NCBI RefSeq assembly: GCF_944324745.1
Contig: NZ_CALUXO010000046.1
Coordinates: 1-64,000 of the forward strand
DNA length: 64,000 nt
From: an uncultured Thomasclavelia sp.
GTDB taxonomy: Bacteria; Bacillota_I; Bacilli_A; Erysipelotrichales; Coprobacillaceae
Direction of reading: 5' to 3'
Shown piece after piece: positions 1 to 64,000 of the stretch; position 1 is the stretch's first letter; the number at the start of each line of letters is the position of its first letter. The translations under genes were made by a program, and so were the position numbers. Below the pieces are notes generated by a model. The model was given only the letters and a program-made list of their open reading frames with translations. It did not search any database and was not told where the DNA came from.

Positions 1-942
1 TTAAGTATTAATTGTTTTATCCATCTGATAAATTTATTTACTGATTTTAATCGCGATATCGCGATGTCACCATCACTCCAAAGAATTCTGATGGTACTAA
101 CTGTAAATGCATTGACTCTTTGTTTGTTGATTGTAATGAAAAGAGTCAAAATTATTCCATCAAATAAAATATTAGAGAAGCAAAGTAAATTATTTACTGT
201 TTTAAACTATCTGGTTTTATATGCACTGTTGATTATTTTTAGTATTGAAGTTGTGGAAGTTTATAATTTAGTGACATTATTAGTCTTTGGATTATCAATT
301 ATCTGGGCTTTATTCATTAAAATATTATCACTATACATTGAAACAACTATTAAAAATGAAGAATTAATCATGGCAGAAATGTCTAATCAGTATATAGGAA
401 AATATATTGATTTTTATCGTCAGGAAAGTGAAAATCTTCGAAAGATCCGGCATGATTTAAAAAATCATCAGATGATCCTTAAAACAATAAATCAAGTAGG
501 TGCGTATAATCAATATATTGATGAAATCTTTTCTGGGGTAAATGATTTAATAATCAGCGGTAATATTTTTGTGGATGCCTGTTTATATGTAAAACATCAA
601 GAATTTCCCCAAATTAATTTCAATTATGATTTAGCAATCAAAGATTTAAAATTCAATGAAAAAGATTTAACGTCAATTTTATTTAATTTAATTGATAATG
701 CCTGTAAAGAAGCTTTAAAAAATGATTGTCAAGTAGGAGTTACTGTTAAATTTAAAAACAACATTTTAATTATTCAAGTTACTAATACAATAAGATATAA
801 ACCGAATTTTATTTCTAGTCAGGGTAGTAATCATGGTTATGGCTTAAAAATAGTCAGAAGTATTGTTAATAAATATGATGGCTTAATTTTTGTCGATTAT
901 CAGGGAGATAAGATTATATTTAATATCAAAATCAACGTTTGA
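1..942 (+). CDS. AgrC/ComD-type sensor histidine kinase (5' end outside window)
   Basis: This membrane sensor kinase is the receptor half of a peptide quorum-sensing or bacteriocin-type two-component system. The frame is open to base 1 and codes hydrophobic residues before the first ATG (64), so the gene is cut by the window edge and its start is not visible. Several membrane segments occupy roughly the first 110 visible residues. The H-box follows (RKIRHDLKNHQ, His in RHDLKNH), then the N-box NLIDNACKEAL and the glycine loop GSNHGYGLKIV, in the order of HPK10 kinases with a GHKL ATPase. Such kinases usually sit beside a LytTR response regulator, which may lie upstream of the window; the nearest one seen here (13010-13708) is 12 kb away. 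A direct repeat resembling a LytTR operator overlaps the stop codon. The family call is firm; the ligand is unknown. Confidence 0.85.
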   Translation, partial: LSINCFIHLINLFTDFNRDIAMSPSLQRILMVLTVNALTLCLLIVMKRVKIIPSNKILEKQSKLFTVLNYLVLYALLIIFSIEVVEVYNLVTLLVFGLSIIWALFIKILSLYIETTIKNEELIMAEMSNQYIGKYIDFYRQESENLRKIRHDLKNHQMILKTINQVGAYNQYIDEIFSGVNDLIISGNIFVDACLYVKHQEFPQINFNYDLAIKDLKFNEKDLTSILFNLIDNACKEALKNDCQVGVTVKFKNNILIIQVTNTIRYKPNFISSQGSNHGYGLKIVRSIVNKYDGLIFVDYQGDKIIFNIKINV

Positions 943-962
943 TGAAAAAATATAACGTTTAG
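934..962 (+). promoter_or_regulatory. Candidate LytTR-regulator operator (direct repeat)
   Basis: AACGTTTGA (934-942) and AACGTTTAG (954-962) form a direct repeat with a 20 bp period. The second copy fits the AgrA/ComE-type 9-mer [TA][AC][CA]GTTN[AG][TG] fully and the first copy 8 of 9. The usual spacing is 12-13 bp and here it is 11. The repeat lies just upstream of an extended -10 promoter, the place expected for an activator. The first copy overlaps the kinase stop codon. Confidence 0.5.
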
Positions 963-969
963 TGCAATC

Positions 970-1001
970 TTGAATTAATTATTGCTTATTTATGCTATAT
1001 T
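970..1001 (+). promoter_or_regulatory. Extended -10 promoter for the peptide/RNA locus
   Basis: TGCTATATT (993-1001) is an extended -10 element. A weak TTGAAT (970-975) is 20 bp away, too far for a good -35. That pattern is common in activator-dependent promoters and fits the LytTR-like repeat immediately upstream. Confidence 0.5.
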
Positions 1002-1068
1002 AATTATAGATGATAGAACTTTCCCTATATTAAGGGAATCTCTTATTTAATTAGATATCAAATAGGAT

Positions 1069-1188
1069 ATGGAAGGAGGATCGGGTAGTATTTCCACGAT
1101 ATTTAAGCAAATAAGTATTTATACAAGTATAGTAATAGGTTGTATAAGTGGGGTTGGAAGTTTAAATAAAATAAGCAGTAAAATATAA
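1069..1188 (+). CDS. Candidate 39-residue peptide gene downstream of the sensor kinase
   Basis: This short open frame lies between the promoter at 993-1001 and a strong terminator at 1255-1285. From the ATG at 1069 it codes 39 residues, with a helix-like hydrophobic middle (IFKQISIYTSIVIG), one Cys (residue 25) and a Ser/Lys-rich tail. The ATG has a poor ribosome site. A near-perfect AAGGAGG (1073-1079) lies inside the frame and points to a non-standard in-frame ATT start at 1090, which would give a 32-residue peptide. Its size, single Cys and place beside an AgrC-like kinase suggest a signal peptide or small bacteriocin, but there is no acidic AgrD-type tail and no double-glycine leader. The transcript could instead be a non-coding RNA. 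Confidence 0.4.
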   Translation: MEGGSGSISTIFKQISIYTSIVIGCISGVGSLNKISSKI

Positions 1189-1254
1189 TGGTATAAAAGA
1201 AGTTAGTTTATAATATCAAATAACTTCAAATAATTAGTTTTTTCATAATATCGG

Positions 1255-1285
1255 ATATAGCCAGGGAACCTGGCTATATTTTTTT
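1255..1285 (+). terminator. Rho-independent terminator
   Basis: A perfect 11 bp stem (ATATAGCCAGG / CCTGGCTATAT) with a GAA loop is followed by six Ts. It ends the transcript that carries the 39-codon frame. Confidence 0.9.
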
Positions 1286-1399
1286 ATATGATGCTTTAGG
1301 TAAATATCAGTAACTTTTTTAATTAAACTTTAATTTTTAGTTCATGAATAGTTAATATTAAGACCCTATACTAAATACATTGAAATGGGGAATAGTGTA

Positions 1400-1792
1400 A
1401 TGAAAGAAAGATTTTATACTTTTATGCAAGGTAGATATGGAGTCGATCAGTTAAATACTTTTTTAATGATCATCTGTATTGCCTGTTTTGTAATTAGTTT
1501 ATTTATTCAAAATGTAGTTATTACTTTTTTAGCATATGCTTCATGGCTGGTTGTTATTTTTAGAATGTTTTCTAAAAATATCTTTGCTCGTAATCGAGAA
1601 AATGAGAAATATTTAAATTTCTTTAAGCCAGTTAGTCGCTTTTTTGAATTGAAGCTAATGAGTCGTCAAGACCCAATGCATAAATATTTTTGCTGTCCTA
1701 AGTGTAAACAAAGAGTTCGTGTGCCTAAAGGGCGTGGCAAAATTATTATTACTTGTCCAAGTTGTCAAAATAAATTTGAAAAGAGAACTTAA
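1400..1792 (+). CDS. Small membrane protein with C-terminal zinc ribbon
   Basis: First gene of an operon with a DUF5685-like protein, a J-domain protein and an Hsp70. From the chosen start it is about 130 residues. Two membrane helices (about residues 20-60) are followed by a cytoplasmic segment and a zinc ribbon, CCPKCKQ...CPSCQNK (two CxxC pairs), near the C-terminus. The upstream ATG at 1385 lacks a ribosome site, whereas GGGGA sits about 9 bases before the ATG at 1400, so 1400 is preferred. A TATACT -10 candidate lies at 1367-1372. The next gene starts 3 bases after the stop. Zinc ribbons often bind proteins or nucleic acid; here a membrane anchor for the Hsp70 system is a guess. Confidence 0.65.
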   Translation: MKERFYTFMQGRYGVDQLNTFLMIICIACFVISLFIQNVVITFLAYASWLVVIFRMFSKNIFARNRENEKYLNFFKPVSRFFELKLMSRQDPMHKYFCCPKCKQRVRVPKGRGKIIITCPSCQNKFEKRT

Positions 1793-1794
1793 AG

Positions 1795-2625
1795 ATGTTT
1801 GGATATGTAGTTGTTAATAAGCCAGAATTGAAATTTAAAGAATTTGATGTATATCATTCGTTTTATTGTGGGTTATGCCGGACTTTAAAAGAAAAATATG
1901 GTCTAAGGGCGCAAATAGCCTTGAATTTTGATTTGAATTTTATTAGTATCTTATTGTCTGGTTTATATGAACCAGAAACCAAGGTGAACCAAGAGCGATG
2001 TCTTGTTCACCCGATTAATAAACATTTAGCCCGTTATAACGAATGTGTTGATTATGCAGCTAAAATGACTATTGTCTTAACATATTTTAAATGTGAGGAT
2101 GATTGGTTAGATGAAAAAAAATTATCGAAGCAGGCTTATAAAAAGTTAATAAATAAAGCTTATCAAAAAGTTAAAAATGAATATCCTGATAAAGTGAATC
2201 GAATTGAGGGATGCTTGCATCAAATAAATCTTGATGAACAGGCTGGACATGTTAATCTTGATGAAATATCAAATCAATTTGGTCAAGTCATGGGTGAGAT
2301 TTGTGCGTATAAAGATGATGAATGGTATGATGAATTATATCATTTAGGTTTTTATTTAGGTAAGTTTATTTATTTTATAGATGCTTATGAAGATATTGAA
2401 GATGATTTAAAAAAAGGATTGTTTAATCCATTAAAAGAATTATATCAAAGTGATAAATTTGAAGATAGATGTAAAGAAATATTAGAATTGATGATTTCAG
2501 AAGCTACGATGGCTTTTGAACGATTACCGATTATTGAACATGCTTCCATAATTAGAAATATTCTTTATGGTGGCGTGTGGACTCGATATGAAATGGTAAA
2601 ACAAAAACGATTGGAAGGTAGGTAG
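1795..2625 (+). CDS. DUF5685-like protein
   Basis: A soluble 276-residue protein of unknown function. It begins [20 protein letters not shown] and has an early YCGLCRTL motif, and it is predicted mostly helical. This matches what I recall of DUF5685 proteins, which often neighbour DnaJ/DnaK-like genes in Firmicutes; that family name is from memory. The conserved CxxC near residue 30 could bind metal. Only 2 bases separate it from the genes on either side, so it is co-transcribed with the zinc-ribbon membrane protein and the J-domain protein. Its conserved place beside an Hsp70/J pair suggests a helper or client of that chaperone (inference). Confidence 0.6.
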
Positions 2626-2627
2626 AA

Positions 2628-3263
2628 ATGAACCCGTATCAAATATTAGGAATATCACCAGATGCAACTGATGATGAAGTAAAAAAAGCTTATCGAACAT
2701 TAAGTAAAAAATATCACCCTGATGCTAATATCAATAATCCCCGTCAGGCTGAATATACTGAGAAGTTTAAAGAAGTGCAAAACGCTTATAAAACAATTAT
2801 GGATGATAGAAAACGCGGTTTTACTAATCGTACTTATGGTAATAATCAAAATACGGGTTATAACGGACAATCTAGTTATCAATATCAATATACTAATGAT
2901 CAAAGTGCTTTTAATGAAGCTGCTGGTTTTATCAATGCTCGAAGATATCAAGAAGCTTTGAATGTTTTAGAACAAATTAAAACTCATAATGCCATGTGGT
3001 TTTATTATAGCGCTATTGCAATGAATGGAATTGGAAATAATATTACTGCAGTTGAATATGCGCAAACAGCGGTTCAAATGGAACCTGGTAATTTGCAATA
3101 TATAATGCTATTGCAACAATTACAGGGTGGCCAACGACAGTATCAGCAAGGACAGCAAACTTATGGCTCACCATTTGGTAATCCAATTCAATGCTGCTAT
3201 AGCATTATGTTGATCAACTGTTTATTAAACTGCTGTTGTGGTGGTTATGGCAGAATGTGGTAA
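2628..3263 (+). CDS. J-domain (DnaJ-like) co-chaperone
   Basis: The N-terminal J domain (residues 1-65) has the HPD motif in [11 protein letters not shown], which stimulates Hsp70 ATPase activity. A Tyr/Gln/Asn-rich linker and a short TPR-like helical segment (about 90-165) follow. The end is unusual, a hydrophobic Cys-cluster tail ([20 protein letters not shown]). There is no zinc-finger or substrate domain of classical DnaJ, so this is a class C J protein of 211 residues. It is two bases after the DUF5685-like gene and 13 bases before the Hsp70, its likely partner. The tail could associate with membrane or carry a metal or lipid. Confidence 0.85.
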
Positions 3264-3276
3264 AGGAGAGAGTTAA

Positions 3277-5040
3277 ATGAGCAAAGTAATTGGAATTGAT
3301 TTAGGAACAACTAATAGTTGTATGTCATATATGGAAGATGGAAAAGCGATAATTATTCCTAATGCTGAAGGAAACAAAACTACCCCTAGTGTTGTGGCTT
3401 TTACTAGTGATGGAAAAAGGCTAGTAGGTGAAAATGCTAAAAGACAGGCAGTTACTAATCCATCAAATACAATTGTTTCTATTAAAAGAGAAATGGGGAC
3501 GAATTATCGCAAGAAAATCAATGGTAAGTATTATACTCCTCAGGAAATTTCAGCAATGATATTGCAAAAATTAAAAATTGATGCTGAAGCATATTTACAC
3601 GAAACAATTAGTGATGCTGTTATCACAGTTCCAGCTTATTTTAATGATGCTCAAAGACAAGCAACTAAGGATGCCGGAAGAATTGCTGGATTAAATGTAA
3701 AAAGAATTATTAATGAACCAACAGCTGCTGCATTAGCTTATGGTTTAGAAAATAGTTATGGTCAAAAAGTTATGGTATTTGATTTAGGTGGTGGGACATT
3801 TGATGTTTCAATCATCGAAATTGGTAGTGGGGTCATTGAGGTTTTATCAACTTCAGGTGATAATCATTTAGGCGGTGATGATTTTAATGAAGTTGTTGCT
3901 AAATATATTTTAGACGAATTTAAAAAGGCTGAAGGAATTGATTTAAGCAAAGACCAGGTAGCCATGCAGCGAATTAATGAAGCCGCTGAAAAAGCTAAAA
4001 TTGAATTGTCAATTATGATTACATCAATAGTAAATTTACCGTTTATTACTAACACTAAAAATGGTCCTAAGAACTTAGAGGTTGAAATTACTCGTAATAA
4101 ATTTAATGAACTGACAAAACATTTAGTAGATCGCGTTGTTTTACCAATGCAAAATGCTTTAAATGATGCTCGATTAACACCAAGTGAATTAAATAAAATT
4201 ATTTTAGTTGGTGGTTCTTCAAGAATTCCGGCAGTTCAAGCCAAAATCAAAGAAATTACTGGGATGGAACCAAGTAAATCATTAAATCCTGATGAATGTG
4301 TTGCTCAAGGTGCAGGGATCCAGGGTGGTAAATTATCTGGAGATGTAGCAACAACTGGTAATTTTGATGTGTTATTATTAGATGTAACACCATTAACATT
4401 ATCAATTGAAACAGTAGGTGGTGTAGCAACACCATTGATTGAACGTAATACGACAATTCCAACTAGTCATAGTCAAATTTTTACAACTTCTGCTAATTTC
4501 CAGACCCAAGTAGAAATCAATGTTTTACAAGGAGAACGACCATTAGCTAAAGATAATAAGAGTTTAGGTAAATTTAAGTTAAAGAAAATCAAACGTGCAA
4601 TGCGTGGGGTACCCCAAATCGAAGTTACTTTCGATATTGATGCTAATGGAATCGTTAATGTTTCGGCCAAAGATCTTGCCAGTGGAAATATGCAAAGTAT
4701 TACGATAGAAAATACTTCTAATATGTCAGAATCTGACATTGAACGTGCAATCAATGAGGCAAAACAATTTGAAGCTCAAGATGCAATGTTAAAAGAAAGA
4801 TTAGTATTTAAAAATGAAGTTGAAACATTAGTAATGCAAATTGATTCGGCTTTAGTTCAGCATGGTAAAAAATTAGATAAAGCAACTAAATCAACTATTA
4901 AAAATGAATTGGCTAGTTTTAAAAAGTTAATTAAAAAAGTTGATTTTGAAACATGTGATCAAGCTAAATATGATGAGATTAAAAGTGCTAAAATTAATTT
5001 AGAAAATGTAGCGGCACAATTGTTATCCATTCAATCATAA
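3277..5040 (+). CDS. Hsp70 / DnaK-like chaperone of an accessory operon
   Basis: ATP-dependent chaperone of 587 residues. The nucleotide-binding domain shows GIDLGTTNS (phosphate 1), [11 protein letters not shown] (phosphate 2) and [13 protein letters not shown] (adenosine). The linker [10 protein letters not shown] is followed by a complete substrate-binding beta domain and a short helical lid. It is slightly shorter than canonical DnaK (about 610) and lacks an acidic EEVD-like C-terminus. No grpE, hrcA or full-length dnaJ is linked, so this looks like a second, specialised Hsp70 rather than the housekeeping dnaK locus. The start has GGAGAG upstream. A hairpin terminator follows the stop. 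Confidence 0.92.
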
Positions 5041-5041
5041 A

Positions 5042-5070
5042 ACACAGACTTTAATCGTCTGTGTTTTTTT
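5042..5070 (+). terminator. Terminator of the Hsp70 operon
   Basis: ACACAGAC / GTCTGTGT stem followed by Ts. The stem overlaps the 3' end of the convergent deaminase gene, so it encodes that protein's last residues. Confidence 0.85.
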
Positions 5071-5485
5071 GATAGCGATATGCTCCCCACCAATCGGGCA
5101 TTAGTTCTTTTAAAGTTATAGTTTTTCTTGTTTGATAGTCAACCATGATTTCCATATCTTCATTCTTAGGATCTAATTGCATTAAAAACTCCCGACAAGT
5201 ACCACATGGCATGCCGCTTCCTTGATCGAATGGGGCCTTATCCCGAAATGCGATTAAACGTTTGATAGTTGTTTGGCCACTTTGAATATACATATTTAAA
5301 GCAGCTACTCTTTCAGCACATAAATCCATGACACCGCAACAGCTTTCAATACAAAATCCAGTGTAGATTTGACCATTGCCGCTTTCAATAGCACAGACAA
5401 CATGGTGACTGTAAATAAATGGTGAAACCTCTTCAGGATGATATTCCACTTTTGCTGCATTATATAACTTTTCCCAAATATCCAT
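5051..5485 (-). CDS. Cytidine deaminase-like protein
   Basis: Zinc-dependent deaminase fold of about 144 residues. The zinc site is visible as CAERVA (Cys in place of the usual first His, with the catalytic Glu) and PCGTCRE (PCxxC). This fits the cytidine/blasticidin-deaminase superfamily, whose typical role is pyrimidine salvage. A start 12 bases further upstream would use TTG, but GGAGG sits inside that stretch and supports the ATG at 5485. It converges with the Hsp70 operon. The exact substrate cannot be told from sequence; cdd is one option. Confidence 0.8.
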   Translation of the reverse strand: MDIWEKLYNAAKVEYHPEEVSPFIYSHHVVCAIESGNGQIYTGFCIESCCGVMDLCAERVAALNMYIQSGQTTIKRLIAFRDKAPFDQGSGMPCGTCREFLMQLDPKNEDMEIMVDYQTRKTITLKELMPDWWGAYRYQKNTDD

Positions 5486-5567
5486 AATATCCTCCAATCA
5501 TTTTATGGATTTATTATAGTATTTTTTTAGTTAAGGTAAAACATTTTAAACTTGTTAATATTTTCAC

Positions 5568-5615
5568 TTGACATTATACAGGATTTATGGGATATTTATA
5601 CTCAATATAGTATAA
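5568..5615 (+). promoter_or_regulatory. nadA promoter with overlapping palindrome
   Basis: TTGACA (5568-5573) lies 17 bp from GATATT (5591-5596). The inverted repeat TTATACT-N6-AGTATAA (5596-5615) overlaps the -10/start region, the place for a repressor. A NAD-pathway repressor such as NiaR is the natural suspect, but the motif was not checked against a known matrix. Confidence 0.55.
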
Positions 5616-5632
5616 TGAATGGGGATATCATA

Positions 5633-6544
5633 ATGAAAGAAATAATCGAAGAAATTGATCAATTAAAAAAAGAAAAAAATGCTGTTATTTTAGCCCATTA
5701 TTATGTTGATGGTGCTATACAGGATATTGCCGATTATTTAGGTGATTCTTATTATTTGTCTAAAATTGCAATTGACTGCCCACAAGATGTAATTGTTTTT
5801 GCAGGGGTAGAATTTATGGGTGAAAGTGCTAAGCTTTTAAATCCCAATAAAACTGTTTTAATGCCTGATCTTGATGCTGATTGTCCAATGGCTCATATGG
5901 TTGAAGAGGCATTTATTAAAAAGATGCGTCAAGAATATGATGATTTATGTGTTGTTTGTTATATCAACTCTACAGCTAAGATTAAATCACTGTCAGATGT
6001 TTGTGTAACGTCATCTAATGCTAAGACAATTGTTGGAGCTTTACCAAATAAAAATATTCTATTTATTCCAGATCAAGATTTGGGTCATCATATTGCTAAG
6101 ATGTTTCCAGAAAAGAATTTCTTGTTCTGTGATGGATATTGTCCAAGCCACTATCAAATTACCGTTGATGATTTAAAGATGGCCAAAAAGGCACATCCAA
6201 ATGCTTTGATTTTGATTCATCCAGAATGTAAGCCAGAATGCGTTGCTATGGCTGATTATGCTGGAAGCACATCTGGAATTATTGATTATGCTACTAATGA
6301 TAAGGAACATGATGAATTTATTGTTGTTACTGAAGCTGGAGTACTTCATGAAATGCAAAAACAAAATCCAGATAAGAAATTTTATTTGGCTAGTGATAAG
6401 CTAATTTGTCCTGATATGAAAAAAAATACATTAGAAAAAGTTCGTGACTGTTTAAAATATGGTTTAAATAAGGTAGAATTAGATGATGAGTTTATGGAAA
6501 AAGCTCGAAAACCGTTAGAAAGAATGCATGAACTTGCAAAATAA
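5633..6544 (+). CDS. nadA: Quinolinate synthase NadA
   Basis: Condenses iminoaspartate with dihydroxyacetone phosphate to quinolinate using a [4Fe-4S] cluster, the second step of NAD synthesis from aspartate. It has about 303 residues from the ATG at 5633 (GGGGAT upstream). The longer open frame from 5552 runs through the promoter and is unlikely. Visible motifs include AHYYVDGAIQDIADYLGDS, VVCYINSTA, the cluster region around CVTSSNA, CDGYCPSH and HPECKPECV. It is followed 14 bases later by nadB and then nadC, giving the full de novo quinolinate branch in one operon. Confidence 0.95.
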   Translation: MKEIIEEIDQLKKEKNAVILAHYYVDGAIQDIADYLGDSYYLSKIAIDCPQDVIVFAGVEFMGESAKLLNPNKTVLMPDLDADCPMAHMVEEAFIKKMRQEYDDLCVVCYINSTAKIKSLSDVCVTSSNAKTIVGALPNKNILFIPDQDLGHHIAKMFPEKNFLFCDGYCPSHYQITVDDLKMAKKAHPNALILIHPECKPECVAMADYAGSTSGIIDYATNDKEHDEFIVVTEAGVLHEMQKQNPDKKFYLASDKLICPDMKKNTLEKVRDCLKYGLNKVELDDEFMEKARKPLERMHELAK

Positions 6545-6558
6545 GAGGATAAATAACC

Positions 6559-7860
6559 ATGGAATATAATTATGATGTAATTATTGTTGGGACTGGTGCA
6601 GCTGGTCTGTTTGCTGGACTTTGTCTTCCAACATCTTTAAAAATTTTAATGATAACTAAAGATAAAATCGAAAACAGTGACTCATATTTAGCTCAAGGAG
6701 GAATCTGTACTTTAAAAAGTGCTGACGACTTTGATGCTTTTTATCAGGATACTTTAAAAGCGGGGAAAAATGAAAATAATCCTGAATCAGTAAAAATCAT
6801 GATTCAACAATCGCCACAAATTATGAAAGATTTAATGGATTATGGTGTTGAATTTGATCGAGATATCAATGGAAATTTGGCCTATACTCGTGAAGGAGCA
6901 CATTCACAATACCGTATTCTACATCATCAAGATGTTACGGGAAAAGAAATAACTTCTAAATTAATTAAACAAGTAAAAACTCGTGAGAATATTGATATTG
7001 TTGAAAATATGACAATGTTGGATATTATCAATAAAAATAATAAAGCCAGCGGTATTGTTGTTGAAAAGGATGGAAAAAATTATCAGATCAATGCCAAAGT
7101 AATAATTTTAGCTACTGGTGGTTTGGGTGGTTTATTTCAACATTCGTCTAATTTTAGACATATTACAGGTGATAGTTTCGCCATTGCGCTTAGAAATAAT
7201 ATCGTATTAGAAAATATTAATTATATTCAAATTCACCCAACAACTTTATATACTACCAAACCTGGCCGTAGCTTTTTAATTAGTGAATCTGTCCGTGGTG
7301 AAGGAGCTTATTTATTAAATCCGAGAATGGAACGTTTTGTGGATGAATTATTGCCTCGTGATGTTGTTAGTAATGCTATTAAAGCTGAAATGGATAAATA
7401 TAATGCTAAATATGTCTATTTATCAGTGATTCATATGGATCATAAACAAATTAAAGAACGATTCCCAAATATTTATGAAAAATGTCTAGAAGAAGGATAT
7501 GACATGTTTAAAGATCCAATTCCAGTTGTGCCAGCGCAACATTATTTAATGGGTGGTATCAAAACAGATACTTGGGGACAAACTTCAATGGAAAATCTTT
7601 ATGCTGTTGGTGAAACGGCTTGTAATGGGGTTCATGGTGCTAATCGCCTGGCAAGTAACTCATTGCTTGAAAGCTTAGTTTTTGCTAAAAGGGCAGCAAA
7701 GAAGATTAGTGATGAAATCGATGATATTTTATTGATCGATCGAGTTGTTGATTTAGACAGCTATGATAAAGATCAACTCGCAATTGAAAATAAACAATTG
7801 ATCATGGATGAAATAAAAAGAAAAGATGGTGACTTCTATGATAAATGGTGTAAATCTTAA
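6559..7860 (+). CDS. nadB: L-aspartate oxidase NadB (short form)
   Basis: FAD enzyme that oxidises L-aspartate to iminoaspartate for NadA. The Rossmann motif GTGAAGLFAGL is at residues 11-21. SDSYLAQGG, HRTGREGAHSQYR-like EGAHSQYRILHHQDVTG and the C-terminal HGANRLASNSLLESLVFAKRA are all present. At 433 residues it lacks most of the C-terminal helical domain of the roughly 540-residue E. coli protein. Short forms are known in Firmicutes, so I do not treat it as broken. Its 3' end overlaps nadC by about 23 bases, so translation is probably coupled. Confidence 0.94.
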   Translation: MEYNYDVIIVGTGAAGLFAGLCLPTSLKILMITKDKIENSDSYLAQGGICTLKSADDFDAFYQDTLKAGKNENNPESVKIMIQQSPQIMKDLMDYGVEFDRDINGNLAYTREGAHSQYRILHHQDVTGKEITSKLIKQVKTRENIDIVENMTMLDIINKNNKASGIVVEKDGKNYQINAKVIILATGGLGGLFQHSSNFRHITGDSFAIALRNNIVLENINYIQIHPTTLYTTKPGRSFLISESVRGEGAYLLNPRMERFVDELLPRDVVSNAIKAEMDKYNAKYVYLSVIHMDHKQIKERFPNIYEKCLEEGYDMFKDPIPVVPAQHYLMGGIKTDTWGQTSMENLYAVGETACNGVHGANRLASNSLLESLVFAKRAAKKISDEIDDILLIDRVVDLDSYDKDQLAIENKQLIMDEIKRKDGDFYDKWCKS

Positions 7861-8695
7861 AGTAAATATTGATGAATATATCTTAAATGCTTTAAAAGAA
7901 GATATTACTAGTGAAGATGTAACAACCAATGCCATTATGCCCAGAGCTCAAAAAGGGAAAGTGGAGCTAATTTGTAAACAAGATGGTATTCTTTGTGGTT
8001 TAGAAGTTTATGAAAGAACTTTTAAATTATTAGATCCGGATACTTGTTTTAAAACATCGTATCATGATGGTGATCAAATTAAAAATGGTGATTTGATTGG
8101 TGTAGTTACTGGTGATATTCGGATATTATTATCAGGTGAACGGGTTGCTTTAAATTATTTGCAACGTATGAGTGGAATTGCCACGTATACTAATAAATTA
8201 GTTAATATTTTAAAAGATACTAAGACTAAGTTATTAGATACTCGTAAAACTACTCCAAACAATCGTGTGTTTGAAAAATATGCCGTTAAAGTAGGTGGCG
8301 GAACTAATCACCGTTATAATCTATCAGATGGAATTTTAATCAAAGATAATCATATTGGTGCGGCTGGAAGCATTTCTAAAGCAGTTGCTTTAGCTCGTGA
8401 TTATGCGCCGTTTGTACGTAAAATTGAAGTTGAAGTTGAAACACTGGAACAAGTTCAAGAAGCAATCGCGGCTAAAGCTGATATTATCATGTTAGATAAT
8501 ATGGATAATGAAACGATGAAACAGGCAGTTAAACTGATTGATCATCAGGCTCAAACAGAGTGTTCTGGTAATGTTACAGAAAAACGATTATTAGAGATTG
8601 CTGAAATTGGGGTTGATTTTGTATCATCAGGTGCAATAACTTATAATGCACCAATATTAGACTTTTCAATGAAAAATTTAATACCGATTGAATAA
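7838..8695 (+). CDS. nadC: Nicotinate-nucleotide pyrophosphorylase (carboxylating) NadC
   Basis: Transfers phosphoribosyl from PRPP to quinolinate with loss of CO2, giving nicotinate mononucleotide. Key stretches are DTRKTTPNNRVFEKYAVKVGGGTNHRYNL (split here as DTRKTTP and GGGTNHR), IKDNHI, and the C-terminal MLDNM and VSSGAIT phosphate-site loops. Starts at 7826 and 7838 are both in frame. GGTGA a few bases upstream favours 7838. It is the last gene of nadABC and is followed at once by a terminator. Confidence 0.95.
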   Translation: MINGVNLKVNIDEYILNALKEDITSEDVTTNAIMPRAQKGKVELICKQDGILCGLEVYERTFKLLDPDTCFKTSYHDGDQIKNGDLIGVVTGDIRILLSGERVALNYLQRMSGIATYTNKLVNILKDTKTKLLDTRKTTPNNRVFEKYAVKVGGGTNHRYNLSDGILIKDNHIGAAGSISKAVALARDYAPFVRKIEVEVETLEQVQEAIAAKADIIMLDNMDNETMKQAVKLIDHQAQTECSGNVTEKRLLEIAEIGVDFVSSGAITYNAPILDFSMKNLIPIE

Positions 8696-8724
8696 AACAG
8701 TATCATTTCGATACTGTTTTAATT
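8694..8724. terminator. Bidirectional terminator between nadC and the convergent gene
   Basis: AAAACAGTATC / GATACTGTTTT stem with an ATTTC loop. Its ends give T runs on both strands, so it serves nadC (+) and the convergent hypothetical gene (-). Confidence 0.85.
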
Positions 8725-9138
8725 TAATTTGGTGTTTTGTTTTTCATTTTCACCATAGATTAGACAAGTTGTATAAATTTTGGGTGTCAGCTGTTCTTTA
8801 TCTAGGTTGCCGTCTTGGTGAATTAGTTTATCTAAAGTAAAATAATAGCAGTATTTTCCATAAATATTGATCAATGGATGATTTAAATCATCTATTTTTT
8901 TGGCAATGATAAATAAATAGACATTATTATGATATCGTTTGGCTAAGACATTAAACTTTTGGATACTATCATTTGGCAGTTCTTTTAAAATATATTGGAC
9001 ATTTTCAAGATTGATTTCTTCTAATTCCTCTATTTTTAAGCCACTTTCTCCTTTAAAAAAAGAACTATTGATAATTTTTAAGATCATTTCCGGGGTACAA
9101 AACGTTTCAATAAATTGTTCATTAGTTATTTTGTCCAT
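8719..9138 (-). CDS. Hypothetical soluble protein
   Basis: I do not recognise this 139-residue protein. It is soluble and rich in charged residues, with no signal peptide or membrane segment. The middle (KFNVLAKRYHNNVYLFIIAKKIDDLNHPLINIYGKY) looks like alternating strands and helices. A good ribosome site (GAGGAGG) precedes the ATG. It stands alone, with a terminator at its 3' end shared with nadC, and has no informative neighbour. Confidence 0.6.
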   Translation of the reverse strand: MDKITNEQFIETFCTPEMILKIINSSFFKGESGLKIEELEEINLENVQYILKELPNDSIQKFNVLAKRYHNNVYLFIIAKKIDDLNHPLINIYGKYCYYFTLDKLIHQDGNLDKEQLTPKIYTTCLIYGENEKQNTKLN

Positions 9139-9196
9139 CTTTTTTCCTCCTCTAATATTTATATATTCCCCTAAAATAGATTTTTCTTTTTTTAAA

Positions 9197-9223
9197 TAAA
9201 AAAGATTACAGTTACCTGTAATC
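9197..9223 (-). terminator. Terminator of queH
   Basis: GATTACAG / CTGTAATC stem, followed on the minus strand by a T-rich run. Confidence 0.8.
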
Positions 9224-9227
9224 AGAT

Positions 9228-9878
9228 TTATTTATTTGCTTCGTTATTTTGACGTTCCTGATTTCTCTTTTGCATATCTTGATATGAATAAACACAACCA
9301 CAATAACTTTGGCGATATAGATTATAACTTCTAGCTAGTTGAACAGACTTAAGATAACCATTATTTTTCTTAAAATCACTGTATAAAAATTTAGTAGTAT
9401 CCTGAGGAAAACTAGCGCCAATTTCATTGATCCATTGGCTATTTTTATGAGGAGAAACACTCAATACAGTGGTCCAATAATCAAAGTGATTATCTTTGGC
9501 AAAGTTATAGGCATCATTCATTCGTTTTTGATAACAAAGATAACAACGTTTCCCTCCTTCTGGTTCGTCTTGATAACGGCTGATATCTTCCAAATATAAT
9601 TTTGGCTGATATGGGTTTTCAATAACTTGAATATTTTGGTTGTAGTCCTGGTTAAAGCGATTGATAAAATCTAATAATTCCTGATAACGACGATGATATT
9701 CTTCACTAGGATAAATATTAGAATTAGAGTAATAAATTGTAATATTAAAAAGTGTACAGATTTCTTTTAATACATTACAGCTACAAGGGCCACAACAAAC
9801 ATGTAATAATAAAGTTGGATAAGAATCTTTAATTTTTTGTAATTCTTCTTGAAATTTTTTATCATAATTAATTTTCAT
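9228..9878 (-). CDS. queH: Epoxyqueuosine reductase QueH
   Basis: Reduces epoxyqueuosine to queuosine in the tRNA wobble position. It is the non-homologous substitute for QueG. The 216-residue protein shows the DUF208/QueH cysteine pattern: HVCCGPCSCNV near residue 27, RCYLCYQKRM near 115 and YCGCVYS near the end, which bind an Fe-S cluster and a second metal. It lies directly downstream of queA and tgt on the same strand, though each unit has its own terminator. Together these supply the last three steps of the pathway; no preQ1 synthesis genes are in the window. Confidence 0.92.
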   Translation of the reverse strand: MKINYDKKFQEELQKIKDSYPTLLLHVCCGPCSCNVLKEICTLFNITIYYSNSNIYPSEEYHRRYQELLDFINRFNQDYNQNIQVIENPYQPKLYLEDISRYQDEPEGGKRCYLCYQKRMNDAYNFAKDNHFDYWTTVLSVSPHKNSQWINEIGASFPQDTTKFLYSDFKKNNGYLKSVQLARSYNLYRQSYCGCVYSYQDMQKRNQERQNNEANK

Positions 9879-9900
9879 AGCCTTATTATAACATAGATAT

Positions 9901-9928
9901 AAAAAAAGACTATTTTAAAAATAGTCTT
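9901..9928 (-). terminator. Terminator of queA
   Basis: AAGACTATTTT / AAAATAGTCTT stem with a minus-strand T7 run directly after the queA stop. Confidence 0.85.
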
Positions 9929-10952
9929 AGATAATCAACATACTATCACCAAAGCTAAAGAAACGATATTTTTGTTCAATCGCTTCATGATAAGCTTTAA
10001 AGATAAAATCTTTTGTGGCAAAAGCACTAATTAACATCAATAAAGTTGACTTAGGTAAATGGAAATTAGTAATTAAACAATCAATTGCTTCATATTGATA
10101 GCCAGGATAAATAAAAATATCAGTATTTTCATGAGTTGCTGTAAACTTACCATATTTTTTAATGTTAGCTTCCAAAGTTCTTGTTGATGTTGTTCCAACA
10201 GCAATGATTCTTTGACCATTAGCTTTAGCTTCATTTAGTTTATCAGCAACATCTGGTTCTATCATATAATATTCACTATGCATATGATGATCTAAAATAT
10301 CATCGACTTTTACTGGTCTAAAAGTACCCAGACCAACATGTAAAGTAACATCAAGAATCTCAACACCTTTAGCCTTAATTTTTTCGATTATTTCATCAGT
10401 AAAATGCAAGCCAGCAGTTGGAGCTGCAGCACTTCCTTCAATTTTAGCATAGACAGTTTGATAGCGGTTTTGATCATTTAATGTTTCTTTGATATATGGT
10501 GGCAAAGGCATAGTCCCTAATTTATCAAGAATTTCGTAAAAAATTCCATCATAAATCATTTTGAAAACACGAATACCTTCATCTTTAACTTCCAAACATT
10601 TAGCTTTCAATAACCCTTCACCGAAAGTAATTTCAGTATCTACTTTGACAATTCTAGCATTACCAACTAAACATTCCCAAGTATCATTTCCTAAATCTTT
10701 TAATAATAAAACTTCCACATGTCCATTAGTGGCTTCTTTGATTCCAAATAAACGAGCAGGGATAACTTTGGTATTATTTCTAACTAAAACATCACCAGGT
10801 TTTAAATAATCAACAATATCATAAAAATGGCGATGCTCAATCGTTTGTTTTTCACGATTTAAAACCATTAGTCTCGAAGTATCTCGTTTATCAACTGGAT
10901 GTTGTGCAATTAGTTCTTCTGGTAAATCAAAATCAAATTCACTTAACTTCAT
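9927..10952 (-). CDS. queA: tRNA preQ1 ribosyltransferase-isomerase QueA
   Basis: Moves the ribosyl group of SAM onto preQ1 in tRNA to make epoxyqueuosine. At 341 residues it has the family's usual length. It begins [19 protein letters not shown], with [10 protein letters not shown] early, then [20 protein letters not shown] and [18 protein letters not shown], all hallmark QueA stretches. The start codon abuts the tgt stop with no gap, so the two genes are one operon (tgt first). Confidence 0.96.
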
Positions 10953-12116
<1,164 letters not shown>

Positions 12117-12150
12117 TTATTATAACCTAAACTAGTTTCAAAAACAATTT

Positions 12151-12174
12151 TAAAAGCGCTATTTTCATAACGCT
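12151..12174 (-). terminator. Terminator of the HAD gene
   Basis: On the minus strand AGCGTTAT-GAAA-ATAGCGCT (one G-T wobble, GNRA loop) is followed by a T-rich run. Confidence 0.65.
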
Positions 12175-12961
12175 AGATTAACTCTAATTGCTTCATTGCA
12201 TATTCAATACCATCATCATCAATGCTTTTAGTAACCAAATAAGCTAAATCAAATAATTCGGGATTACCATTTCCCATGACAATCGCATATTTGACGTATT
12301 CCAGCATAGTTCGATCATTGAAACTGTCACCAAAGACATATGCATCTTCTAAATCTAAATTGAAGTAGTCAAGAAGAAACTGAATACCTGTAGCTTTAGA
12401 AAAGCCTGCAGGAACAATTTCTCCAAAATCGTCACCTCTAACAATATAATCAAAATCATGGCTGATTTCTTGTTTAAATGCTGATAAATTGGCACTGTCA
12501 TCAAACCAGATCGTAAATTTATCAAATTCAATATCAGGTTCATCAAAATCTAAAACATTGCAACCATCAGCTTGGTAGTGTTCTTTTATTTCCTGTAATA
12601 CTGGATGTTTGATTTCGTGATCAAAATATACTGCTTTAGAACCTTCTAAAATACCATCAATTTTATTTTTTCTAAGACTGGCAACTATTTCTAAACAACG
12701 TTTTTTATCCAACGTTTTAGAAAATAAAACTTGATCATGAAAATCTATATAGGTACCACAACCACAGATATAACCATCAGGATTTAAATCTTTAATTTTT
12801 TGATCGATTGTCGCTAAAGGACGGCCGGTATTAATAAAGATTAAATGATTGTTTTGCTTAGCTTTTTTGATTGCTTCAATTGTACTGTTACAGACAGTAT
12901 GAGTTGTTTCTGATAATAAAGTACCATCAATATCAAAGAAAAGTATTTTATTAGTTTTCAT
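12173..12961 (-). CDS. Cof-type HAD phosphatase
   Basis: Phosphatase of the HAD superfamily, Cof/IIB subclass, 262 residues and cytosolic. Motif I is FFDIDGTLLS (residues 8-17, nucleophile Asp), motif II is in INTGRP, and motifs III/IV are in KATG and FGDSFNDRTML. The cap domain lies between. Such enzymes dephosphorylate sugar phosphates, nucleotides or flavin precursors, and substrate cannot be predicted. It is a single gene with its own terminator, one of six Cof-type genes in this window. Confidence 0.88.
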   Translation of the reverse strand: MKTNKILFFDIDGTLLSETTHTVCNSTIEAIKKAKQNNHLIFINTGRPLATIDQKIKDLNPDGYICGCGTYIDFHDQVLFSKTLDKKRCLEIVASLRKNKIDGILEGSKAVYFDHEIKHPVLQEIKEHYQADGCNVLDFDEPDIEFDKFTIWFDDSANLSAFKQEISHDFDYIVRGDDFGEIVPAGFSKATGIQFLLDYFNLDLEDAYVFGDSFNDRTMLEYVKYAIVMGNGNPELFDLAYLVTKSIDDDGIEYAMKQLELI

Positions 12962-13009
12962 CTATATCCACCCCGCTACGATTATACATGATTTATGATA
13001 TGACAACAA

Positions 13010-13708
13010 TTATTTTATGAGATGATATCTTTGAAAAGTGGCCAAAGCTTCTTTATAGCGACGTTTACTGATAGGAAGTATGGTGCCATTGTTTAAAATC
13101 GCCTGATGATCAGCAATTTTAGTAACATATTTCCAATTGACTAAATAAGACTGGCTAATCATAAAAAAATGTTTTGAATTAATCATGGATATTAATTCCT
13201 TAAGCTGATAACGGGTTTTAATGATATTTTTGGTAGTATGTAGAAAACAAAGATGTTTCTGATTTTGACAATATATTATATCACTTAGATTAATTGAATG
13301 ATATTCATTTTTAGTCTTGATTAGGATTTGCGGGTTTATTTTCTCTAATTTTTTTATCAAATCATTAATTGTTTGTTTTAAATGGGTATTTAAGTTATTT
13401 TTAGTTAAAAAATCAAATGGATGAACAATAAAAGTCAGAAATACTAATTCAGAATAATCAGAAATAAAGATAATTTGGCTATCATAATGACTGTTTAAAT
13501 ATTGTTTTGCTAGTTCAATGCCATTAATATCACCCATTTTTACATCTAAAAATAATGCATGATAGTTTTCTTTGAAATTAAATTGATCAGGATCAAGATA
13601 TTCAGTAATTGAAAGTTCGAGGTGGTATTGTTGATAAATTGTTTCAATGATGTCTTTAATTTGTTTGATAACTGTTTCATCTTGATTAATTATGGCATAA
13701 CGGTGCAT
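13010..13708 (-). CDS. Orphan LytTR response regulator (AgrA-like)
   Basis: 232 residues. The receiver domain (1-120) has the phosphorylation Asp in HALFLDVKMGD and a degenerate K-containing loop (FDFLTKNN). The LytTR DNA-binding domain follows (about 135-230), with LSDIIYCQNQKHLCFLHT and FFMISQSYLVNWKYV. LytTR regulators bind paired 9-mers and usually act with HPK10 kinases. No kinase gene adjoins it, so it may work with the kinase at the left edge or another one elsewhere (inference). TATAAT lies upstream on the minus strand, with GGAGAA before the ATG. Confidence 0.88.
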   Translation of the reverse strand: MHRYAIINQDETVIKQIKDIIETIYQQYHLELSITEYLDPDQFNFKENYHALFLDVKMGDINGIELAKQYLNSHYDSQIIFISDYSELVFLTFIVHPFDFLTKNNLNTHLKQTINDLIKKLEKINPQILIKTKNEYHSINLSDIIYCQNQKHLCFLHTTKNIIKTRYQLKELISMINSKHFFMISQSYLVNWKYVTKIADHQAILNNGTILPISKRRYKEALATFQRYHLIK

Positions 13709-13773
13709 TTTAATTCTCCTTTATTGTTTTTGATATTATAACAAGAAATGTAATAGTTTTAACTAAATATTCT

Positions 13774-13796
13774 AAAAAAGACCCGTATGGGTCTTT
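13774..13796 (-). terminator. Terminator downstream of the broken RpiR gene
   Basis: AAAGACCC / GGGTCTTT stem with a GTAT loop, giving T6 on the minus strand. Confidence 0.85.
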
Positions 13797-13800
13797 GAAG

Positions 13801-14588
13801 TCAACTGTTATTAGTGACAACGTATTTATGATAATAGCAATTAATCAACGAATCAATGAAAAAAAGTAGTTTATATTTTCCAAGCGATTCTTCGTCATGA
13901 TTTCCTAATACAATTATATCACTAAATTGTTGTGAAAATTTGATTTGACTATTTTGCGTTATTAAGACATTTTTTGCTAATGAAATGATTGCTGGAATTG
14001 TAATCGCCTTTTCCATTAATAGAGTACCTTCTAGAGAAATAAAAATACATTAATCATCTTTGTGAACTTGTTTGACAATCTCAATTTGATGTTCTTTTCT
14101 TGGATAAAATTCTACATATTTTCCAGAAGTCAATAAAGCTCTTTGTAAAATGTTAGCTAAATCACCAGGTATATGGGTTGCAAAAATAAAGACACGATTA
14201 GCGTTAAAAATCATGTCACAAAGTTTACTAATCGATGTGTCTATTTTTTTGAGTTTATGTTTTTAAAACAATTACTTATTTGATTTAAAAATATGTCAAA
14301 GTTAATTTTTTGAAAAGCATTGTTATCAAGAATAGTTTCATTAAGTTCTTCTTGAATTCCAATAATATCGTTTTTAAAGTCATTGAAATTTGTATAGCCT
14401 AATTTATGTGAAAATCTGCTCATACTAGATGGAGATGTAAAACATAAATTTGATAAATCTTGCAAAGAAGTTTTCTTTTTAATGATACTTGTATTTTTTA
14501 AAAGACATCGTGCAATGCTAATATCAGTATTATTATTGTCAGGTGAAGTATTGACGATGTTTTGAAGTTTATAGATTAATCCCGCCAT
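13801..14588 (-). pseudogene. RpiR-family regulator, broken by a frameshift and a stop
   Basis: Read across its breaks this is one RpiR-type repressor of about 262 codons, the family's usual size. The N-terminal helix-turn-helix is intact (115 codons, SLQDLSNLCFTSPSSMSRFSHKLGY). It ends at TAG 14241-14243, right after a run of seven A (14244-14250 on +). A -1 shift there opens the SIS sugar-binding domain (FNANRVFIFATHIPGDLANIL). A second stop, TAA at 14050-14052, lies in that frame, after which the SIS domain continues in the same frame to 13801. RpiR proteins sense amino-sugar phosphates, and the divergent neighbour is a GH20 hexosaminidase, which it presumably once controlled. Confidence 0.8.
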
Positions 14589-14913
14589 AATTATTTAATA
14601 GATTTACCTCTCTAAATTATTCTTCTTTGTTTTTATTATATTACTTATGGCATTATATTTCAAAAAATGTCAAACAAAAACGTAAAATAAATTACTTTTT
14701 TTAATATGATTTTTTCAAAATTACCATAATTTAAAAGTGTTTTCATTATTTGAAAATTATATCAAAAGTGAAAAATCAAACCTAATTTGTATGTTGCAGC
14801 GATAATATGCAAATTTTAAAATAAAGTTAGAAAAGGGAAAGAAAGGAGGATAAATAGAAGATAAATGAAAAAAACTACAGCTTATAATAAAAATATAGGA
14901 AAAGGAAAATGTT
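14589..14913 (+). promoter_or_regulatory. Divergent control region before the GH20 gene
   Basis: This 325-base AT-rich gap contains the inverted repeat TTTTCA-TTATT-TGAAAA (14740-14756), and TTTTTTCAAAATT just upstream at 14711. Either could be a repressor site. A 28-codon frame starting at an ATG near 14864 overlaps the GH20 start out of frame; its ribosome site is too distant for a confident call. I saw no clear sigma-A promoter. Confidence 0.35.
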
Positions 14914-17703
14914 ATGAAAAAAAGAAAATTAATAGCTGCCTTAATTGCTAGTATGATGACAATTGGAATGTTTAATCAAAATGTTAATGCAACTGGTAAT
15001 GAGTACATGGCAAATCCATCTTTTGAAAACGAAATTGATAAAAATACTATTCAGTTATATAAAGCTGAAAGAACAAATGAAAGAGCTTATGATGGAAATT
15101 ATTCTATCAAAGTTGGTAATTATAAACCAGAAAATGAACATGAAGTACCTATCTGGTCATATAATTATGGTAAGGGAAGCGTAAATGTTATAATCAATAA
15201 TGTTAAACCTAATACAACTTATAAAATAACTAGCCATTATTTTAATGAAACCGGTGTTAAAATGTCAACAGGAGTACTTGATGTAGATGGTGATTATTCT
15301 CAAGATTATCCATGGAAATTAGCTTCTGATATCAAAACTAATTCGCAAAAGAGTACAGAATGGCAAACTAATGTGCATACAATAACTACAGGACCAAGAA
15401 CTAATCAAATATATGCATTTGCTTATACTGAATGGACAGGGAACGAAAGTGGTGCAGGTGTTTTCTATTTTGATGATGTTCAGATTGAAGAGGTGGGAAC
15501 TGTTGAAAAGGAGGTACAAACTATTGATTATGATACAAAAATGAGTGCTTTTCCTAATACTATCCCACCAGTTCAAAATTTTGAACAGACAACTGGAATT
15601 TTTAAATTAACTAAGAAAAATCAGCTGTTTTCAACAGATGAATTTTCTAAAAATAAAACAGAGTATTTGGCTGAGTCGATGAAGGCTAAAGGAATTATTG
15701 AAGATTACCGTATCAATGTAATTAATAGTCTTGATGAGGCTAAAGGAATTACATTATTTAAACAGCCAGTTACTTTTGAATTAAATGAATTGGTTAATGA
15801 TCGTGAATGTGAAAAAGATGCGTATCAAATTGATATTAATGAAAACTCAGTTAATCTATATTCCGATTATATTGAAGGAATTCAAAATGGTTCTATGACG
15901 CTTTTACAAGCATTTGTGCAAAGAGATAGTCTTAATTGTGGAGTCGTTAGTGACTATACGGATCAAAATATTCGTGGATTACAAGTAGATTCAGGAAGAC
16001 GTTATTATTCTATTGACTGGTTGAAAAAGCAAGTCGAGCAAATGGCTTATTACAAACAAAATGTATTACAGTTAAGATTAAAAGATAATGAAGGAATTCG
16101 TTTTGATTCAAAAGTAGCACCAGAATTAGTTGATCGAAAAGGTGGCTTTTGGACAGCTGACGAGATTAGCGAATTAGTAAATTATGCTGCTAAATTTAAT
16201 ATTGAAGTAATACCAGAAGTAGATTTTCCAGGACATTCAGGTCAAGAAGCTGATTATCATCAAGAATGGAAAATAACTGATAATTGTTCTAATTTAGATT
16301 TTTCAAAACCAGAAGTAAGAGAGTATATTTATTCAATTTATCAGGAAGCTGCTGATTTATTTAATGCCAAAACAATTCACATTGGTGGTGATGAGTACTT
16401 CCAAACATCAGGATGGAATAGTGAAGGGGATCAAAAATTAGCTTCTTGGGCCCAAGAAGTTACTCAAAATTCAGCGGCCGATGAAAATGATGCTCTTAAA
16501 TTATTTTTTAATGAAGCTGCTAAGCCATTTTTAGATAATGGTATTAAAGTATTGGTATGGAATGATAATTTATTTTCATTTGATAGTGTTGTTGATTTAG
16601 ATGAAAGAATTGTAATTGATTTTTGGGGTGGTGGCATTTATGGTTCTATTAAAGCTTCTCAAGCAGTAGAAGCAGGTTATAATGTAATGTCTAGTTCATC
16701 ATCAAATTATCACGACTTATGGCCACAACAAGATCAAAATAAGTTAGATCGTCCAGCACCAAAAAATCTTTATGAAAATTTTACTAGATATACTTATTCA
16801 TGTAGTGCTTTTGGATATCCGTTCTATCATGTGGATGAAGTACTAACAAAAAATCTCGATTTAGTACAAGGACAAGTCTTCCCAATTTGGGATGATGCAC
16901 ATGGATATGTTCCAGAATATATTTTATCACGTACTTTATTTCCACGTTATGCTGGCTTTGCTTATAAAACTTGGGGAAGTGAGTATGCTGCTGATTTTAG
17001 TTATGAAGAATTTGAACGCTTAGCTTATGCAGTTGAGTCACCAAAATCAGCATTGTTAGGCAATCAAGTTGCTAAAAACTATACTTTATCTGATTATCAA
17101 TCAATTGTAAATTCGTTAAAAATAGCGCTAGCAAATATCCAAACAGATAATTTAGAAGTACAAGCAAATATCGATGAATTAAATGAAATTTTAAATAAAG
17201 AAAATAATAAAATACTATATTCAGTTAACGAAATTGAAGAATTGATTCACAAATATGAAAATATTGAATATACTAGTGATAAAGGAAAAGTTATAGTAAA
17301 ATATGTTGATGAAGATAATAATGATTTATGTAATGCAATTATTATCGAAGATGAAGTTGGAACAACTTATACTAGCGAAGCTAAACAGTTTGAGGGGTAC
17401 AGTTTAATTATATCTCCTGAAAATGCAACTGGAATCATTGAAAAAGAGGAACAACAAGTAGTTTATACTTATCATAAAGATCAAACTACTGAAAATCCAG
17501 GACCATCAGGCGATGAAAATGTTCCAGATCAGACAGTAGATACAGATGATAAGGGAAGTGTCGAGATGGATAATTCAAAGACTGATTCTCAAAAAGCTGT
17601 TTCAACTGGAGACCAGATATCATTAGTAGTTCCTTCAGCTATTGCGATGATTTCAATAATTGGTATAGCTTTAGCAATTCGATTAAAGAAAAGAAAAATT
17701 TAA
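14914..17703 (+). CDS. Cell-surface beta-N-acetylhexosaminidase (GH20)
   Basis: Releases terminal GlcNAc or GalNAc from glycans outside the cell, for instance mucin or milk sugars. 929 residues: a signal peptide (1-27); a beta-sandwich carbohydrate-binding-like region (about 30-195); a GH20b domain; the GH20 barrel with the catalytic pair Asp493-Glu494 in HIGGDEYF; a helical segment (about 725-785); a MucBP-like repeat (IVKYVDEDNNDL, about 790-860); and a Ser/Asp-rich linker. The C-terminus has VSTGD, a hydrophobic helix and KKRK. This looks like a sortase signal with STGD instead of LPXTG. The upstream RpiR gene is broken, so control may be lost. A terminator follows. Confidence 0.92.
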   Translation: MKKRKLIAALIASMMTIGMFNQNVNATGNEYMANPSFENEIDKNTIQLYKAERTNERAYDGNYSIKVGNYKPENEHEVPIWSYNYGKGSVNVIINNVKPNTTYKITSHYFNETGVKMSTGVLDVDGDYSQDYPWKLASDIKTNSQKSTEWQTNVHTITTGPRTNQIYAFAYTEWTGNESGAGVFYFDDVQIEEVGTVEKEVQTIDYDTKMSAFPNTIPPVQNFEQTTGIFKLTKKNQLFSTDEFSKNKTEYLAESMKAKGIIEDYRINVINSLDEAKGITLFKQPVTFELNELVNDRECEKDAYQIDINENSVNLYSDYIEGIQNGSMTLLQAFVQRDSLNCGVVSDYTDQNIRGLQVDSGRRYYSIDWLKKQVEQMAYYKQNVLQLRLKDNEGIRFDSKVAPELVDRKGGFWTADEISELVNYAAKFNIEVIPEVDFPGHSGQEADYHQEWKITDNCSNLDFSKPEVREYIYSIYQEAADLFNAKTIHIGGDEYFQTSGWNSEGDQKLASWAQEVTQNSAADENDALKLFFNEAAKPFLDNGIKVLVWNDNLFSFDSVVDLDERIVIDFWGGGIYGSIKASQAVEAGYNVMSSSSSNYHDLWPQQDQNKLDRPAPKNLYENFTRYTYSCSAFGYPFYHVDEVLTKNLDLVQGQVFPIWDDAHGYVPEYILSRTLFPRYAGFAYKTWGSEYAADFSYEEFERLAYAVESPKSALLGNQVAKNYTLSDYQSIVNSLKIALANIQTDNLEVQANIDELNEILNKENNKILYSVNEIEELIHKYENIEYTSDKGKVIVKYVDEDNNDLCNAIIIEDEVGTTYTSEAKQFEGYSLIISPENATGIIEKEEQQVVYTYHKDQTTENPGPSGDENVPDQTVDTDDKGSVEMDNSKTDSQKAVSTGDQISLVVPSAIAMISIIGIALAIRLKKRKI

Positions 17704-17712
17704 ATTAGGAAT

Positions 17713-17743
17713 AAACTGAGGTATTAAGATATCTCAGTTTTTA
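17713..17743 (+). terminator. Terminator of the GH20 gene
   Basis: AAACTGAG / CTCAGTTT stem followed by Ts. Confidence 0.8.
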
Positions 17744-17902
17744 CTATGTCTATAAATTATACTGTAATGCTTTATAACTATTGTACTTTTAGATAATTGT
17801 TAGTTAAAATATTTTTAGGCTAGGAATAAAAGAATAATTTTTGAGATATTATGTTTTTTTCTTTATGATAAGTTATTAATGAAATAAAAACGTTAAAAAT
17901 CA

Positions 17903-17931
17903 TTGTTTCTTTTATTCAACAAAGTTATAAT
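17903..17931 (+). promoter_or_regulatory. Promoter of nfnAB
   Basis: TTGTTT (17903-17908), 17 bp, TATAAT (17926-17931). Confidence 0.65.
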
Positions 17932-17964
17932 AAAAAAAGTGAAGAGAAAGTAGGGGAATAATGC

Positions 17965-18813
17965 ATGTATAAGATTGTACGTAAAGAAGTATTAAACGAT
18001 GTAGTCGAATTAATGGAAATTCATGCTCCTTATGTCGCTAAAAAATGCGAACCAGGTCAATTCATTATTCTTCGTGTTGGTGAAGATGGTGAAAGAATTC
18101 CATTAACGATTGCTGATTATGATCGTGAAAAAGAAACTATTACTATCATTTATCAAATTGTAGGCTATTCAACAAAACAATTGGCAAAATTAAATGAAGG
18201 TGATGAATTAACTGATTTCGTTGGTCCATTAGGAGTACCAACTGAATTCCATGATGTTAAAAAAGTTATCGGTGTCGCTGGTGGTGTTGGAAGTGCGCCA
18301 CTATATCCACAACTTAGAGAATTAGCTAATCGTGGAGTTGAAGTTGATGTCATTATCGGTGGTCGTGAAGCTCAATATGTTTTATGGGCTGATAAATTCA
18401 AAGAATTTTGTAAAAATGTTTATATTGCTACTGACGACGGATCAATGGGTACTAAAGGTTTTGTTACTACGGTCTTAACTGATTTATTAGATAAAGGTGA
18501 AACTTTTGACGAAGTTATCGCAATTGGACCAGTTCCAATGATGAAAGCAGTTGTTGGTGTAACTAAACCATTAAATATCAAAACTTCAGTATCTTTAAAT
18601 CCAATTATGATCGATGGTACTGGAATGTGCGGTTGCTGTCGAGTAACTGTTGATGGAAAAGTTAAATTTGCTTGTGTTGATGGTCCTGATTTTGATGGAT
18701 TACAAGTAGATTTTGATGAATTAATGATGCGTCAAAGAATTTTTAAAGAAGAAGAACATGTGATGGATGAAAAAGCTAATCGGATGTGTAATTTAATGGG
18801 AGGTGTCAAATAA
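17965..18813 (+). CDS. nfnA: NADH-dependent ferredoxin:NADP+ oxidoreductase, subunit A
   Basis: FAD/NAD-binding subunit of the Nfn transhydrogenase, annotated in older records as sulfide dehydrogenase subunit or ferredoxin-NADP reductase. 282 residues. The FAD site is in ERIPLTIADYD, the NAD site in GVAGGVGSAPLYPQ, and a C-terminal [2Fe-2S] region in GTGMCGCCRVTV...FACVDGPDFDG. It overlaps the next gene by one base (TAATG), so both subunits are translated together. Nfn couples NADH and reduced ferredoxin to NADP+ reduction in anaerobes. Confidence 0.92.
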   Translation: MYKIVRKEVLNDVVELMEIHAPYVAKKCEPGQFIILRVGEDGERIPLTIADYDREKETITIIYQIVGYSTKQLAKLNEGDELTDFVGPLGVPTEFHDVKKVIGVAGGVGSAPLYPQLRELANRGVEVDVIIGGREAQYVLWADKFKEFCKNVYIATDDGSMGTKGFVTTVLTDLLDKGETFDEVIAIGPVPMMKAVVGVTKPLNIKTSVSLNPIMIDGTGMCGCCRVTVDGKVKFACVDGPDFDGLQVDFDELMMRQRIFKEEEHVMDEKANRMCNLMGGVK

Positions 18814-20207
18814 TGGCAAAACCAAATATGTCACCCACAAAGGTTCCAATGCCTGAACAAGAACCAAATGTTAGAAATAAAAACTTTGATGAAGTTGCTT
18901 TAGGATATACAAAAGAAATGGCAATGGAAGAAGCAACTCGTTGTTTACATTGTCGTAATAGTCCATGTAAAAATGGATGTCCAGTAGGAGTACCAATTCC
19001 TGAATTCATTAAAGAAGTTGCTGAAGGAAACTTCGAAGAAGCTTATAACATTATTACTAGTGAAAATGCTTTACCTGCTATTTGTGGACGTGTTTGTCCT
19101 CAAGAAAATCAATGTGAAGGTAAATGTGTTCGTGGAATAAAAAATGAACCAGTAGGAATCGGTCGGCTTGAAAGATTCGTAGCTGATTATCATATGGCTC
19201 ACGGTAAACCAGCTGAATTAAATATTAAACCAAATGGTAAAAAAGTAGCTATTATTGGTTCAGGACCTGCTGGAATTACCTGTGCTGGTGAATTGGCTAA
19301 AAAAGGTTATAAAGTAACTGTGTTTGAAGCATTACATAAAACTGGTGGGGTTCTTTCATATGGAATCCCAGAATTCCGTTTACCAAAAGATTTAGTACAA
19401 CGTGAAGTAGATACAGTTGCTGCTTTAGGTGTTGATTTTGAAACTAATGTTGTTGTTGGTAGATCAATTACAATTGATGAATTACAAGAACAAGGATATC
19501 AAGGAATTTTCATTGGTAGTGGGGCAGGATTACCTCGTTTCCAAAATATTCCAGGTGAAAATTTAAACGGTGTTTATGCAGCTAATGAATTTTTAACACG
19601 TGTTAACTTAATGAAAGGTTATCAATTCCCAGAACATCCAACACCAGTTAAAATTAGCGATACTGTTTGTGTTATTGGGGCTGGTAACGTAGCGATGGAT
19701 GCTGCTAGAACTGCTAAACGTTTAGGTGCTAAAAATGTTTATATTGTTTACCGTCGTGGTGTTGATGAAATTCCAGCTCGTGCTGAAGAAGTACATCATG
19801 CTAAAGAAGAAGGTATCATCTTTAAATTATTGACGAATCCAGTTAAAATCGAAGGAGAAGATGGATGGGTTAAGTCAATGGAATGTGTACAAATGGAACT
19901 TGGAGAACCAGATGATTCTGGAAGAAGACGTCCAGTTGTGATCGAAGGTTCTAACTTTGTTATTGAAACTGGAACGGTTATCGTTGCCATTGGTCAAAGT
20001 CCAAATCCATTAATTAGACAAACTACTCCAGGTCTAGAAACTCAAAAATGGGGTGGTATCATTGTTGATGAAGATACAATGAAAACTAGCAAAGAAGGTG
20101 TCTTCGCTGGTGGTGATGCAGTAACTGGTGCGGCAACAGTAATTCTAGCTATGGGTGCTGGTAAAACGGCAGCAAAAGCGATGGATGAATATTTATCAAA
20201 GTTATAA
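18813..20207 (+). CDS. nfnB: NADH-dependent ferredoxin:NADP+ oxidoreductase, subunit B (GltD-like)
   Basis: Bifurcating subunit related to the glutamate synthase small chain, 464 residues. N-terminal [4Fe-4S] cysteines occur in CLHCRNSPCKNGCPVG and CGRVCPQENQCEGKC. Then come the FAD motif IGSGPAGITCAGELA and the NADPH motif IGAGNVAMDAARTAKRLGA, with FAGGDAVTGAATVILAMGAG at the end. No gltA/gltB large subunit is nearby, and the pairing with the NfnA-type gene argues for Nfn rather than glutamate synthase. Confidence 0.92.
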   Translation: MAKPNMSPTKVPMPEQEPNVRNKNFDEVALGYTKEMAMEEATRCLHCRNSPCKNGCPVGVPIPEFIKEVAEGNFEEAYNIITSENALPAICGRVCPQENQCEGKCVRGIKNEPVGIGRLERFVADYHMAHGKPAELNIKPNGKKVAIIGSGPAGITCAGELAKKGYKVTVFEALHKTGGVLSYGIPEFRLPKDLVQREVDTVAALGVDFETNVVVGRSITIDELQEQGYQGIFIGSGAGLPRFQNIPGENLNGVYAANEFLTRVNLMKGYQFPEHPTPVKISDTVCVIGAGNVAMDAARTAKRLGAKNVYIVYRRGVDEIPARAEEVHHAKEEGIIFKLLTNPVKIEGEDGWVKSMECVQMELGEPDDSGRRRPVVIEGSNFVIETGTVIVAIGQSPNPLIRQTTPGLETQKWGGIIVDEDTMKTSKEGVFAGGDAVTGAATVILAMGAGKTAAKAMDEYLSKL

Positions 20208-20215
20208 AATAAATG

Positions 20216-20246
20216 ATCAACTCTAAATAATTAGAGTTGATTTTTT
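20216..20246 (+). terminator. Terminator of nfnAB
   Basis: Perfect 11 bp stem ATCAACTCTAA / TTAGAGTTGAT with T6. Confidence 0.9.
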
Positions 20247-20275
20247 AATTATTAACATCTAATGATAATATTATG

Positions 20276-20305
20276 TTACAATTAGTTATAGGTAACTAAC
20301 TGTAA
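20276..20305. promoter_or_regulatory. Palindromic operator before the flavin oxidoreductase
   Basis: TTACA-a-TTAGTTA-tagg-TAACTAA-c-TGTAA is a 30 bp palindrome with a single mismatched pair, ending at the ribosome site. It resembles the GTTA/TAAC-type operators of HxlR-family (YodB-like) quinone sensors, but no such regulator is adjacent. Confidence 0.55.
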
Positions 20306-20317
20306 GGAGGAGTCGGA

Positions 20318-20902
20318 GTGCAAGTATTAATAATCTATTGTCATCCTAGTGCTAATAGTTTTACTGCTGCTGTTAAGGATGCATTTATTAAAGGATTGCA
20401 AGACGGAAATCATCAATATGAATTAATTGATTTATATCAGGAAAATTTCCATGAAACCTTTAGTGAAGAAGAATACATGCGTGAAGCATTTTATAATGAT
20501 AGTTTACCAATAGCTAAAGATGTTATTAAAATGCAGGAAAAAATAAATCAATCCAATGTTTTAGTGTTTATTTATCCAGTTTTCTGGACTGAAGCACCAG
20601 CTAAATTAGTGGGCTGGTTTCAACGGGTCTGGACTTATGGATTTGCTTATGGAGATAAAGCAACGATGAAACAATTGGAAAAAGTGTTATTTCTAGTAAC
20701 CATGGGTGGTGATTTACACGAAGAATTACGGCAAAGGCAAGTTGTAGCGATGAAGACGGTAATGTTAGAAGATCGTATTAGTAATCGTGCTAAAGAAAAA
20801 GAAATGATTGTTTTTGATCGAATGTCTCGTGATTATCCAAATCGTCGCGAGAATTTTGACCGCTTTTTAAATCAGGCTTATCAATTAGGAAAAGAACTAT
20901 AA
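20318..20902 (+). CDS. NAD(P)H oxidoreductase, flavodoxin-like fold (MdaB/KefF type)
   Basis: 194 residues, cytosolic. It starts with GTG at 20318 after a good AAGGAGG. The FMN phosphate loop is YCHPSANSFT, and FIYPVFWTEAPAKLVGWFQRVW matches the quinone reductase family that uses NAD(P)H and bound flavin to reduce quinones two electrons at a time. The 30 bp palindrome just upstream suggests control by a quinone- or electrophile-responsive repressor. A PAS-type regulator gene follows but has its own promoter region. Confidence 0.82.
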   Translation: MQVLIIYCHPSANSFTAAVKDAFIKGLQDGNHQYELIDLYQENFHETFSEEEYMREAFYNDSLPIAKDVIKMQEKINQSNVLVFIYPVFWTEAPAKLVGWFQRVWTYGFAYGDKATMKQLEKVLFLVTMGGDLHEELRQRQVVAMKTVMLEDRISNRAKEKEMIVFDRMSRDYPNRRENFDRFLNQAYQLGKEL

Positions 20903-21027
20903 TCAATCATTTGTTTATCTTTGTGATAAAAAAATTATGATTTGTTGTAGTATTTATTATCATGATAAAAATGCTATTATTTTTTTCTCATTTCGTGTAT
21001 AATTGGCATAAAGGAGTGATAATAGAT

Positions 21028-21693
21028 ATGTATAAATATTTAGAACCATATGCAGCGCTGGTTGAATTTTTAGGGAAGGCATTAGGTGATAATATTGAAA
21101 TTGCTTTGCATGATTTAACTTCCAAAGATCAAGAGATTGTTGCGATTATCAATAATCATAACTCTGGAAGAGAAATAGGTGCTAAATTATCGAATTTGTC
21201 ATTACATTATCTTGAAGAAAAACAATATTTAGATCATGATTATGTAATTAATTATAAAACTACTGGACCAGATGGTAAGTTAATGCGTGCTGCCACATAC
21301 TTTATCAAAGAAGAAGGTAAGGAAATGCCAGTCGGTATGTTGTGTATTAATGTTAATATTTCCGATTTTGAATATTTAACATCAACGATTAAGAAAATTT
21401 TAGGAATCAAAGATGAAAAAGATATTGAATTTAAAATGGATAATCCGGTAGAAATTTTATCTTCGCCATTAGACGAAATGATTGATATGTATATTAAAGA
21501 ATGTCTTGAAAAAATGGGATTCCCAAGCTATTTTCTAGCAGAACGTTTGAATGTAGATGAAAAAATCAAAGTTGTAAAATATTTACAGGAAAAGGGAACA
21601 TTTAAAGTAAAAGGTGCCATCGTTTTAGTAGCTGAAAAATTAGCTGTTTCAGAACCAACAGTATATCGTTATTTGAAAAAAATGGAAAAATAG
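21028..21693 (+). CDS. YheO-type PAS/HTH transcription regulator
   Basis: 221 residues from the ATG at 21028, which follows AAGGAG; an upstream in-frame ATG lacks a site. The N-terminal YheO (PAS-like) domain begins YLEPYAALVEFLGKALGDNIEIALHDL and has MLCINVNISDFEYL. The C-terminus carries a helix-turn-helix of the HTH_22 kind (KGAIVLVAEKLAVSEPTVYRYLKKM). Targets are unknown. It is 9 bases upstream of the pyrophosphatase gene, so the two may be one transcript. Confidence 0.8.
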   Translation: MYKYLEPYAALVEFLGKALGDNIEIALHDLTSKDQEIVAIINNHNSGREIGAKLSNLSLHYLEEKQYLDHDYVINYKTTGPDGKLMRAATYFIKEEGKEMPVGMLCINVNISDFEYLTSTIKKILGIKDEKDIEFKMDNPVEILSSPLDEMIDMYIKECLEKMGFPSYFLAERLNVDEKIKVVKYLQEKGTFKVKGAIVLVAEKLAVSEPTVYRYLKKMEK

Positions 21694-21702
21694 GAGGAAA
21701 AG

Positions 21703-23343
21703 ATGAACGAGGTAGTATATGTAAGCGGACATAAAAATCCTGATACTGATAGTATATGTTCAGCGATTGCTTATTCGTATTTATTAAAAGCAATTAATCG
21801 TTATAATGCTGTTCCAGTCAGATTAGGGGAAATCAATCGGGAAACTGAATATGTTTTAAAAAGATTTGATATCGAAATTCCGATGTTATTAAAAACAGTA
21901 AAACAAAAAGTGGAAGATTTAAATTATGATAAAGTGACAGTTTTTTCTAAAGAACTAACATTAAAAACAGCATGGGATTTAATGAAACAGCAAAATCTTA
22001 AATCAGCACCAATATTAGATGATCATGGTCAATTATTAGGTTTACTTTCAACATCTAATATTGTTGAAGGATTTATGGAAAAATGGGATAGCAGCTTATT
22101 AAAAGATGCGCATACTCCAATTGAAAATGTAATTGATACATTAGAAGCTTCAATTTTATATTTAAATAGTAATTTGAAGACAATTAATGGTAATTTACAT
22201 ATTGCCGCAATGCGTGGTGAAGAAGCTAAAAAACGGATTAAACCAGGTGATATCGTTATCGTTGGTGGTGACCGGGATGATGCAGTTAAATCATTGATTG
22301 AAGCTCAAGTTTCCTTGATTATTTTAACTGGATCACTTGAATTAGAACCAGAAATGCTTGATTTGTTGAAAGAAAAAGGAATCAGTGTTATTTCGACACC
22401 ATTTAATACTTATTTAACTTCACAACAAATTATTCAGGCAATACCGGTAGAACATATTATGCAAAAAGGCAATTTAAAAACTTTTACTACCGATGATACA
22501 TTAGATCATGTTAAAGAAGTGATGAGTGAAACTCGTTTTAGAAGCTATCCAGTACTTGATTTAAACAATCGTTGTGTTGGTAGTATCTCTCGTTTTGCAT
22601 TATTAAAAGGATTAAGAAAAAAAGTTATCTTAGTTGATCACAACGAACGTGGTCAATCAATTCCTGGAATTGAAGAAGCCGATATATTGGAAATTGTTGA
22701 TCATCACCGTGTTGCTGATATCCAGACAGTTGGACCTTTATTATTTAGAGGGGAACCACTTGGTTCAACAGCAACGATCATTACTAAAATCTTTGATGAA
22801 TTAGATGTTGAAATACCAAAATCAATTGCTGGTATTTTATTAGGAGCTATTTTATCAGACACATTATTATTCAAATCACCTACATGTACGCCAGTAGATA
22901 CTAAGATGGCTCGTAAACTATCTAAAATTGCTGATGTGCAAATTCAAGAATTTGCTATGGATATGTTTAAAGCCGGTACATCATTAGCTGGTAAGACTGT
23001 TGAAGAAATCTTTAACCAAGATTTTAAAAAGTTCCCATTTGAAAATGGAACTGTAGGTGTTGGACAAGTCAATACGATGGATATCGATGGTTTTGCTTCA
23101 TATAAAGCTGACATGTTAGATTATATGAATCAATTTGCCCAAGATAATAATTTAGACTTTGTCTTATTGCTATTAACTGATGTTATCAATGCTAATAGTG
23201 AAATTTTTGCCGCAGGACCAAAGGCTTATTTGGTTGAACAGGCATTTAATATCAAATTAAATGAAAGTCAAGCTACTTTAGAGGGAGTTATTTCTCGTAA
23301 AAAACAAGTAGTTCCAGCTATTACTGCAGTAATGAGTAATTAA
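21703..23343 (+). CDS. ppaC: Manganese-dependent inorganic pyrophosphatase with CBS and DRTGG domains
   Basis: Family II PPase with a regulatory insert, 546 residues. DHH part: GHKNPDTDS at residues 9-17, the VDHNERGQ stretch and EIVDHHRVAD (DHH). The insert between them has CBS (about 70-125), DRTGG (about 130-245) and CBS (about 250-300), which bind AMP/ATP or diadenosine nucleotides and tune activity. The C-terminal DHHA2 domain ends with SRKKQVVP, the substrate-binding motif. It is two bases upstream of rqcP. Confidence 0.93.
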   Translation: MNEVVYVSGHKNPDTDSICSAIAYSYLLKAINRYNAVPVRLGEINRETEYVLKRFDIEIPMLLKTVKQKVEDLNYDKVTVFSKELTLKTAWDLMKQQNLKSAPILDDHGQLLGLLSTSNIVEGFMEKWDSSLLKDAHTPIENVIDTLEASILYLNSNLKTINGNLHIAAMRGEEAKKRIKPGDIVIVGGDRDDAVKSLIEAQVSLIILTGSLELEPEMLDLLKEKGISVISTPFNTYLTSQQIIQAIPVEHIMQKGNLKTFTTDDTLDHVKEVMSETRFRSYPVLDLNNRCVGSISRFALLKGLRKKVILVDHNERGQSIPGIEEADILEIVDHHRVADIQTVGPLLFRGEPLGSTATIITKIFDELDVEIPKSIAGILLGAILSDTLLFKSPTCTPVDTKMARKLSKIADVQIQEFAMDMFKAGTSLAGKTVEEIFNQDFKKFPFENGTVGVGQVNTMDIDGFASYKADMLDYMNQFAQDNNLDFVLLLLTDVINANSEIFAAGPKAYLVEQAFNIKLNESQATLEGVISRKKQVVPAITAVMSN

Positions 23344-23345
23344 AT

Positions 23346-23612
23346 ATGAGATTAGATAAATTTTTAAAAGTATCTAGAATTATTAAGCGTCGAACACTTT
23401 CTAAAGAAATTAGTGAGAGCTCTCGTGTTAAAGTTAATGGTAAAGTGGCTAAACCTAGTACCCGATTAAAAGTCGGTGATGAGATAGAAATTGAGTTTGG
23501 TCGGTCTTTGTTAACGGTTGAAGTAAAAGAACTAAGAGAGCATGTTTTAAAAGAAGATAGTACGATGCTATATGAAATTATTAAAGAAGAAAGAATTAAT
23601 CGAGATATCTAG
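23346..23612 (+). CDS. rqcP: S4-domain RNA-binding protein RqcP (YabO/HslR-like)
   Basis: 88 residues that are essentially one S4 domain: MRLDKFLKVSRIIKRRTLSKE, then VKVNGKVAKPSTRLKVGDEIEIEFG. RqcP works with RqcH in adding alanine tails to nascent chains on stalled 50S subunits. In Bacillus the gene is followed directly by yabP-yabQ-divIC. Here those genes come 2.2 kb later, with an aminopeptidase and GrpB gene in between. Its stop codon lies within the terminator stem. Confidence 0.88.
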   Translation: MRLDKFLKVSRIIKRRTLSKEISESSRVKVNGKVAKPSTRLKVGDEIEIEFGRSLLTVEVKELREHVLKEDSTMLYEIIKEERINRDI

Positions 23613-23636
23613 GCAACTAGATATCTTTATTTTTAT
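23603..23636 (+). terminator. Terminator of ppaC-rqcP
   Basis: AGATATCTAG / CTAGATATCT stem, GCAA loop, then TTTATTTTTATT. Confidence 0.85.
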
Positions 23637-23698
23637 TAAATTGTTTGTAAGTAAATAAAAAAAGGTATACTATATTATATAGTAAAAGGAGGAATTAT

Positions 23699-25066
23699 AT
23701 GTACGCAAAAGTTGCATGGGAAAAGTATGATGATAAGCAAATAGAAGAAATCATGGCTTTTAATGAAGAATATAAAAGATTTATTACTAATGGTAAAACA
23801 GAGAGATTATGTGTTAAACAAAGTATCAGTTTAGCTAAGGAACAAGGATTTAAAGAATTAAGTGAATATGATGAGTTAAAACCTGGAGATAAAGTATATG
23901 TTAATAATATGAATAAAAATATTGCTTTATTTGTAATGGGGAAACAACCTTTAGAAAAAGGAATGCGTATTTTAGGAGCGCATATTGATTCACCAAGAAT
24001 GGATCTAAAACAAAATCCATTATATGAAAGTGAAGGGTTTGCGTTATTAGATACTCATTATTATGGTGGGGTAAAAAAATATCAATGGGTAACGATTCCC
24101 CTTTCATTAATTGGAATTGTAGCTAAAAAAGATGGAACAGTAATTGATGTTAATATTGGTGAAGATGAAAATGATCCAGTAGTGGGAATCTCTGATTTAT
24201 TGATTCATTTATCTGCCGATCAATTGAAAAAAGATGCTGCCAAAGTAATTGAAGGTGAAGATTTAGATGTTACAGTTGGCAGCATGCCATTAAAAGATGG
24301 TGAAAAAGATACGGTTAAAGCTAATGTTTTAAGAATTTTAAAAGAAAAATATAATTTTGATGAAGAAGATTTCTTAAGTGCTGAAATTGAAGTTGTACCT
24401 AGCGGTAAAGCTCGCGATTATGGAATGGATCGTAGTATGGTGGCTGGGTATGGTCATGATGATCGCGTTTGTGCTTTTACTTCATTAAAAGCAATCTTAC
24501 AAATGAACGATCCTGAATATACTAGCTGCTGTATTTTAGTTGATAAAGAAGAAATTGGTAGCGTTGGAGCTACTGGTGCGCATTCATTATTTTTTGAAAA
24601 CACAGTTGCCTTATTGTTAGAAAAACAAGGAATCGACAGTTTTGTTAAAACTAGACAGGCAATGGCTAATTCTAAAATGTTATCTAGTGATGTTAGTGCT
24701 GGTGTTGATCCATTATATTTAAGTGTCAATGATAAGAAAAATGCAGCTTACTTAGGTAAGGGAATTGTCTTTAATAAATATACTGGTTCTCGTGGTAAAA
24801 GCGGGTCTAATGATGCTAATGGTGAATACATGGCTGAAATTAGAAAAGTTTTAGACGATGATAATGTTTATTATCAAACTGCTGAATTAGGAAAAGTAGA
24901 CCAAGGCGGTGGGGGAACGATCGCTTATATTTTAGGTAACTATAACATGAATGTTATCGATGCTGGTGTTGCTGTCTTAAATATGCATGCACCAATGGAA
25001 GTTGTCAGCAAAGTAGATGTTTATGAAGCGTATTTAGCTTATTGTTCATTTTTAAAAAATATTTAG
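23699..25066 (+). CDS. M18-family aminopeptidase
   Basis: Cytosolic dizinc aminopeptidase of 455 residues. Metal ligands and signature blocks include GAHIDSPRMDLKQNPLYE (His), GYGHDDRVCAFTSL (bridging Asp), LVDKEEIGSVGATGAHS (catalytic Glu pair) and the final VLNMHAPMEVVSKVD (His). It clears peptides by removing N-terminal residues. GGAGG precedes the ATG. Terminators on both sides make it a single-gene unit set into the yabO-divIC region. Confidence 0.92.
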   Translation: MYAKVAWEKYDDKQIEEIMAFNEEYKRFITNGKTERLCVKQSISLAKEQGFKELSEYDELKPGDKVYVNNMNKNIALFVMGKQPLEKGMRILGAHIDSPRMDLKQNPLYESEGFALLDTHYYGGVKKYQWVTIPLSLIGIVAKKDGTVIDVNIGEDENDPVVGISDLLIHLSADQLKKDAAKVIEGEDLDVTVGSMPLKDGEKDTVKANVLRILKEKYNFDEEDFLSAEIEVVPSGKARDYGMDRSMVAGYGHDDRVCAFTSLKAILQMNDPEYTSCCILVDKEEIGSVGATGAHSLFFENTVALLLEKQGIDSFVKTRQAMANSKMLSSDVSAGVDPLYLSVNDKKNAAYLGKGIVFNKYTGSRGKSGSNDANGEYMAEIRKVLDDDNVYYQTAELGKVDQGGGGTIAYILGNYNMNVIDAGVAVLNMHAPMEVVSKVDVYEAYLAYCSFLKNI

Positions 25067-25096
25067 ATATTTGGCCTAGCCAGATATCTTTTTTTA
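25065..25096 (+). terminator. Terminator of the M18 gene
   Basis: AGATAT...GGC-cta-GCC...ATATCT stem with a run of seven Ts. Confidence 0.8.
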
Positions 25097-25229
25097 TGCT
25101 TATTTATATTTAGCTGGTTAGATATGGGACAAATAGCGCGAAAAATTACATAAAGTGAAAAAAATTGAATCTCTATCTTGTGTTAATATCAATAAATCTA
25201 GTACAATTAGATAAAGGCGGTGATAGAAA

Positions 25230-25757
25230 TTGGATAAAGTTGAAGTTGTAGACTATGATGAAAATTGGCCACGTAAATATGTTTATGAGGCAAACATTAT
25301 TAGAAATATTCTTGCTGGTGAGTTAATCACCATTACCCATATTGGATCGACCGCGGTACCTGGTTTAAAAGCTAAGCCAATTATTGATATTTTAGTTTTT
25401 GTCAAGGATGTAAGCGCTTTGGATGATTTAGATGATAAGTTTAAAGAGGCTGGATATCTGTGTTTAAAAGAGGATGGAATTAAGGGTAGAAGATTTTTTA
25501 TGAAAGAAGATAATTCCGTTCATGTTCATGCTTATGACGCCAATAATCGAGATCGAATTGAAGCGCTAATAGCTTTTTATGATTATTTAAAGGATCATCC
25601 TGATGTAGCTAAAGAATATGAAGATTTAAAAGTGAAATTGGCGAAGAAATATCCTCGAAATATAAAAAAATACAGTCAGGGAAAGGCGGCATTTACTAAG
25701 GAAATTGAGACAAAAGCTTTGTATCAATATCGTCATAAAGATATTGAACAAATCTAG
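25230..25757 (+). CDS. GrpB/UPF0157 family protein
   Basis: 175 residues with a nucleotidyltransferase-like fold. The family signature is visible: VEVVDYDENWPRKYVYE at the start, THIGSTAVPGLKAKPIIDILV, and HVHAYD. The start is TTG, with AAGGCGGTGAT as ribosome site; no ATG lies near. Some GrpB-type proteins are linked to CoA or dephospho-CoA metabolism, but the role is not established. It sits directly before yabP. Confidence 0.82.
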   Translation: MDKVEVVDYDENWPRKYVYEANIIRNILAGELITITHIGSTAVPGLKAKPIIDILVFVKDVSALDDLDDKFKEAGYLCLKEDGIKGRRFFMKEDNSVHVHAYDANNRDRIEALIAFYDYLKDHPDVAKEYEDLKVKLAKKYPRNIKKYSQGKAAFTKEIETKALYQYRHKDIEQI

Positions 25758-25804
25758 AGTTCTAAGTTATCTCTATTTGCATATTTATTAGTGGAGGTAA
25801 TTTT

Positions 25805-26101
25805 ATGGACAATAATAATATTCGCTTTGAGCATACTCCTTATCATAATGTTTATTTAAAAGATCGAAAAAATATTGAATTGACGGGAGTGAAGAATATT
25901 GAAAGTTTTGATTCTTTAGAATTTTTAATTGAAACTTCATTAGGTTTTTTAAATATTACTGGAACTGAGTTATCATTGACTCGGTTAGATCAAGAAAAAA
26001 GTGAAGTAAGTATTAAAGGAAATATTGATTCGATTTCTTATGTATCGAATAAAAAGAGTTCTAAAAGTAAAGAGAGTGTTTTTAATAAGCTACTTAAATA
26101 A
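25805..26101 (+). CDS. yabP: Sporulation protein YabP
   Basis: 98 residues. It matches the YabP/YqfC pattern: HNVYLKDRKNIELTGVKNIESFDSLEFLIET, then GFLNITGTELSLTRLDQEKSEVSIKGNIDSISY (beta-rich). YabP is made under sigma-E in the mother cell and is needed for normal spore maturation in Bacillus. GTGGAGGT precedes the ATG. The stop overlaps the yabQ start (TAATG), so yabP-yabQ-divIC form one operon. Confidence 0.85.
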   Translation: MDNNNIRFEHTPYHNVYLKDRKNIELTGVKNIESFDSLEFLIETSLGFLNITGTELSLTRLDQEKSEVSIKGNIDSISYVSNKKSSKSKESVFNKLLK

Positions 26102-26502
26102 TGGATTTAATCAAGCAATTACAAGGGATTAGCTATTCACTGGTATTTGGCTTTCTCTTTACTTTTGTTTATAGTTTTATCAACTCTTTGTTTTATAAAT
26201 ACCACAAGAGTATATTTAGATATATTCTACAGCTGGTTATTGGTGTTGCTTTTGGGTGTTGCTATTATTTTGGTTTGTTAATGATCAACAATGGAGTTAT
26301 TAGATTTTATTTTATTATCAGTTTATTAGCTGGTTATGTTTTATATCTTAACTATTATAATTATTATTTGATTGTGGTAATTGAAGCTGTAATTAAAGGA
26401 TTAAAATATATTTTATCCCCAATTATATTCATTTTTAGAAAAATTAATGCTATAATAGGGCACATGAAGAAGGTGATTAGATGGCTAAAAAAAGAAAAAT
26501 GA
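26101..26502 (+). CDS. yabQ: Spore cortex protein YabQ
   Basis: 133 residues with about four membrane helices. It has the YabQ arrangement of an N-terminal LQGISYSLVFGFLFTFVYSFINSL helix pair and a basic C-terminal tail (FRKINAIIGHMKKVIRWLKKEK). YabQ localises to the forespore membrane and is needed for cortex formation. It overlaps yabP by one base and divIC by 22 bases. Identity rests on topology and synteny, as sequence conservation in this family is low. Confidence 0.8.
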   Translation: MDLIKQLQGISYSLVFGFLFTFVYSFINSLFYKYHKSIFRYILQLVIGVAFGCCYYFGLLMINNGVIRFYFIISLLAGYVLYLNYYNYYLIVVIEAVIKGLKYILSPIIFIFRKINAIIGHMKKVIRWLKKEK

Positions 26503-26768
26503 TTAAATTAGTAAAAGGTATATCATATATGGTAATTGGTTGTGCTTTAATGATTGTCTTATTTAGCAGTGCTATGAATGTTCTTCAACGACAAGATGAT
26601 ATTGCAGTTTTAGAAAAGCAAAAAGCTGCTGTTGAAAAAGAAAGAGAAGAATTACAAAATGAAGTGGAATTGTTGAATGATGATGACTATGTTGCCAGAT
26701 ATGCAAGAGAAAATTATATTTTTTCGCGTGAAGGGGAACAAGTTTCAATTATTCCAGGAGTAGAATAA
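26481..26768 (+). CDS. divIC: Septum formation initiator DivIC/FtsB-like
   Basis: 95 residues: a basic cytoplasmic start (MAKKRKMIKLVKG), one membrane helix (about 14-31) and an extracellular coiled coil (LEKQKAAVEKEREELQNEVELL), ending in YARENYIFSREGEQ. DivIC forms a complex with FtsL and DivIB at the division septum. AAGGTGAT precedes the ATG. A terminator follows at once. Confidence 0.9.
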   Translation: MAKKRKMIKLVKGISYMVIGCALMIVLFSSAMNVLQRQDDIAVLEKQKAAVEKEREELQNEVELLNDDDYVARYARENYIFSREGEQVSIIPGVE

Positions 26769-26787
26769 GCACTTTGTGCTTATTTTT
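26764..26787 (+). terminator. Terminator of yabP-yabQ-divIC
   Basis: AATAAGCAC / GTGCTTATT stem, TTT loop, T run. Confidence 0.85.
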
Positions 26788-26806
26788 GTGTTTTAGGGGG
26801 TAAAAA

Positions 26807-27586
26807 ATGTTTATTAAAAAGAGTATTTATATGCGATCATTGCGTCGACGTCGTCATATTACTATTTATGTGCCAGATGATTATCAGACTAGTAATAAAC
26901 GCTACCCGGTGTTATATATAAATGATGGTCAAAATGCTTTTTTTGATGAAGAATCATATATGGGCATCAGTTGGGGTTTCTACGATTATGTCAAAGAAAC
27001 TAATTTAGATATTATCATGGTTGCAATTCCATGTAATTTTAATCCTAATAAACGAGAAGATGAATATGGTCCCTGGCCAATTGGAAAAGAAGTTTTAAAA
27101 ATGGAATACGGTGATGATAGTTTACAGATTGGTGGCGAAGGTGATAAGTATTTACGTTTTATTATTAAACAGTTGAAACCGTATATTGATCGTCATTTTC
27201 CTACGATTGTCGATGATTGTGCGATGGTTGGAAGTTCTATGGGTGGTATAATTACCAGCTATGCTGGAATTAAATATGCTGATGTTTTTAAAAAGACTGC
27301 GTCACTTTCAACTGCGTACTGGTTTTATGTAGATGAATTCATTGATCTGATTCATAAAAGTGACATGAGTCCAGTTGAATGTTTTTATTTAGATTTAGGT
27401 GGTAATGAAGGTAATGGCGATGAAGAAATTAGCCGTATTTATTATGAAAGCAATGATATTATTTATGAAGAATTGATCAAGAAATGTGATAAAGTTCATG
27501 TGGAATTCTTTGAAGAGGCAGTTCATAATGAAAGTGAGTGGCGCAAGCGGGTGCCAATCTTCATGGATTTGTTTTATCGCCAATAA
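26807..27586 (+). CDS. Putative esterase (alpha/beta hydrolase, esterase-D/Fes type)
   Basis: 259 residues with no signal peptide, so probably cytosolic. The strand pattern RRRRHITIYVPDDYQ...YPVLYINDGQNAFF fits the putative-esterase family (PF00756). The nucleophile elbow is GSSMGG (Ser in the middle), and the late His lies in FEEAVHNESEWRKRVP. Members cleave carboxylesters such as S-formylglutathione, acyl sugars or ferric siderophores. No neighbour points to a substrate. Confidence 0.82.
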   Translation: MFIKKSIYMRSLRRRRHITIYVPDDYQTSNKRYPVLYINDGQNAFFDEESYMGISWGFYDYVKETNLDIIMVAIPCNFNPNKREDEYGPWPIGKEVLKMEYGDDSLQIGGEGDKYLRFIIKQLKPYIDRHFPTIVDDCAMVGSSMGGIITSYAGIKYADVFKKTASLSTAYWFYVDEFIDLIHKSDMSPVECFYLDLGGNEGNGDEEISRIYYESNDIIYEELIKKCDKVHVEFFEEAVHNESEWRKRVPIFMDLFYRQ

Positions 27587-27608
27587 AAAAGCACTGAGGT
27601 GCTTTTTT
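27585..27608. terminator. Bidirectional terminator
   Basis: AAAAAAGCAC-TGAG-GTGCTTTTTT between two convergent genes. Confidence 0.9.
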
Positions 27609-28254
27609 ATTTAGCTAAATTTTCAATATATTTGATTAATGGAAAATAACGATTGATCAATGTAACGATTCTACCAACAAGTACAGCTGAAATAACCGTT
27701 CCAATTCCAATTCCTTGTAATGAATGGAAAAAAAGTAAAGAAGCACAAAATGAAATTAAAATTAATGTGACATCAAAATATATTTTAATTTTACCAAAGT
27801 TTTTATTGTAAGCAGTAGAAATAGCGCGAACGATTCCTTCACCAGGAACTACAATCACATTAGGACTAACTTCAATACAGATTCCTAGGGCTAGAATAGT
27901 ACATCCTATTAACAAGCTGATAAGTTTTAACATGATTGAATCTAGGACTAAACCGCTTAGAAGTCCCATTGTAATATCAATAAAGAAACTAAAAATAATA
28001 TTTGCAAGAATTTGAAGAAATTGAATCGGATGAAAATCTTTTTTTAAAATGATAATCTGTATGATAATAAAAATCATATTTAAAATAAATGTAAATAATC
28101 CAAAGCTGATTTTTGTAAAAAATAGACTAAAAACATAAGGAACACTAGAAATTGGTGAAGTTCCTAAGGCACTTTTGGTAATCAAAGAAATTCCAAAAGA
28201 ATTGATTATTAAACCGAGAATAAAAAAGAAATATCGTTGTAGCCATTTAATCAT
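27607..28254 (-). CDS. YczE/YyaS-like integral membrane protein
   Basis: About 215 residues with five or six membrane helices. GLIINSFGISLITKSALGTSPISSVPYV near the start and VSPNVIVVPGEGIVRAIS in the middle are typical of the YczE-like family, whose function is unknown. The ATG at 28254 overlaps the marR stop (ATGA) and follows AGGAGG, so it is translationally coupled to marR. That suggests the pair forms a self-regulated transport or efflux unit (inference). Confidence 0.82.
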   Translation of the reverse strand: MIKWLQRYFFFILGLIINSFGISLITKSALGTSPISSVPYVFSLFFTKISFGLFTFILNMIFIIIQIIILKKDFHPIQFLQILANIIFSFFIDITMGLLSGLVLDSIMLKLISLLIGCTILALGICIEVSPNVIVVPGEGIVRAISTAYNKNFGKIKIYFDVTLILISFCASLLFFHSLQGIGIGTVISAVLVGRIVTLINRYFPLIKYIENLAK

Positions 28255-28679
28255 ACTTGATCCTCCTGACATGTTGAAATAATTTGTTGTAGTAGAGTTA
28301 TTAATTCTTGTTGTTGCTCATTAGAAAGATTAGCAGTTAAGAAATTATCAACATTTTGACCGATTGTCGCAATTTCCTGGGTTTTTTGCTTTCCTTTTGG
28401 GGTTAGATAAATTTTAATAGAACGTTTATCACGAGCTTGAGATTTTTTTAAAATTAGTTGCTGTTGTTCCATTTTGTGAAGCAAAGATGTAATTGTCGAT
28501 TTATCAATAACACAGTATTGTCCGATTTCTTTAGGTGTTAAACCATCATATTGATTGAGACACTCAAGAATCTTAGGCTGACCAGGTAATAAATTTAATT
28601 TTTTAATTTCTTGAGTAACTAGACGATTGCTGTAATTAAAACATCGTAATAGTAAAAAGTGCAATTGTTTTTCTAACAT
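28251..28679 (-). CDS. MarR-family transcription regulator
   Basis: 142 residues with a winged helix: LTPKEIGQYCVIDKSTITSLLHKMEQQQLI, and the wing in KSQARDKRSIKIYLTPKGKQ. MarR dimers repress their own operon and release on small-molecule binding. A 22 bp palindrome lies just upstream (28692-28713), a likely self-operator. It forms an operon with the YczE-like gene. Confidence 0.92.
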   Translation of the reverse strand: MLEKQLHFLLLRCFNYSNRLVTQEIKKLNLLPGQPKILECLNQYDGLTPKEIGQYCVIDKSTITSLLHKMEQQQLILKKSQARDKRSIKIYLTPKGKQKTQEIATIGQNVDNFLTANLSNEQQQELITLLQQIISTCQEDQV

Positions 28680-28691
28680 AAACCCTCCTAA

Positions 28692-28713
28692 TATAATTTG
28701 AATTCAAACTATA
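28692..28713. promoter_or_regulatory. Probable MarR operator
   Basis: TTTGAATTCAAA (28697-28708) is a perfect 12 bp palindrome. It extends to 22 bp with TATA arms and one mismatched pair, and sits about 13 bp upstream of the marR start. Confidence 0.65.
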
Positions 28714-28852
28714 TTTTAGTGATAATTACAAAATTGTCAATTATCTACAAGTATAAATCTTATTAAATAATTTTAAAAAGTGAAAATGATTAAAGAATAG
28801 CTTTTTTTGTGTTATGATACGATTAGTAAAAAATGCAGAAAGGACAGCTATT

Positions 28853-29689
28853 ATGAAATATAAATTAATGTTATCGGATTTAGATGAAACATTACTGGTA
28901 AATCATCATGTCCCCGAATTTAATGTTGCTGCTATCAAAAAAGCTCGCAAAAAAGGAGTGAAATTTGTACCTGCAACAGGCCGGGCATTCAATATGATTC
29001 CAGAAATCTTAAAAGAAATTGGAACTTATGATTTGGCTGATGAGTATTCGATTTGTTTTAATGGTGGGTTGATTGTAGAAAATAAAAATGGGCGTATCTT
29101 AAATTTTAAAGGTCTTTCTTTTGAAGTTACTAAAATGTTATTTGAAAAAGCACGGCAATACGATGTTTGTGTTTTGATCTTTACTGTTGATATGTGTTAT
29201 ATCTATAATGCCGATCCAGATGAGATCCAACGAAAAACTGATCAAAAAGCACCGTTTAAAGTGGTTGATGAGTATAATATGGATAATTTAAAAGATGAAA
29301 AGATTGCTAAGATTTTATTTGAACGTCGTGATATGGCTTATTTAAAGCAGATTGAAGCTGATTTAAAAGCTGATATTGTAGGTAAAGCGACAGCCAGTTT
29401 TTCGTCAAATCGGTATTTAGAGTTTAATGCTAATGGTGTAAATAAAGGATTTGGACTTCGCTGGCTGGCTAATTATTTAAAGATTGATATAGATCAAACT
29501 ATTGCTATTGGCGATAATTATAATGATGTTGCGATGATCAAGGAAGCAAAGCTGGGAGTATGTGTTGCCTGTGGTGAAGATGACATTAAGGAAATAGCTC
29601 AATATGTCACAAAAGCTGATTATGATCAAGGTGCTGTAAAAGAAGTGATTGAAAAATTTATATTGGAGGATAATGAAAATGGGTTATAA
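28853..29689 (+). CDS. Cof-type HAD phosphatase (tandem copy 1)
   Basis: 278 residues from the ATG at 28853; AAAGGA lies upstream, and the earlier in-frame ATG has none. Motif I is SDLDETLL (nucleophile Asp), motif II is in PATGRAF, and motif III/IV is IAIGDNYNDVAMIKEA. It is clearly paralogous to the next gene: both share VAAIxKAR, GVKFVPATGR, FNGG and SSNRYxEFNAxGV. The overlap by about 11 bases shows co-transcription. Substrate unknown. Confidence 0.88.
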   Translation: MKYKLMLSDLDETLLVNHHVPEFNVAAIKKARKKGVKFVPATGRAFNMIPEILKEIGTYDLADEYSICFNGGLIVENKNGRILNFKGLSFEVTKMLFEKARQYDVCVLIFTVDMCYIYNADPDEIQRKTDQKAPFKVVDEYNMDNLKDEKIAKILFERRDMAYLKQIEADLKADIVGKATASFSSNRYLEFNANGVNKGFGLRWLANYLKIDIDQTIAIGDNYNDVAMIKEAKLGVCVACGEDDIKEIAQYVTKADYDQGAVKEVIEKFILEDNENGL

Positions 29690-30509
29690 ATTAATTGCCT
29701 GTGATTTAGATGAAACTTTATTAAACGACCAGCATCATGTTGGTAGTCGCAATGTTGCGGCAATTCAAAAAGCGAGAAGGGAATATGGGGTTAAATTTGT
29801 ACCTGCGACAGGACGAGGATTTATGCAAATTCAACCGGAGTTAAAAGAATTACAATTAATCGATTTGCCAGAAGAATATGTAATTTCATTTAATGGTGGT
29901 GCACTTAGTGAAAATAAAGGCAATCGGCTAATTGAATTTAAAGGCTTAGAGTTTGCAAAAATGAAAGAAATATTTGAAGCAGGTTTAAATTTTGATGTTT
30001 GTATTCATGTTTATACACCAGAACACTTATATGTATTTAATTTAAGTGAATCAGAACGGCAAAGACTGATTGAACAAAAATTAGAAGTTATTTATCCTAA
30101 AGAAAATAGTGTGGATTTTCTAAAAGATACGTCTATTTCTAAAATATTGTATCAAAATATTGATGTTCCATATTTGATGAGTCTTGAAGAAGGGTTAAAA
30201 CCAATTACTGATGGTTGTTGTGCAGTTAGTTATTCATCTAACCGTTATATGGAATTTAATGCTTTAGGAGTAGATAAAGGTCAAGGATTAATTGATTTAG
30301 CGAATAAATTAAATATTCCAATCGAAGATACAATTGCCGTAGGAGATAATTATAATGATATGGCAATGTTAAAAGTGGCGGGATTATCAGTTGCGGCTAA
30401 TAATGCAGTTGCTGATGTTAAAGCGGCCTGTGATTATACTACAAAAGCAGATAATAATGAAGGTGTAGTGGCTGAATTGATTGAGAGGTTTATTTTCAAT
30501 GAGATTTAA
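29679..30509 (+). CDS. Cof-type HAD phosphatase (tandem copy 2)
   Basis: 276 residues. GGAGG lies 9 bases before the ATG at 29679; an ATG at 29673 is too close to it. Motifs are CDLDETLLN, PATGRGF and VAVGDNYNDMAMLKVA. It arose with the upstream gene by tandem duplication, and the two have diverged most in the cap domain, which decides substrate. It overlaps the ung start by 11 bases. Confidence 0.88.
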   Translation: MGYKLIACDLDETLLNDQHHVGSRNVAAIQKARREYGVKFVPATGRGFMQIQPELKELQLIDLPEEYVISFNGGALSENKGNRLIEFKGLEFAKMKEIFEAGLNFDVCIHVYTPEHLYVFNLSESERQRLIEQKLEVIYPKENSVDFLKDTSISKILYQNIDVPYLMSLEEGLKPITDGCCAVSYSSNRYMEFNALGVDKGQGLIDLANKLNIPIEDTIAVGDNYNDMAMLKVAGLSVAANNAVADVKAACDYTTKADNNEGVVAELIERFIFNEI

Positions 30510-31158
30510 AGAGATTGCAGAGGCTGAGTTTCAAAAAGATTATTATCGCCGATTACATGATTTTGTCGAAAATGAGTATGAACATAAAACAATTTTTCCG
30601 CCAAAACAAAATATTTTTCGAGCTTTGAATCTATGTGATTATGAGGATGTTAAAGTTGTTATCCTGGGTCAGGATCCATATCATGAACTGCACCAGGCTA
30701 ATGGTTTGGCCTTTAGTGTTTATCCCGGTGTTCGAATTCCACCTAGTTTAGTTAATATTTATAAAGAATTGCATAATGATTTGGGAATGAAGATTCCTAA
30801 TCATGGTGACCTAACAAAATGGGCTAAACAAGGGGTGTTACTTTTAAATAATGTTTTAACAGTTGAACAAGGAAGAGCTAACAGTCATGCGGGAAAAGGC
30901 TGGGAAATCTTTACTTTAAATATTGTAAAAGCTTTAAACGAAAGAGAAAAGCCATTAGTGTTTATTTTATGGGGGAATAATGCCCGGGCTAAAAAACAAT
31001 ATATTGATACTTCGAGACATTTAGTTCTTGAAAGTGCTCATCCATCGCCACTTTCAGCCAGCCGTGGTTTCTTTGGTTCGCGACCATTTAGCAAAGCTAA
31101 TCAGTTTTTAAAAGAGCATGGTATTGCACCAATCGATTGGCAAATTGAAGACATTTAA
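30499..31158 (+). CDS. ung: Uracil-DNA glycosylase
   Basis: Removes uracil from DNA in base-excision repair. 219 residues from the ATG at 30499; GAGAGG lies upstream, and a TTG at 30481 is the only longer start. Family-1 motifs are complete: GQDPYHELHQANGLAFS (catalytic Asp), LLLNNVLTVE, FILWGNNAR and HPSPLSASRGF (leucine-loop and His). It overlaps folC by about 40 bases. Confidence 0.95.
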   Translation: MRFKEIAEAEFQKDYYRRLHDFVENEYEHKTIFPPKQNIFRALNLCDYEDVKVVILGQDPYHELHQANGLAFSVYPGVRIPPSLVNIYKELHNDLGMKIPNHGDLTKWAKQGVLLLNNVLTVEQGRANSHAGKGWEIFTLNIVKALNEREKPLVFILWGNNARAKKQYIDTSRHLVLESAHPSPLSASRGFFGSRPFSKANQFLKEHGIAPIDWQIEDI

Positions 31159-32314
31159 TGATATTAACAGGGCATTAAGTTATATTGAATCAAAGCGAAC
31201 TAAAAGAACTTTGGAACAATTTAAAGCTACAGTTATAAAATATGGCTTTAATTATCAACAAAAAAAGATGATTCATATAGCGGGAACCAACGGTAAAGGT
31301 TCTACTACTAATTATTTAAAAGAAATTTTAATGGCACATGGTTATCAAGTCGGAACTTTTACCTCACCTTATATTATTTGTCATAATGATCGCATATGTA
31401 TTAATGGACAAATGATCAGTGATGACGAGTTATTATCAATTATTAACGAACTGATACCTATAATTGAACAGGAACAATTATCAATGTTTGAGATTGATAC
31501 ATTGATAATGCTTAAATATTTTAATGATAATGATTTAGATTTTCGAATTATAGAAACGGGAATCGGGGGGTTAAATGACAAGACTAATATCATTGATAGT
31601 TATTGTAGTGTGATTACTAATATTGGTTATGATCATCAGTTTATGTTAGGAAATACGTTAGAAGAAATTGCAAGACATAAAGCTGGTATTATTAAGAAAA
31701 ATCAAATCTGTTATACGACCGAAACTAATTGTAAGTTGATTGATATTTTTAAATCGCAATGTCAAGTTTGTAACAGTCAGCTAAAGCCAGTAAAAATTGA
31801 TTGTGATTATAGCTATCCATATCATTTTACTTGTTTAAATCATCGATATACATTAAAAAATTGTGCAAGCTATCAAGTATCTAATGCTACTTTGGCAATT
31901 AATATAGCTAATGATTTAATTGCTGTTGATCCTAAATTAATCCAGCAGGCTTTAAATAAAGCTCATTGGCCGGGTCGTTTTGAAAAATTTGGAAATATTT
32001 ATTTAGATGGTGCCCATAATATTGACGGGATCAAAGCTTTGATCAAAACTATTAATGATCAAAAAATTTCTGATGTTCTAATTGTTTTTAGCGCCTTAAA
32101 AGATAAAGATATCAAATTGATGAAAGGATTATTAGCTGGTTTTGATTTAATTGAAGCAAGTTTTCAAGATGAACGTTCAACGTCCCGGGCTCCGGATTTT
32201 AAAATTATTTTAAAAGCAAATCAGGACAAATATCAAAATATTATTGTAACTGGCTCTTTGCATTTTATAAGTGCGGTTCGTAAATATTTATTAACATCAA
32301 AAAATGATAATTGA
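31118..32314 (+). CDS. folC: Folylpolyglutamate synthase / dihydrofolate synthase
   Basis: Mur-ligase-fold enzyme that adds glutamates to folates. About 390-398 residues. The ATP loop is HIAGTNGKGSTTNYL, with TSPYIICHNDRICING (substrate loop), IETGIGGLNDKTNI, and the C-terminal LDGAHNIDG and ERSTSRAP. The start is not certain: ATG 31118 or TTG 31145, both inside ung; the family alignment (…TFNDINRALSYIES) would allow either. Confidence 0.9.
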   Translation: MVLHQSIGKLKTFNDINRALSYIESKRTKRTLEQFKATVIKYGFNYQQKKMIHIAGTNGKGSTTNYLKEILMAHGYQVGTFTSPYIICHNDRICINGQMISDDELLSIINELIPIIEQEQLSMFEIDTLIMLKYFNDNDLDFRIIETGIGGLNDKTNIIDSYCSVITNIGYDHQFMLGNTLEEIARHKAGIIKKNQICYTTETNCKLIDIFKSQCQVCNSQLKPVKIDCDYSYPYHFTCLNHRYTLKNCASYQVSNATLAINIANDLIAVDPKLIQQALNKAHWPGRFEKFGNIYLDGAHNIDGIKALIKTINDQKISDVLIVFSALKDKDIKLMKGLLAGFDLIEASFQDERSTSRAPDFKIILKANQDKYQNIIVTGSLHFISAVRKYLLTSKNDN

Positions 32315-32337
32315 TATAGTTAGTTATTTGTAAATAT

Positions 32338-32369
32338 GGGAATTGACTATTATTAGTCGTTCCTTTTTT
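32338..32369 (+). terminator. Terminator of folC
   Basis: GGAA..GACTA / TAGTC..TTCC stem followed by six Ts. Confidence 0.75.
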
Positions 32370-32370
32370 A

Positions 32371-32406
32371 TTAAAAATGGACCTCTAAAGTTTTTTTAGA
32401 GGTCCA
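32371..32406 (-). terminator. Terminator of cwlJ-gerQ
   Basis: A perfect 12 bp stem, TGGACCTCTAAA / TTTAGAGGTCCA, directly after the gerQ stop, with a T-rich run on the minus strand. Confidence 0.85.
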
Positions 32407-32790
32407 TTATTGATAAGGATGTTGATAATTGAGGGGTTCATCAAACTCAGCCCAAGTTAAATAGACTAGTTGTAATAAATAACGTTTATCATTTTTAGGA
32501 TCATGAATGATAAAATGATCACGTCCGGCTTGTTCGATTACTCCTTTATATACTTTATCGCGCCATTCATTACTGCTAGAATACGTAAAATAAAAACTAC
32601 CTAGTTTGCCAACGTTTAGTCGGAGGATATTTTCGATATAAGCCTGATCAATAACTGGAGCCGGAGTTAATGTAGTATTGCTTCCTGGGGTAGTTTGGTT
32701 ACTTGGAGTGTTAATAGTACCGTCTTCATTGGTTGTAGTATTTTCATCTTGACGGACTAAATATGGGTTTAAATCGTTGAAATAATTCAT
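32407..32790 (-). CDS. gerQ: Spore coat protein GerQ
   Basis: 127 residues. The C-terminal two thirds match GerQ (YwdL): QAYIENILRLNVGKLGSFYFTY, EWRDKVYKGVIEQAGRDHFIIHD and RYLLQLVYLTWAEFDEPLNY. The first 45 residues are a Thr/Asn/Pro-rich linker. In Bacillus GerQ is cross-linked into the coat and is required for CwlJ to act in germination. Here it lies 22 bases after cwlJ on the same strand, which strongly supports both calls. Confidence 0.9.
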   Translation of the reverse strand: MNYFNDLNPYLVRQDENTTTNEDGTINTPSNQTTPGSNTTLTPAPVIDQAYIENILRLNVGKLGSFYFTYSSSNEWRDKVYKGVIEQAGRDHFIIHDPKNDKRYLLQLVYLTWAEFDEPLNYQHPYQ

Positions 32791-32812
32791 GTATAAAATT
32801 CTCCTTTATTTT

Positions 32813-33232
32813 TTATAAATCACAGTTTAAGTTTAAGCCAGGGTTATAGAAACAATGTTGTTTATATCGCCCTGAAAGATTGCCATAGAAAGTTTGGGGA
32901 CAAGCTACATCTGAGCCAGGGTTTTTAAACCATAAGGCATTAGTGGCTGGTTCATTTCGATAGCCGTTGATGCAACGCAAAGCTAAATTTCGTACAAGGG
33001 AAGTAACTGGTTCGTTGAATAATGGGGTTCCAACACCGGAAAAAGCATTTTTTTGATAGATAACTTCAGTGATCGTCCGGGTATTTCTAAAAACATCACA
33101 ATTGGCTACCACACGATTGATAACAACATTTCCAACTAAAAGCATTCCTTGTTCTCCTTCGCCAAGGGCTTCTGACTGAATCAACCGGGCTAATAATTCA
33201 ACTTCTTCACTGGAATATTTAACTCGTGCCAA
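32813..33232 (-). CDS. cwlJ: Spore cortex-lytic enzyme CwlJ
   Basis: 139 residues, no signal peptide, as in Bacillus CwlJ, a coat-located hydrolase (Hydrolase_2 family) that degrades cortex peptidoglycan on Ca-DPA release. ELLARLIQSEALGEGEQGMLLVGNVVINRV holds the conserved Glu; NAFSGVGTPLFNEP and NALWFKNP follow. The start is TTG at 33232 with GAGGTGAT upstream. It forms an operon with gerQ. Confidence 0.9.
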   Translation of the reverse strand: MARVKYSSEEVELLARLIQSEALGEGEQGMLLVGNVVINRVVANCDVFRNTRTITEVIYQKNAFSGVGTPLFNEPVTSLVRNLALRCINGYRNEPATNALWFKNPGSDVACPQTFYGNLSGRYKQHCFYNPGLNLNCDL

Positions 33233-33249
33233 TTTATCACCTCGCTAAT

Positions 33250-33275
33250 ATCATATGCGGTTGGATTAAAAAAAT
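33250..33275 (-). promoter_or_regulatory. Possible sigma-E promoter of cwlJ-gerQ
   Basis: On the minus strand CATATGAT (33257-33250) resembles the sigma-E -10 (CATACAnT), and a GCATTTTT-like -35 lies about 14 bp further up. The match is partial. Confidence 0.35.
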
Positions 33276-33455
33276 GCTTGTTAGTTTTTAGTTAATTTAA
33301 ATCGAATTCTTTTTGAAAAAAATTTACATAAAATCCTTTTTAAGAGGTTTATTACAAAAATAAATGAGAGTATAATAAATGACAAGATATATTATTTACA
33401 TTTCGTATAATAAATCTCGAATTTATTTTTATTTTATGTTAGAATAGTATTATAG

Positions 33456-33469
33456 GTAAAGCGCTTACA
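33456..33469. promoter_or_regulatory. cre-like CcpA site before glgC
   Basis: GTAAAGCGCTTACA fits 12 of 14 positions of the cre consensus, with a perfect right half. It lies directly after a TATTAT -10 candidate (33448-33453) and 24 bases before glgC, a position for repression. Confidence 0.6.
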
Positions 33470-33493
33470 TTAGACAAGGAGGTATTTTAAAAA

Positions 33494-34621
33494 ATGGGAA
33501 AAGAGATTGTCGCAATGATTTTAGCCGGAGGACGTGGGACACGTCTAGAAGCACTAACGGCTAAAGTAGCTAAACCAGCAGTGCATTTTGGAGGAAAATA
33601 TCGTATTATTGATTTCCCTTTGAGTAACTGTGCTAACTCAGGGATTGACGTTGTTGGGGTATTAACTCAATATGAATCAGTATTATTAGGTACTTATGTT
33701 GGCTCTGGAACTAAGTGGGGGCTTGATGGTAAACAGTCATTAGCAGCTATCCTGCCAGCACGTGAACGAGGGGAAGTTGGGGCTACTTGGTATGCAGGTA
33801 CAGCTGATGCTATTTATCAAAATATCAGCTTTTTAGATCAATATGACCCTGAATATGTTTTGATCTTATCTGGTGACCATATTTATAAAATGGATTACGA
33901 TAAGATGCTTGCTGCTCACAAACAACGTAAAGCCGCTGCAACTATCGCTGTATTAAATGTTTCTTTAAAAGAAGCAAGTCGTTTTGGAATCATGAATACA
34001 AATCCTGATGGAACTATTTATGAATTCGAAGAAAAACCTGCCAAACCTAAATCTACATTAGCTTCTATGGGTATTTATATCTTTACTTATAAAGAATTAA
34101 GAAAATACTTAATTGACGATGCTAAAAACGAAGACAGTAAACATGACTTTGGTATGAATATCATTCCAGATATGTTAGCTGATGATAAAAAATTATATGC
34201 TTATGAATTCGAAGGTTATTGGAAAGATGTTGGTACTGTAGAAAGTTTATGGCAAGCTAATATGGACTTGTTGAATGATACAGAACTAGATCTTTATAAT
34301 ATTAAACGCGATTGGAAGATCTATACTGAAGATACTTTGGAAAAACCACAAATTATTGGAGATAAAGCTAATATCAAAAATTCAATGGTTACTCAAGGAT
34401 GCCTGGTAAATGGTAATGTTGAAGGATCAGTTTTATTCAATAATGTCAATGTTGGTGAAGGTGCTAAAGTAATCGATTCAGTTTTAATGCCAGGTGTACT
34501 GGTTGAAGAAGGTGCTGAAGTATATAAAGCAATCGTTGATGAAGGCGTAGTTATTCGTGCCAATACAAAAATTAATGAAGAAGCCAAAGAAGTCGCTTTG
34601 ATTAGTGATAATAGTAAGTAG
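33494..34621 (+). CDS. glgC: Glucose-1-phosphate adenylyltransferase GlgC
   Basis: Makes ADP-glucose from ATP and glucose-1-phosphate for glycogen. 375 residues: the nucleotide loop [46 protein letters not shown] and [16 protein letters not shown], then a C-terminal left-handed beta-helix. AAGGAGG precedes the ATG. First gene of glgC-glgD-glgA; no glgB or glgP follows in the window. Confidence 0.95.
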
Positions 34622-34635
34622 GGGAGGAAATAGAG

Positions 34636-35745
34636 ATGGTTAAAGCAATTGGTATTGTAAATTTACACTCTGATGTAGATTTTGTCGGTCTTACAGAAAG
34701 AAGACCAGTAGCGTCTGTTAGTTTCTTAGGACGTTATGCATTGATTGACTTTGTTTTATCAAACATGTCGAACTCAGCAATCGATGCGGTTGGAGTATTA
34801 ATTCAACGTAAACCTAGATCATTGTTGAAACATTTAGGTAATGGTAATTCATGGAACTTCAACTCTAAAGCCGGTGGCGTATCTATTTTATATAATGAAA
34901 AATACGCTAATAACCCTAATTATAATCATGACATCAATAATTTGATTGAAAATATTGCTTTCTTAGAAACTAATAAAGCTGATTATGTAGTAGTTGCACC
35001 TGCACATATTATTACAACTATGAATTATGCTGATGTAATTGATGCTCATGAAAAAGCTGGAGCTGAAATTACTATGGTGTATAAAAAAGTTCATGATGCA
35101 AATGAAGCTTATATTGGATGCGACTGCCTGACAGTTAAAAATAAAATGGTTACTGCAATTGAAAAGAATCGTGGAAGTCGTAAAGATTGTTGTGTTTCAA
35201 TGGAAACATATGTATTTAATGCTAAAACTTTATTAGAAGTTATGAAAAAAGCTCAAAAAATTAGTTCATTCTTTAGTTTAAGAGATGTTTTGGCTTATTT
35301 ATGTGATGAAAAACAAATTAATGCTTATGAATATAAAGGATATGCTCGTTGCATGGATTCATTAGAACATTATTACCAATACTCATTAGAGTTCTTGGAT
35401 CTAGATGTATCATCTGCTGTATTTAAGAGCAATTGGCCAATTTATACTAATACTAATGATACACCACCAACTAAATATTTATCAGAATCTAAAGTAAATA
35501 GTTCATTTGTTGCCAATGGGGCAATGATTGATGGTACTGTTGAAAATAGTATTTTAGGTCGTAATGTAACAGTTGGTACTGGTGCGGTCGTTAAAAACTG
35601 TATCTTATTCTCTGGAGCTGTTGTAAGTCCAAACGCGCATTTGGAAAATGTAATTATGGATAAAAATTCTAAAGTAGAACATAAATTGGACTTAAAAGGT
35701 GATTCTACTACACCATTATATATTATTGAAGGAGATGTAGTTTAA
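34636..35745 (+). CDS. glgD: Glucose-1-phosphate adenylyltransferase subunit GlgD
   Basis: Paralogous, mostly regulatory partner of GlgC in Firmicutes, 369 residues. It keeps the fold (GRYALIDFVLSNMSNSAIDAVGVL and the C-terminal beta-helix repeats). The N-terminal nucleotide loop is degenerate: NLHSDVDFVGLTERRPVASV lacks the GGxGTRL signature. It sits 14 bases after glgC and overlaps glgA by one base. Confidence 0.93.
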   Translation: MVKAIGIVNLHSDVDFVGLTERRPVASVSFLGRYALIDFVLSNMSNSAIDAVGVLIQRKPRSLLKHLGNGNSWNFNSKAGGVSILYNEKYANNPNYNHDINNLIENIAFLETNKADYVVVAPAHIITTMNYADVIDAHEKAGAEITMVYKKVHDANEAYIGCDCLTVKNKMVTAIEKNRGSRKDCCVSMETYVFNAKTLLEVMKKAQKISSFFSLRDVLAYLCDEKQINAYEYKGYARCMDSLEHYYQYSLEFLDLDVSSAVFKSNWPIYTNTNDTPPTKYLSESKVNSSFVANGAMIDGTVENSILGRNVTVGTGAVVKNCILFSGAVVSPNAHLENVIMDKNSKVEHKLDLKGDSTTPLYIIEGDVV

Positions 35746-37175
35746 TGCGAGTATTATTTGCTACATCAGAAGCAACACCATTTATTAAATCAGGTGGATT
35801 AGCTGATGTATTAGGTTCTTTACCAAAAGAAATGGTAAAAAAAGGTGTCGAAAGTATTGTTGTTTTACCTAAGTATCAAGATATGAAAATGGCTGATGAA
35901 ATTCAGTTTGTAACTAATTTCGATATATGGGTAGGATGGCGTAAATTATATTGTGGTGTCTTTACTTATGAATTGGATGGAGTTCGTTTCTACTTTATTG
36001 ACAATGAACAATATTTTAAACGTCCAGGTTTATATGGTTATGATGATGATAATGAAAGATTTGCTTATTTTGATTTTGCCGTTTTGGAATTAATCTCTCA
36101 TTTAGATTTGAAACCAGATATTTTACACTTACATGACTGGCAAACAGCAATGATTGCGATGTTGTATAAAGAAAGATATTGTTATTATGAACATTATGAA
36201 AATATTAAAGTTGTTTTCACAATTCATAATATTGCTTTCCAAGGAAAAGCTGATCCTGCTTTACTAAGTGAATTATTTGGTTTAGATAATTATTTGTATT
36301 ATAACGGAAACTGTCGTAACGATGGGTGCTTTAATATGATGAAAGCTGCTATTTTCTATAGCGATATTGTAACTACTGTTTCGCCAACTTATGCAAAAGA
36401 AATTTTAACGCCAGAATATGGAGAAGGATTACAAAATATTTTGGAAATGCGTAAGTATGATTTGTATGGTATTTTAAATGGAGTTGATTATGATGTAATC
36501 AATCCAGCTACTGATCCTGAAATTGTGAAAAACTATGATATTAATACTGTTTTTGAAAATAAAGTAGCTAATAAATTAGCTTTACAAAAAGAGGTAGGAT
36601 TACCTGAGAATAAAGATGTACCATTTATTGGTGTCGTAACGCGTTTAACTAAACAAAAAGGATTAGATTTGATTTTAAATCAGTTTAGTGAAATGTGCAG
36701 TCGTGATATTCAAATTGTTATATTAGGAGCTGGAGATCGAGTTTATGAAGATGCTTTAAAAGGTATTGCTTACCATCATCCAGATAAAGTATCATTACAA
36801 TTAAAATATGACTTTGGTTTATCATGTCGAATTTATGCTGGTTGTGATATGTTCTTAATGCCTTCATTGTTTGAACCATGTGGATTATCTCAAATGATGT
36901 CTTTAAGATATGGTACAATTCCAATTGTAAGAGAAACTGGTGGATTAAAAGACAGTGTGCAACCATATGATGAATACGCTCATACTGGAACCGGATTTAG
37001 TTTTGCTAACTTCAATGCGCATGAAATGATGCGGACGATTGACTATGCTTTAAAGGTTTATAATGAAGATCCAGAAGCATGGAAAGGTATCATGACTCGT
37101 GCTATGAGTGCAAAATTAGACTGGGATACAAGTGCTGACCAATATTTAAAAGTATTTAAATCTTTGTTAGGATAA
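35745..37175 (+). CDS. glgA: Glycogen synthase GlgA
   Basis: GT5 enzyme that extends alpha-1,4-glucan from ADP-glucose. 476 residues. The ADP-glucose loop is KSGGLADVLGSLPKEM near residue 15; HLHDWQTAMIA, FTIHNIAFQG and ILNGVDYDVINP follow; the C-terminal active region is PSLFEPCGLSQMMSLRYGTIPIVRETGGL with the catalytic Glu. The start overlaps glgD (TAATG). A terminator follows. Confidence 0.95.
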   Translation: MRVLFATSEATPFIKSGGLADVLGSLPKEMVKKGVESIVVLPKYQDMKMADEIQFVTNFDIWVGWRKLYCGVFTYELDGVRFYFIDNEQYFKRPGLYGYDDDNERFAYFDFAVLELISHLDLKPDILHLHDWQTAMIAMLYKERYCYYEHYENIKVVFTIHNIAFQGKADPALLSELFGLDNYLYYNGNCRNDGCFNMMKAAIFYSDIVTTVSPTYAKEILTPEYGEGLQNILEMRKYDLYGILNGVDYDVINPATDPEIVKNYDINTVFENKVANKLALQKEVGLPENKDVPFIGVVTRLTKQKGLDLILNQFSEMCSRDIQIVILGAGDRVYEDALKGIAYHHPDKVSLQLKYDFGLSCRIYAGCDMFLMPSLFEPCGLSQMMSLRYGTIPIVRETGGLKDSVQPYDEYAHTGTGFSFANFNAHEMMRTIDYALKVYNEDPEAWKGIMTRAMSAKLDWDTSADQYLKVFKSLLG

Positions 37176-37200
37176 TCCATATAATAAATACTTATAGTTG

Positions 37201-37226
37201 AAGAGGAGTGGCAATACTCCTCTTTT
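37201..37226 (+). terminator. Terminator of glgCDA
   Basis: AAGAGGAGT / ACTCCTCTT stem with Ts. Confidence 0.85.
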
Positions 37227-37275
37227 GCTTAAAAATAATTAATCACAATTACATGAAAATATACGGAGGAACGAG

Positions 37276-38058
37276 ATGATAAAAGCAATTTTTTTTGATA
37301 TTGATGGGACTTTAATATCAAAGCAACAAACTTGCATTAGTGAACAGGTAATAAAAGCATTAAAACAATTACAGGAAAAGGGAATTAAATTATTTATTGC
37401 TAGTGGGCGCCATTATTTAGAAATGGAAGAATTAGGAATTAACCAACAGTTTACTTTTGATGGTTATTTAACGATAAATGGTGGTTATTGTTTTAATCAA
37501 GATGGTGTTATTTATAAAAATCCCATTGATCCCGATGATGTAGCAAGAATTGTTGCCTATGTTCAAAAACAACATTTAGCCTGCAGTTTTGTTGAAAGCA
37601 ATAATTTATATATTAATCTAATAGATGATTATGTTATTGCGGCTCAAAAAGCCATTAATACATCGTTGCCACCAGTTAAAGATATCACTAGGGCTTTAAA
37701 GAATGATATTTATCAAATAGATCCATTTGTAGGGAAAGAGGAGATAGCTAAATTAGTTGCTTTGCTTAAACATTGTAAATACACTAAATGGCATGATGGT
37801 GCTTATGATATTATCCCAAAGGTTGGTGGAAAGAAAGCAGGAATAAAAGCCGTGTTGGATCATTACGGAATCGAACTTGCGGAAACGATGGCTTTTGGTG
37901 ATGGTCATAATGATTTAGAAATGTTGGAATATGTTGGAACTGGTATTTGTATGGCCAATGGGCACCCAGAAACTCTTGAACGTAGTGATTATGTGACAGA
38001 TACTGTCGAAAATGATGGGATTGTAAAAGCATTGTCACATTTTGGCTTAATTGATTGA
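37276..38058 (+). CDS. Cof-type HAD phosphatase
   Basis: 260 residues. Motifs are FFDIDGTLIS (Asp nucleophile), IASGRHY, KKAGIK and FGDGHNDLEMLEYVG. It most resembles the genes at 45240 and 12173 in this window (same NGG/NDGIVKALxHF ending). GGAGG precedes the ATG. It is placed after the glycogen operon with its own upstream space; a sugar-phosphate substrate is plausible but unproven. Confidence 0.88.
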   Translation: MIKAIFFDIDGTLISKQQTCISEQVIKALKQLQEKGIKLFIASGRHYLEMEELGINQQFTFDGYLTINGGYCFNQDGVIYKNPIDPDDVARIVAYVQKQHLACSFVESNNLYINLIDDYVIAAQKAINTSLPPVKDITRALKNDIYQIDPFVGKEEIAKLVALLKHCKYTKWHDGAYDIIPKVGGKKAGIKAVLDHYGIELAETMAFGDGHNDLEMLEYVGTGICMANGHPETLERSDYVTDTVENDGIVKALSHFGLID

Positions 38059-38121
38059 GAAAATATGGTTGTAATAATCTAATTAGTTGTGTAAAATGGG
38101 GTTAGTAAGGAGAGAGTGATA

Positions 38122-38655
38122 ATGAAAAAATCAATCCTGTTACTTATGGTAACTGTATTGCTGGTAACCTTAACAGCCTGCGGAGCGCAGGATAAAAAAG
38201 TGAATTTACAAAAAACCGGAGAATTATATACAACAGAAGAAGGCGTTAGTTTTTATTATCCCAGTGATTATGAAATATCGGTATCTTCTAACCCTGAGGT
38301 GACTGATTATAATACGGTTGAATTTAATAAAGATAATAATACTTTGTATTTTTTAGTAGTAAATGATGAAAGTGATAATGTAGCTTCTGATAAAAGTGAA
38401 TTATATACTGGTGTCTTAGAACAAGGACAGGCTAGTAATATTGAAGTATCGAAACCAGTTTTAAATAGTGGTTTGGATGTGTATCAATATATTTATGAAT
38501 ATAGTGATACCGGAATAAAGAATAAAGAGATTGTTTATTTTTTAGACGATGTTACATATATCTATGGATACCGTTCTGTCAAAGATGAGTTTGAAAAAAA
38601 TGAAGCAGACATGACTGTTTATTTAGAAAGCTTTTCAATGACGGCAGGTAAATAA
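38122..38655 (+). CDS. Lipoprotein of unknown function
   Basis: 177 residues from the ATG at 38122 (GGAGAGAG upstream; a GTG two codons earlier is less likely). A basic start, hydrophobic stretch and lipobox LTAC predict a lipid-anchored extracellular protein. The mature part (TTEEGVSFYYPSDYEISVSS...DKSELYTGVLEQGQ...YIYGYRSVKDEFEKNEADM...LESFSM) looks like a PsbP/DUF-type beta sheet fold, but I do not recognise a family. It precedes the cysS leader. Confidence 0.7.
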   Translation: MKKSILLLMVTVLLVTLTACGAQDKKVNLQKTGELYTTEEGVSFYYPSDYEISVSSNPEVTDYNTVEFNKDNNTLYFLVVNDESDNVASDKSELYTGVLEQGQASNIEVSKPVLNSGLDVYQYIYEYSDTGIKNKEIVYFLDDVTYIYGYRSVKDEFEKNEADMTVYLESFSMTAGK

Positions 38656-38818
38656 GTTGTATTTTAGGGGATATTTTGTTAAGATTAAAATACAAATTAA
38701 ATTTACGAGGGCAGATTATAGCTGCTTGATGGTAGAAGAAATAAAATGGATAAGATAAAAGCATCTGCTATCGAGAAATCATTGATAGTATTATGCTTTT
38801 TTATTTATGGAGGTTATG
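38656..38818 (+). promoter_or_regulatory. Structured leader with terminator directly before cysS
   Basis: Hairpins visible: TTGTATTTTA / TAAAATACAA (about 38656-38694), and GCAG / CTGC (38711-38725). The terminator pairs AAAAGCAT (38757-38764) with ATGCTTTT (38793-38800), and GCTATC (38767-38772) with GATAGT (38784-38789), then Ts. GCAGAT (38711-38716) could instead pair with ATCTGC (38763-38768), which would break the terminator. The terminator ends about 10 bases before the cysS ribosome site, leaving no room for a promoter. It is either an attenuator or simply the lipoprotein's terminator with read-through. No T-box core is present. Confidence 0.4.
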
Positions 38819-40156
38819 ATGAAACTATTTAATACACTAACAAATAAAAAAGAGGATTTTAAGCCGATTAAAGAGGGAGAAGTTAGTATTTATGTCTGTG
38901 GACCAACGGTTTATAATCATGCTCATATCGGAAATACCCGACCAATGATCGTTTTTGATGTTTTAAGAAGAACGTTCGAATACTTAGGTTATAAAGTTAC
39001 TTTTGTTTCTAATTTTACTGATGTTGATGATAAAATCATCAAAGCTGCTAAACAAGAAGGAATCAGTGAAAAAGAGTTAACAGATAAATATATTAAAGCT
39101 TATGAAGATGTTCGGCGGGATTTAAATTTATTATTTCCAACTTATGCCCCACGAGTTACCAATACCATGGATGCCATTATTAAATTTATTGATGGTTTAG
39201 TAAAAGATGGATATGCTTATGTTGTTGATGGTGATGTTTATTTTAGAGTTACCAAAATTCATGAATATGGACAGTTATCAGGAATTAGAATTGAAGATTT
39301 AATTGCCGGTGCCAGTGAACGAGTAGATGATAATGATAAAAAAGAAGCACCTGTTGATTTTGCTTTATGGAAAAAAACTGATGAAGGAATTCAATTTGAT
39401 AGTCCGTGGTCTAAAGGGAGACCTGGCTGGCATACTGAGTGTGTAGTTATGATCAATGATATTTTTGAAAATGGATTAATTGATATTCATGGAGGGGGAC
39501 AGGACTTAAAATTCCCACATCATGAAAATGAAATCGCTCAATCAATGGCATGCCACCATCATCCAATTGCTCATACTTGGATGCATAATCAAATGATCAA
39601 TATTGATAATCAAAAAATGTCAAAATCATTAGGAAATGTTGTTTGGGCTAAAGATATGATCAAACAGCTTGGATGTAATGTTTATAAATGGCTAATGCTA
39701 TCTAGTCATTATCGTAACCCATTAAATCTGACTGATGATGTAGTTACTAATGTAAAAAAAGAAGTTGCTAAAGTAGATAATGTTATCAAAACAGTTTCTT
39801 TATATTTGCAGGTAAATCATGTTGCTGACTGTGATTATGATAAAGCAACAGTAGATGAAATGGTAGCGGCATTGGAAGATGATTTAAATACTTCATTAGC
39901 ATTAACAAATATCTTAAATCAGGTAAAAAAATTAAATCAATTATTTAGACAAAAAGATAAAGACAATCAGGCTATCAGTCAAAATTATCAAACTTTACTA
40001 AAAATGGTTGATGTGATGGGCTTTGTCTATCATCCAAAACAGTTAAATGATGAAGAATTAAAATTATATCAAGATTGGAATGAAGCTAAAGCTAATAAAG
40101 ATTTTGATACTGCTGATAAATTACGTAGTCAGTTAATCGAAAAGGAGATTATTTAA
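38819..40156 (+). CDS. cysS: Cysteinyl-tRNA synthetase
   Basis: Class I synthetase, about 445 residues from the ATG at 38819 (GGAGG upstream; earlier in-frame ATGs overlap that site). YVCGPTVYNHAHIGNTRPMI contains the HIGH motif and zinc Cys. GWHTECVVM, GGGQDLKFPHHENE and the KMSKSLGN loop are all present. It starts the conserved Firmicutes block cysS-mrnC-rlmB-sigma-rpmG-secE-nusG. Confidence 0.96.
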   Translation: MKLFNTLTNKKEDFKPIKEGEVSIYVCGPTVYNHAHIGNTRPMIVFDVLRRTFEYLGYKVTFVSNFTDVDDKIIKAAKQEGISEKELTDKYIKAYEDVRRDLNLLFPTYAPRVTNTMDAIIKFIDGLVKDGYAYVVDGDVYFRVTKIHEYGQLSGIRIEDLIAGASERVDDNDKKEAPVDFALWKKTDEGIQFDSPWSKGRPGWHTECVVMINDIFENGLIDIHGGGQDLKFPHHENEIAQSMACHHHPIAHTWMHNQMINIDNQKMSKSLGNVVWAKDMIKQLGCNVYKWLMLSSHYRNPLNLTDDVVTNVKKEVAKVDNVIKTVSLYLQVNHVADCDYDKATVDEMVAALEDDLNTSLALTNILNQVKKLNQLFRQKDKDNQAISQNYQTLLKMVDVMGFVYHPKQLNDEELKLYQDWNEAKANKDFDTADKLRSQLIEKEII

Positions 40157-40533
40157 TGCGCCCGGATTTGATGAATCCTAGTGTCTTAGCTTATTTAGGT
40201 GATAGTGTTTTTGAAGTGATGGTACGAAGTTATTTGATCAAAGAAAGTGGTTTGGCTAAAACTCATGAACTTCAAAAGGAAACAGTGAAATATGTTACTT
40301 CAATAGCACAATCTAATTTTATGCATGCAATGTTAAAAGAAGGTTTTTTTAGTGAAGATGAAATAGCGATTTATAAACGTGGACGAAATACCAAAGGAAG
40401 TAAAAATGAAAAAATCGAACATCTGCATTCAACGGGCTTTGAAGCAATTATCGGGACATTATATTTATTAGAAGATTTCAAGCGAATAGATGAGATATTT
40501 TCGCGATACAAAAGCTATATAAAAGGTAAATAA
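40156..40533 (+). CDS. mrnC: Mini-ribonuclease III
   Basis: 125 residues with the RNase III catalytic domain only and no dsRNA-binding domain. LAYLGDSVFEVMVRSYLI holds the first acidic residues, and GFEAIIGTLYLL the later Glu/Asp. It matures 23S rRNA precursor ends. The start overlaps the cysS stop by one base. Confidence 0.93.
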   Translation: MRPDLMNPSVLAYLGDSVFEVMVRSYLIKESGLAKTHELQKETVKYVTSIAQSNFMHAMLKEGFFSEDEIAIYKRGRNTKGSKNEKIEHLHSTGFEAIIGTLYLLEDFKRIDEIFSRYKSYIKGK

Positions 40534-40570
40534 AAAAGAGATAAATTTGAGACGAAAATAGGTGAAAAAT

Positions 40571-41296
40571 ATGAAACAATATATATATGGTAAAAACACG
40601 ATATTAGAAGCTTTAAAGGGAGAAAAACGTGTATATACTGTGTATATCCAAAACAATTTTAAAGACAACAAAATTATTGAACTTTGCAAAAGAAAAAATG
40701 TTCCATGTCGACGAATTGACAAGTCAGAATTTATCAAACGGGTTGGAAATGTCGTTCATCAAGGTATTATAGCTGAAGTTGAGGGCTATCGCTATTATTC
40801 GCTTGATGAAATAATTACCGCTATTCCTGAAGATAAACAGCCATTGTTGCTAATGCTTGATGGATTGGAAGATCCCCATAATTTAGGGGCAATTTTAAGA
40901 ACTTGCGATGCTATTGGGGTTGATGGAGTTATTATTGGTAAAAAGCGTAGCGTTGGATTAAACGCCACAGTTGCCAAAGTGTCCACTGGAGCAATTGATC
41001 ATGTAAAGGTTGCTCAAGTAACTAATTTATCAAGAACTTTAGAAGAATTAAAAAAACGTTCATTTTGGGTAGTTGGTTGTGAATTAAATCAATCTCAAGA
41101 TTATCGGGCGATTGATTATAATATGCCATTAGTTGTAGTGATTGGATCTGAAGGTTTTGGAATTTCACGGCTGGTAAAAGAAAAATGTGATTTTAATGTT
41201 GTTTTACCAATGGTTGGACATGTTACTTCATTAAATGCATCAGTAGCCACAGCAGTGATTTTATATCAGGTATATAACTCACGTAACCCTTTATAA
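40571..41296 (+). CDS. rlmB: 23S rRNA 2'-O-methyltransferase RlmB (SpoU family)
   Basis: About 241 residues. An N-terminal substrate domain (YIYGKNTILEALKGEKRVYTVYI) is followed by the SPOUT knot with LDGLEDPHNLGAILRTCDAIGVDGVII, VVVIGSEGFGISRLV and the final PMVGHVTSLNASVATAVILYQV. AGGTGA supports the ATG at 40571. Bacillus has yacP (rae1) between this gene and sigH; here the sigma gene follows after 18 bases. Confidence 0.93.
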   Translation: MKQYIYGKNTILEALKGEKRVYTVYIQNNFKDNKIIELCKRKNVPCRRIDKSEFIKRVGNVVHQGIIAEVEGYRYYSLDEIITAIPEDKQPLLLMLDGLEDPHNLGAILRTCDAIGVDGVIIGKKRSVGLNATVAKVSTGAIDHVKVAQVTNLSRTLEELKKRSFWVVGCELNQSQDYRAIDYNMPLVVVIGSEGFGISRLVKEKCDFNVVLPMVGHVTSLNASVATAVILYQVYNSRNPL

Positions 41297-41314
41297 GCAG
41301 AAGGGAGGTAACCA

Positions 41315-41914
41315 ATGAATGGTTACAGCGTTGAGGAATTGTATTATTTATATTTACAGGGCTGTCCGATTGCCAAAGAATATTTGATAAAGTATATATA
41401 TCAGCAAATAGCGATTATTTTAACGCATTATTATTATGGTGGTTTATATCGTGATGAACAGGAAGATTATATACAAATTATCATGATGCGTATTTGTAAG
41501 TCTTTAAATAATTATCGGCCCGATAAAGGGATGGCAGTTAAGAGTTTTATATCAATGTTAATTGAAAGTGCAATTAAATCGGTAGTAGTAAAAAAACGTG
41601 GACGTGTCATTCGGGAAAGAAAAAAAGTTTATTCATTAGATGATTATTGTGATAAAGATCAGCGCTTACGCTATGTTGATAATATCAGTGATAATCAAGA
41701 TCCTAATCAATATTGGCTTCAACAGGAATGGTATCAGGCAATCGATGCCTATATTTTAAAACAGTGTTCAAAATTTGAACAGGAAGTTGTTAAGTATCAC
41801 AAAATGGGTTTAAGTAATAATGATATTGCCAAGAAGTTAAAAGTTGATATTCGAAGCATTTATAATGCTAATTATCGAATTCATCGTAAACTGGCAAAAT
41901 TTAAATCTATTTGA
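41315..41914 (+). CDS. RNA polymerase sigma factor in the sigH position
   Basis: 199 residues. Region 2 is around DEQEDYIQIIMMRICKSLNNYRPDKGMAVKSFISMLIESAIKSVV, and region 4 is the helix-turn-helix FEQEVVKYHKMGLSNNDIAKKLKVDIRSIYNANYRIHRKL. Its place between rlmB and rpmG is that of Bacillus sigH, the early-sporulation sigma factor, so SigH-like is the likely identity. The sequence is diverged and no symbol is assigned. GGGAGGT precedes the ATG. Confidence 0.85.
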   Translation: MNGYSVEELYYLYLQGCPIAKEYLIKYIYQQIAIILTHYYYGGLYRDEQEDYIQIIMMRICKSLNNYRPDKGMAVKSFISMLIESAIKSVVVKKRGRVIRERKKVYSLDDYCDKDQRLRYVDNISDNQDPNQYWLQQEWYQAIDAYILKQCSKFEQEVVKYHKMGLSNNDIAKKLKVDIRSIYNANYRIHRKLAKFKSI

Positions 41915-41939
41915 CTATCATTTACTTTTGTGTTAAATT
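41911..41939 (+). promoter_or_regulatory. Promoter of rpmG-secE-nusG
   Basis: TTGACT (41911-41916, overlapping the sigma factor stop), 17 bp, TAAATT (41934-41939). Confidence 0.5.
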
Positions 41940-41966
41940 AATATAACGTAGAAATGAGCTGATAAA

Positions 41967-42116
41967 ATGAAAGAAAAAGTGATTTTAGTATGTACGGAGT
42001 GTTTATCTCGAAATTATACAATTACTAAAAATAAACGAGTTAATGTAAAAAGATTAGAACTAAATAAATATTGTAAAAGATGTGGACGCCACACTTTACA
42101 CAAAGAAACTAAATAG
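41967..42116 (+). CDS. rpmG: 50S ribosomal protein L33
   Basis: 49 residues. The zinc-binding (C+) form has CTECLSRNY near the start and [14 protein letters not shown] at the end. The middle [21 protein letters not shown] is typical L33. The ribosome site is weak. It lies 12 bases before secE, the usual arrangement. Confidence 0.93.
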
Positions 42117-42128
42117 GGAGGATTAGGT

Positions 42129-42317
42129 GTGAAATTTCGTGATTGGTTTACTTTAAAAGGTATTAGAAGTGAAATTAAGAAAATTAGTTGGTTATCAAAA
42201 AAAGAATTAGCCCAAAATTCAGCAATTGTATTAGCTTTTTGTTTTATAATGGGATTATACTTCTTTGCAGGTGATGCCATTATTGCATTTATTTTAAGAA
42301 CATTGGGGATGAATTAA
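42129..42317 (+). CDS. secE: Preprotein translocase subunit SecE
   Basis: 62 residues with one membrane helix (about 32-52). The amphipathic EIKKISWLSKKELAQNS in front of it is the SecE signature. The start is GTG with GGGAGGATTAG upstream. It is part of SecYEG. Followed one base later by nusG. Confidence 0.9.
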   Translation: MKFRDWFTLKGIRSEIKKISWLSKKELAQNSAIVLAFCFIMGLYFFAGDAIIAFILRTLGMN

Positions 42318-42318
42318 T

Positions 42319-42873
42319 ATGACAGGAATGAATGATGAAGGAAGACGCTGGTATGTAGTTAATACATATTCAGGTCATGAAAATAAGGTTAAAGAAAATC
42401 TAGAAAAACGTGTTGAATCAATGGGGTTGCAAGATGTTTTATTTCAAATTGTAATTCCTGAACATGTTGAAACTGAAATTAAAGATGGTAAAAAAATCAA
42501 TAAGACCAAAAATATGTTCCCTGGATATGTTTTAGTGGAAATGATCATGACTGATGAAGCATGGTATGTCGTACGTAATACATCTGGGGTTACTGGATTT
42601 ATTGGTTCTTCTGGTGGTGGGGCGAAACCATTTCCACTTCCAAAAAGTGAATTAGAGCCAATTTTAAAGAAAATGGGTATTAGCAGTGAAATATCAGTTG
42701 ATTATGAACCAGGTGATCAAGTAAAAGTTGTGGCTGGTCCATTTGCTGGTAAGAGTGGTAAAGTTGAATCTATTGATACTGAAAAGGAACAAGCTAAAGT
42801 ATTAATTGACTTTTTAGGAAATTTAACACCAATTGAAATAGATTTAGTTCAGTTAGAAAAGGCGGATTTGTAA
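42319..42873 (+). CDS. nusG: Transcription termination/antitermination factor NusG
   Basis: 184 residues. The NGN domain begins RRWYVVNTYSGHENKVKENLEKR and has NMFPGYVLVEM and VRNTSGVTGFIG. The C-terminal KOW domain has YEPGDQVKVVAGPFAGKSGKVESID. It couples RNA polymerase with ribosome or Rho. Followed by a terminator. Confidence 0.96.
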   Translation: MTGMNDEGRRWYVVNTYSGHENKVKENLEKRVESMGLQDVLFQIVIPEHVETEIKDGKKINKTKNMFPGYVLVEMIMTDEAWYVVRNTSGVTGFIGSSGGGAKPFPLPKSELEPILKKMGISSEISVDYEPGDQVKVVAGPFAGKSGKVESIDTEKEQAKVLIDFLGNLTPIEIDLVQLEKADL

Positions 42874-42888
42874 TTAAATCCGTTTTTT
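42863..42888 (+). terminator. Terminator of nusG
   Basis: CGGATTT / AAATCCG stem with T6. Confidence 0.85.
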
Positions 42889-43201
42889 ATTTTTGATGGT
42901 AATTTTATGGTAAAAAAAGGTATAAAAAGTCTTTTTTAGGTAATTATTAGTGTATAAAAAATATTTTTTCAAAATTTGAAAAAAATTGAAAATGAATTTT
43001 TTATCTTAAAATGTCATTTGTAAAAATAAAAAAATGCGCAGTAAGTCAAGGCTTTTTCAGAATTTTATGATGTGATAAAATGTTTTATATATTAAACATC
43101 TTATTTAATAATTGAAATTTCTGCGATTATATCGATAAAATTTGCAATTTTAAATAAAATATGATATTATGCAAAAGACGTTTAAGATAGGAAGTGAATT
43201 A
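42889..43201 (+). promoter_or_regulatory. AT-rich upstream region of the NlpC/P60 gene
   Basis: This stretch has no gene. It holds a 21 bp palindrome (42964-42984, TTTTTTCAAA-A-TTTGAAAAAA). Its core TTTTCA-N5-TGAAAA is the same pattern as upstream of the GH20 gene. A TATGATATTAT stretch near 43160 could be a -10. No riboswitch pattern (including a ydaO-type) was recognised. Confidence 0.35.
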
Positions 43202-44629
43202 ATGAAAGAAAAACGTAAAAAACAATTAGTTGATTTTATTAATGAAAACATTATCAAACGGAAAGCTATGTTCATCCCAATTTTAGGGGTGTCTGTATTT
43301 ATGTTAGTAGGTTACGCTGCAATCGATAAAGAAGCGCCGGTTATCGTTTCTAATCGAGTTGAAGTGCCTTACGGTGAAAAATTGGATTTAGACGTGATTA
43401 ATATAACTGATAATCAAGATTCAAGAGAAGATCTAACAATTGAAGCTAAGGTTAATCAAGTTAATGTTGATCAATTAGGTGTTTATAATTTAGAAGTTCA
43501 AGCTACTGATGCTTCTTTAAATACAACTACTAAAACAGTTAGTGTGGCAGTTGTTGATAATGAGGCACCGGAATTCAAAGTAGCTGGGTCAACAAAAGGT
43601 TATATTGTTCAAGTTCCTATTAATGGAAGCAATGATATAACTAGTTATGTAACCGCAACAGATAATGTTGATGGTGACGTTTCACCATTTATTGAAGCTA
43701 GTCAACCTTTGGATGCTAGCCAAGCTGGAATTCAAGATATCACTTTAACAGTTACTGACTCATCAGGTAACGTTAGTGAAAAAACATTTGAATTTGCTGT
43801 TTCTGATTTAACAGCTCCAGTTGTAACTTTACCACAAGGTAATGATATTACAATTGATTATGGAACAGAGTTTAAATTAGAAAATTATTTAGTAGCTACT
43901 GATGATATGTCAGCTGTAACTAATACTGTTAGTGGAACAGTTGATACCACTAAAGAAAATGAAGTACAAACAATTGAAGTTGTTACTGCTGATGAATCAC
44001 AAAATGAAGTTCATACTACTTTAAACTTCACAGTTAAAGATATTAGTGGACCACAAATCACTTTATCAACTGCTGCTGTTGAAGTTGAAAAAGATGCGGC
44101 TTTTGATCCTCGTCAATATTTAGTATCAGCGATTGATAATAAAGATGGCGATGTTACTGCTAATGTAGCTGTAAGTGGTATTGATACAAGTAGTACAGGT
44201 GATAAAACGGTAACCTTTACAGTTAGTGATAGTACTGGAAATCAATCTAGCGCTAATTTAACGGTTAAAGTTTATACACCAGGAAGTAAAATTTTAGAGA
44301 CAGCATATACTAAATTAGGTACTCCTTATGTTTATGGAGCTAGTGGACCAAATTCATTTGATTGCTCAGGATTTACTTCATGGGTATATCGTCAACATGG
44401 AATCTCTATTGCCAGAACGGCTCAAGGACAATCACAAGGTGGGACACCAGTAGATCGTGCTAATCTGCAGCCAGGTGATTTAGTTTTCTTTGGTTCTAGT
44501 ACAAGTAACATTACTCATGTTGGTATTTATGTTGGTAATGGACAAATGGTACATGCGCCACATACAGGTGATGTTGTAAAAGTATCTAGTTTAAATCGTA
44601 ACTATGTCTGTGCTAGAAGATATCTATAA
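43202..44629 (+). CDS. Ig-like repeat protein with NlpC/P60 peptidoglycan hydrolase domain
   Basis: 475 residues from the ATG at 43202 (AGGAAGTGA upstream). A basic start and membrane helix (about 25-45) are a signal anchor. Four DUF5011/HYR-like beta-sandwich repeats follow (each with a pattern like DNxDGDVTxxVxxSxxxDTSxxGxxxxxxTVTDxSGN). The C-terminal NlpC/P60 domain has catalytic Cys in NSFDCSGFTSWVY, His in THVGIYVGNG and a further His in MVHAPHTG. It probably cuts gamma-D-Glu-diamino acid bonds in the wall. A terminator follows. Confidence 0.9.
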   Translation: MKEKRKKQLVDFINENIIKRKAMFIPILGVSVFMLVGYAAIDKEAPVIVSNRVEVPYGEKLDLDVINITDNQDSREDLTIEAKVNQVNVDQLGVYNLEVQATDASLNTTTKTVSVAVVDNEAPEFKVAGSTKGYIVQVPINGSNDITSYVTATDNVDGDVSPFIEASQPLDASQAGIQDITLTVTDSSGNVSEKTFEFAVSDLTAPVVTLPQGNDITIDYGTEFKLENYLVATDDMSAVTNTVSGTVDTTKENEVQTIEVVTADESQNEVHTTLNFTVKDISGPQITLSTAAVEVEKDAAFDPRQYLVSAIDNKDGDVTANVAVSGIDTSSTGDKTVTFTVSDSTGNQSSANLTVKVYTPGSKILETAYTKLGTPYVYGASGPNSFDCSGFTSWVYRQHGISIARTAQGQSQGGTPVDRANLQPGDLVFFGSSTSNITHVGIYVGNGQMVHAPHTGDVVKVSSLNRNYVCARRYL

Positions 44630-44640
44630 CAACAATTTGA

Positions 44641-44667
44641 GAAGGGACATTTGTCTCTTCTTTTTTT
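44641..44667 (+). terminator. Terminator of the NlpC/P60 gene
   Basis: GAAG-GACA / TGTC-CTTC stem, then seven Ts. Confidence 0.8.
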
Positions 44668-44700
44668 ATTTGCCGGCATATGCTATATAGGAGGGGTAAA

Positions 44701-45174
44701 ATGAATCAATTTGATATTATTAGAGTTTTATGTCGACAAAATCCTCAGGCTTATGCTTTAATACGGGGACCTTTAATTACAGGTTCAATGCTGGCATATC
44801 CCTTTGAAGATGGAACAATTGTTGTTGTAGAAGCTCAGGGTCTACCGGTTACAGGATGTAATTTAGGAATTCATGCTATTCACATTCATGAAGGCAGCAG
44901 CTGTTCAGGTGAAGGAGATAATGCTTTTAGTCAGGTAGGTGGCCACTATAGTACTAATACTTGTCCACATCCATATCATGCTGGCGATTTGCCACCGCTT
45001 TTTTCAAGTGATGGTCGGGCCTGGATGGCCGTATATATTGATAAATTTACACCTGAGGACATCGTTGGAAAGACGATTGTAATTCATCAAAATTTAGATG
45101 ATTTTACGACGCAGCCATCTGGAAATGCTGGTAAAATTATTGCTTGTGGTCAAATTATGCAATTATATCAATAA
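44701..45174 (+). CDS. Cu/Zn superoxide dismutase-like protein without export signal
   Basis: 157 residues from the ATG at 44701 (GGAGGGG upstream). SodC-family metal ligands are all recognisable: HIHEGSSC (Cu His pair), GGHYS (bridging His), HPYHAGDL (Zn His and Asp) and VIHQNLDD (last Cu His), with the SGNAGKIIACG closing motif. Cys residues for the structural disulfide appear present (SSCSG, ACG). Bacterial SodC is normally exported, but no signal peptide or lipobox is visible here. It may be cytosolic, or act as a metal-binding or spore-associated protein. Confidence 0.82.
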   Translation: MNQFDIIRVLCRQNPQAYALIRGPLITGSMLAYPFEDGTIVVVEAQGLPVTGCNLGIHAIHIHEGSSCSGEGDNAFSQVGGHYSTNTCPHPYHAGDLPPLFSSDGRAWMAVYIDKFTPEDIVGKTIVIHQNLDDFTTQPSGNAGKIIACGQIMQLYQ

Positions 45175-45239
45175 TATTTACATTTCCTAAGTTAAATATT
45201 AACTTTAATTGTGTTACAATAAACACGCGGAGGTAAAAA

Positions 45240-46031
45240 ATGGGTAAATTATTATTTTTTGATATTGATGGTACATTGATAGAATGTAATCAAGGAATTT
45301 ATGCAATTACTGATAATATCAGAGTTGCATTAGATCAATTAAAAGCTAACGGACATGATGTTTTTTTAGCGACTGGCCGTTGTAAATGTTTCATTACTGA
45401 TGGAGTTATGAACTACCCATTTAGCGGGTATGTAACATGTAATGGTGGATATGTTGAATATTTAAATAAACCAATTTATAAGGCTGTAGTTCCAAGTGAA
45501 GCGATTAAAGCAACAATGGAATTAGCCCGGCAATATAATTTAAATTATTATTTTGAAAGTAGTGATTATATCTATGTTCGTGATCGCAATGATCCTCGAC
45601 ATATTGAATTTGCGGATAATTGGGGAATGAAACCAGAGACTATTATTGATGATTTTGATCCTGAGGCCATTGAAACCTATATTGGAATGATTGTAGTTAA
45701 TGATAAAAGTGATATTCCAGTTATGGTTGAAAAATTAAGTCCATATTTTGATGTTCAAAGACATCAAAGCGATTATTCGTTTGACTTGACTTTAAAAGGT
45801 GTATCTAAAGCGGTTGGAATTGAAAAGCTTGTCGAGCGGTTGAATCGTAAGATTGATGATACGATTGCTTTTGGTGATGGACGAAATGATATTGAAATGT
45901 TAGAAACGGTTGGAATTGGTGTGGCAATGGGAAATGCGGTCCCAGAAGCTAAGGCCGTTGCTGATTATGAAACTGATCGAATTGAAAATGATGGGATCGT
46001 TAAAGCTTTAGAACATTTTAAATTATTATAA
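45240..46031 (+). CDS. Cof-type HAD phosphatase
   Basis: 263 residues. Motifs are FFDIDGTLIE, LATGRCK, KGVSKAVG and FGDGRNDIEMLETVG. CGGAGGT precedes the ATG. It shares the NDGIVKALEHF end with the gene at 37276. It is followed 14 bases later by a glycerophosphodiester phosphodiesterase gene, so the two may be co-transcribed; a polyol- or glycerol-phosphate substrate is possible. Confidence 0.88.
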   Translation: MGKLLFFDIDGTLIECNQGIYAITDNIRVALDQLKANGHDVFLATGRCKCFITDGVMNYPFSGYVTCNGGYVEYLNKPIYKAVVPSEAIKATMELARQYNLNYYFESSDYIYVRDRNDPRHIEFADNWGMKPETIIDDFDPEAIETYIGMIVVNDKSDIPVMVEKLSPYFDVQRHQSDYSFDLTLKGVSKAVGIEKLVERLNRKIDDTIAFGDGRNDIEMLETVGIGVAMGNAVPEAKAVADYETDRIENDGIVKALEHFKLL

Positions 46032-46045
46032 TTGGAGATTTGAAT

Positions 46046-46732
46046 ATGATCAAATTAGGACATCGTGGCTATAGTGACAAATATCCAGAAAATACGATGA
46101 TTGCTTTTAAAGCGGCAATTGATGGCAATTTTGATGGGATAGAAACTGATGTACATTTGACTAAAGATAAGCAATTAGTTTTGATTCATGATGAAACAAT
46201 CGATCGAACTTCTAATGGAACTGGGTCAATTAAAGATTATACGTATCAAGAATTATGTGAGTATAATTTTAATTATCATTTTAAAGACGTTACAGCAAAA
46301 CTGCCTTTGCTGGTGGAATTATTAGATTATTGTCAAGATAAGAATGTTATTTTAAATTTAGAAATTAAAACTGATAAAATTCACTATCCAGATATAGAAT
46401 TGTTGACTTATAATTTAGTTAAAGATAAGGGATTATTGGACCAGGTGATGTTTTCTTCGTTTAATCTAGATAGTTTATTGAAACTACGACAAATTGATCC
46501 TAGTTTATATTTAGGATATTTATTTGAAGAAGATTATCAAAAAAATAAGGCTCTTGTTTTGAAACATCATTTTCATTGTCATAGTAAATATGTATTTTTA
46601 ACGCCTAATGAAATTAAGGAATATCGTCGACATGGTCTGGATGTAAATACCTGGACAGTTAATGATCGAGAAGTAAAAAACTTTTTGGTTAAAGCTGGTG
46701 TTAAGACTATAATTACAAATGTTGATATCTAG
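46046..46732 (+). CDS. Glycerophosphodiester phosphodiesterase
   Basis: 228 residues, cytosolic, TIM barrel (GDPD/GlpQ family). GHRGYSDKYPENTMIAF holds the first catalytic His and Glu/Asn; ETDVHLTKDKQLVLIHDETIDRTSNG holds the metal Glu/Asp and the second His; LEIKT and NTWTVND follow. It splits glycerophosphodiesters to glycerol-3-phosphate and an alcohol. GGAG precedes the ATG at 46046. Terminator right after. Confidence 0.92.
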   Translation: MIKLGHRGYSDKYPENTMIAFKAAIDGNFDGIETDVHLTKDKQLVLIHDETIDRTSNGTGSIKDYTYQELCEYNFNYHFKDVTAKLPLLVELLDYCQDKNVILNLEIKTDKIHYPDIELLTYNLVKDKGLLDQVMFSSFNLDSLLKLRQIDPSLYLGYLFEEDYQKNKALVLKHHFHCHSKYVFLTPNEIKEYRRHGLDVNTWTVNDREVKNFLVKAGVKTIITNVDI

Positions 46733-46759
46733 GGTAAAAGTATTTACCCTAGTTTTTTT
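46729..46759 (+). terminator. Terminator of the GDPD gene
   Basis: CTAGGGTAAA / TTTACCCTAG stem with T7; overlaps the stop codon. Confidence 0.9.
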
Positions 46760-46765
46760 GTATGA

Positions 46766-46787
46766 TATAATATTGTAAACGTTTCCA
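46766..46787 (+). promoter_or_regulatory. Upstream -10 and cre site of adhE
   Basis: TATAAT (46766-46771), then TGTAAACGTTTCCA (46774-46787), 13 of 14 matches to the cre consensus. The cre position at the expected start site fits CcpA repression. Confidence 0.6.
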
Positions 46788-46807
46788 TTAGTGTAATGAA
46801 GATTTTA

Positions 46808-46825
46808 TTGTGAAAAAATGCACAA
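46808..46825. promoter_or_regulatory. Rex operator before adhE
   Basis: TTGTGAAAAAATGCACAA fits the Rex palindrome TTGTGAA-N4-TTCACAA with one mismatch. It ends 6 bases upstream of the -35 at 46832, so NADH-sensing Rex would block the promoter when NADH is low. Confidence 0.75.
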
Positions 46826-46831
46826 TATTGC

Positions 46832-46860
46832 TTGTGTTTTTCATCAATTTAAGGTACACT
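46832..46860 (+). promoter_or_regulatory. Proximal adhE promoter
   Basis: TTGTGT (46832-46837), 17 bp, TACACT (46855-46860). Confidence 0.55.
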
Positions 46861-46909
46861 ATCCGTGGAAACAAATTAAATATTTCACAATGAATCGGAG
46901 GAAGAAATA

Positions 46910-49552
46910 ATGGCAGAAAAAAAAGCTGTTAACAAACCAGCAGAAATGACAAACGAAGAAATCGATGCTTATGTCGATCAACTGGTTTCTAAAGCATTAG
47001 TAGCTTTAGAAAAATTTGAAGACTTTACTCAAGAACAAGTAGACTACATCGTAGCTAAATGTTCTGTAGCTGGTCTTGATGCACACGGTACTTTAGCAGA
47101 GGCCGCAGTAAATGAAACAGGACGTGGAGTATTCGAAGATAAAGCCGTTAAAAACTTATTTGCTTGTGAATACGTAACTAACAATTTACGTCATTTAAAA
47201 ACGGTTGGTATCATTAATGAAGATCCATTAACTGGAATTACTGAAATCGCTGAACCAGTAGGTGTTGTTTGTGGTATCGTTCCAACAACTAACCCTACAT
47301 CAACTACTATTTTTAAATCATTAATCTGTTTAAAAACAAGAAATCCAATTATTTTCTCATTCCATCCAAGTGCAACTGCATGTTCAATTATGGCAGCAGT
47401 AGTAATGCGTGATGCAGCTATAGCAGCTGGTGCTCCTGAAGACTGTATCCAATGGTTGGAAACTAAATCTATGTATGCAACTACAGCATTAATGAAACAC
47501 CCAGGTGTTGCAACTATCTTAGCAACTGGTGGTAACGCAATGGTTGCTGCAGCTTACTCTTGTGGTAAACCTGCATTAGGTGTAGGTGCTGGTAACGTAC
47601 CTGCTTATGTAGAAAAATCTTGTATTTTACCAAGAGCAGTAAATGATATCGTATTATCAAAATCATTCGACAATGGTATGATTTGTGCTTCTGAACAAGC
47701 AGCTATTGTTGATAAAGAAATCTACGAAGAATTCAAGAAAGAAATTAGCCGCTTCAAAGTATACTGGGTAAACGCTGAAGAAAAAGCTAAACTTGAAAAC
47801 TATATGTTCCCAGATAAAAACAAAGGTGTATTACCTGCAGTTGTAGGTAAACCTGCTACTTGGATTGCTGAACAAGCTGGAATCAAAGTTCCTGGAGATA
47901 CTCAAATCCTTTTAGCTGAATGTAAAGAAGTTGGACCTAATGAACCATTAACAAGAGAAAAATTATCTCCTGTATTAGCTGTATTAAAAGCTGAAAGCAC
48001 TGATGATGGTATCGCGAAAGCAGCAGCTATGGTTGAATTCAATGGTTTAGGACACTCAGCTGCAATCCATACAGAAAATCATGAAATTTCTAAACGTTTT
48101 GGACATGCATGTAAAGCTATCCGTATCATCGAAAATGCACCATCTACATTCGGTGGAATCGGTTCAGTTTATAACGCATTCATTCCATCATTAACATTAG
48201 GTTGTGGTTCTTATGGACATAACTCTGTATCTAACAACGTAAGTGCTGTTAACTTAATCAATATTAAGAGAATAGGGAGACGTAATAACAATATGCAATG
48301 GGTTAAACTTCCTCCAAAAATTTACTTCGAAAAAAATTCGATTAAATATTTAAGAGACATGAAAGAAATGGAAAAAGCCATGATTATTACTGATAGAGGT
48401 ATGTATAATCTTGGTTATGTTGCAAAAATTGAAGATGTTATCAGAAGAAGAAGAAACAAAGTTGATATTGAATTATTCTTCGATGTTGAACCAGATCCAA
48501 GCTTAGAAACAGTAGAATCTGGGGTTGAATTAATGAGAAAATTCGAACCTGATACAATCATCGCTATCGGTGGTGGATCACCAATGGATGCTGCTAAAGT
48601 TATGTGGTTAATGTATGAACATCCAGAAGTATGCTTCGATGACATTAAACAAAAATTCATGGATATCAGAAAACGTGCCTTCAAATTCCCTGAATTAGGA
48701 AAGAAAGCTAAATTAATCTGTATCCCAACTACATCAGGAACTGGATCTGAAGTTACACCATTTGCCGTTATTACTGATAAAAAAGCAAGCAAAAAATATC
48801 CATTAACTGACTATGCATTAACACCAACAGTAGCAATCGTTGACCCTGAATTCGTAATGAGTTTACCAGCTTCAACAGCTGCAGATACTGGTATTGACGT
48901 ATTAACTCATGCAATGGAAGCATATGTTTCTCTTTTAGCATCTGACTTTACTGATGGTTGGGCTAAACAAGCAGTTAAATTAGTATTTGATTACTTAGAT
49001 GAATCAGTAAATAAAGGTACACCACTTGCAAGAGAAAAAATGCACAATGCAGCTACAATCGCTGGTATGGCATTTGCTAATGCATTCTTAGGAATGAACC
49101 ACTCATTAGCTCATCAGATCGGTGGAGAATTCCACGTACCTCATGGACGTGCTAATGGTATCTTATTACCACATGTAATTAGATATAATGGATCTATTCC
49201 AACTAAATTAAATATCTGGCCAAAAATTGAAAACTATAAAGCTGATGTTAAATATATGGAATTAGCACAATTAATCGGATTAAATCCAAAAACTCCTGCA
49301 GAAGGTGTTGAAATGTTTGCTAATGCAGTAGAAGAATTGATGGCTAAAGTTCACTTAGCATCTAACTTCAAATCTCAAGGAATTGATAAGAAAGATTGGG
49401 ATGAAGCTATTCATAGAATTGCTATGAATGCTTATGAAGATCAATGTACTCCAGCTAACCCTAGAATGCCTATGGTTAAAGATATGGAAGAAATCTTAAG
49501 AGTATCTTGGGATTATGAAAATCCATATGCAAGCAAATATGAAAAAAAATAA
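46910..49552 (+). CDS. adhE: Bifunctional acetaldehyde/alcohol dehydrogenase AdhE
   Basis: Reduces acetyl-CoA to ethanol, re-oxidising two NADH. 880 residues. The aldehyde dehydrogenase half has catalytic Cys in the NGMICASEQA stretch (about residue 260) and GAGNVPAYVEKS. The linker is near residue 450. The iron-dependent alcohol dehydrogenase half has GGGSPMDAAKVMWLMYEHP, TTSGTGSEVTPFAVI and the metal His residues in MNHSLAHQIGGEFHVPHGRANG. AdhE forms spirosomes. Codon use is more C-ending than its neighbours, as in highly expressed genes. Two promoters with cre and Rex sites are upstream. Confidence 0.97.
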   Translation: MAEKKAVNKPAEMTNEEIDAYVDQLVSKALVALEKFEDFTQEQVDYIVAKCSVAGLDAHGTLAEAAVNETGRGVFEDKAVKNLFACEYVTNNLRHLKTVGIINEDPLTGITEIAEPVGVVCGIVPTTNPTSTTIFKSLICLKTRNPIIFSFHPSATACSIMAAVVMRDAAIAAGAPEDCIQWLETKSMYATTALMKHPGVATILATGGNAMVAAAYSCGKPALGVGAGNVPAYVEKSCILPRAVNDIVLSKSFDNGMICASEQAAIVDKEIYEEFKKEISRFKVYWVNAEEKAKLENYMFPDKNKGVLPAVVGKPATWIAEQAGIKVPGDTQILLAECKEVGPNEPLTREKLSPVLAVLKAESTDDGIAKAAAMVEFNGLGHSAAIHTENHEISKRFGHACKAIRIIENAPSTFGGIGSVYNAFIPSLTLGCGSYGHNSVSNNVSAVNLINIKRIGRRNNNMQWVKLPPKIYFEKNSIKYLRDMKEMEKAMIITDRGMYNLGYVAKIEDVIRRRRNKVDIELFFDVEPDPSLETVESGVELMRKFEPDTIIAIGGGSPMDAAKVMWLMYEHPEVCFDDIKQKFMDIRKRAFKFPELGKKAKLICIPTTSGTGSEVTPFAVITDKKASKKYPLTDYALTPTVAIVDPEFVMSLPASTAADTGIDVLTHAMEAYVSLLASDFTDGWAKQAVKLVFDYLDESVNKGTPLAREKMHNAATIAGMAFANAFLGMNHSLAHQIGGEFHVPHGRANGILLPHVIRYNGSIPTKLNIWPKIENYKADVKYMELAQLIGLNPKTPAEGVEMFANAVEELMAKVHLASNFKSQGIDKKDWDEAIHRIAMNAYEDQCTPANPRMPMVKDMEEILRVSWDYENPYASKYEKK

Positions 49553-49569
49553 TTTAAATAACTTAATTT

Positions 49570-49598
49570 GGAGATAGTAAAATGCTATCTCCTTTTTT
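49570..49598 (+). terminator. Terminator of adhE
   Basis: GGAGATAG / CTATCTCC stem, then T6. Confidence 0.9.
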
Positions 49599-49675
49599 CT
49601 TGACATATTGTTGGTTATTTTTTAATAACTTATGTGATATAATGAGTTATAAGTTTAATAAGCGAGGTGATTAAA

Positions 49676-50935
49676 ATGCGTCGTAATATTTATAATGCAA
49701 TATATTATTGTTTATTAGGAGTATTTTTAATTATGATAGCTATGTTAGCTTTGATCCAGCAAGAAAAATTTTTGCTTCATGTTTTTGATTTATTAGGAAT
49801 TATTTTAATTGTTAATAGTTTATATGAGTTAAGTGTATTTTATCGTCGTCATTTTAAAGGATCGCTATTGCAGATTGTCTTTAATCTATCAGGTGGTATC
49901 TTGATTATTTTATTTCCAGATATTCCAATTAGATTATTATTGATTATTTTTGCTTTATACATTACATTAAATGGGATAATCAAGTTTATTTGTTATTTAA
50001 ACTATAAAAAAGATCGCGTTAGTTATCGTTTGCATGTTTTGGTCGGTTCATTATTTTTGATTATTAATGGCTTAGCATTGCTGGGTGGTAATTATATGAC
50101 ATATCAAAATATAATGTTTTTTATCAGTGGTTATGGCATATTATTAGGGGTTAATTATATTATTGACGCTATTTTTATTATTATTCCCCAGCAACAAAGA
50201 GATAGCCTAAAACGACGCTTTCGGATACCATTACCGTTATTTATATCAGCATTATTACCAAAAGTGATGATGGATCATATCAATGAATGTATGAAAAAGC
50301 GAATAGAAGAATATGAAATTATTGAAGATAAAGAAGCTAATATTGAAATATGGATTCATGTTAGTGATGATGGTTTTGGAACAGTAGGACATTGTGATAT
50401 TTGTATCGATGAACAGGTAATTTCATATGGAAATTATGATCGTGATTCAATAAGTATGTTTGAAGCTATTGGAGATGGAGTTTTATTTATCGCTCCTAGA
50501 GATCGATATTTAAAGTTTTGTATTGAAACATACCAGCAGACAATTTTTAGTTATAATTTAAAACTGACAATAAAGCAACTTAACAGTGTAAAAAGAGAAA
50601 TTGAGCGGATGATGAAGCATACTTATAGCTGGTTCCCTCGAGCATATTATGAAAATAATTATTGTAAGGATTATGCCAGCAAGGTCTATTTAGCCACGAA
50701 AGCAGCCTTTTTTAAATTCAAGGCCGGAAGATTTAAAACTTATTTTGTTTTGGGTTCAAATTGTGTAAAATTAGTTGAAAAGATCATGGGTAAAGGTGGT
50801 TTAGATATTATTGATCTTAATGGGATCATTGCGCCAGGAACATATCAGACTTATTTAGAAAAAGAATTTCAAAGATTGAATGGATTAGTAGTTTCAAAAA
50901 ATATATACAACAGATTGACAAAGTATCCGAAATAA
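49676..50935 (+). CDS. DUF308-like membrane protein fused to a papain-like (NlpC-type) domain
   Basis: About 419 residues from the ATG at 49676 (GAGGTGAT upstream). Residues 1-170 form five or six membrane helices with the paired-helix pattern of HdeD/DUF308 proteins. The soluble C-terminal half begins IEIWIHVSDDGFGTVGHCDICID (His) and later has TYFVLGSNCVKLVEKIMG (Cys). This is the His-then-Cys order of permuted papain-like folds such as DUF4105 or LRAT-type enzymes. The fold call is tentative. A promoter for the following RNA lies within its last codons. Confidence 0.6.
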   Translation: MRRNIYNAIYYCLLGVFLIMIAMLALIQQEKFLLHVFDLLGIILIVNSLYELSVFYRRHFKGSLLQIVFNLSGGILIILFPDIPIRLLLIIFALYITLNGIIKFICYLNYKKDRVSYRLHVLVGSLFLIINGLALLGGNYMTYQNIMFFISGYGILLGVNYIIDAIFIIIPQQQRDSLKRRFRIPLPLFISALLPKVMMDHINECMKKRIEEYEIIEDKEANIEIWIHVSDDGFGTVGHCDICIDEQVISYGNYDRDSISMFEAIGDGVLFIAPRDRYLKFCIETYQQTIFSYNLKLTIKQLNSVKREIERMMKHTYSWFPRAYYENNYCKDYASKVYLATKAAFFKFKAGRFKTYFVLGSNCVKLVEKIMGKGGLDIIDLNGIIAPGTYQTYLEKEFQRLNGLVVSKNIYNRLTKYPK

Positions 50936-50943
50936 TTCATAAT
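50915..50943 (+). promoter_or_regulatory. Promoter candidate for the first small RNA
   Basis: TTGACA (50915-50920, inside the 3' end of the preceding gene), 17 bp, CATAAT (50938-50943). Confidence 0.5.
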
Positions 50944-50982
50944 TAGTCTGTATTATGGTTATGTCAAGGAAAACAATAATAC

Positions 50983-51052
50983 TGCATAGATGCCCCCTCT
51001 CCCATATAAATCATCTATGCATAAAAAGGAACAAGAAAATTGTTCCTTTTTT
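50983..51052 (+). ncRNA. Small RNA candidate A with C-rich loop
   Basis: Hairpin 1 has a 10 bp stem (TGCATAGATG 50983-50992 / CATCTATGCA 51012-51021) with a 19-base loop that begins CCCCCTCTCCC. Hairpin 2 is a terminator, GGAACAA / TTGTTCC with six Ts. There is no plausible ORF. The transcript may start near 50950. The loop is complementary to GGGAG/GGAGG-type ribosome sites, as in csRNA or RsaE-like regulators. No search was possible, so family membership is unknown. Confidence 0.65.
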
Positions 51053-51136
51053 CATATAATCAACTTATAGTTCATACAATGTTCATAAACATTTTGTACT
51101 ATATCATTGTCGTCAAGACAAGAGATAATATTAAAA

Positions 51137-51212
51137 GTATAGGTCACCCCCTTCTTCCCCAAATTCAATGACCTATACGTGAAAGGAAACGCTCCCCACG
51201 TTTCCTTTTTTT
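51137..51212 (+). ncRNA. Small RNA candidate B with C-rich loops
   Basis: It has the same architecture as candidate A but different stems: GTATAGGTCA (51137-51146) / TGACCTATAC (51169-51178), with a 22-base loop starting CCCCCTTCTTCCCC. The terminator is GGAAACG / CGTTTCC with a CTCCCCA loop and seven Ts. Since A ends in its own terminator, B must be a separate transcript. Both are preceded by GTCAAG-N7-ATAATA (50963 and 51112), a shared promoter-like motif. Confidence 0.65.
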
Positions 51213-51237
51213 CTAAGTTGATAATGAAAAAAAATTC

Positions 51238-51266
51238 TTGCTTGAATAATAAAAATTTGGTAGAAT
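51238..51266 (+). promoter_or_regulatory. pyrG promoter
   Basis: TTGCTT (51238-51243), 17 bp, TAGAAT (51261-51266), and a start at the GGGC beginning at 51273. Confidence 0.75.
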
Positions 51267-51272
51267 GTAAAA

Positions 51273-51313
51273 GGGCAATTAGATGTCTTCCTTAGGAAGG
51301 CATTTTTATTTTT
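51273..51313 (+). promoter_or_regulatory. CTP-sensing pyrG attenuator (GGGC start, pyrimidine-rich terminator)
   Basis: The transcript should begin GGGC (51273-51276). The leader terminator is ATGTCTTCC (51283-51291) / GGAAGGCAT (51295-51303), then TTTTATTTTT. In Bacillus pyrG, low CTP makes polymerase stutter extra Gs at GGGC, and the G tract pairs with the C/U-rich 5' arm and prevents termination. Every element needed is visible here. Confidence 0.8.
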
Positions 51314-51344
51314 ATATTATTAAAATAGAAAAGGAGATTTCTAG

Positions 51345-52949
<1,605 letters not shown>

Positions 52950-52960
52950 TTAGGATTTAA

Positions 52961-53003
52961 TGGATTGCATTGTTTAATTGGATAATGTAATCCATTTTAT
53001 TTT
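52961..53003 (+). terminator. Terminator of pyrG
   Basis: TGGATTGCATT / AATGTAATCCA stem (one wobble), then TTTTATTTT. Confidence 0.75.
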
Positions 53004-53121
53004 GAATATCTAGAATTAAAAGTGAGTAATTTATTTGTTTTTACTTAAACTTTAAAATAGCTAATAGCCCCTAGAATATGGATATTTTTTGTGTTAGAAT
53101 ATCCCGTGAAGGGGTGAAATT

Positions 53122-53604
53122 ATGTATCGAATTGGACAATCAACCGATATTCATCAATTAGTACCAGGTAGAAAGTTAATAATTGGTGGAGTTGAAATAG
53201 AATCAGAATTAGGGTTATTGGGTCATAGTGATGCTGATGTCTTAAGTCATGCCATAATTGAAAGTATTATTGGTGCTTTAGGATTAGGCGATATTGGTAA
53301 ACATTTTAGTGATAGTGATGATCGTTATAAAGGAATCAGTTCGTTAGTTTTGATGGAAAAAACTTATGAAATGATGGATAAACAGGGCTATGAAATTAGT
53401 AATCTTGATGCTTTGATTTTGATTGAAAAACCAAAAATGGCACCTCATATTCCCAAAATGAAATCAAATATTAGTCGGATTTTAAAATGTGATCCCAATA
53501 AAATTAATATTAAGGCAACACGTGGTGAAAAACTGGGATTTATTGGTCGCAGTGAGGGAGCAGTTAGTCAATGTGTTGTGATGTTAAAAAAGAAAGGAAT
53601 TTAA
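53122..53604 (+). CDS. ispF: 2-C-methyl-D-erythritol 2,4-cyclodiphosphate synthase IspF
   Basis: MEP-pathway enzyme of isoprenoid synthesis, 160 residues. [14 protein letters not shown] and [32 protein letters not shown] carry the zinc Asp/His ligands. [17 protein letters not shown] ends the protein with the CDP-binding motif. AAGGGGTGA precedes the ATG. It is one base apart from gltX. Confidence 0.95.
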
Positions 53605-53605
53605 A

Positions 53606-55036
53606 ATGGAAAAAGTAAGAGTTAGATATGCGCCAAGTCCAACTGGACATTTACACATTGGTGGTGCTAGAACAGCATTGTTTAATTATTTATTTGCTAA
53701 ACACTATGGTGGTGATTTTATTTTTAGATTGGAAGATACTGATATTGAAAGAAATATCGAAGGTGGTGAAGCCAGTCAATTAGATAATTTAGCCTGGTTA
53801 GGAATTATTCCTGATGAATCACCATTAAATCCAAATCCTAAATATGCCCCATATCGTCAAACTGAAAGACTAGATTTATATCGTAAATATGCAAATGAAT
53901 TATTAGAACGGGGATTAGCGTATAAATGTTTCTGTACACCAGAAGAATTGGACGAAGAACATGATCGTCAAGTTGCTGCTGGTAAAGCGCCAATGTACAA
54001 TGGAAAGTGTCGTAATTTATCACCAGAAGAAGTGGCTGAAAAAGAAGCAGCTGGAATTCCATATACTATTAGATTAAAAGTACCTGCTAATAAAACTTAT
54101 GAATTTAATGATATGATTCGTGGTCATGTGTCATTTGAATCAAATGATATTGGTGATTGGGTAATTGTAAAGGCTAATGGAATTCCAACTTACAATTTTG
54201 CTGTAGTTATTGATGACCATACTATGGATATCACTCATGTTTTTAGAGGCGAAGAACACTTGAGTAATACACCTAAACAAATGATGGTTTATGAAATGTT
54301 TGGATGGCAACCACCTGTTTATGGTCATATGACATTAATTGTTAATGAACAAAGAAAAAAACTATCTAAACGTGATGAAAGCATTATGCAATTTGTTTCT
54401 CAATACAAAGAAGAAGGATATTTGCCAGATGCAATGTTTAACTTTATGGCATTATTAGGATGGTCACCAGAAGGAGAACAAGAGATTTTTACTAAAGAGG
54501 AATTAATTAAAGAATTTAGTGAAAAACGTTTATCTAAGTCACCATCAATGTTTGATAAAAACAAATTGACATGGGTAAATAATCGTTATATTAAAGAACG
54601 TCCGTTAGAAGATGTAGTTGCTTTATGTCTTCCATATTTACAAGAAGCTTATGATTTATCAACAAAAAGTGATCAATGGATCAATGATTTAGTAGCAACT
54701 TATCATGATCAATTATCATATGGTAAGGAAATTGTTGGTTTGGTAGAGTTATTTTTCACTGATGAATTAGTATTAGATGATGAAGCTAAAGAATTTATGA
54801 AAGACGAAAGTATTCCTAATACTTTAGCAGTATTTAAAAAGCATTTAGAGGCAGTTGAAGATTTTACTAAAGAAAATATTCAAGCATGTATCAAAGCAAC
54901 TCAAAAAGAAGCTAAAGTTCGAGGAAAAATGCTTTATATGCCCCTTAGAATTGCAACAACAGGAATTATGCATGGTCCTGATTTAGCAAGTTCTATTTGC
55001 TTGCTTGGAAAAGAAAAAGTTTTATCTCGTTTATAA
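53606..55036 (+). CDS. gltX: Glutamyl-tRNA synthetase
   Basis: 476 residues, class [26 protein letters not shown] contains the HIGH motif and [12 protein letters not shown] the KMSKS-type loop (KLSKR). No zinc Cys4 knuckle is evident in the usual place. As many Firmicutes lack GlnRS it may also charge tRNA-Gln for amidation (inference). AAAGGAAT precedes the ATG. Confidence 0.96.
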
Positions 55037-55041
55037 TTAAC

Positions 55042-55073
55042 AAAAAATCATGATTAAGTTCATGATTTTTTTT
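55042..55073 (+). terminator. Terminator of ispF-gltX
   Basis: AAAAAATCATGA / TCATGATTTTTT stem with a long T run. Confidence 0.85.
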
Positions 55074-55200
55074 GCGCCTAAAAATAGCATTTTGAAACTA
55101 AATAATCGCTTAAAAATTGTTATAGTGGTATAATAAAAAGTGTTTCATTAAAAGTTCACAATATTAAGATAAAATATAGACATACGATTGGCTTAAAAAC

Positions 55201-55222
55201 TCTTAATTATTTATAATTAAGA
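55201..55222. repeat. 22 bp AT-only inverted repeat
   Basis: TCTTAATTAT-TT-ATAATTAAGA is a perfect inverted repeat about 75 bp upstream of the Ig-like protein gene. It could be an operator or a weak RNA hairpin. Nothing else is recognised in this 260-base gap. Confidence 0.5.
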
Positions 55223-55296
55223 TTGATTTTTATTAAGAAAAAGACTAAGATAGTGCGTAAGCAGAGGTAAGTGATTAATAACAGGAAGGTGATATC

Positions 55297-56097
55297 ATGA
55301 AAAATCGTATTATTGCAGTGATTTTGTCTTTTTTTATCGTTATTAATACTGTATTAATTGCTTGTGCTTTAAATGTTACTCCTTTAACTGTCAAAAGAGA
55401 AGTATTTGTCTATGAATATGGAAGTGCCATCTCAACAGCACCTCAGGACTATATTAATGCCAATGAATCGATATTGGAACAGGTAACATTAAACTTCTCT
55501 AATTTAAAAAATGAAATTGGTACTTATCACGTTTCAGCGACTTATTTAGGAGAGGAATATCCGTTTGTTATTGAAATTGTTGATACAACAAAACCAGTAT
55601 TCACATTAAAAGCCGTTACTTTTAATGTTGATTTAAATAAAGAAATATATGCAATCGATTTAATAGAAGAAGTTGAAGATAACTCAGATTATACAGCTTA
55701 TTTTATTGATGAAAATGGCGATAAGTCATTATCACGTTCATACAGCGAAAAAGGATCATATGTTGAAAATATATTAGTAGCAGATAGTGCTGGAAACGAA
55801 TCTTCATCATTAAGAGTGAAGATTGTCGCTGGTCAAAACGGTAATAATCCAACATTATCAGGAATTGATGATATCGAAGTGTTAAAAGATACTAGTTTTG
55901 ATCCGTTAAAAGATGTCAAAGCTACGGATGGTAGTGGTAATGATATTACAAGTAATATAAAAATATTAAAAAATAATGTTGATACTAGTGAAGTTGGTGA
56001 GTATGAAGTTATTTATTCAGTAACTAATGACAAAGGAAATACTTTACAGCGAACAAGAAAAGTAACAGTAGTAAAAACTGAAAAAACAGGTGATTAG
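55297..56097 (+). CDS. Secreted Ig-like (DUF5011-type) repeat protein
   Basis: 266 residues. A signal peptide (1-25, hydrophobic SFFIVINTVLIACALN) is followed by three beta-sandwich modules. The last (DTSFDPLKDVKATDGSGNDITSNIKI...VDTSEVGEYEVIYSVTNDKGN) is like those in the NlpC/P60 protein at 43202. It lacks an enzymatic domain, membrane anchor or clear sorting signal, though it ends in KTEKTGD. AGGAAGGTGAT precedes the ATG. The rhomboid gene follows with no gap. Confidence 0.75.
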   Translation: MKNRIIAVILSFFIVINTVLIACALNVTPLTVKREVFVYEYGSAISTAPQDYINANESILEQVTLNFSNLKNEIGTYHVSATYLGEEYPFVIEIVDTTKPVFTLKAVTFNVDLNKEIYAIDLIEEVEDNSDYTAYFIDENGDKSLSRSYSEKGSYVENILVADSAGNESSSLRVKIVAGQNGNNPTLSGIDDIEVLKDTSFDPLKDVKATDGSGNDITSNIKILKNNVDTSEVGEYEVIYSVTNDKGNTLQRTRKVTVVKTEKTGD

Positions 56098-56676
56098 ATG
56101 ATTACAAATGCAATAATAATAATATCGATAATAATTTTTATCATTATTAATTTTGTTGATAAAAGTGACGATAAAACATCTTTAGCAATCAAATATGGGG
56201 CCTTTTATATGCCCCGTATTGAAATAAAAAAAGAATGTTGGCGATTTATAACAGCTAACTTTGTTCATATTGATGTTTTACATATCTTTATGAATGCCTA
56301 CTGTATCTATAATCTAGGACATTTTTTAGAATATCTTTTAGGTACCGGACCATATATTTATCTGGTTTTAGTAACTTGTTTAGCTACAAGCTTGGCTTGT
56401 TATTATCAGGCTAAACATTTTGTAGCCAGCTATAATAGTGTGACTTTAGGAGCCAGTGGTATTTTTTATGGCTATCTAGGGGCAATTATTGCTCTAGGAA
56501 TATTTGTTGGTGGTTATTTTGGGTATGTTTTACAACGCTATTTATACGTTATTGTAATTAATATCGCCTTTACTTTATTAAATCGTCAAATTTCTAAAGC
56601 TGGTCATTTAGGTGGTTTAGTAGGCGGTTTTTTAGCGATGACTTTATTAATTGGGACAATGATGTGGCGCTTTTAG
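56098..56676 (+). CDS. Rhomboid-family intramembrane protease
   Basis: 192 residues with six or so membrane helices. FITANFVHIDVLHIFMNAYCIYNLG is the conserved H..N segment, TLGASGIFYGYLGA carries the catalytic Ser (GASG) and KAGHLGGLVGG the catalytic His. Directly after the Ig-like secreted protein, which could be a substrate or partner (inference). Its 3' end overlaps the next gene by 13 bases. Confidence 0.88.
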   Translation: MITNAIIIISIIIFIIINFVDKSDDKTSLAIKYGAFYMPRIEIKKECWRFITANFVHIDVLHIFMNAYCIYNLGHFLEYLLGTGPYIYLVLVTCLATSLACYYQAKHFVASYNSVTLGASGIFYGYLGAIIALGIFVGGYFGYVLQRYLYVIVINIAFTLLNRQISKAGHLGGLVGGFLAMTLLIGTMMWRF

Positions 56677-57092
56677 TTGATGGGGACGCTTGTCCTGATT
56701 TATTGGAAATTAAAAAAATCGCAATCAAAAATCATGTTGAAATGACAGTTTATGTTGATTATGCCCATTTTATCCAGGATGATTATTTTAAAACGGTAAT
56801 TTGTGAAGTAGGAAAAGACAGTACTGATTTTACTTTATTAAAGGAAGTTACAGCTGGTGATGTAGTAATTACTCAGGATTATGGTTTGGCTGGTATGGTT
56901 CTTAGTAAAGGAGCTAAAGTAATTCATCCATCAGGTAAAATTATCGATGATCAAAACATTGATGAATTATTATTATCGCGGTATTTATCTGCCAAGCAGC
57001 GCCGTAGTAATAAGCATATATCAGGACCCAAAAAAAGGGATAAGTTAACTAGACAGTATTTTCTTAACCAGATTGATAAAAATTTAAAATAA
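56664..57092 (+). CDS. YaiI/YqxD family (DUF188) protein
   Basis: 142 residues starting with GTG inside the rhomboid gene. LLVDGDACPDLLEIKKIA at the start and DVVITQDYGLAGMVLSKGAKVIHPSGKIID in the middle define the UPF0178/DUF188 family, a PIN-like fold whose function is not established. The last 30 residues are basic (AKQRRSNKHISGPKKRDK). It converges on asnB with a shared terminator. Confidence 0.88.
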   Translation: MALLVDGDACPDLLEIKKIAIKNHVEMTVYVDYAHFIQDDYFKTVICEVGKDSTDFTLLKEVTAGDVVITQDYGLAGMVLSKGAKVIHPSGKIIDDQNIDELLLSRYLSAKQRRSNKHISGPKKRDKLTRQYFLNQIDKNLK

Positions 57093-57095
57093 AAC

Positions 57096-57120
57096 AAGGA
57101 ACCAAATTCGGTTCCTTATT
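57096..57120. terminator. Bidirectional terminator
   Basis: AAGGAACC / GGTTCCTT stem between convergent genes, with short T/A-rich tails on both strands. Confidence 0.75.
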
Positions 57121-58706
57121 TATTTTCCACTATCACCATAATTTTTTAAAACCCGAGCACTTGGGTCATCAACATCACAGTTTTCCCAATTTTTATTTGG
57201 CATCCAAAAATCTTTAACCCATTTAGCTTGTCCTGGATAGAATGATTCAAAAATATCCCGATATAGTAATGACTCTTTAGTAAATGGAGTAGCAAACGTA
57301 TATTTTTGTTTAGCTCGTTTTAAATCTTCATCACTATATAATTCTTCAGCATATTCCTTTAAATAATCAACCATAGAATGACCCACAGCATCAGAAAAGG
57401 CTGCTTTTTCTCTAAATAAGATTTCATCTGGTAAATATCCTTGACCCTCAAATGCATGACGGAGTAGATATTTTCCTTTATTATAAGTGTTCATTTTTTT
57501 AGCTGGATCAATACTCATAGCATAATTGACAAAATCAATATCAGCAAAAGGCACTCGACCTTCTAAGGCATGAGCGGAAATACAACGATCAGCCCGTAAA
57601 ACATCATACATATATAATTCTTTAATTCTTTTTTGAGCTTCTTGTTGGAACTCTTGAGGATTTGGAGCAAAATCAGTATATTTATAACCAAATAATTCAT
57701 CACTAACTTCACCAGTCATAATAACCTTAATGTCAGTATGTTCATGAATATATTTGCATAATAGATACATTCCCATACTAGCTCTAATAGTCGTAATATC
57801 ATAAGTTTCTAGATGGAAGATAACTTCACGTAAATGGTCTAAGACATCTTCTTTAGTCATAATTACTTCAGTGTGTTCAGTGTGTAAAAAGTCAGCTACT
57901 TGACGAGCATATTTTAAATCAATTGGATCACTATCCATTCCAATGGCAAATGTTCTGATTGGCTGATCATTCAATCTGGCAGCTATGGCACAAACTAATG
58001 AAGAATCTAAACCACCGCTAAGTAAATATCCAATTGGAGCATCTGACATAAAGCGTTTTTCAACAGCTGCCTGTAATTTATCTTTTAAATTTTTAGCAAT
58101 TGTTTCTAAGTCGTCTAAGACAATTGTTTTAGGATCGCTTAAATCATTGTAACAAACAAATTTACCATCTTCATAGTAATGACCAGGTGGAAATGGCATG
58201 ATCTCTTTGCAAAGTGGCATTAAGCTTTTTGCTTCAGATGCAAAACAGATTTCCCCATTGATTTTACTATAACCATAAAACATTGGTCTGATTCCCATTG
58301 GATCTCTGGCTGCCATAATTTTTTGCTTTTTAGTATCATATAAAACCATTGCAAATTCAGCATCTAAATATTTACATAAAATTTCTAATCCATATTTATT
58401 ATATAATGGAATTAAAACTTCACAATCACTGCCTGATTTAAATGTGTATTCATTTTCTAACATTTTTTTCAATTCAGGATAATTATAGATTTCACCATTA
58501 CAAACCAAGACACAATCTTTATAAACAAATGGCTGGTTTCCTTTGGAAGATAAATCCATAATTGAAAGTCGATTAAATCCCCAAGTAACCCCTTCATTAA
58601 CACTAACATGTTGATGATCAGGACCGCGGTAGGCCGCCTGATCTAAAGCATCGTTAAAAACCCGTAAGTCAAACTCTTGACTATCTACTACTAAAAATCC
58701 GCACAT
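57120..58706 (-). CDS. asnB: Asparagine synthase (glutamine-hydrolysing)
   Basis: 528 residues. The N-terminal glutaminase has Cys2 (MCGFLVV) after Met removal, RGPDHQHV and NGEIYNYPEL. The synthetase half has the PP-loop LLSGGLDSSLVCAIAAR and GEVSDELFGYKY. It makes Asn from Asp, Gln and ATP. GGGGGAAA precedes the ATG. A T-box leader of about 290 bases precedes it, so expression rises when tRNA-Asn is uncharged. Confidence 0.95.
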   Translation of the reverse strand: MCGFLVVDSQEFDLRVFNDALDQAAYRGPDHQHVSVNEGVTWGFNRLSIMDLSSKGNQPFVYKDCVLVCNGEIYNYPELKKMLENEYTFKSGSDCEVLIPLYNKYGLEILCKYLDAEFAMVLYDTKKQKIMAARDPMGIRPMFYGYSKINGEICFASEAKSLMPLCKEIMPFPPGHYYEDGKFVCYNDLSDPKTIVLDDLETIAKNLKDKLQAAVEKRFMSDAPIGYLLSGGLDSSLVCAIAARLNDQPIRTFAIGMDSDPIDLKYARQVADFLHTEHTEVIMTKEDVLDHLREVIFHLETYDITTIRASMGMYLLCKYIHEHTDIKVIMTGEVSDELFGYKYTDFAPNPQEFQQEAQKRIKELYMYDVLRADRCISAHALEGRVPFADIDFVNYAMSIDPAKKMNTYNKGKYLLRHAFEGQGYLPDEILFREKAAFSDAVGHSMVDYLKEYAEELYSDEDLKRAKQKYTFATPFTKESLLYRDIFESFYPGQAKWVKDFWMPNKNWENCDVDDPSARVLKNYGDSGK

Positions 58707-58746
58707 AATTTGTTTCCCCCTTAAAAGTTATGGTGCGAGAATATAA

Positions 58747-58997
58747 AAAACTCGCCAAAATAGCGAGTACCGTATAACCTGCCTAAGAAATAGTTACATG
58801 GTACGGAAAATACTTCATAGAGTACTCGATACCCGCCAATAGTTACGTTACTGGTAACGTTCTAGCCTACTTGCAATTGCTTTCGGTAGACAGCTCTTAG
58901 GTGTTCTTCATAATTTGCTCCACTATCAGGCTTACACCATCTCCTGACTCGCTATAGCTTCTGCAAAGAATTACTCTCCTCGTCATCGCCTTTGTTG
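58747..58997 (-). promoter_or_regulatory. T-box riboswitch (asparagine) upstream of asnB
   Basis: On the minus strand Stem I shows GAGAGTAATTC (AGTA motif), AGTCAGG...GGTGTAAGCCTGA (apical motif) and a specifier AAC (Asn) in GAAGAACACC. A stem GTTAC/GTAAC follows. The T-box region contains TGGC, which pairs with the GCCA end of tRNA-Asn. CGAGTAC (plus 58822-58828) can pair with GTACTCG (58764-58770), the 5' arm of the terminator. The terminator is ACTCGC / GCGAGT with T6 (58745-58768). The T-box core departs from the usual GGUGGNACC. Confidence 0.82.
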
Positions 58998-59002
58998 TAG
59001 TA

Positions 59003-59031
59003 AGTATATAATATTTTATTATCAATTGCAA
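59003..59031 (-). promoter_or_regulatory. Promoter of the T-box/asnB transcript
   Basis: On the minus strand TTGCAA (59031-59026), 17 bp, TATACT (59008-59003). Confidence 0.75.
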
Positions 59032-59157
59032 TAAAAAATAATTAATATAATAAAAATTTTATTATATTAATGTTTTTTATTACCAGTAGTTACTAAAATT
59101 AATTGACAATTATAGTATCTTTTAATAAACTATACGCATTGAAATGAGGGAGTAAAG

Positions 59158-59985
59158 ATGAAATATAAATTAATAGCATTAGATATTGATGGTACTTTAA
59201 AAAGTAGTGAAAAACATGGTAAAATAATCTTACCAAAGACAAAAGAGATATTAATAAAACTAGCTAAACAAGGTGTTAAAATTGTTTTAGCTTCAGGGCG
59301 TCCAACTGCTGGTTTGAATGCCGAGGCTAAAGAATTAAACTTTGATGAAACTGGTGGTTATTTATTAGCATTTAATGGGGCAAAGATTACTGATTATCAA
59401 ACTAAAGAAATAATCTATCAAAAAACAATAGCACCAGCAACCGTACATTTAATCTATGATCAGGCAAAAAAATATAATTTAGCCGTGATGACTTATACTC
59501 GTGAATATATTATTAGTGAAGATATTGAAGACCAATATGTTCAAATTGAATCTAATATTACGCGAGTACCGCTAAAACCAGTTGCCAATTTTAAACAGAC
59601 AATTGATTTTGCAGTTAATAAAGTTTTATTAACGGGGGATCCTGATTATTTAGCTAAAATTGAAGCGGATTTTAAAAAGCCATTTAATGATACTTTAAGT
59701 ATTTATCGTTCAGCGCCATATTTTCTGGAAGTTATGGCTCAAGATATTGATAAAGCAGCATCATTAAAATTTTTAGCAGATACTTTAGAGATTAAACAAG
59801 AAGAAATTATTAGTTTTGGTGATGGTTATAATGATCTAAGTTTGATTGAATTTGCCGGAATGGGTGTAGCGATGGATAATGCGGTTGCTGAAGTTAAACA
59901 ACGGGCTGACTATATTACGTTATCTAATGATGATGAAGGAATTTATGATTGTTTAAATAAGCTAGTAGAAAGAGGGGAAATCTAA
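59158..59985 (+). CDS. Cof-type HAD phosphatase
   Basis: 275 residues. Motifs are ALDIDGTLKS, LASGRPT, KAASLKFLADTL and FGDGYNDLSLIEFAG, with a YidA-like layout. GAGGGAG precedes the ATG. It overlaps the DUF4250 gene by one base (TAATG), so both are translated together. The substrate is unknown. Confidence 0.88.
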   Translation: MKYKLIALDIDGTLKSSEKHGKIILPKTKEILIKLAKQGVKIVLASGRPTAGLNAEAKELNFDETGGYLLAFNGAKITDYQTKEIIYQKTIAPATVHLIYDQAKKYNLAVMTYTREYIISEDIEDQYVQIESNITRVPLKPVANFKQTIDFAVNKVLLTGDPDYLAKIEADFKKPFNDTLSIYRSAPYFLEVMAQDIDKAASLKFLADTLEIKQEEIISFGDGYNDLSLIEFAGMGVAMDNAVAEVKQRADYITLSNDDEGIYDCLNKLVERGEI

Positions 59986-60164
59986 TGTTACCAAATGATA
60001 TTAATATGTTAGTTAGTATGTTGAATATGAAATTGAGAGATGATGATATGGCGCTAGAAACTGTCATTGAAGTTAATGATGGTAACGTTAAAGAAATCAT
60101 GGATAAATTAGAAAGTAATGGATTTTATTATGATGAAAGTAATAACCAGATAAAAGCAAAATAG
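59985..60164 (+). CDS. DUF4250-type small protein
   Basis: 59 residues: MLPNDINMLVSMLNMKLRDD...ALETVIEVNDGNVKEIMDKLESNGFYYDESNNQIKAK. This matches the DUF4250 pattern, a small helical protein often found near metabolic genes in Firmicutes, function unknown. Its start overlaps the HAD stop; GAGGGGAAA serves as ribosome site. A terminator follows directly. Confidence 0.75.
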   Translation: MLPNDINMLVSMLNMKLRDDDMALETVIEVNDGNVKEIMDKLESNGFYYDESNNQIKAK

Positions 60165-60185
60165 ACGAAAACGTCTATTTTTTTT
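60158..60185 (+). terminator. Terminator of the HAD-DUF4250 pair
   Basis: AAATAGACG / CGTCTATTT stem, AAAA loop and Ts. Confidence 0.85.
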
Positions 60186-60186
60186 G

Positions 60187-60349
60187 TAATTCTTCAATGT
60201 AATTGTAAAGTTGGAATAAACCTAATGTAGTGCTATCCATCCTTGGCTTTTGATTAATTGACGGTGTTTATCAAGATGATATGTTACAATTTTTAAATTG
60301 TTTTTAGTAATAGTAGTTATTTTTTCGTATTTATAAATATATGTATTAT
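60187..60349 (-). other. Possible remnant of a coding sequence
   Basis: Minus-strand reading gives a protein-like stretch (YKYEKITTITKNNL...IVTYHLDKHRQLIKSQG), which breaks and continues in another frame (MDSTTLGLFQLYNYIEELQKK, stop near 60180). There is no ribosome site. It may be the decayed 3' part of a gene, or chance in AT-rich DNA. Confidence 0.25.
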
Positions 60350-60574
60350 CTAATCCTTATTTTTATAAAAAATATGTGTGGATTTGCAAAATGAAATGAT
60401 ACCAGGAATAATCGCTTTGATAAAAAAGATACAACTAATTAAATAAAAAATCAGCATACTAGAATTAAAAACATAATCTAAGTAATTTGAATAAAACATT
60501 CCAGATAATGCATAGCATAGATGGGTAATCCCAATTCCAATAAATCCGAATGCTAAATAAACGTATTGTTTCAT
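60350..60574 (-). CDS. Small hydrophobic membrane protein
   Basis: About 74 residues with two membrane helices (YVYLAFGFIGIGITHLCYAL and SMLIFYLISCIFFIKAII) and a basic tail (KSTHIFYKNKD). A good GGAGGGAT site supports the ATG at 60574. I do not recognise a family. The sequence right after its stop looks like out-of-frame coding remnant, so the gene may be a truncated form of a longer one. Confidence 0.5.
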   Translation of the reverse strand: MKQYVYLAFGFIGIGITHLCYALSGMFYSNYLDYVFNSSMLIFYLISCIFFIKAIIPGIISFCKSTHIFYKNKD

Positions 60575-60664
60575 GACTATCCCTCCTAAAATCATTATAA
60601 TATGCCCATTAACATAATGTCAAAAAGTTAGTGATAATTAAAATAACATCAAAAAATCATCTCT

Positions 60665-60692
60665 TTTACTTTTGAATGATAAATGCTATAAT
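60665..60692 (+). promoter_or_regulatory. ilvA promoter (extended -10)
   Basis: TTTACT (60665-60670), 16 bp, TGC-TATAAT (60684-60692). Confidence 0.65.
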
Positions 60693-60717
60693 ATAGCTTA
60701 TTAAGGGGGATAGCCAA

Positions 60718-61920
60718 ATGTTAAAATTAGAAGATTTTAAAGCTGCTAAAAAAAGAGTTGATGAGGTAATTTTAGAAACTCATTTGATACATAGTGATGC
60801 TTTTTCTGAAGAATGTGGAAATGACGTCTATATTAAACCAGAAAACTTACAACGTACGGGTGCTTTTAAAATTAGGGGTGCCTATAATAAAATTGTCAAA
60901 CTTGATGATGAAGCTAAAAGGCGTGGTTTAATTGCATCTTCAGCTGGTAACCATGCTCAAGGGGTTGCTTATGCTGCTCATAAATTAGGTGTCAAGGCAA
61001 CAATTGTTATGCCTAGTCATACACCATTAATTAAAGTTGAAGCGACTAAGGCTCATGGTGCTGAAGTTGTTTTAGCTGGTGAAGTTTATGATGATGCTTA
61101 CGCTAAGGCAGTAGAACTTCAAAAAAGTGAAGGATATACGTTTGTTCATCCATTTGATGACGAAGATGTTATGGAAGGGCAAGGAACAATTGCTTTAGAA
61201 ATCTTAGATGAATTGCCAGATGCTGATATGATTTTAGTACCAATCGGCGGTGGTGGTTTAATTTCGGGAATTGCAGCAGCAGCTAAGATGATTAAACCAG
61301 ATATTAAAATTATTGGAGTTGAACCTGAAGGAGCTGCCAGTGCTTCAGCTGCCATCCAAGAAGATCAAGTTGTTTTATTAAAAGAGGTTGATACTATTGC
61401 AGATGGTACTGCCGTCCAACAAATTGGATCTAAAACATTTAAATATATAAAAAAATATGTTGATGATATTGTTTTAGTTAATGATTATGAATTGATGGAA
61501 GCTTTCTTAGTTTTAGTTGAAAAACATAAATTAGTAGCTGAGGGTTCTGGTATTTTGGCTTTAGCTGGTTTAAAGAAATTAAATGTTAAAGGAAAGAAAG
61601 TTGTTTCTTTAATTAGTGGTGGTAACATTGATGTGTTGACTATTTCTTCAATGATTAATAAAGGATTATTATCTCGTGGTCGAATCTTTACATTCTCAGT
61701 ACAATTGCCAGATAAACCAGGTCAATTAGAAATTATTTCTCGAGTATTAGCTCGGATGAATGCTAATGTTATTGGGGTTGACCATAACCAATTTAAAAAC
61801 TATGCACGTTTTTCTGAAGTGGAACTTCGGGTAACTGCTGAAACTAACGGACATGCTCATATCCAAAGTATTATTGATGAGTTTACAAAGTTAGGATATA
61901 CAATTGAAAGAATCGATTAA
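60718..61920 (+). CDS. ilvA: Threonine dehydratase (threonine ammonia-lyase)
   Basis: PLP enzyme giving 2-oxobutyrate from threonine. 400 residues. The PLP Lys lies in RTGAFKIRGAYNKI, with SSAGNHAQGVAYAAHKLG, the phosphate loop PIGGGGLISGIA and a late SGGNIDV. A single C-terminal ACT domain (FSVQLPDKPGQLEIISRVLARMNANVIGVDH) suggests allosteric control. With no other ilv genes nearby, a catabolic (TdcB-like) role is equally possible. Confidence 0.92.
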   Translation: MLKLEDFKAAKKRVDEVILETHLIHSDAFSEECGNDVYIKPENLQRTGAFKIRGAYNKIVKLDDEAKRRGLIASSAGNHAQGVAYAAHKLGVKATIVMPSHTPLIKVEATKAHGAEVVLAGEVYDDAYAKAVELQKSEGYTFVHPFDDEDVMEGQGTIALEILDELPDADMILVPIGGGGLISGIAAAAKMIKPDIKIIGVEPEGAASASAAIQEDQVVLLKEVDTIADGTAVQQIGSKTFKYIKKYVDDIVLVNDYELMEAFLVLVEKHKLVAEGSGILALAGLKKLNVKGKKVVSLISGGNIDVLTISSMINKGLLSRGRIFTFSVQLPDKPGQLEIISRVLARMNANVIGVDHNQFKNYARFSEVELRVTAETNGHAHIQSIIDEFTKLGYTIERID

Positions 61921-61943
61921 GGACCAATGGTCCTTTTCTTTTT
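61919..61943 (+). terminator. Terminator of ilvA
   Basis: AAGGACC-AAT-GGTCCTT with T-rich tail; overlaps the stop codon. Confidence 0.8.
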
Positions 61944-62003
61944 GTAAAAATTCTTATTAATTTATGCAAATATCATTTATAATTAATGTATGGAGGTGTA
62001 ATG

Positions 62004-62777
62004 ATGAAACAATTATTAATTCGTGGCGATGATTTGGGATATAGTGAAGGAGTTACTCTGGGAATGTTATCTGCTTATGAACATGGTATTGTTAATAGCA
62101 TGGCATGTATGATCAATATGCCATATATTAATGAAGGAATCGTTCAAGCAAAAAAACACAAGAATCTGTGTTTAGGACTACATGTTAATGTAACTAATGG
62201 TAAGGCTTTAGCTCCAAAGGAGAAAATCAAAAATTTAGTTGATGAAAATGGATATTTTATTAAAAGTTCTATTCGGCGGCAACAAATAAAAAATAATGAA
62301 ACATTATTTACTGAAGAAGAAGCATATCTCGAAGCTAAATATCAAATAGAACGTTATATTGAACTGGTTGGAGAAGTTCCAGAATATATTGATATCCATG
62401 TTTTAGAAATTGAGCCACTGATCAATGCCGTATTAAGAATTTATCATGAATATCATGTACCAGTCTGTTTGTATGACCAGGATTTATATGATCGAGATAT
62501 TTTAAAACGAGCTATGAAGCAATATGATTATTATCAAGATCATGATCATGATTTTGAAAAAGTATTTACAGATGGTTTTTATGAGCTAAAGGAAGGAATA
62601 AATTTATTAGTTACTCATCCTGGTTTTATTGACTATGATGTGGCAACGACTTCATCAATGCTAAAACCTCGATTATATGACTATTCTTTAGTAACTAGTA
62701 AAAAGCTTAAAAAGTGGTTAGATGAAAATAATATTGAAATAATATCATTTAGAGATTTAAAGAAAGCGAGCAAGTAA
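62004..62777 (+). CDS. YdjC/ChbG-family carbohydrate deacetylase
   Basis: 257 residues from the ATG at 62004; GGAGGTG lies 6 bases before, and ATGs at 61986 and 62001 fit less well. IRGDDLGYSEGVTLGMLSAYEHGIVNS has the metal Asp pair, LGLHVNVTNG the His, DIHVLEI and VTHPGF the further ligands. Family members remove acetyl groups from chitobiose or similar disaccharides. It is followed two bases later by a GH13 glucosidase, so the pair probably handles imported oligosaccharides. Confidence 0.85.
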   Translation: MKQLLIRGDDLGYSEGVTLGMLSAYEHGIVNSMACMINMPYINEGIVQAKKHKNLCLGLHVNVTNGKALAPKEKIKNLVDENGYFIKSSIRRQQIKNNETLFTEEEAYLEAKYQIERYIELVGEVPEYIDIHVLEIEPLINAVLRIYHEYHVPVCLYDQDLYDRDILKRAMKQYDYYQDHDHDFEKVFTDGFYELKEGINLLVTHPGFIDYDVATTSSMLKPRLYDYSLVTSKKLKKWLDENNIEIISFRDLKKASK

Positions 62778-62778
62778 G

Positions 62779-64000
62779 ATGAAAAAATGGTGGCAGAAGG
62801 AAGTTGTTTATCAAATTTATCCTAAAAGTTTTAAAGATAGTAACGATGATGGAATTGGTGATATTCGTGGTATTATTGATAAACTAGATTATTTTAGTGA
62901 TTTGGGAGTAACTAGTTTGTGGTTATGTCCGATTTATGCTTCACCAATGGATGATAATGGTTATGATATTAGTGATTATTATCAAATTAATCCAATGTTT
63001 GGAACGATGGATGATTTAGATGAATTAATTGAAAAAGGAAAACAACGAGGCATTAAAATTATCATGGATCTGGTAGTTAATCATACATCTGATGAACATC
63101 CCTGGTTTCAAGCGGCTTTAAATGATCCAAATAGTAAATATCATGATTACTATATTTTTAAAAAAGGTGTCGATGGTCATGCGCCATGTAACTGGCGTAG
63201 TATTTTTGGTGGCTCAGTTTGGCAAAAAGTTGGTGATGATGAATACTATTTCCACTCTTTTTCAAAAAAACAGCCTGATTTAAATTGGGAAAATCCACAG
63301 TTGCGTCAAGAGGTATACAAGATGATCAATTGGTGGTTAGAAAAAGGAATTGCGGGATTTAGAGTTGATGCCATTAATTTCATAAAAAAGGATCAGCGCT
63401 ATCAAGATGGTAAACCTGATGGTGAAGATGGTTTAGTTTCTTGCATTCCATTTGCTAGAAATCAACCGGGAATTGAAGTTTTCTTTAAGGAACTGAAAGA
63501 AAACACTTTTGCAAAATATGATTGCATGACGATATCTGAGGCATATGGAGTATCTTATGATAAATTAGATATTTATATTGGTGAAAACGGTTGCTTTGAT
63601 ACAATGTTTGATTTTAATTATTCAAATTTTGATATAGGTGATAATGAGGAATGGTTTATTCGCAAAGACTGGACCGTTAAACAGTTTCGCGATTTGATTT
63701 TTGAATCCCAAAATGAAATCAATAAAATTGGCTGGGTGGGAACATTTTTAGAAAATCATGATCAGCCTCGTTCTTTAGATAAGTTGATTGTCAATAAAGA
63801 AGATCGTGGATATTATAGTGCGACGATGATTGGCTCAATGTATTTCTTTTTAAGAGGGGTACCATATATTTATCAGGGTGAGGAACTAGGAATGCCTAAT
63901 TGTGTTCGTCATTCGATTGATGAATATGATGATATCAGCACTCATGGGCAATATCAAAGGGCTCTAGAAGAAGGGTTTAGTGAAGCCGAAGCGATGGAAT
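62779..64000 (+). CDS. GH13 alpha-glucosidase / oligo-1,6-glucosidase (3' end outside window)
   Basis: Cytosolic glucosidase; 407 codons are visible and the frame is still open at the window end (full length about 550). WWQKEVVYQIYPKSFKDSNDDGIGDIRGI is the classic start. DLVVNHTSDEHPWF, the nucleophile Asp in GIAGFRVDAINFI, the acid/base Glu in TISEAYGVSY and FLENHDQPR are present. It splits terminal alpha-glucosyl units from isomaltose, trehalose-6-phosphate or similar sugars. The ATG comes right after the deacetylase stop. Confidence 0.92.
   Translation, partial: MKKWWQKEVVYQIYPKSFKDSNDDGIGDIRGIIDKLDYFSDLGVTSLWLCPIYASPMDDNGYDISDYYQINPMFGTMDDLDELIEKGKQRGIKIIMDLVVNHTSDEHPWFQAALNDPNSKYHDYYIFKKGVDGHAPCNWRSIFGGSVWQKVGDDEYYFHSFSKKQPDLNWENPQLRQEVYKMINWWLEKGIAGFRVDAINFIKKDQRYQDGKPDGEDGLVSCIPFARNQPGIEVFFKELKENTFAKYDCMTISEAYGVSYDKLDIYIGENGCFDTMFDFNYSNFDIGDNEEWFIRKDWTVKQFRDLIFESQNEINKIGWVGTFLENHDQPRSLDKLIVNKEDRGYYSATMIGSMYFFLRGVPYIYQGEELGMPNCVRHSIDEYDDISTHGQYQRALEEGFSEAEAME

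Follow-up and report, generated by a model that had tools for sequence, protein, structure and literature searches.

The window analyzed here is a stretch of 64,000 nucleotides from a Thomasclavelia-like genome of the Coprobacillaceae. Between a membrane gene (49667-50935) and pyrG (51345), positions 50950-51213 hold two independent small RNA genes, here referred to as A and B. They share one architecture, in which a 5' hairpin is followed by a second hairpin that bears a C-rich loop and then by a terminator, and each RNA is expected to be ~104 nt long rather than the 75 to 100 nt that had been predicted. Unit A reads GCATAGATG-CCCCCTCTCCCATATAAAT-CATCTATGC and then runs into its terminator, while unit B reads GTATAGGTCA-CCCCCTTCTTCCCCAAATTCAA-TGACCTATAC, followed by a terminator whose own C-rich loop, CUCCCC, the original prediction had overlooked. 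The individual features are as follows.

50915-50943, + strand: promoter of A, with TTGACA (50915-50920), a 17-bp spacer and CATAAT (50938-50943); the upstream membrane gene ends within it
50950-51052, + strand: small RNA A, ~103 nt, start predicted from the promoter and end from the terminator; fold z of -7.9; covariance model E of 1.9e-13; conserved in the genus
50950-50982, + strand: 5' hairpin of A, GTATTAT...ATAATAC, including GTCAAG; both arms identical in 8 genomes
50984-51020, + strand: main hairpin of A, stem GCATAGATG/CATCTATGC; compensatory stem changes with the loop kept
50993-51003, + strand: loop of the main hairpin of A, CCCCCUCUCCC (also given as CCCCCTCTCCC)
51023-51052, + strand: intrinsic terminator of A, from the fold; stem covaries
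51071-51102, + strand: promoter of B, with TTCATA-N5-TTCATA (51071-51087), N9 and TACTAT (51097-51102); conserved before the copies of relatives
51107-51213, + strand: small RNA B, ~104 to 107 nt, start predicted; fold z of -7.1; covariance model E of 3.5e-12
51107-51121, + strand: 5' hairpin of B, UUGUC-GUCAA-GACAA
51137-51178, + strand: main hairpin of B, stem GTATAGGTCA/TGACCTATAC; GGUCA/UGACC versus GGCCA/UGGCC among species; supported by pair counts as well
51147-51160, + strand: loop of the main hairpin of B, CCCCCUUCUUCCCC (also given as CCCCCTTCTTCCCC)
51181-51213, + strand: intrinsic terminator of B, with the C-rich loop CUCCCC, from the fold

The two hairpin-terminator units lie where they had been placed (50984-51052 and 51137-51213). 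Their reading as separate small RNAs was borne out as well, as A and B have separate promoters and fold more stably than expected, with 0 of 200 dinucleotide shuffles being as stable as either A or B. At a GC content of 31%, the C tracts do stand out: no site on the + strand of the window other than loop A has 8 or more C residues within 11 nt. However, GTCAAG-N7-ATAATA, which had been noted just upstream of both units, is not a promoter; it lies downstream of the -10 element, within the predicted transcripts, and is part of the 5' hairpins.

Covariation and distribution of the RNA family

A covariance model was built from 18 sequences, namely, the units upstream of pyrG in Thomasclavelia genomes, where both units recur with constant loops. 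In the genome studied here, the model identifies three copies: A, B, and a third on another contig (C73:66305-66371; E of 1.3e-5). The region of this third copy (G000:C73:66201-66371; L033 and L151) contains two C-rich hairpins with the loops UCCCCUC and UUCCCUCUCCC and a terminator loop, CUCCCC; in G005, the third copy is doubled in tandem. Within the family Coprobacillaceae, 30 of 43 genomes have matches at an E value of ≤0.1, usually with 1 to 4 copies, and 9 of 20 genera carry copies. An order-wide search at an E value of ≤0.001 returned 27 positive genomes out of 316, 26 of which belong to the same family. Furthermore, when 84,980 species genomes were scanned with a DNA pattern, 16 places matched, all of them in Thomasclavelia, Massilimicrobiota, Stoquefichus, or Longibaculum or in records labeled Erysipelatoclostridium, Erysipelotrichaceae, or Clostridiales VE202-01. 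A phage origin was considered and rejected, as the same pattern matched nothing in viral contigs. Judged by these comparisons of sequence, A and B belong to a real, conserved small RNA family that is specific to the Coprobacillaceae, with almost nothing outside. Additional short, terminator-ended RNAs with CUCCC are seen behind the promoter pattern described below at L144, L147, L156, and L130 (genera g7, g6, g19, and g3, respectively); they fall mostly outside the covariance model, and the regulon seems to be larger in those genera.

The covariance search of related genomes that had been proposed as a check yielded conserved loops together with compensatory stem changes, in line with the claim that conservation resides in the loop and not in the stem sequences. 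In an alignment of 40 copies, 94.8% of the pair cells hold standard pairs, 18 of the 19 pairs are changed on both sides, and the covariation score is 0.603; shuffles score 0.214 ± 0.014, and slid partners do not exceed 0.161. Since this alignment was fitted to the structure, the count was redone on sequence-only alignments. Alignment A5, which covers only the main hairpin in 17 sequences from several genera, is 96.3% paired, with 9 of 10 pairs double changed and a score of 0.432 versus 0.201. In alignment A1, helix 1 gives the same picture; agreement is poorer for the terminator, which was misaligned by MAFFT. Paired changes such as GAUG/CAUC versus GGUG/CACC in A parallel those listed for the B stem. 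All 40 main loops carry the motif (CUCUCCC in 31 and CUUCUUCCCC in 9), a count that holds partly by construction because C-rich loops went into building the model, and (U/A)CCC occurs in the terminator hairpin of 28 copies. The 5' hairpins behave differently from one another. The arms of the A hairpin are invariant and thus give it no covariation support; the UGUC/GACA of the B-type hairpin is kept in most copies with the response-regulator-type promoter, and in L016 both of its sides are altered (UGUAUC/GAUACA).

Promoters and candidate regulators

At all eight unit A loci inspected in Thomasclavelia, TTGAC-N18-[CT]A..[AT]T is followed after 6 to 8 nt by the 5' hairpin GTATTAT...ATAATAC; this spacing from the -10 element puts the first base of the hairpin at about +1. 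By sequence, the A promoter is of the consensus sigma-A type and looks constitutive. By contrast, B and almost every copy in other genera are preceded by TTCAYA-N5-TTCAYA-N9-TANNNT or a near form. Thus, the two TTCATA repeats reported at 51071 and 51082 are present, and the idea of a response-regulator-type repeat holds for B and for the third copy, whereas A has a sigma-A promoter instead.

The promoter pattern includes no part of the RNA and provides a test that is independent of the covariance model. A degenerate form of it has exactly two sites in the 2.76-Mb genome, one upstream of B and one upstream of the third copy, with none for a reversed-pattern control, and every strict site in this genome precedes a C-rich small RNA. 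In G000, G002, G005, G006, G018, G020, and G010, 14 of 14 sites precede small RNAs of this design, with one G010 site leading to an additional hairpin RNA with CUCUCCC that is absent from the list of the covariance model. Across 13 genomes, there are 46 sites, compared with 3 for the reversed pattern.

The pattern is also found upstream of an operon for an OmpR-family regulator and a kinase in genera g5, g6, and g7 (L136, L155, and L157), which makes this operon a natural candidate for autoregulation. A close orthologue of this regulator is absent from the genome studied here and from G002, G005, and G006, in which the best matches have 35 to 40% identity; as a general regulator, the box-bearing operon of the other genera is therefore untenable on its own. 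Two further candidates were set aside. The upstream regions of pstS carry TTTACA-N5-TTAACA, and this difference from the small RNA box argues against phosphate control by the Pho regulon. Control of the HtrA/CssR/CiaR-like type was rejected as well, as the TTCAYA box was not found before htrA in the cluster of a response regulator, a histidine kinase, and the HtrA protease (G000:C81:2863-5650), an order shared with several relatives. It is of note that pstS mRNA leaders (L095 to L124, e.g., L102 and L121) start with the 5' mini-hairpin of the small RNAs, UGUCUU..AAGACA, behind their different box. Control of B and the third copy by a response regulator is what the promoter repeats point to.

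Possible targets, function and relation to known RNAs

Matching the loops against ribosome sites, another check that had been proposed, yielded leads only, with a weak enrichment of LytTR genes (p of ~0.01). In six Thomasclavelia genomes, GGGAGAGG, the perfect complement of CCUCUCCC, lies immediately before the start codon of a few real genes, including LytTR regulators at four genes in four species (L208, L214, L218, and L221). When 29 LytTR genes were compared with 190 others, predicted pairing was somewhat stronger (p of ~0.009 for loop A and ~0.003 for loop B), with related genes being counted repeatedly, and we regard this enrichment as a weak lead. Within the window, the ribosome site of ispF (start at 53122), GAAGGGGUGA, is conserved in the genus and complements UCACCCCCUUC of loop B save for one bulged C. 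Ranking the window genes by duplex energy did not reveal a convincing conserved target site. The gene at 55297 was discarded as a target, as GGGAGAGGG is found in its G005 relative and is absent here, and GGGGAAG sites proved uninformative, occurring at only ~1 to 3 times the level of the reversed-pattern control per genome.

We consider it probable that A, B, and their relatives are trans-acting, C-rich base-pairing RNAs, with B and the third copy being driven by a response regulator, that lower translation at G-rich ribosome sites. Unit A would be transcribed from its constitutive-looking sigma-A promoter, whereas a response regulator of the OmpR/PhoB type would, once phosphorylated, bind TTCAYA-N5-TTCAYA next to the -10 element of B and the third copy and aid RNA polymerase. 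In the predicted transcript, the 5'-terminal hairpin probably protects the RNA against 5' exonucleases, and the main hairpin would present its C-rich loop, with the terminator loop often being C rich as well. The exposed, single-stranded CUCUCCC or CUUCUUCCCC could then pair with G-rich ribosome-binding sites and reduce translation. It is conceivable, although we think it rather unlikely, that in Thomasclavelia one two-component system acts almost only via such RNAs, which would control families of LytTR-type (quorum-sensing-like) regulators through perfectly complementary GGGAGAGG ribosome sites.

In Thomasclavelia and genera g11 and g13, the RNAs immediately precede pyrG, which could suggest that A and B act in cis, as leader or attenuator elements within a single long leader of that gene. 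However, A and B each have their own promoter, and pyrG has one too (TTGCTT-N17-TAGAAT, 51238-51266), located downstream of B. Most other genera have the RNAs at different places, for instance, by an ABC transporter operon or HAD phosphatases; in G006, both precede ispF-gltX, and the sole pyrG match, 61% identical, is elsewhere. Conversely, the leader of pyrG with its GGGC start and terminator persists in relatives that lack the RNAs. This reading is thus largely refuted, and we give it very little probability. The pyrG leader itself (51238-51310) has a predicted transcript start at GGGC (51273) and a terminator hairpin with CUUCC in its 5' arm, both recurring in nearly all relatives, and presumably resembles leaders in which CTP control works through reiterative G addition, as in B. 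subtilis. Scarcely credible is the notion that A and B are short conserved peptide genes or functionless tandem terminators: there is an ATG at the A stem and intergenic terminators are common, but the sequence changes preserve pairing, loop lengths vary by non-multiples of 3, stops break the frame in relatives, and the promoters and the invariant loop are conserved. The layout of promoter, hairpin, and terminator is rigid, and no conserved reading frame was found.

A different function for the same RNAs would be that of C-rich decoys for a protein, such as an RNA-binding regulator or a cold-shock protein, that do not bind mRNAs. An exposed pyrimidine-rich motif in several loops per RNA would suit this role, being a feature of protein-sequestering RNAs, as would a stem that varies among copies around an unvarying loop. 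Sponges of the CsrA type have GGA rather than CCC, and the loops are not the same in A (CUCUCCC) and B (CUUCUUCCCC), as would fit two RNAs with different target sets. Moreover, base-pairing RNAs of low-GC Gram-positive bacteria usually carry loops that complement ribosome sites (PMC4132741), and we hold a decoy function to be improbable.

Returning to base-pairing RNAs, none of the 4,227 Rfam families reached its gathering score anywhere in the window, consistent with the predicted independence from the csRNA and RsaE families. The LhrC and RsaE models did not match the locus even at an E value of ≤10, nor did the LhrC and RsaE/RoxS models match seven other loci at an E value of ≤1; ctRNA_pT181 and STnc40 (E values of 0.02 to 0.07) were dismissed, as they score far below their thresholds. 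The open-access papers searched contained nothing specific on this RNA family and no regulatory small RNA for the Coprobacillaceae. As far as we have searched, the family is undescribed, while its kind, C-rich, multicopy, and mostly response-regulator-promoted base-pairing RNAs, is already known. The family belongs to abundant gut bacteria of humans and animals, the Coprobacillaceae, and its clear covariation, defined promoter, and handful of copies per genome make it ready for direct tests.

RsaE/RoxS and other C-rich small RNAs of Bacillus and Staphylococcus have a C-rich single-stranded motif that is presumed to bind Shine-Dalgarno sequences; the family described here shares such a motif and differs in architecture, copy number, and the missing match to the Rfam model. 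LhrC1-5 of Listeria monocytogenes are multicopy, tandem RNAs whose expression needs the two-component system LisRK and which use UCCC motifs in hairpin and terminator loops to block ribosome sites (PMC4132741). Short RNAs in multiple and tandem copies, the hairpin-terminator layout, and UCCC in both loops are seen here as well, the last in 40 of 40 main loops (partly by construction) and 28 of 40 terminators, with B having both and A only the main loop. The likeness to LhrC thus lies in CUCUCCC/UUCCCC motifs exposed in one or two loops of a short RNA that ends in a terminator. The third motif of LhrC, in a single-stranded linker, is LhrC's own, unit A lacks a response-regulator box, and LisR had no agreed binding sequence in the LhrC study (PMC4132741), whereas TTCAYA-N5-TTCAYA is clear here. 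The streptococcal csRNAs under control of CiaR, an OmpR-type regulator, have TTTAAG-N5-TTTAAG before several related RNAs (PMC8186281, PMC3091779). They resemble B and the third copy in comprising several intergenic RNAs per genome, each with a terminator and, beside the -10 element, a direct repeat with a period of 11 bp. They differ in box, C-rich loop, stems, and lineage; Rfam gave no link, and no CiaR orthologue was identified. Homology to LhrC and the csRNAs was sought with Rfam models and not found, and the resemblance appears to be one of design. Taken together, this further apparent case of multicopy, response-regulator-driven RNAs with C-rich loops suggests convergent evolution with LhrC and the csRNAs.
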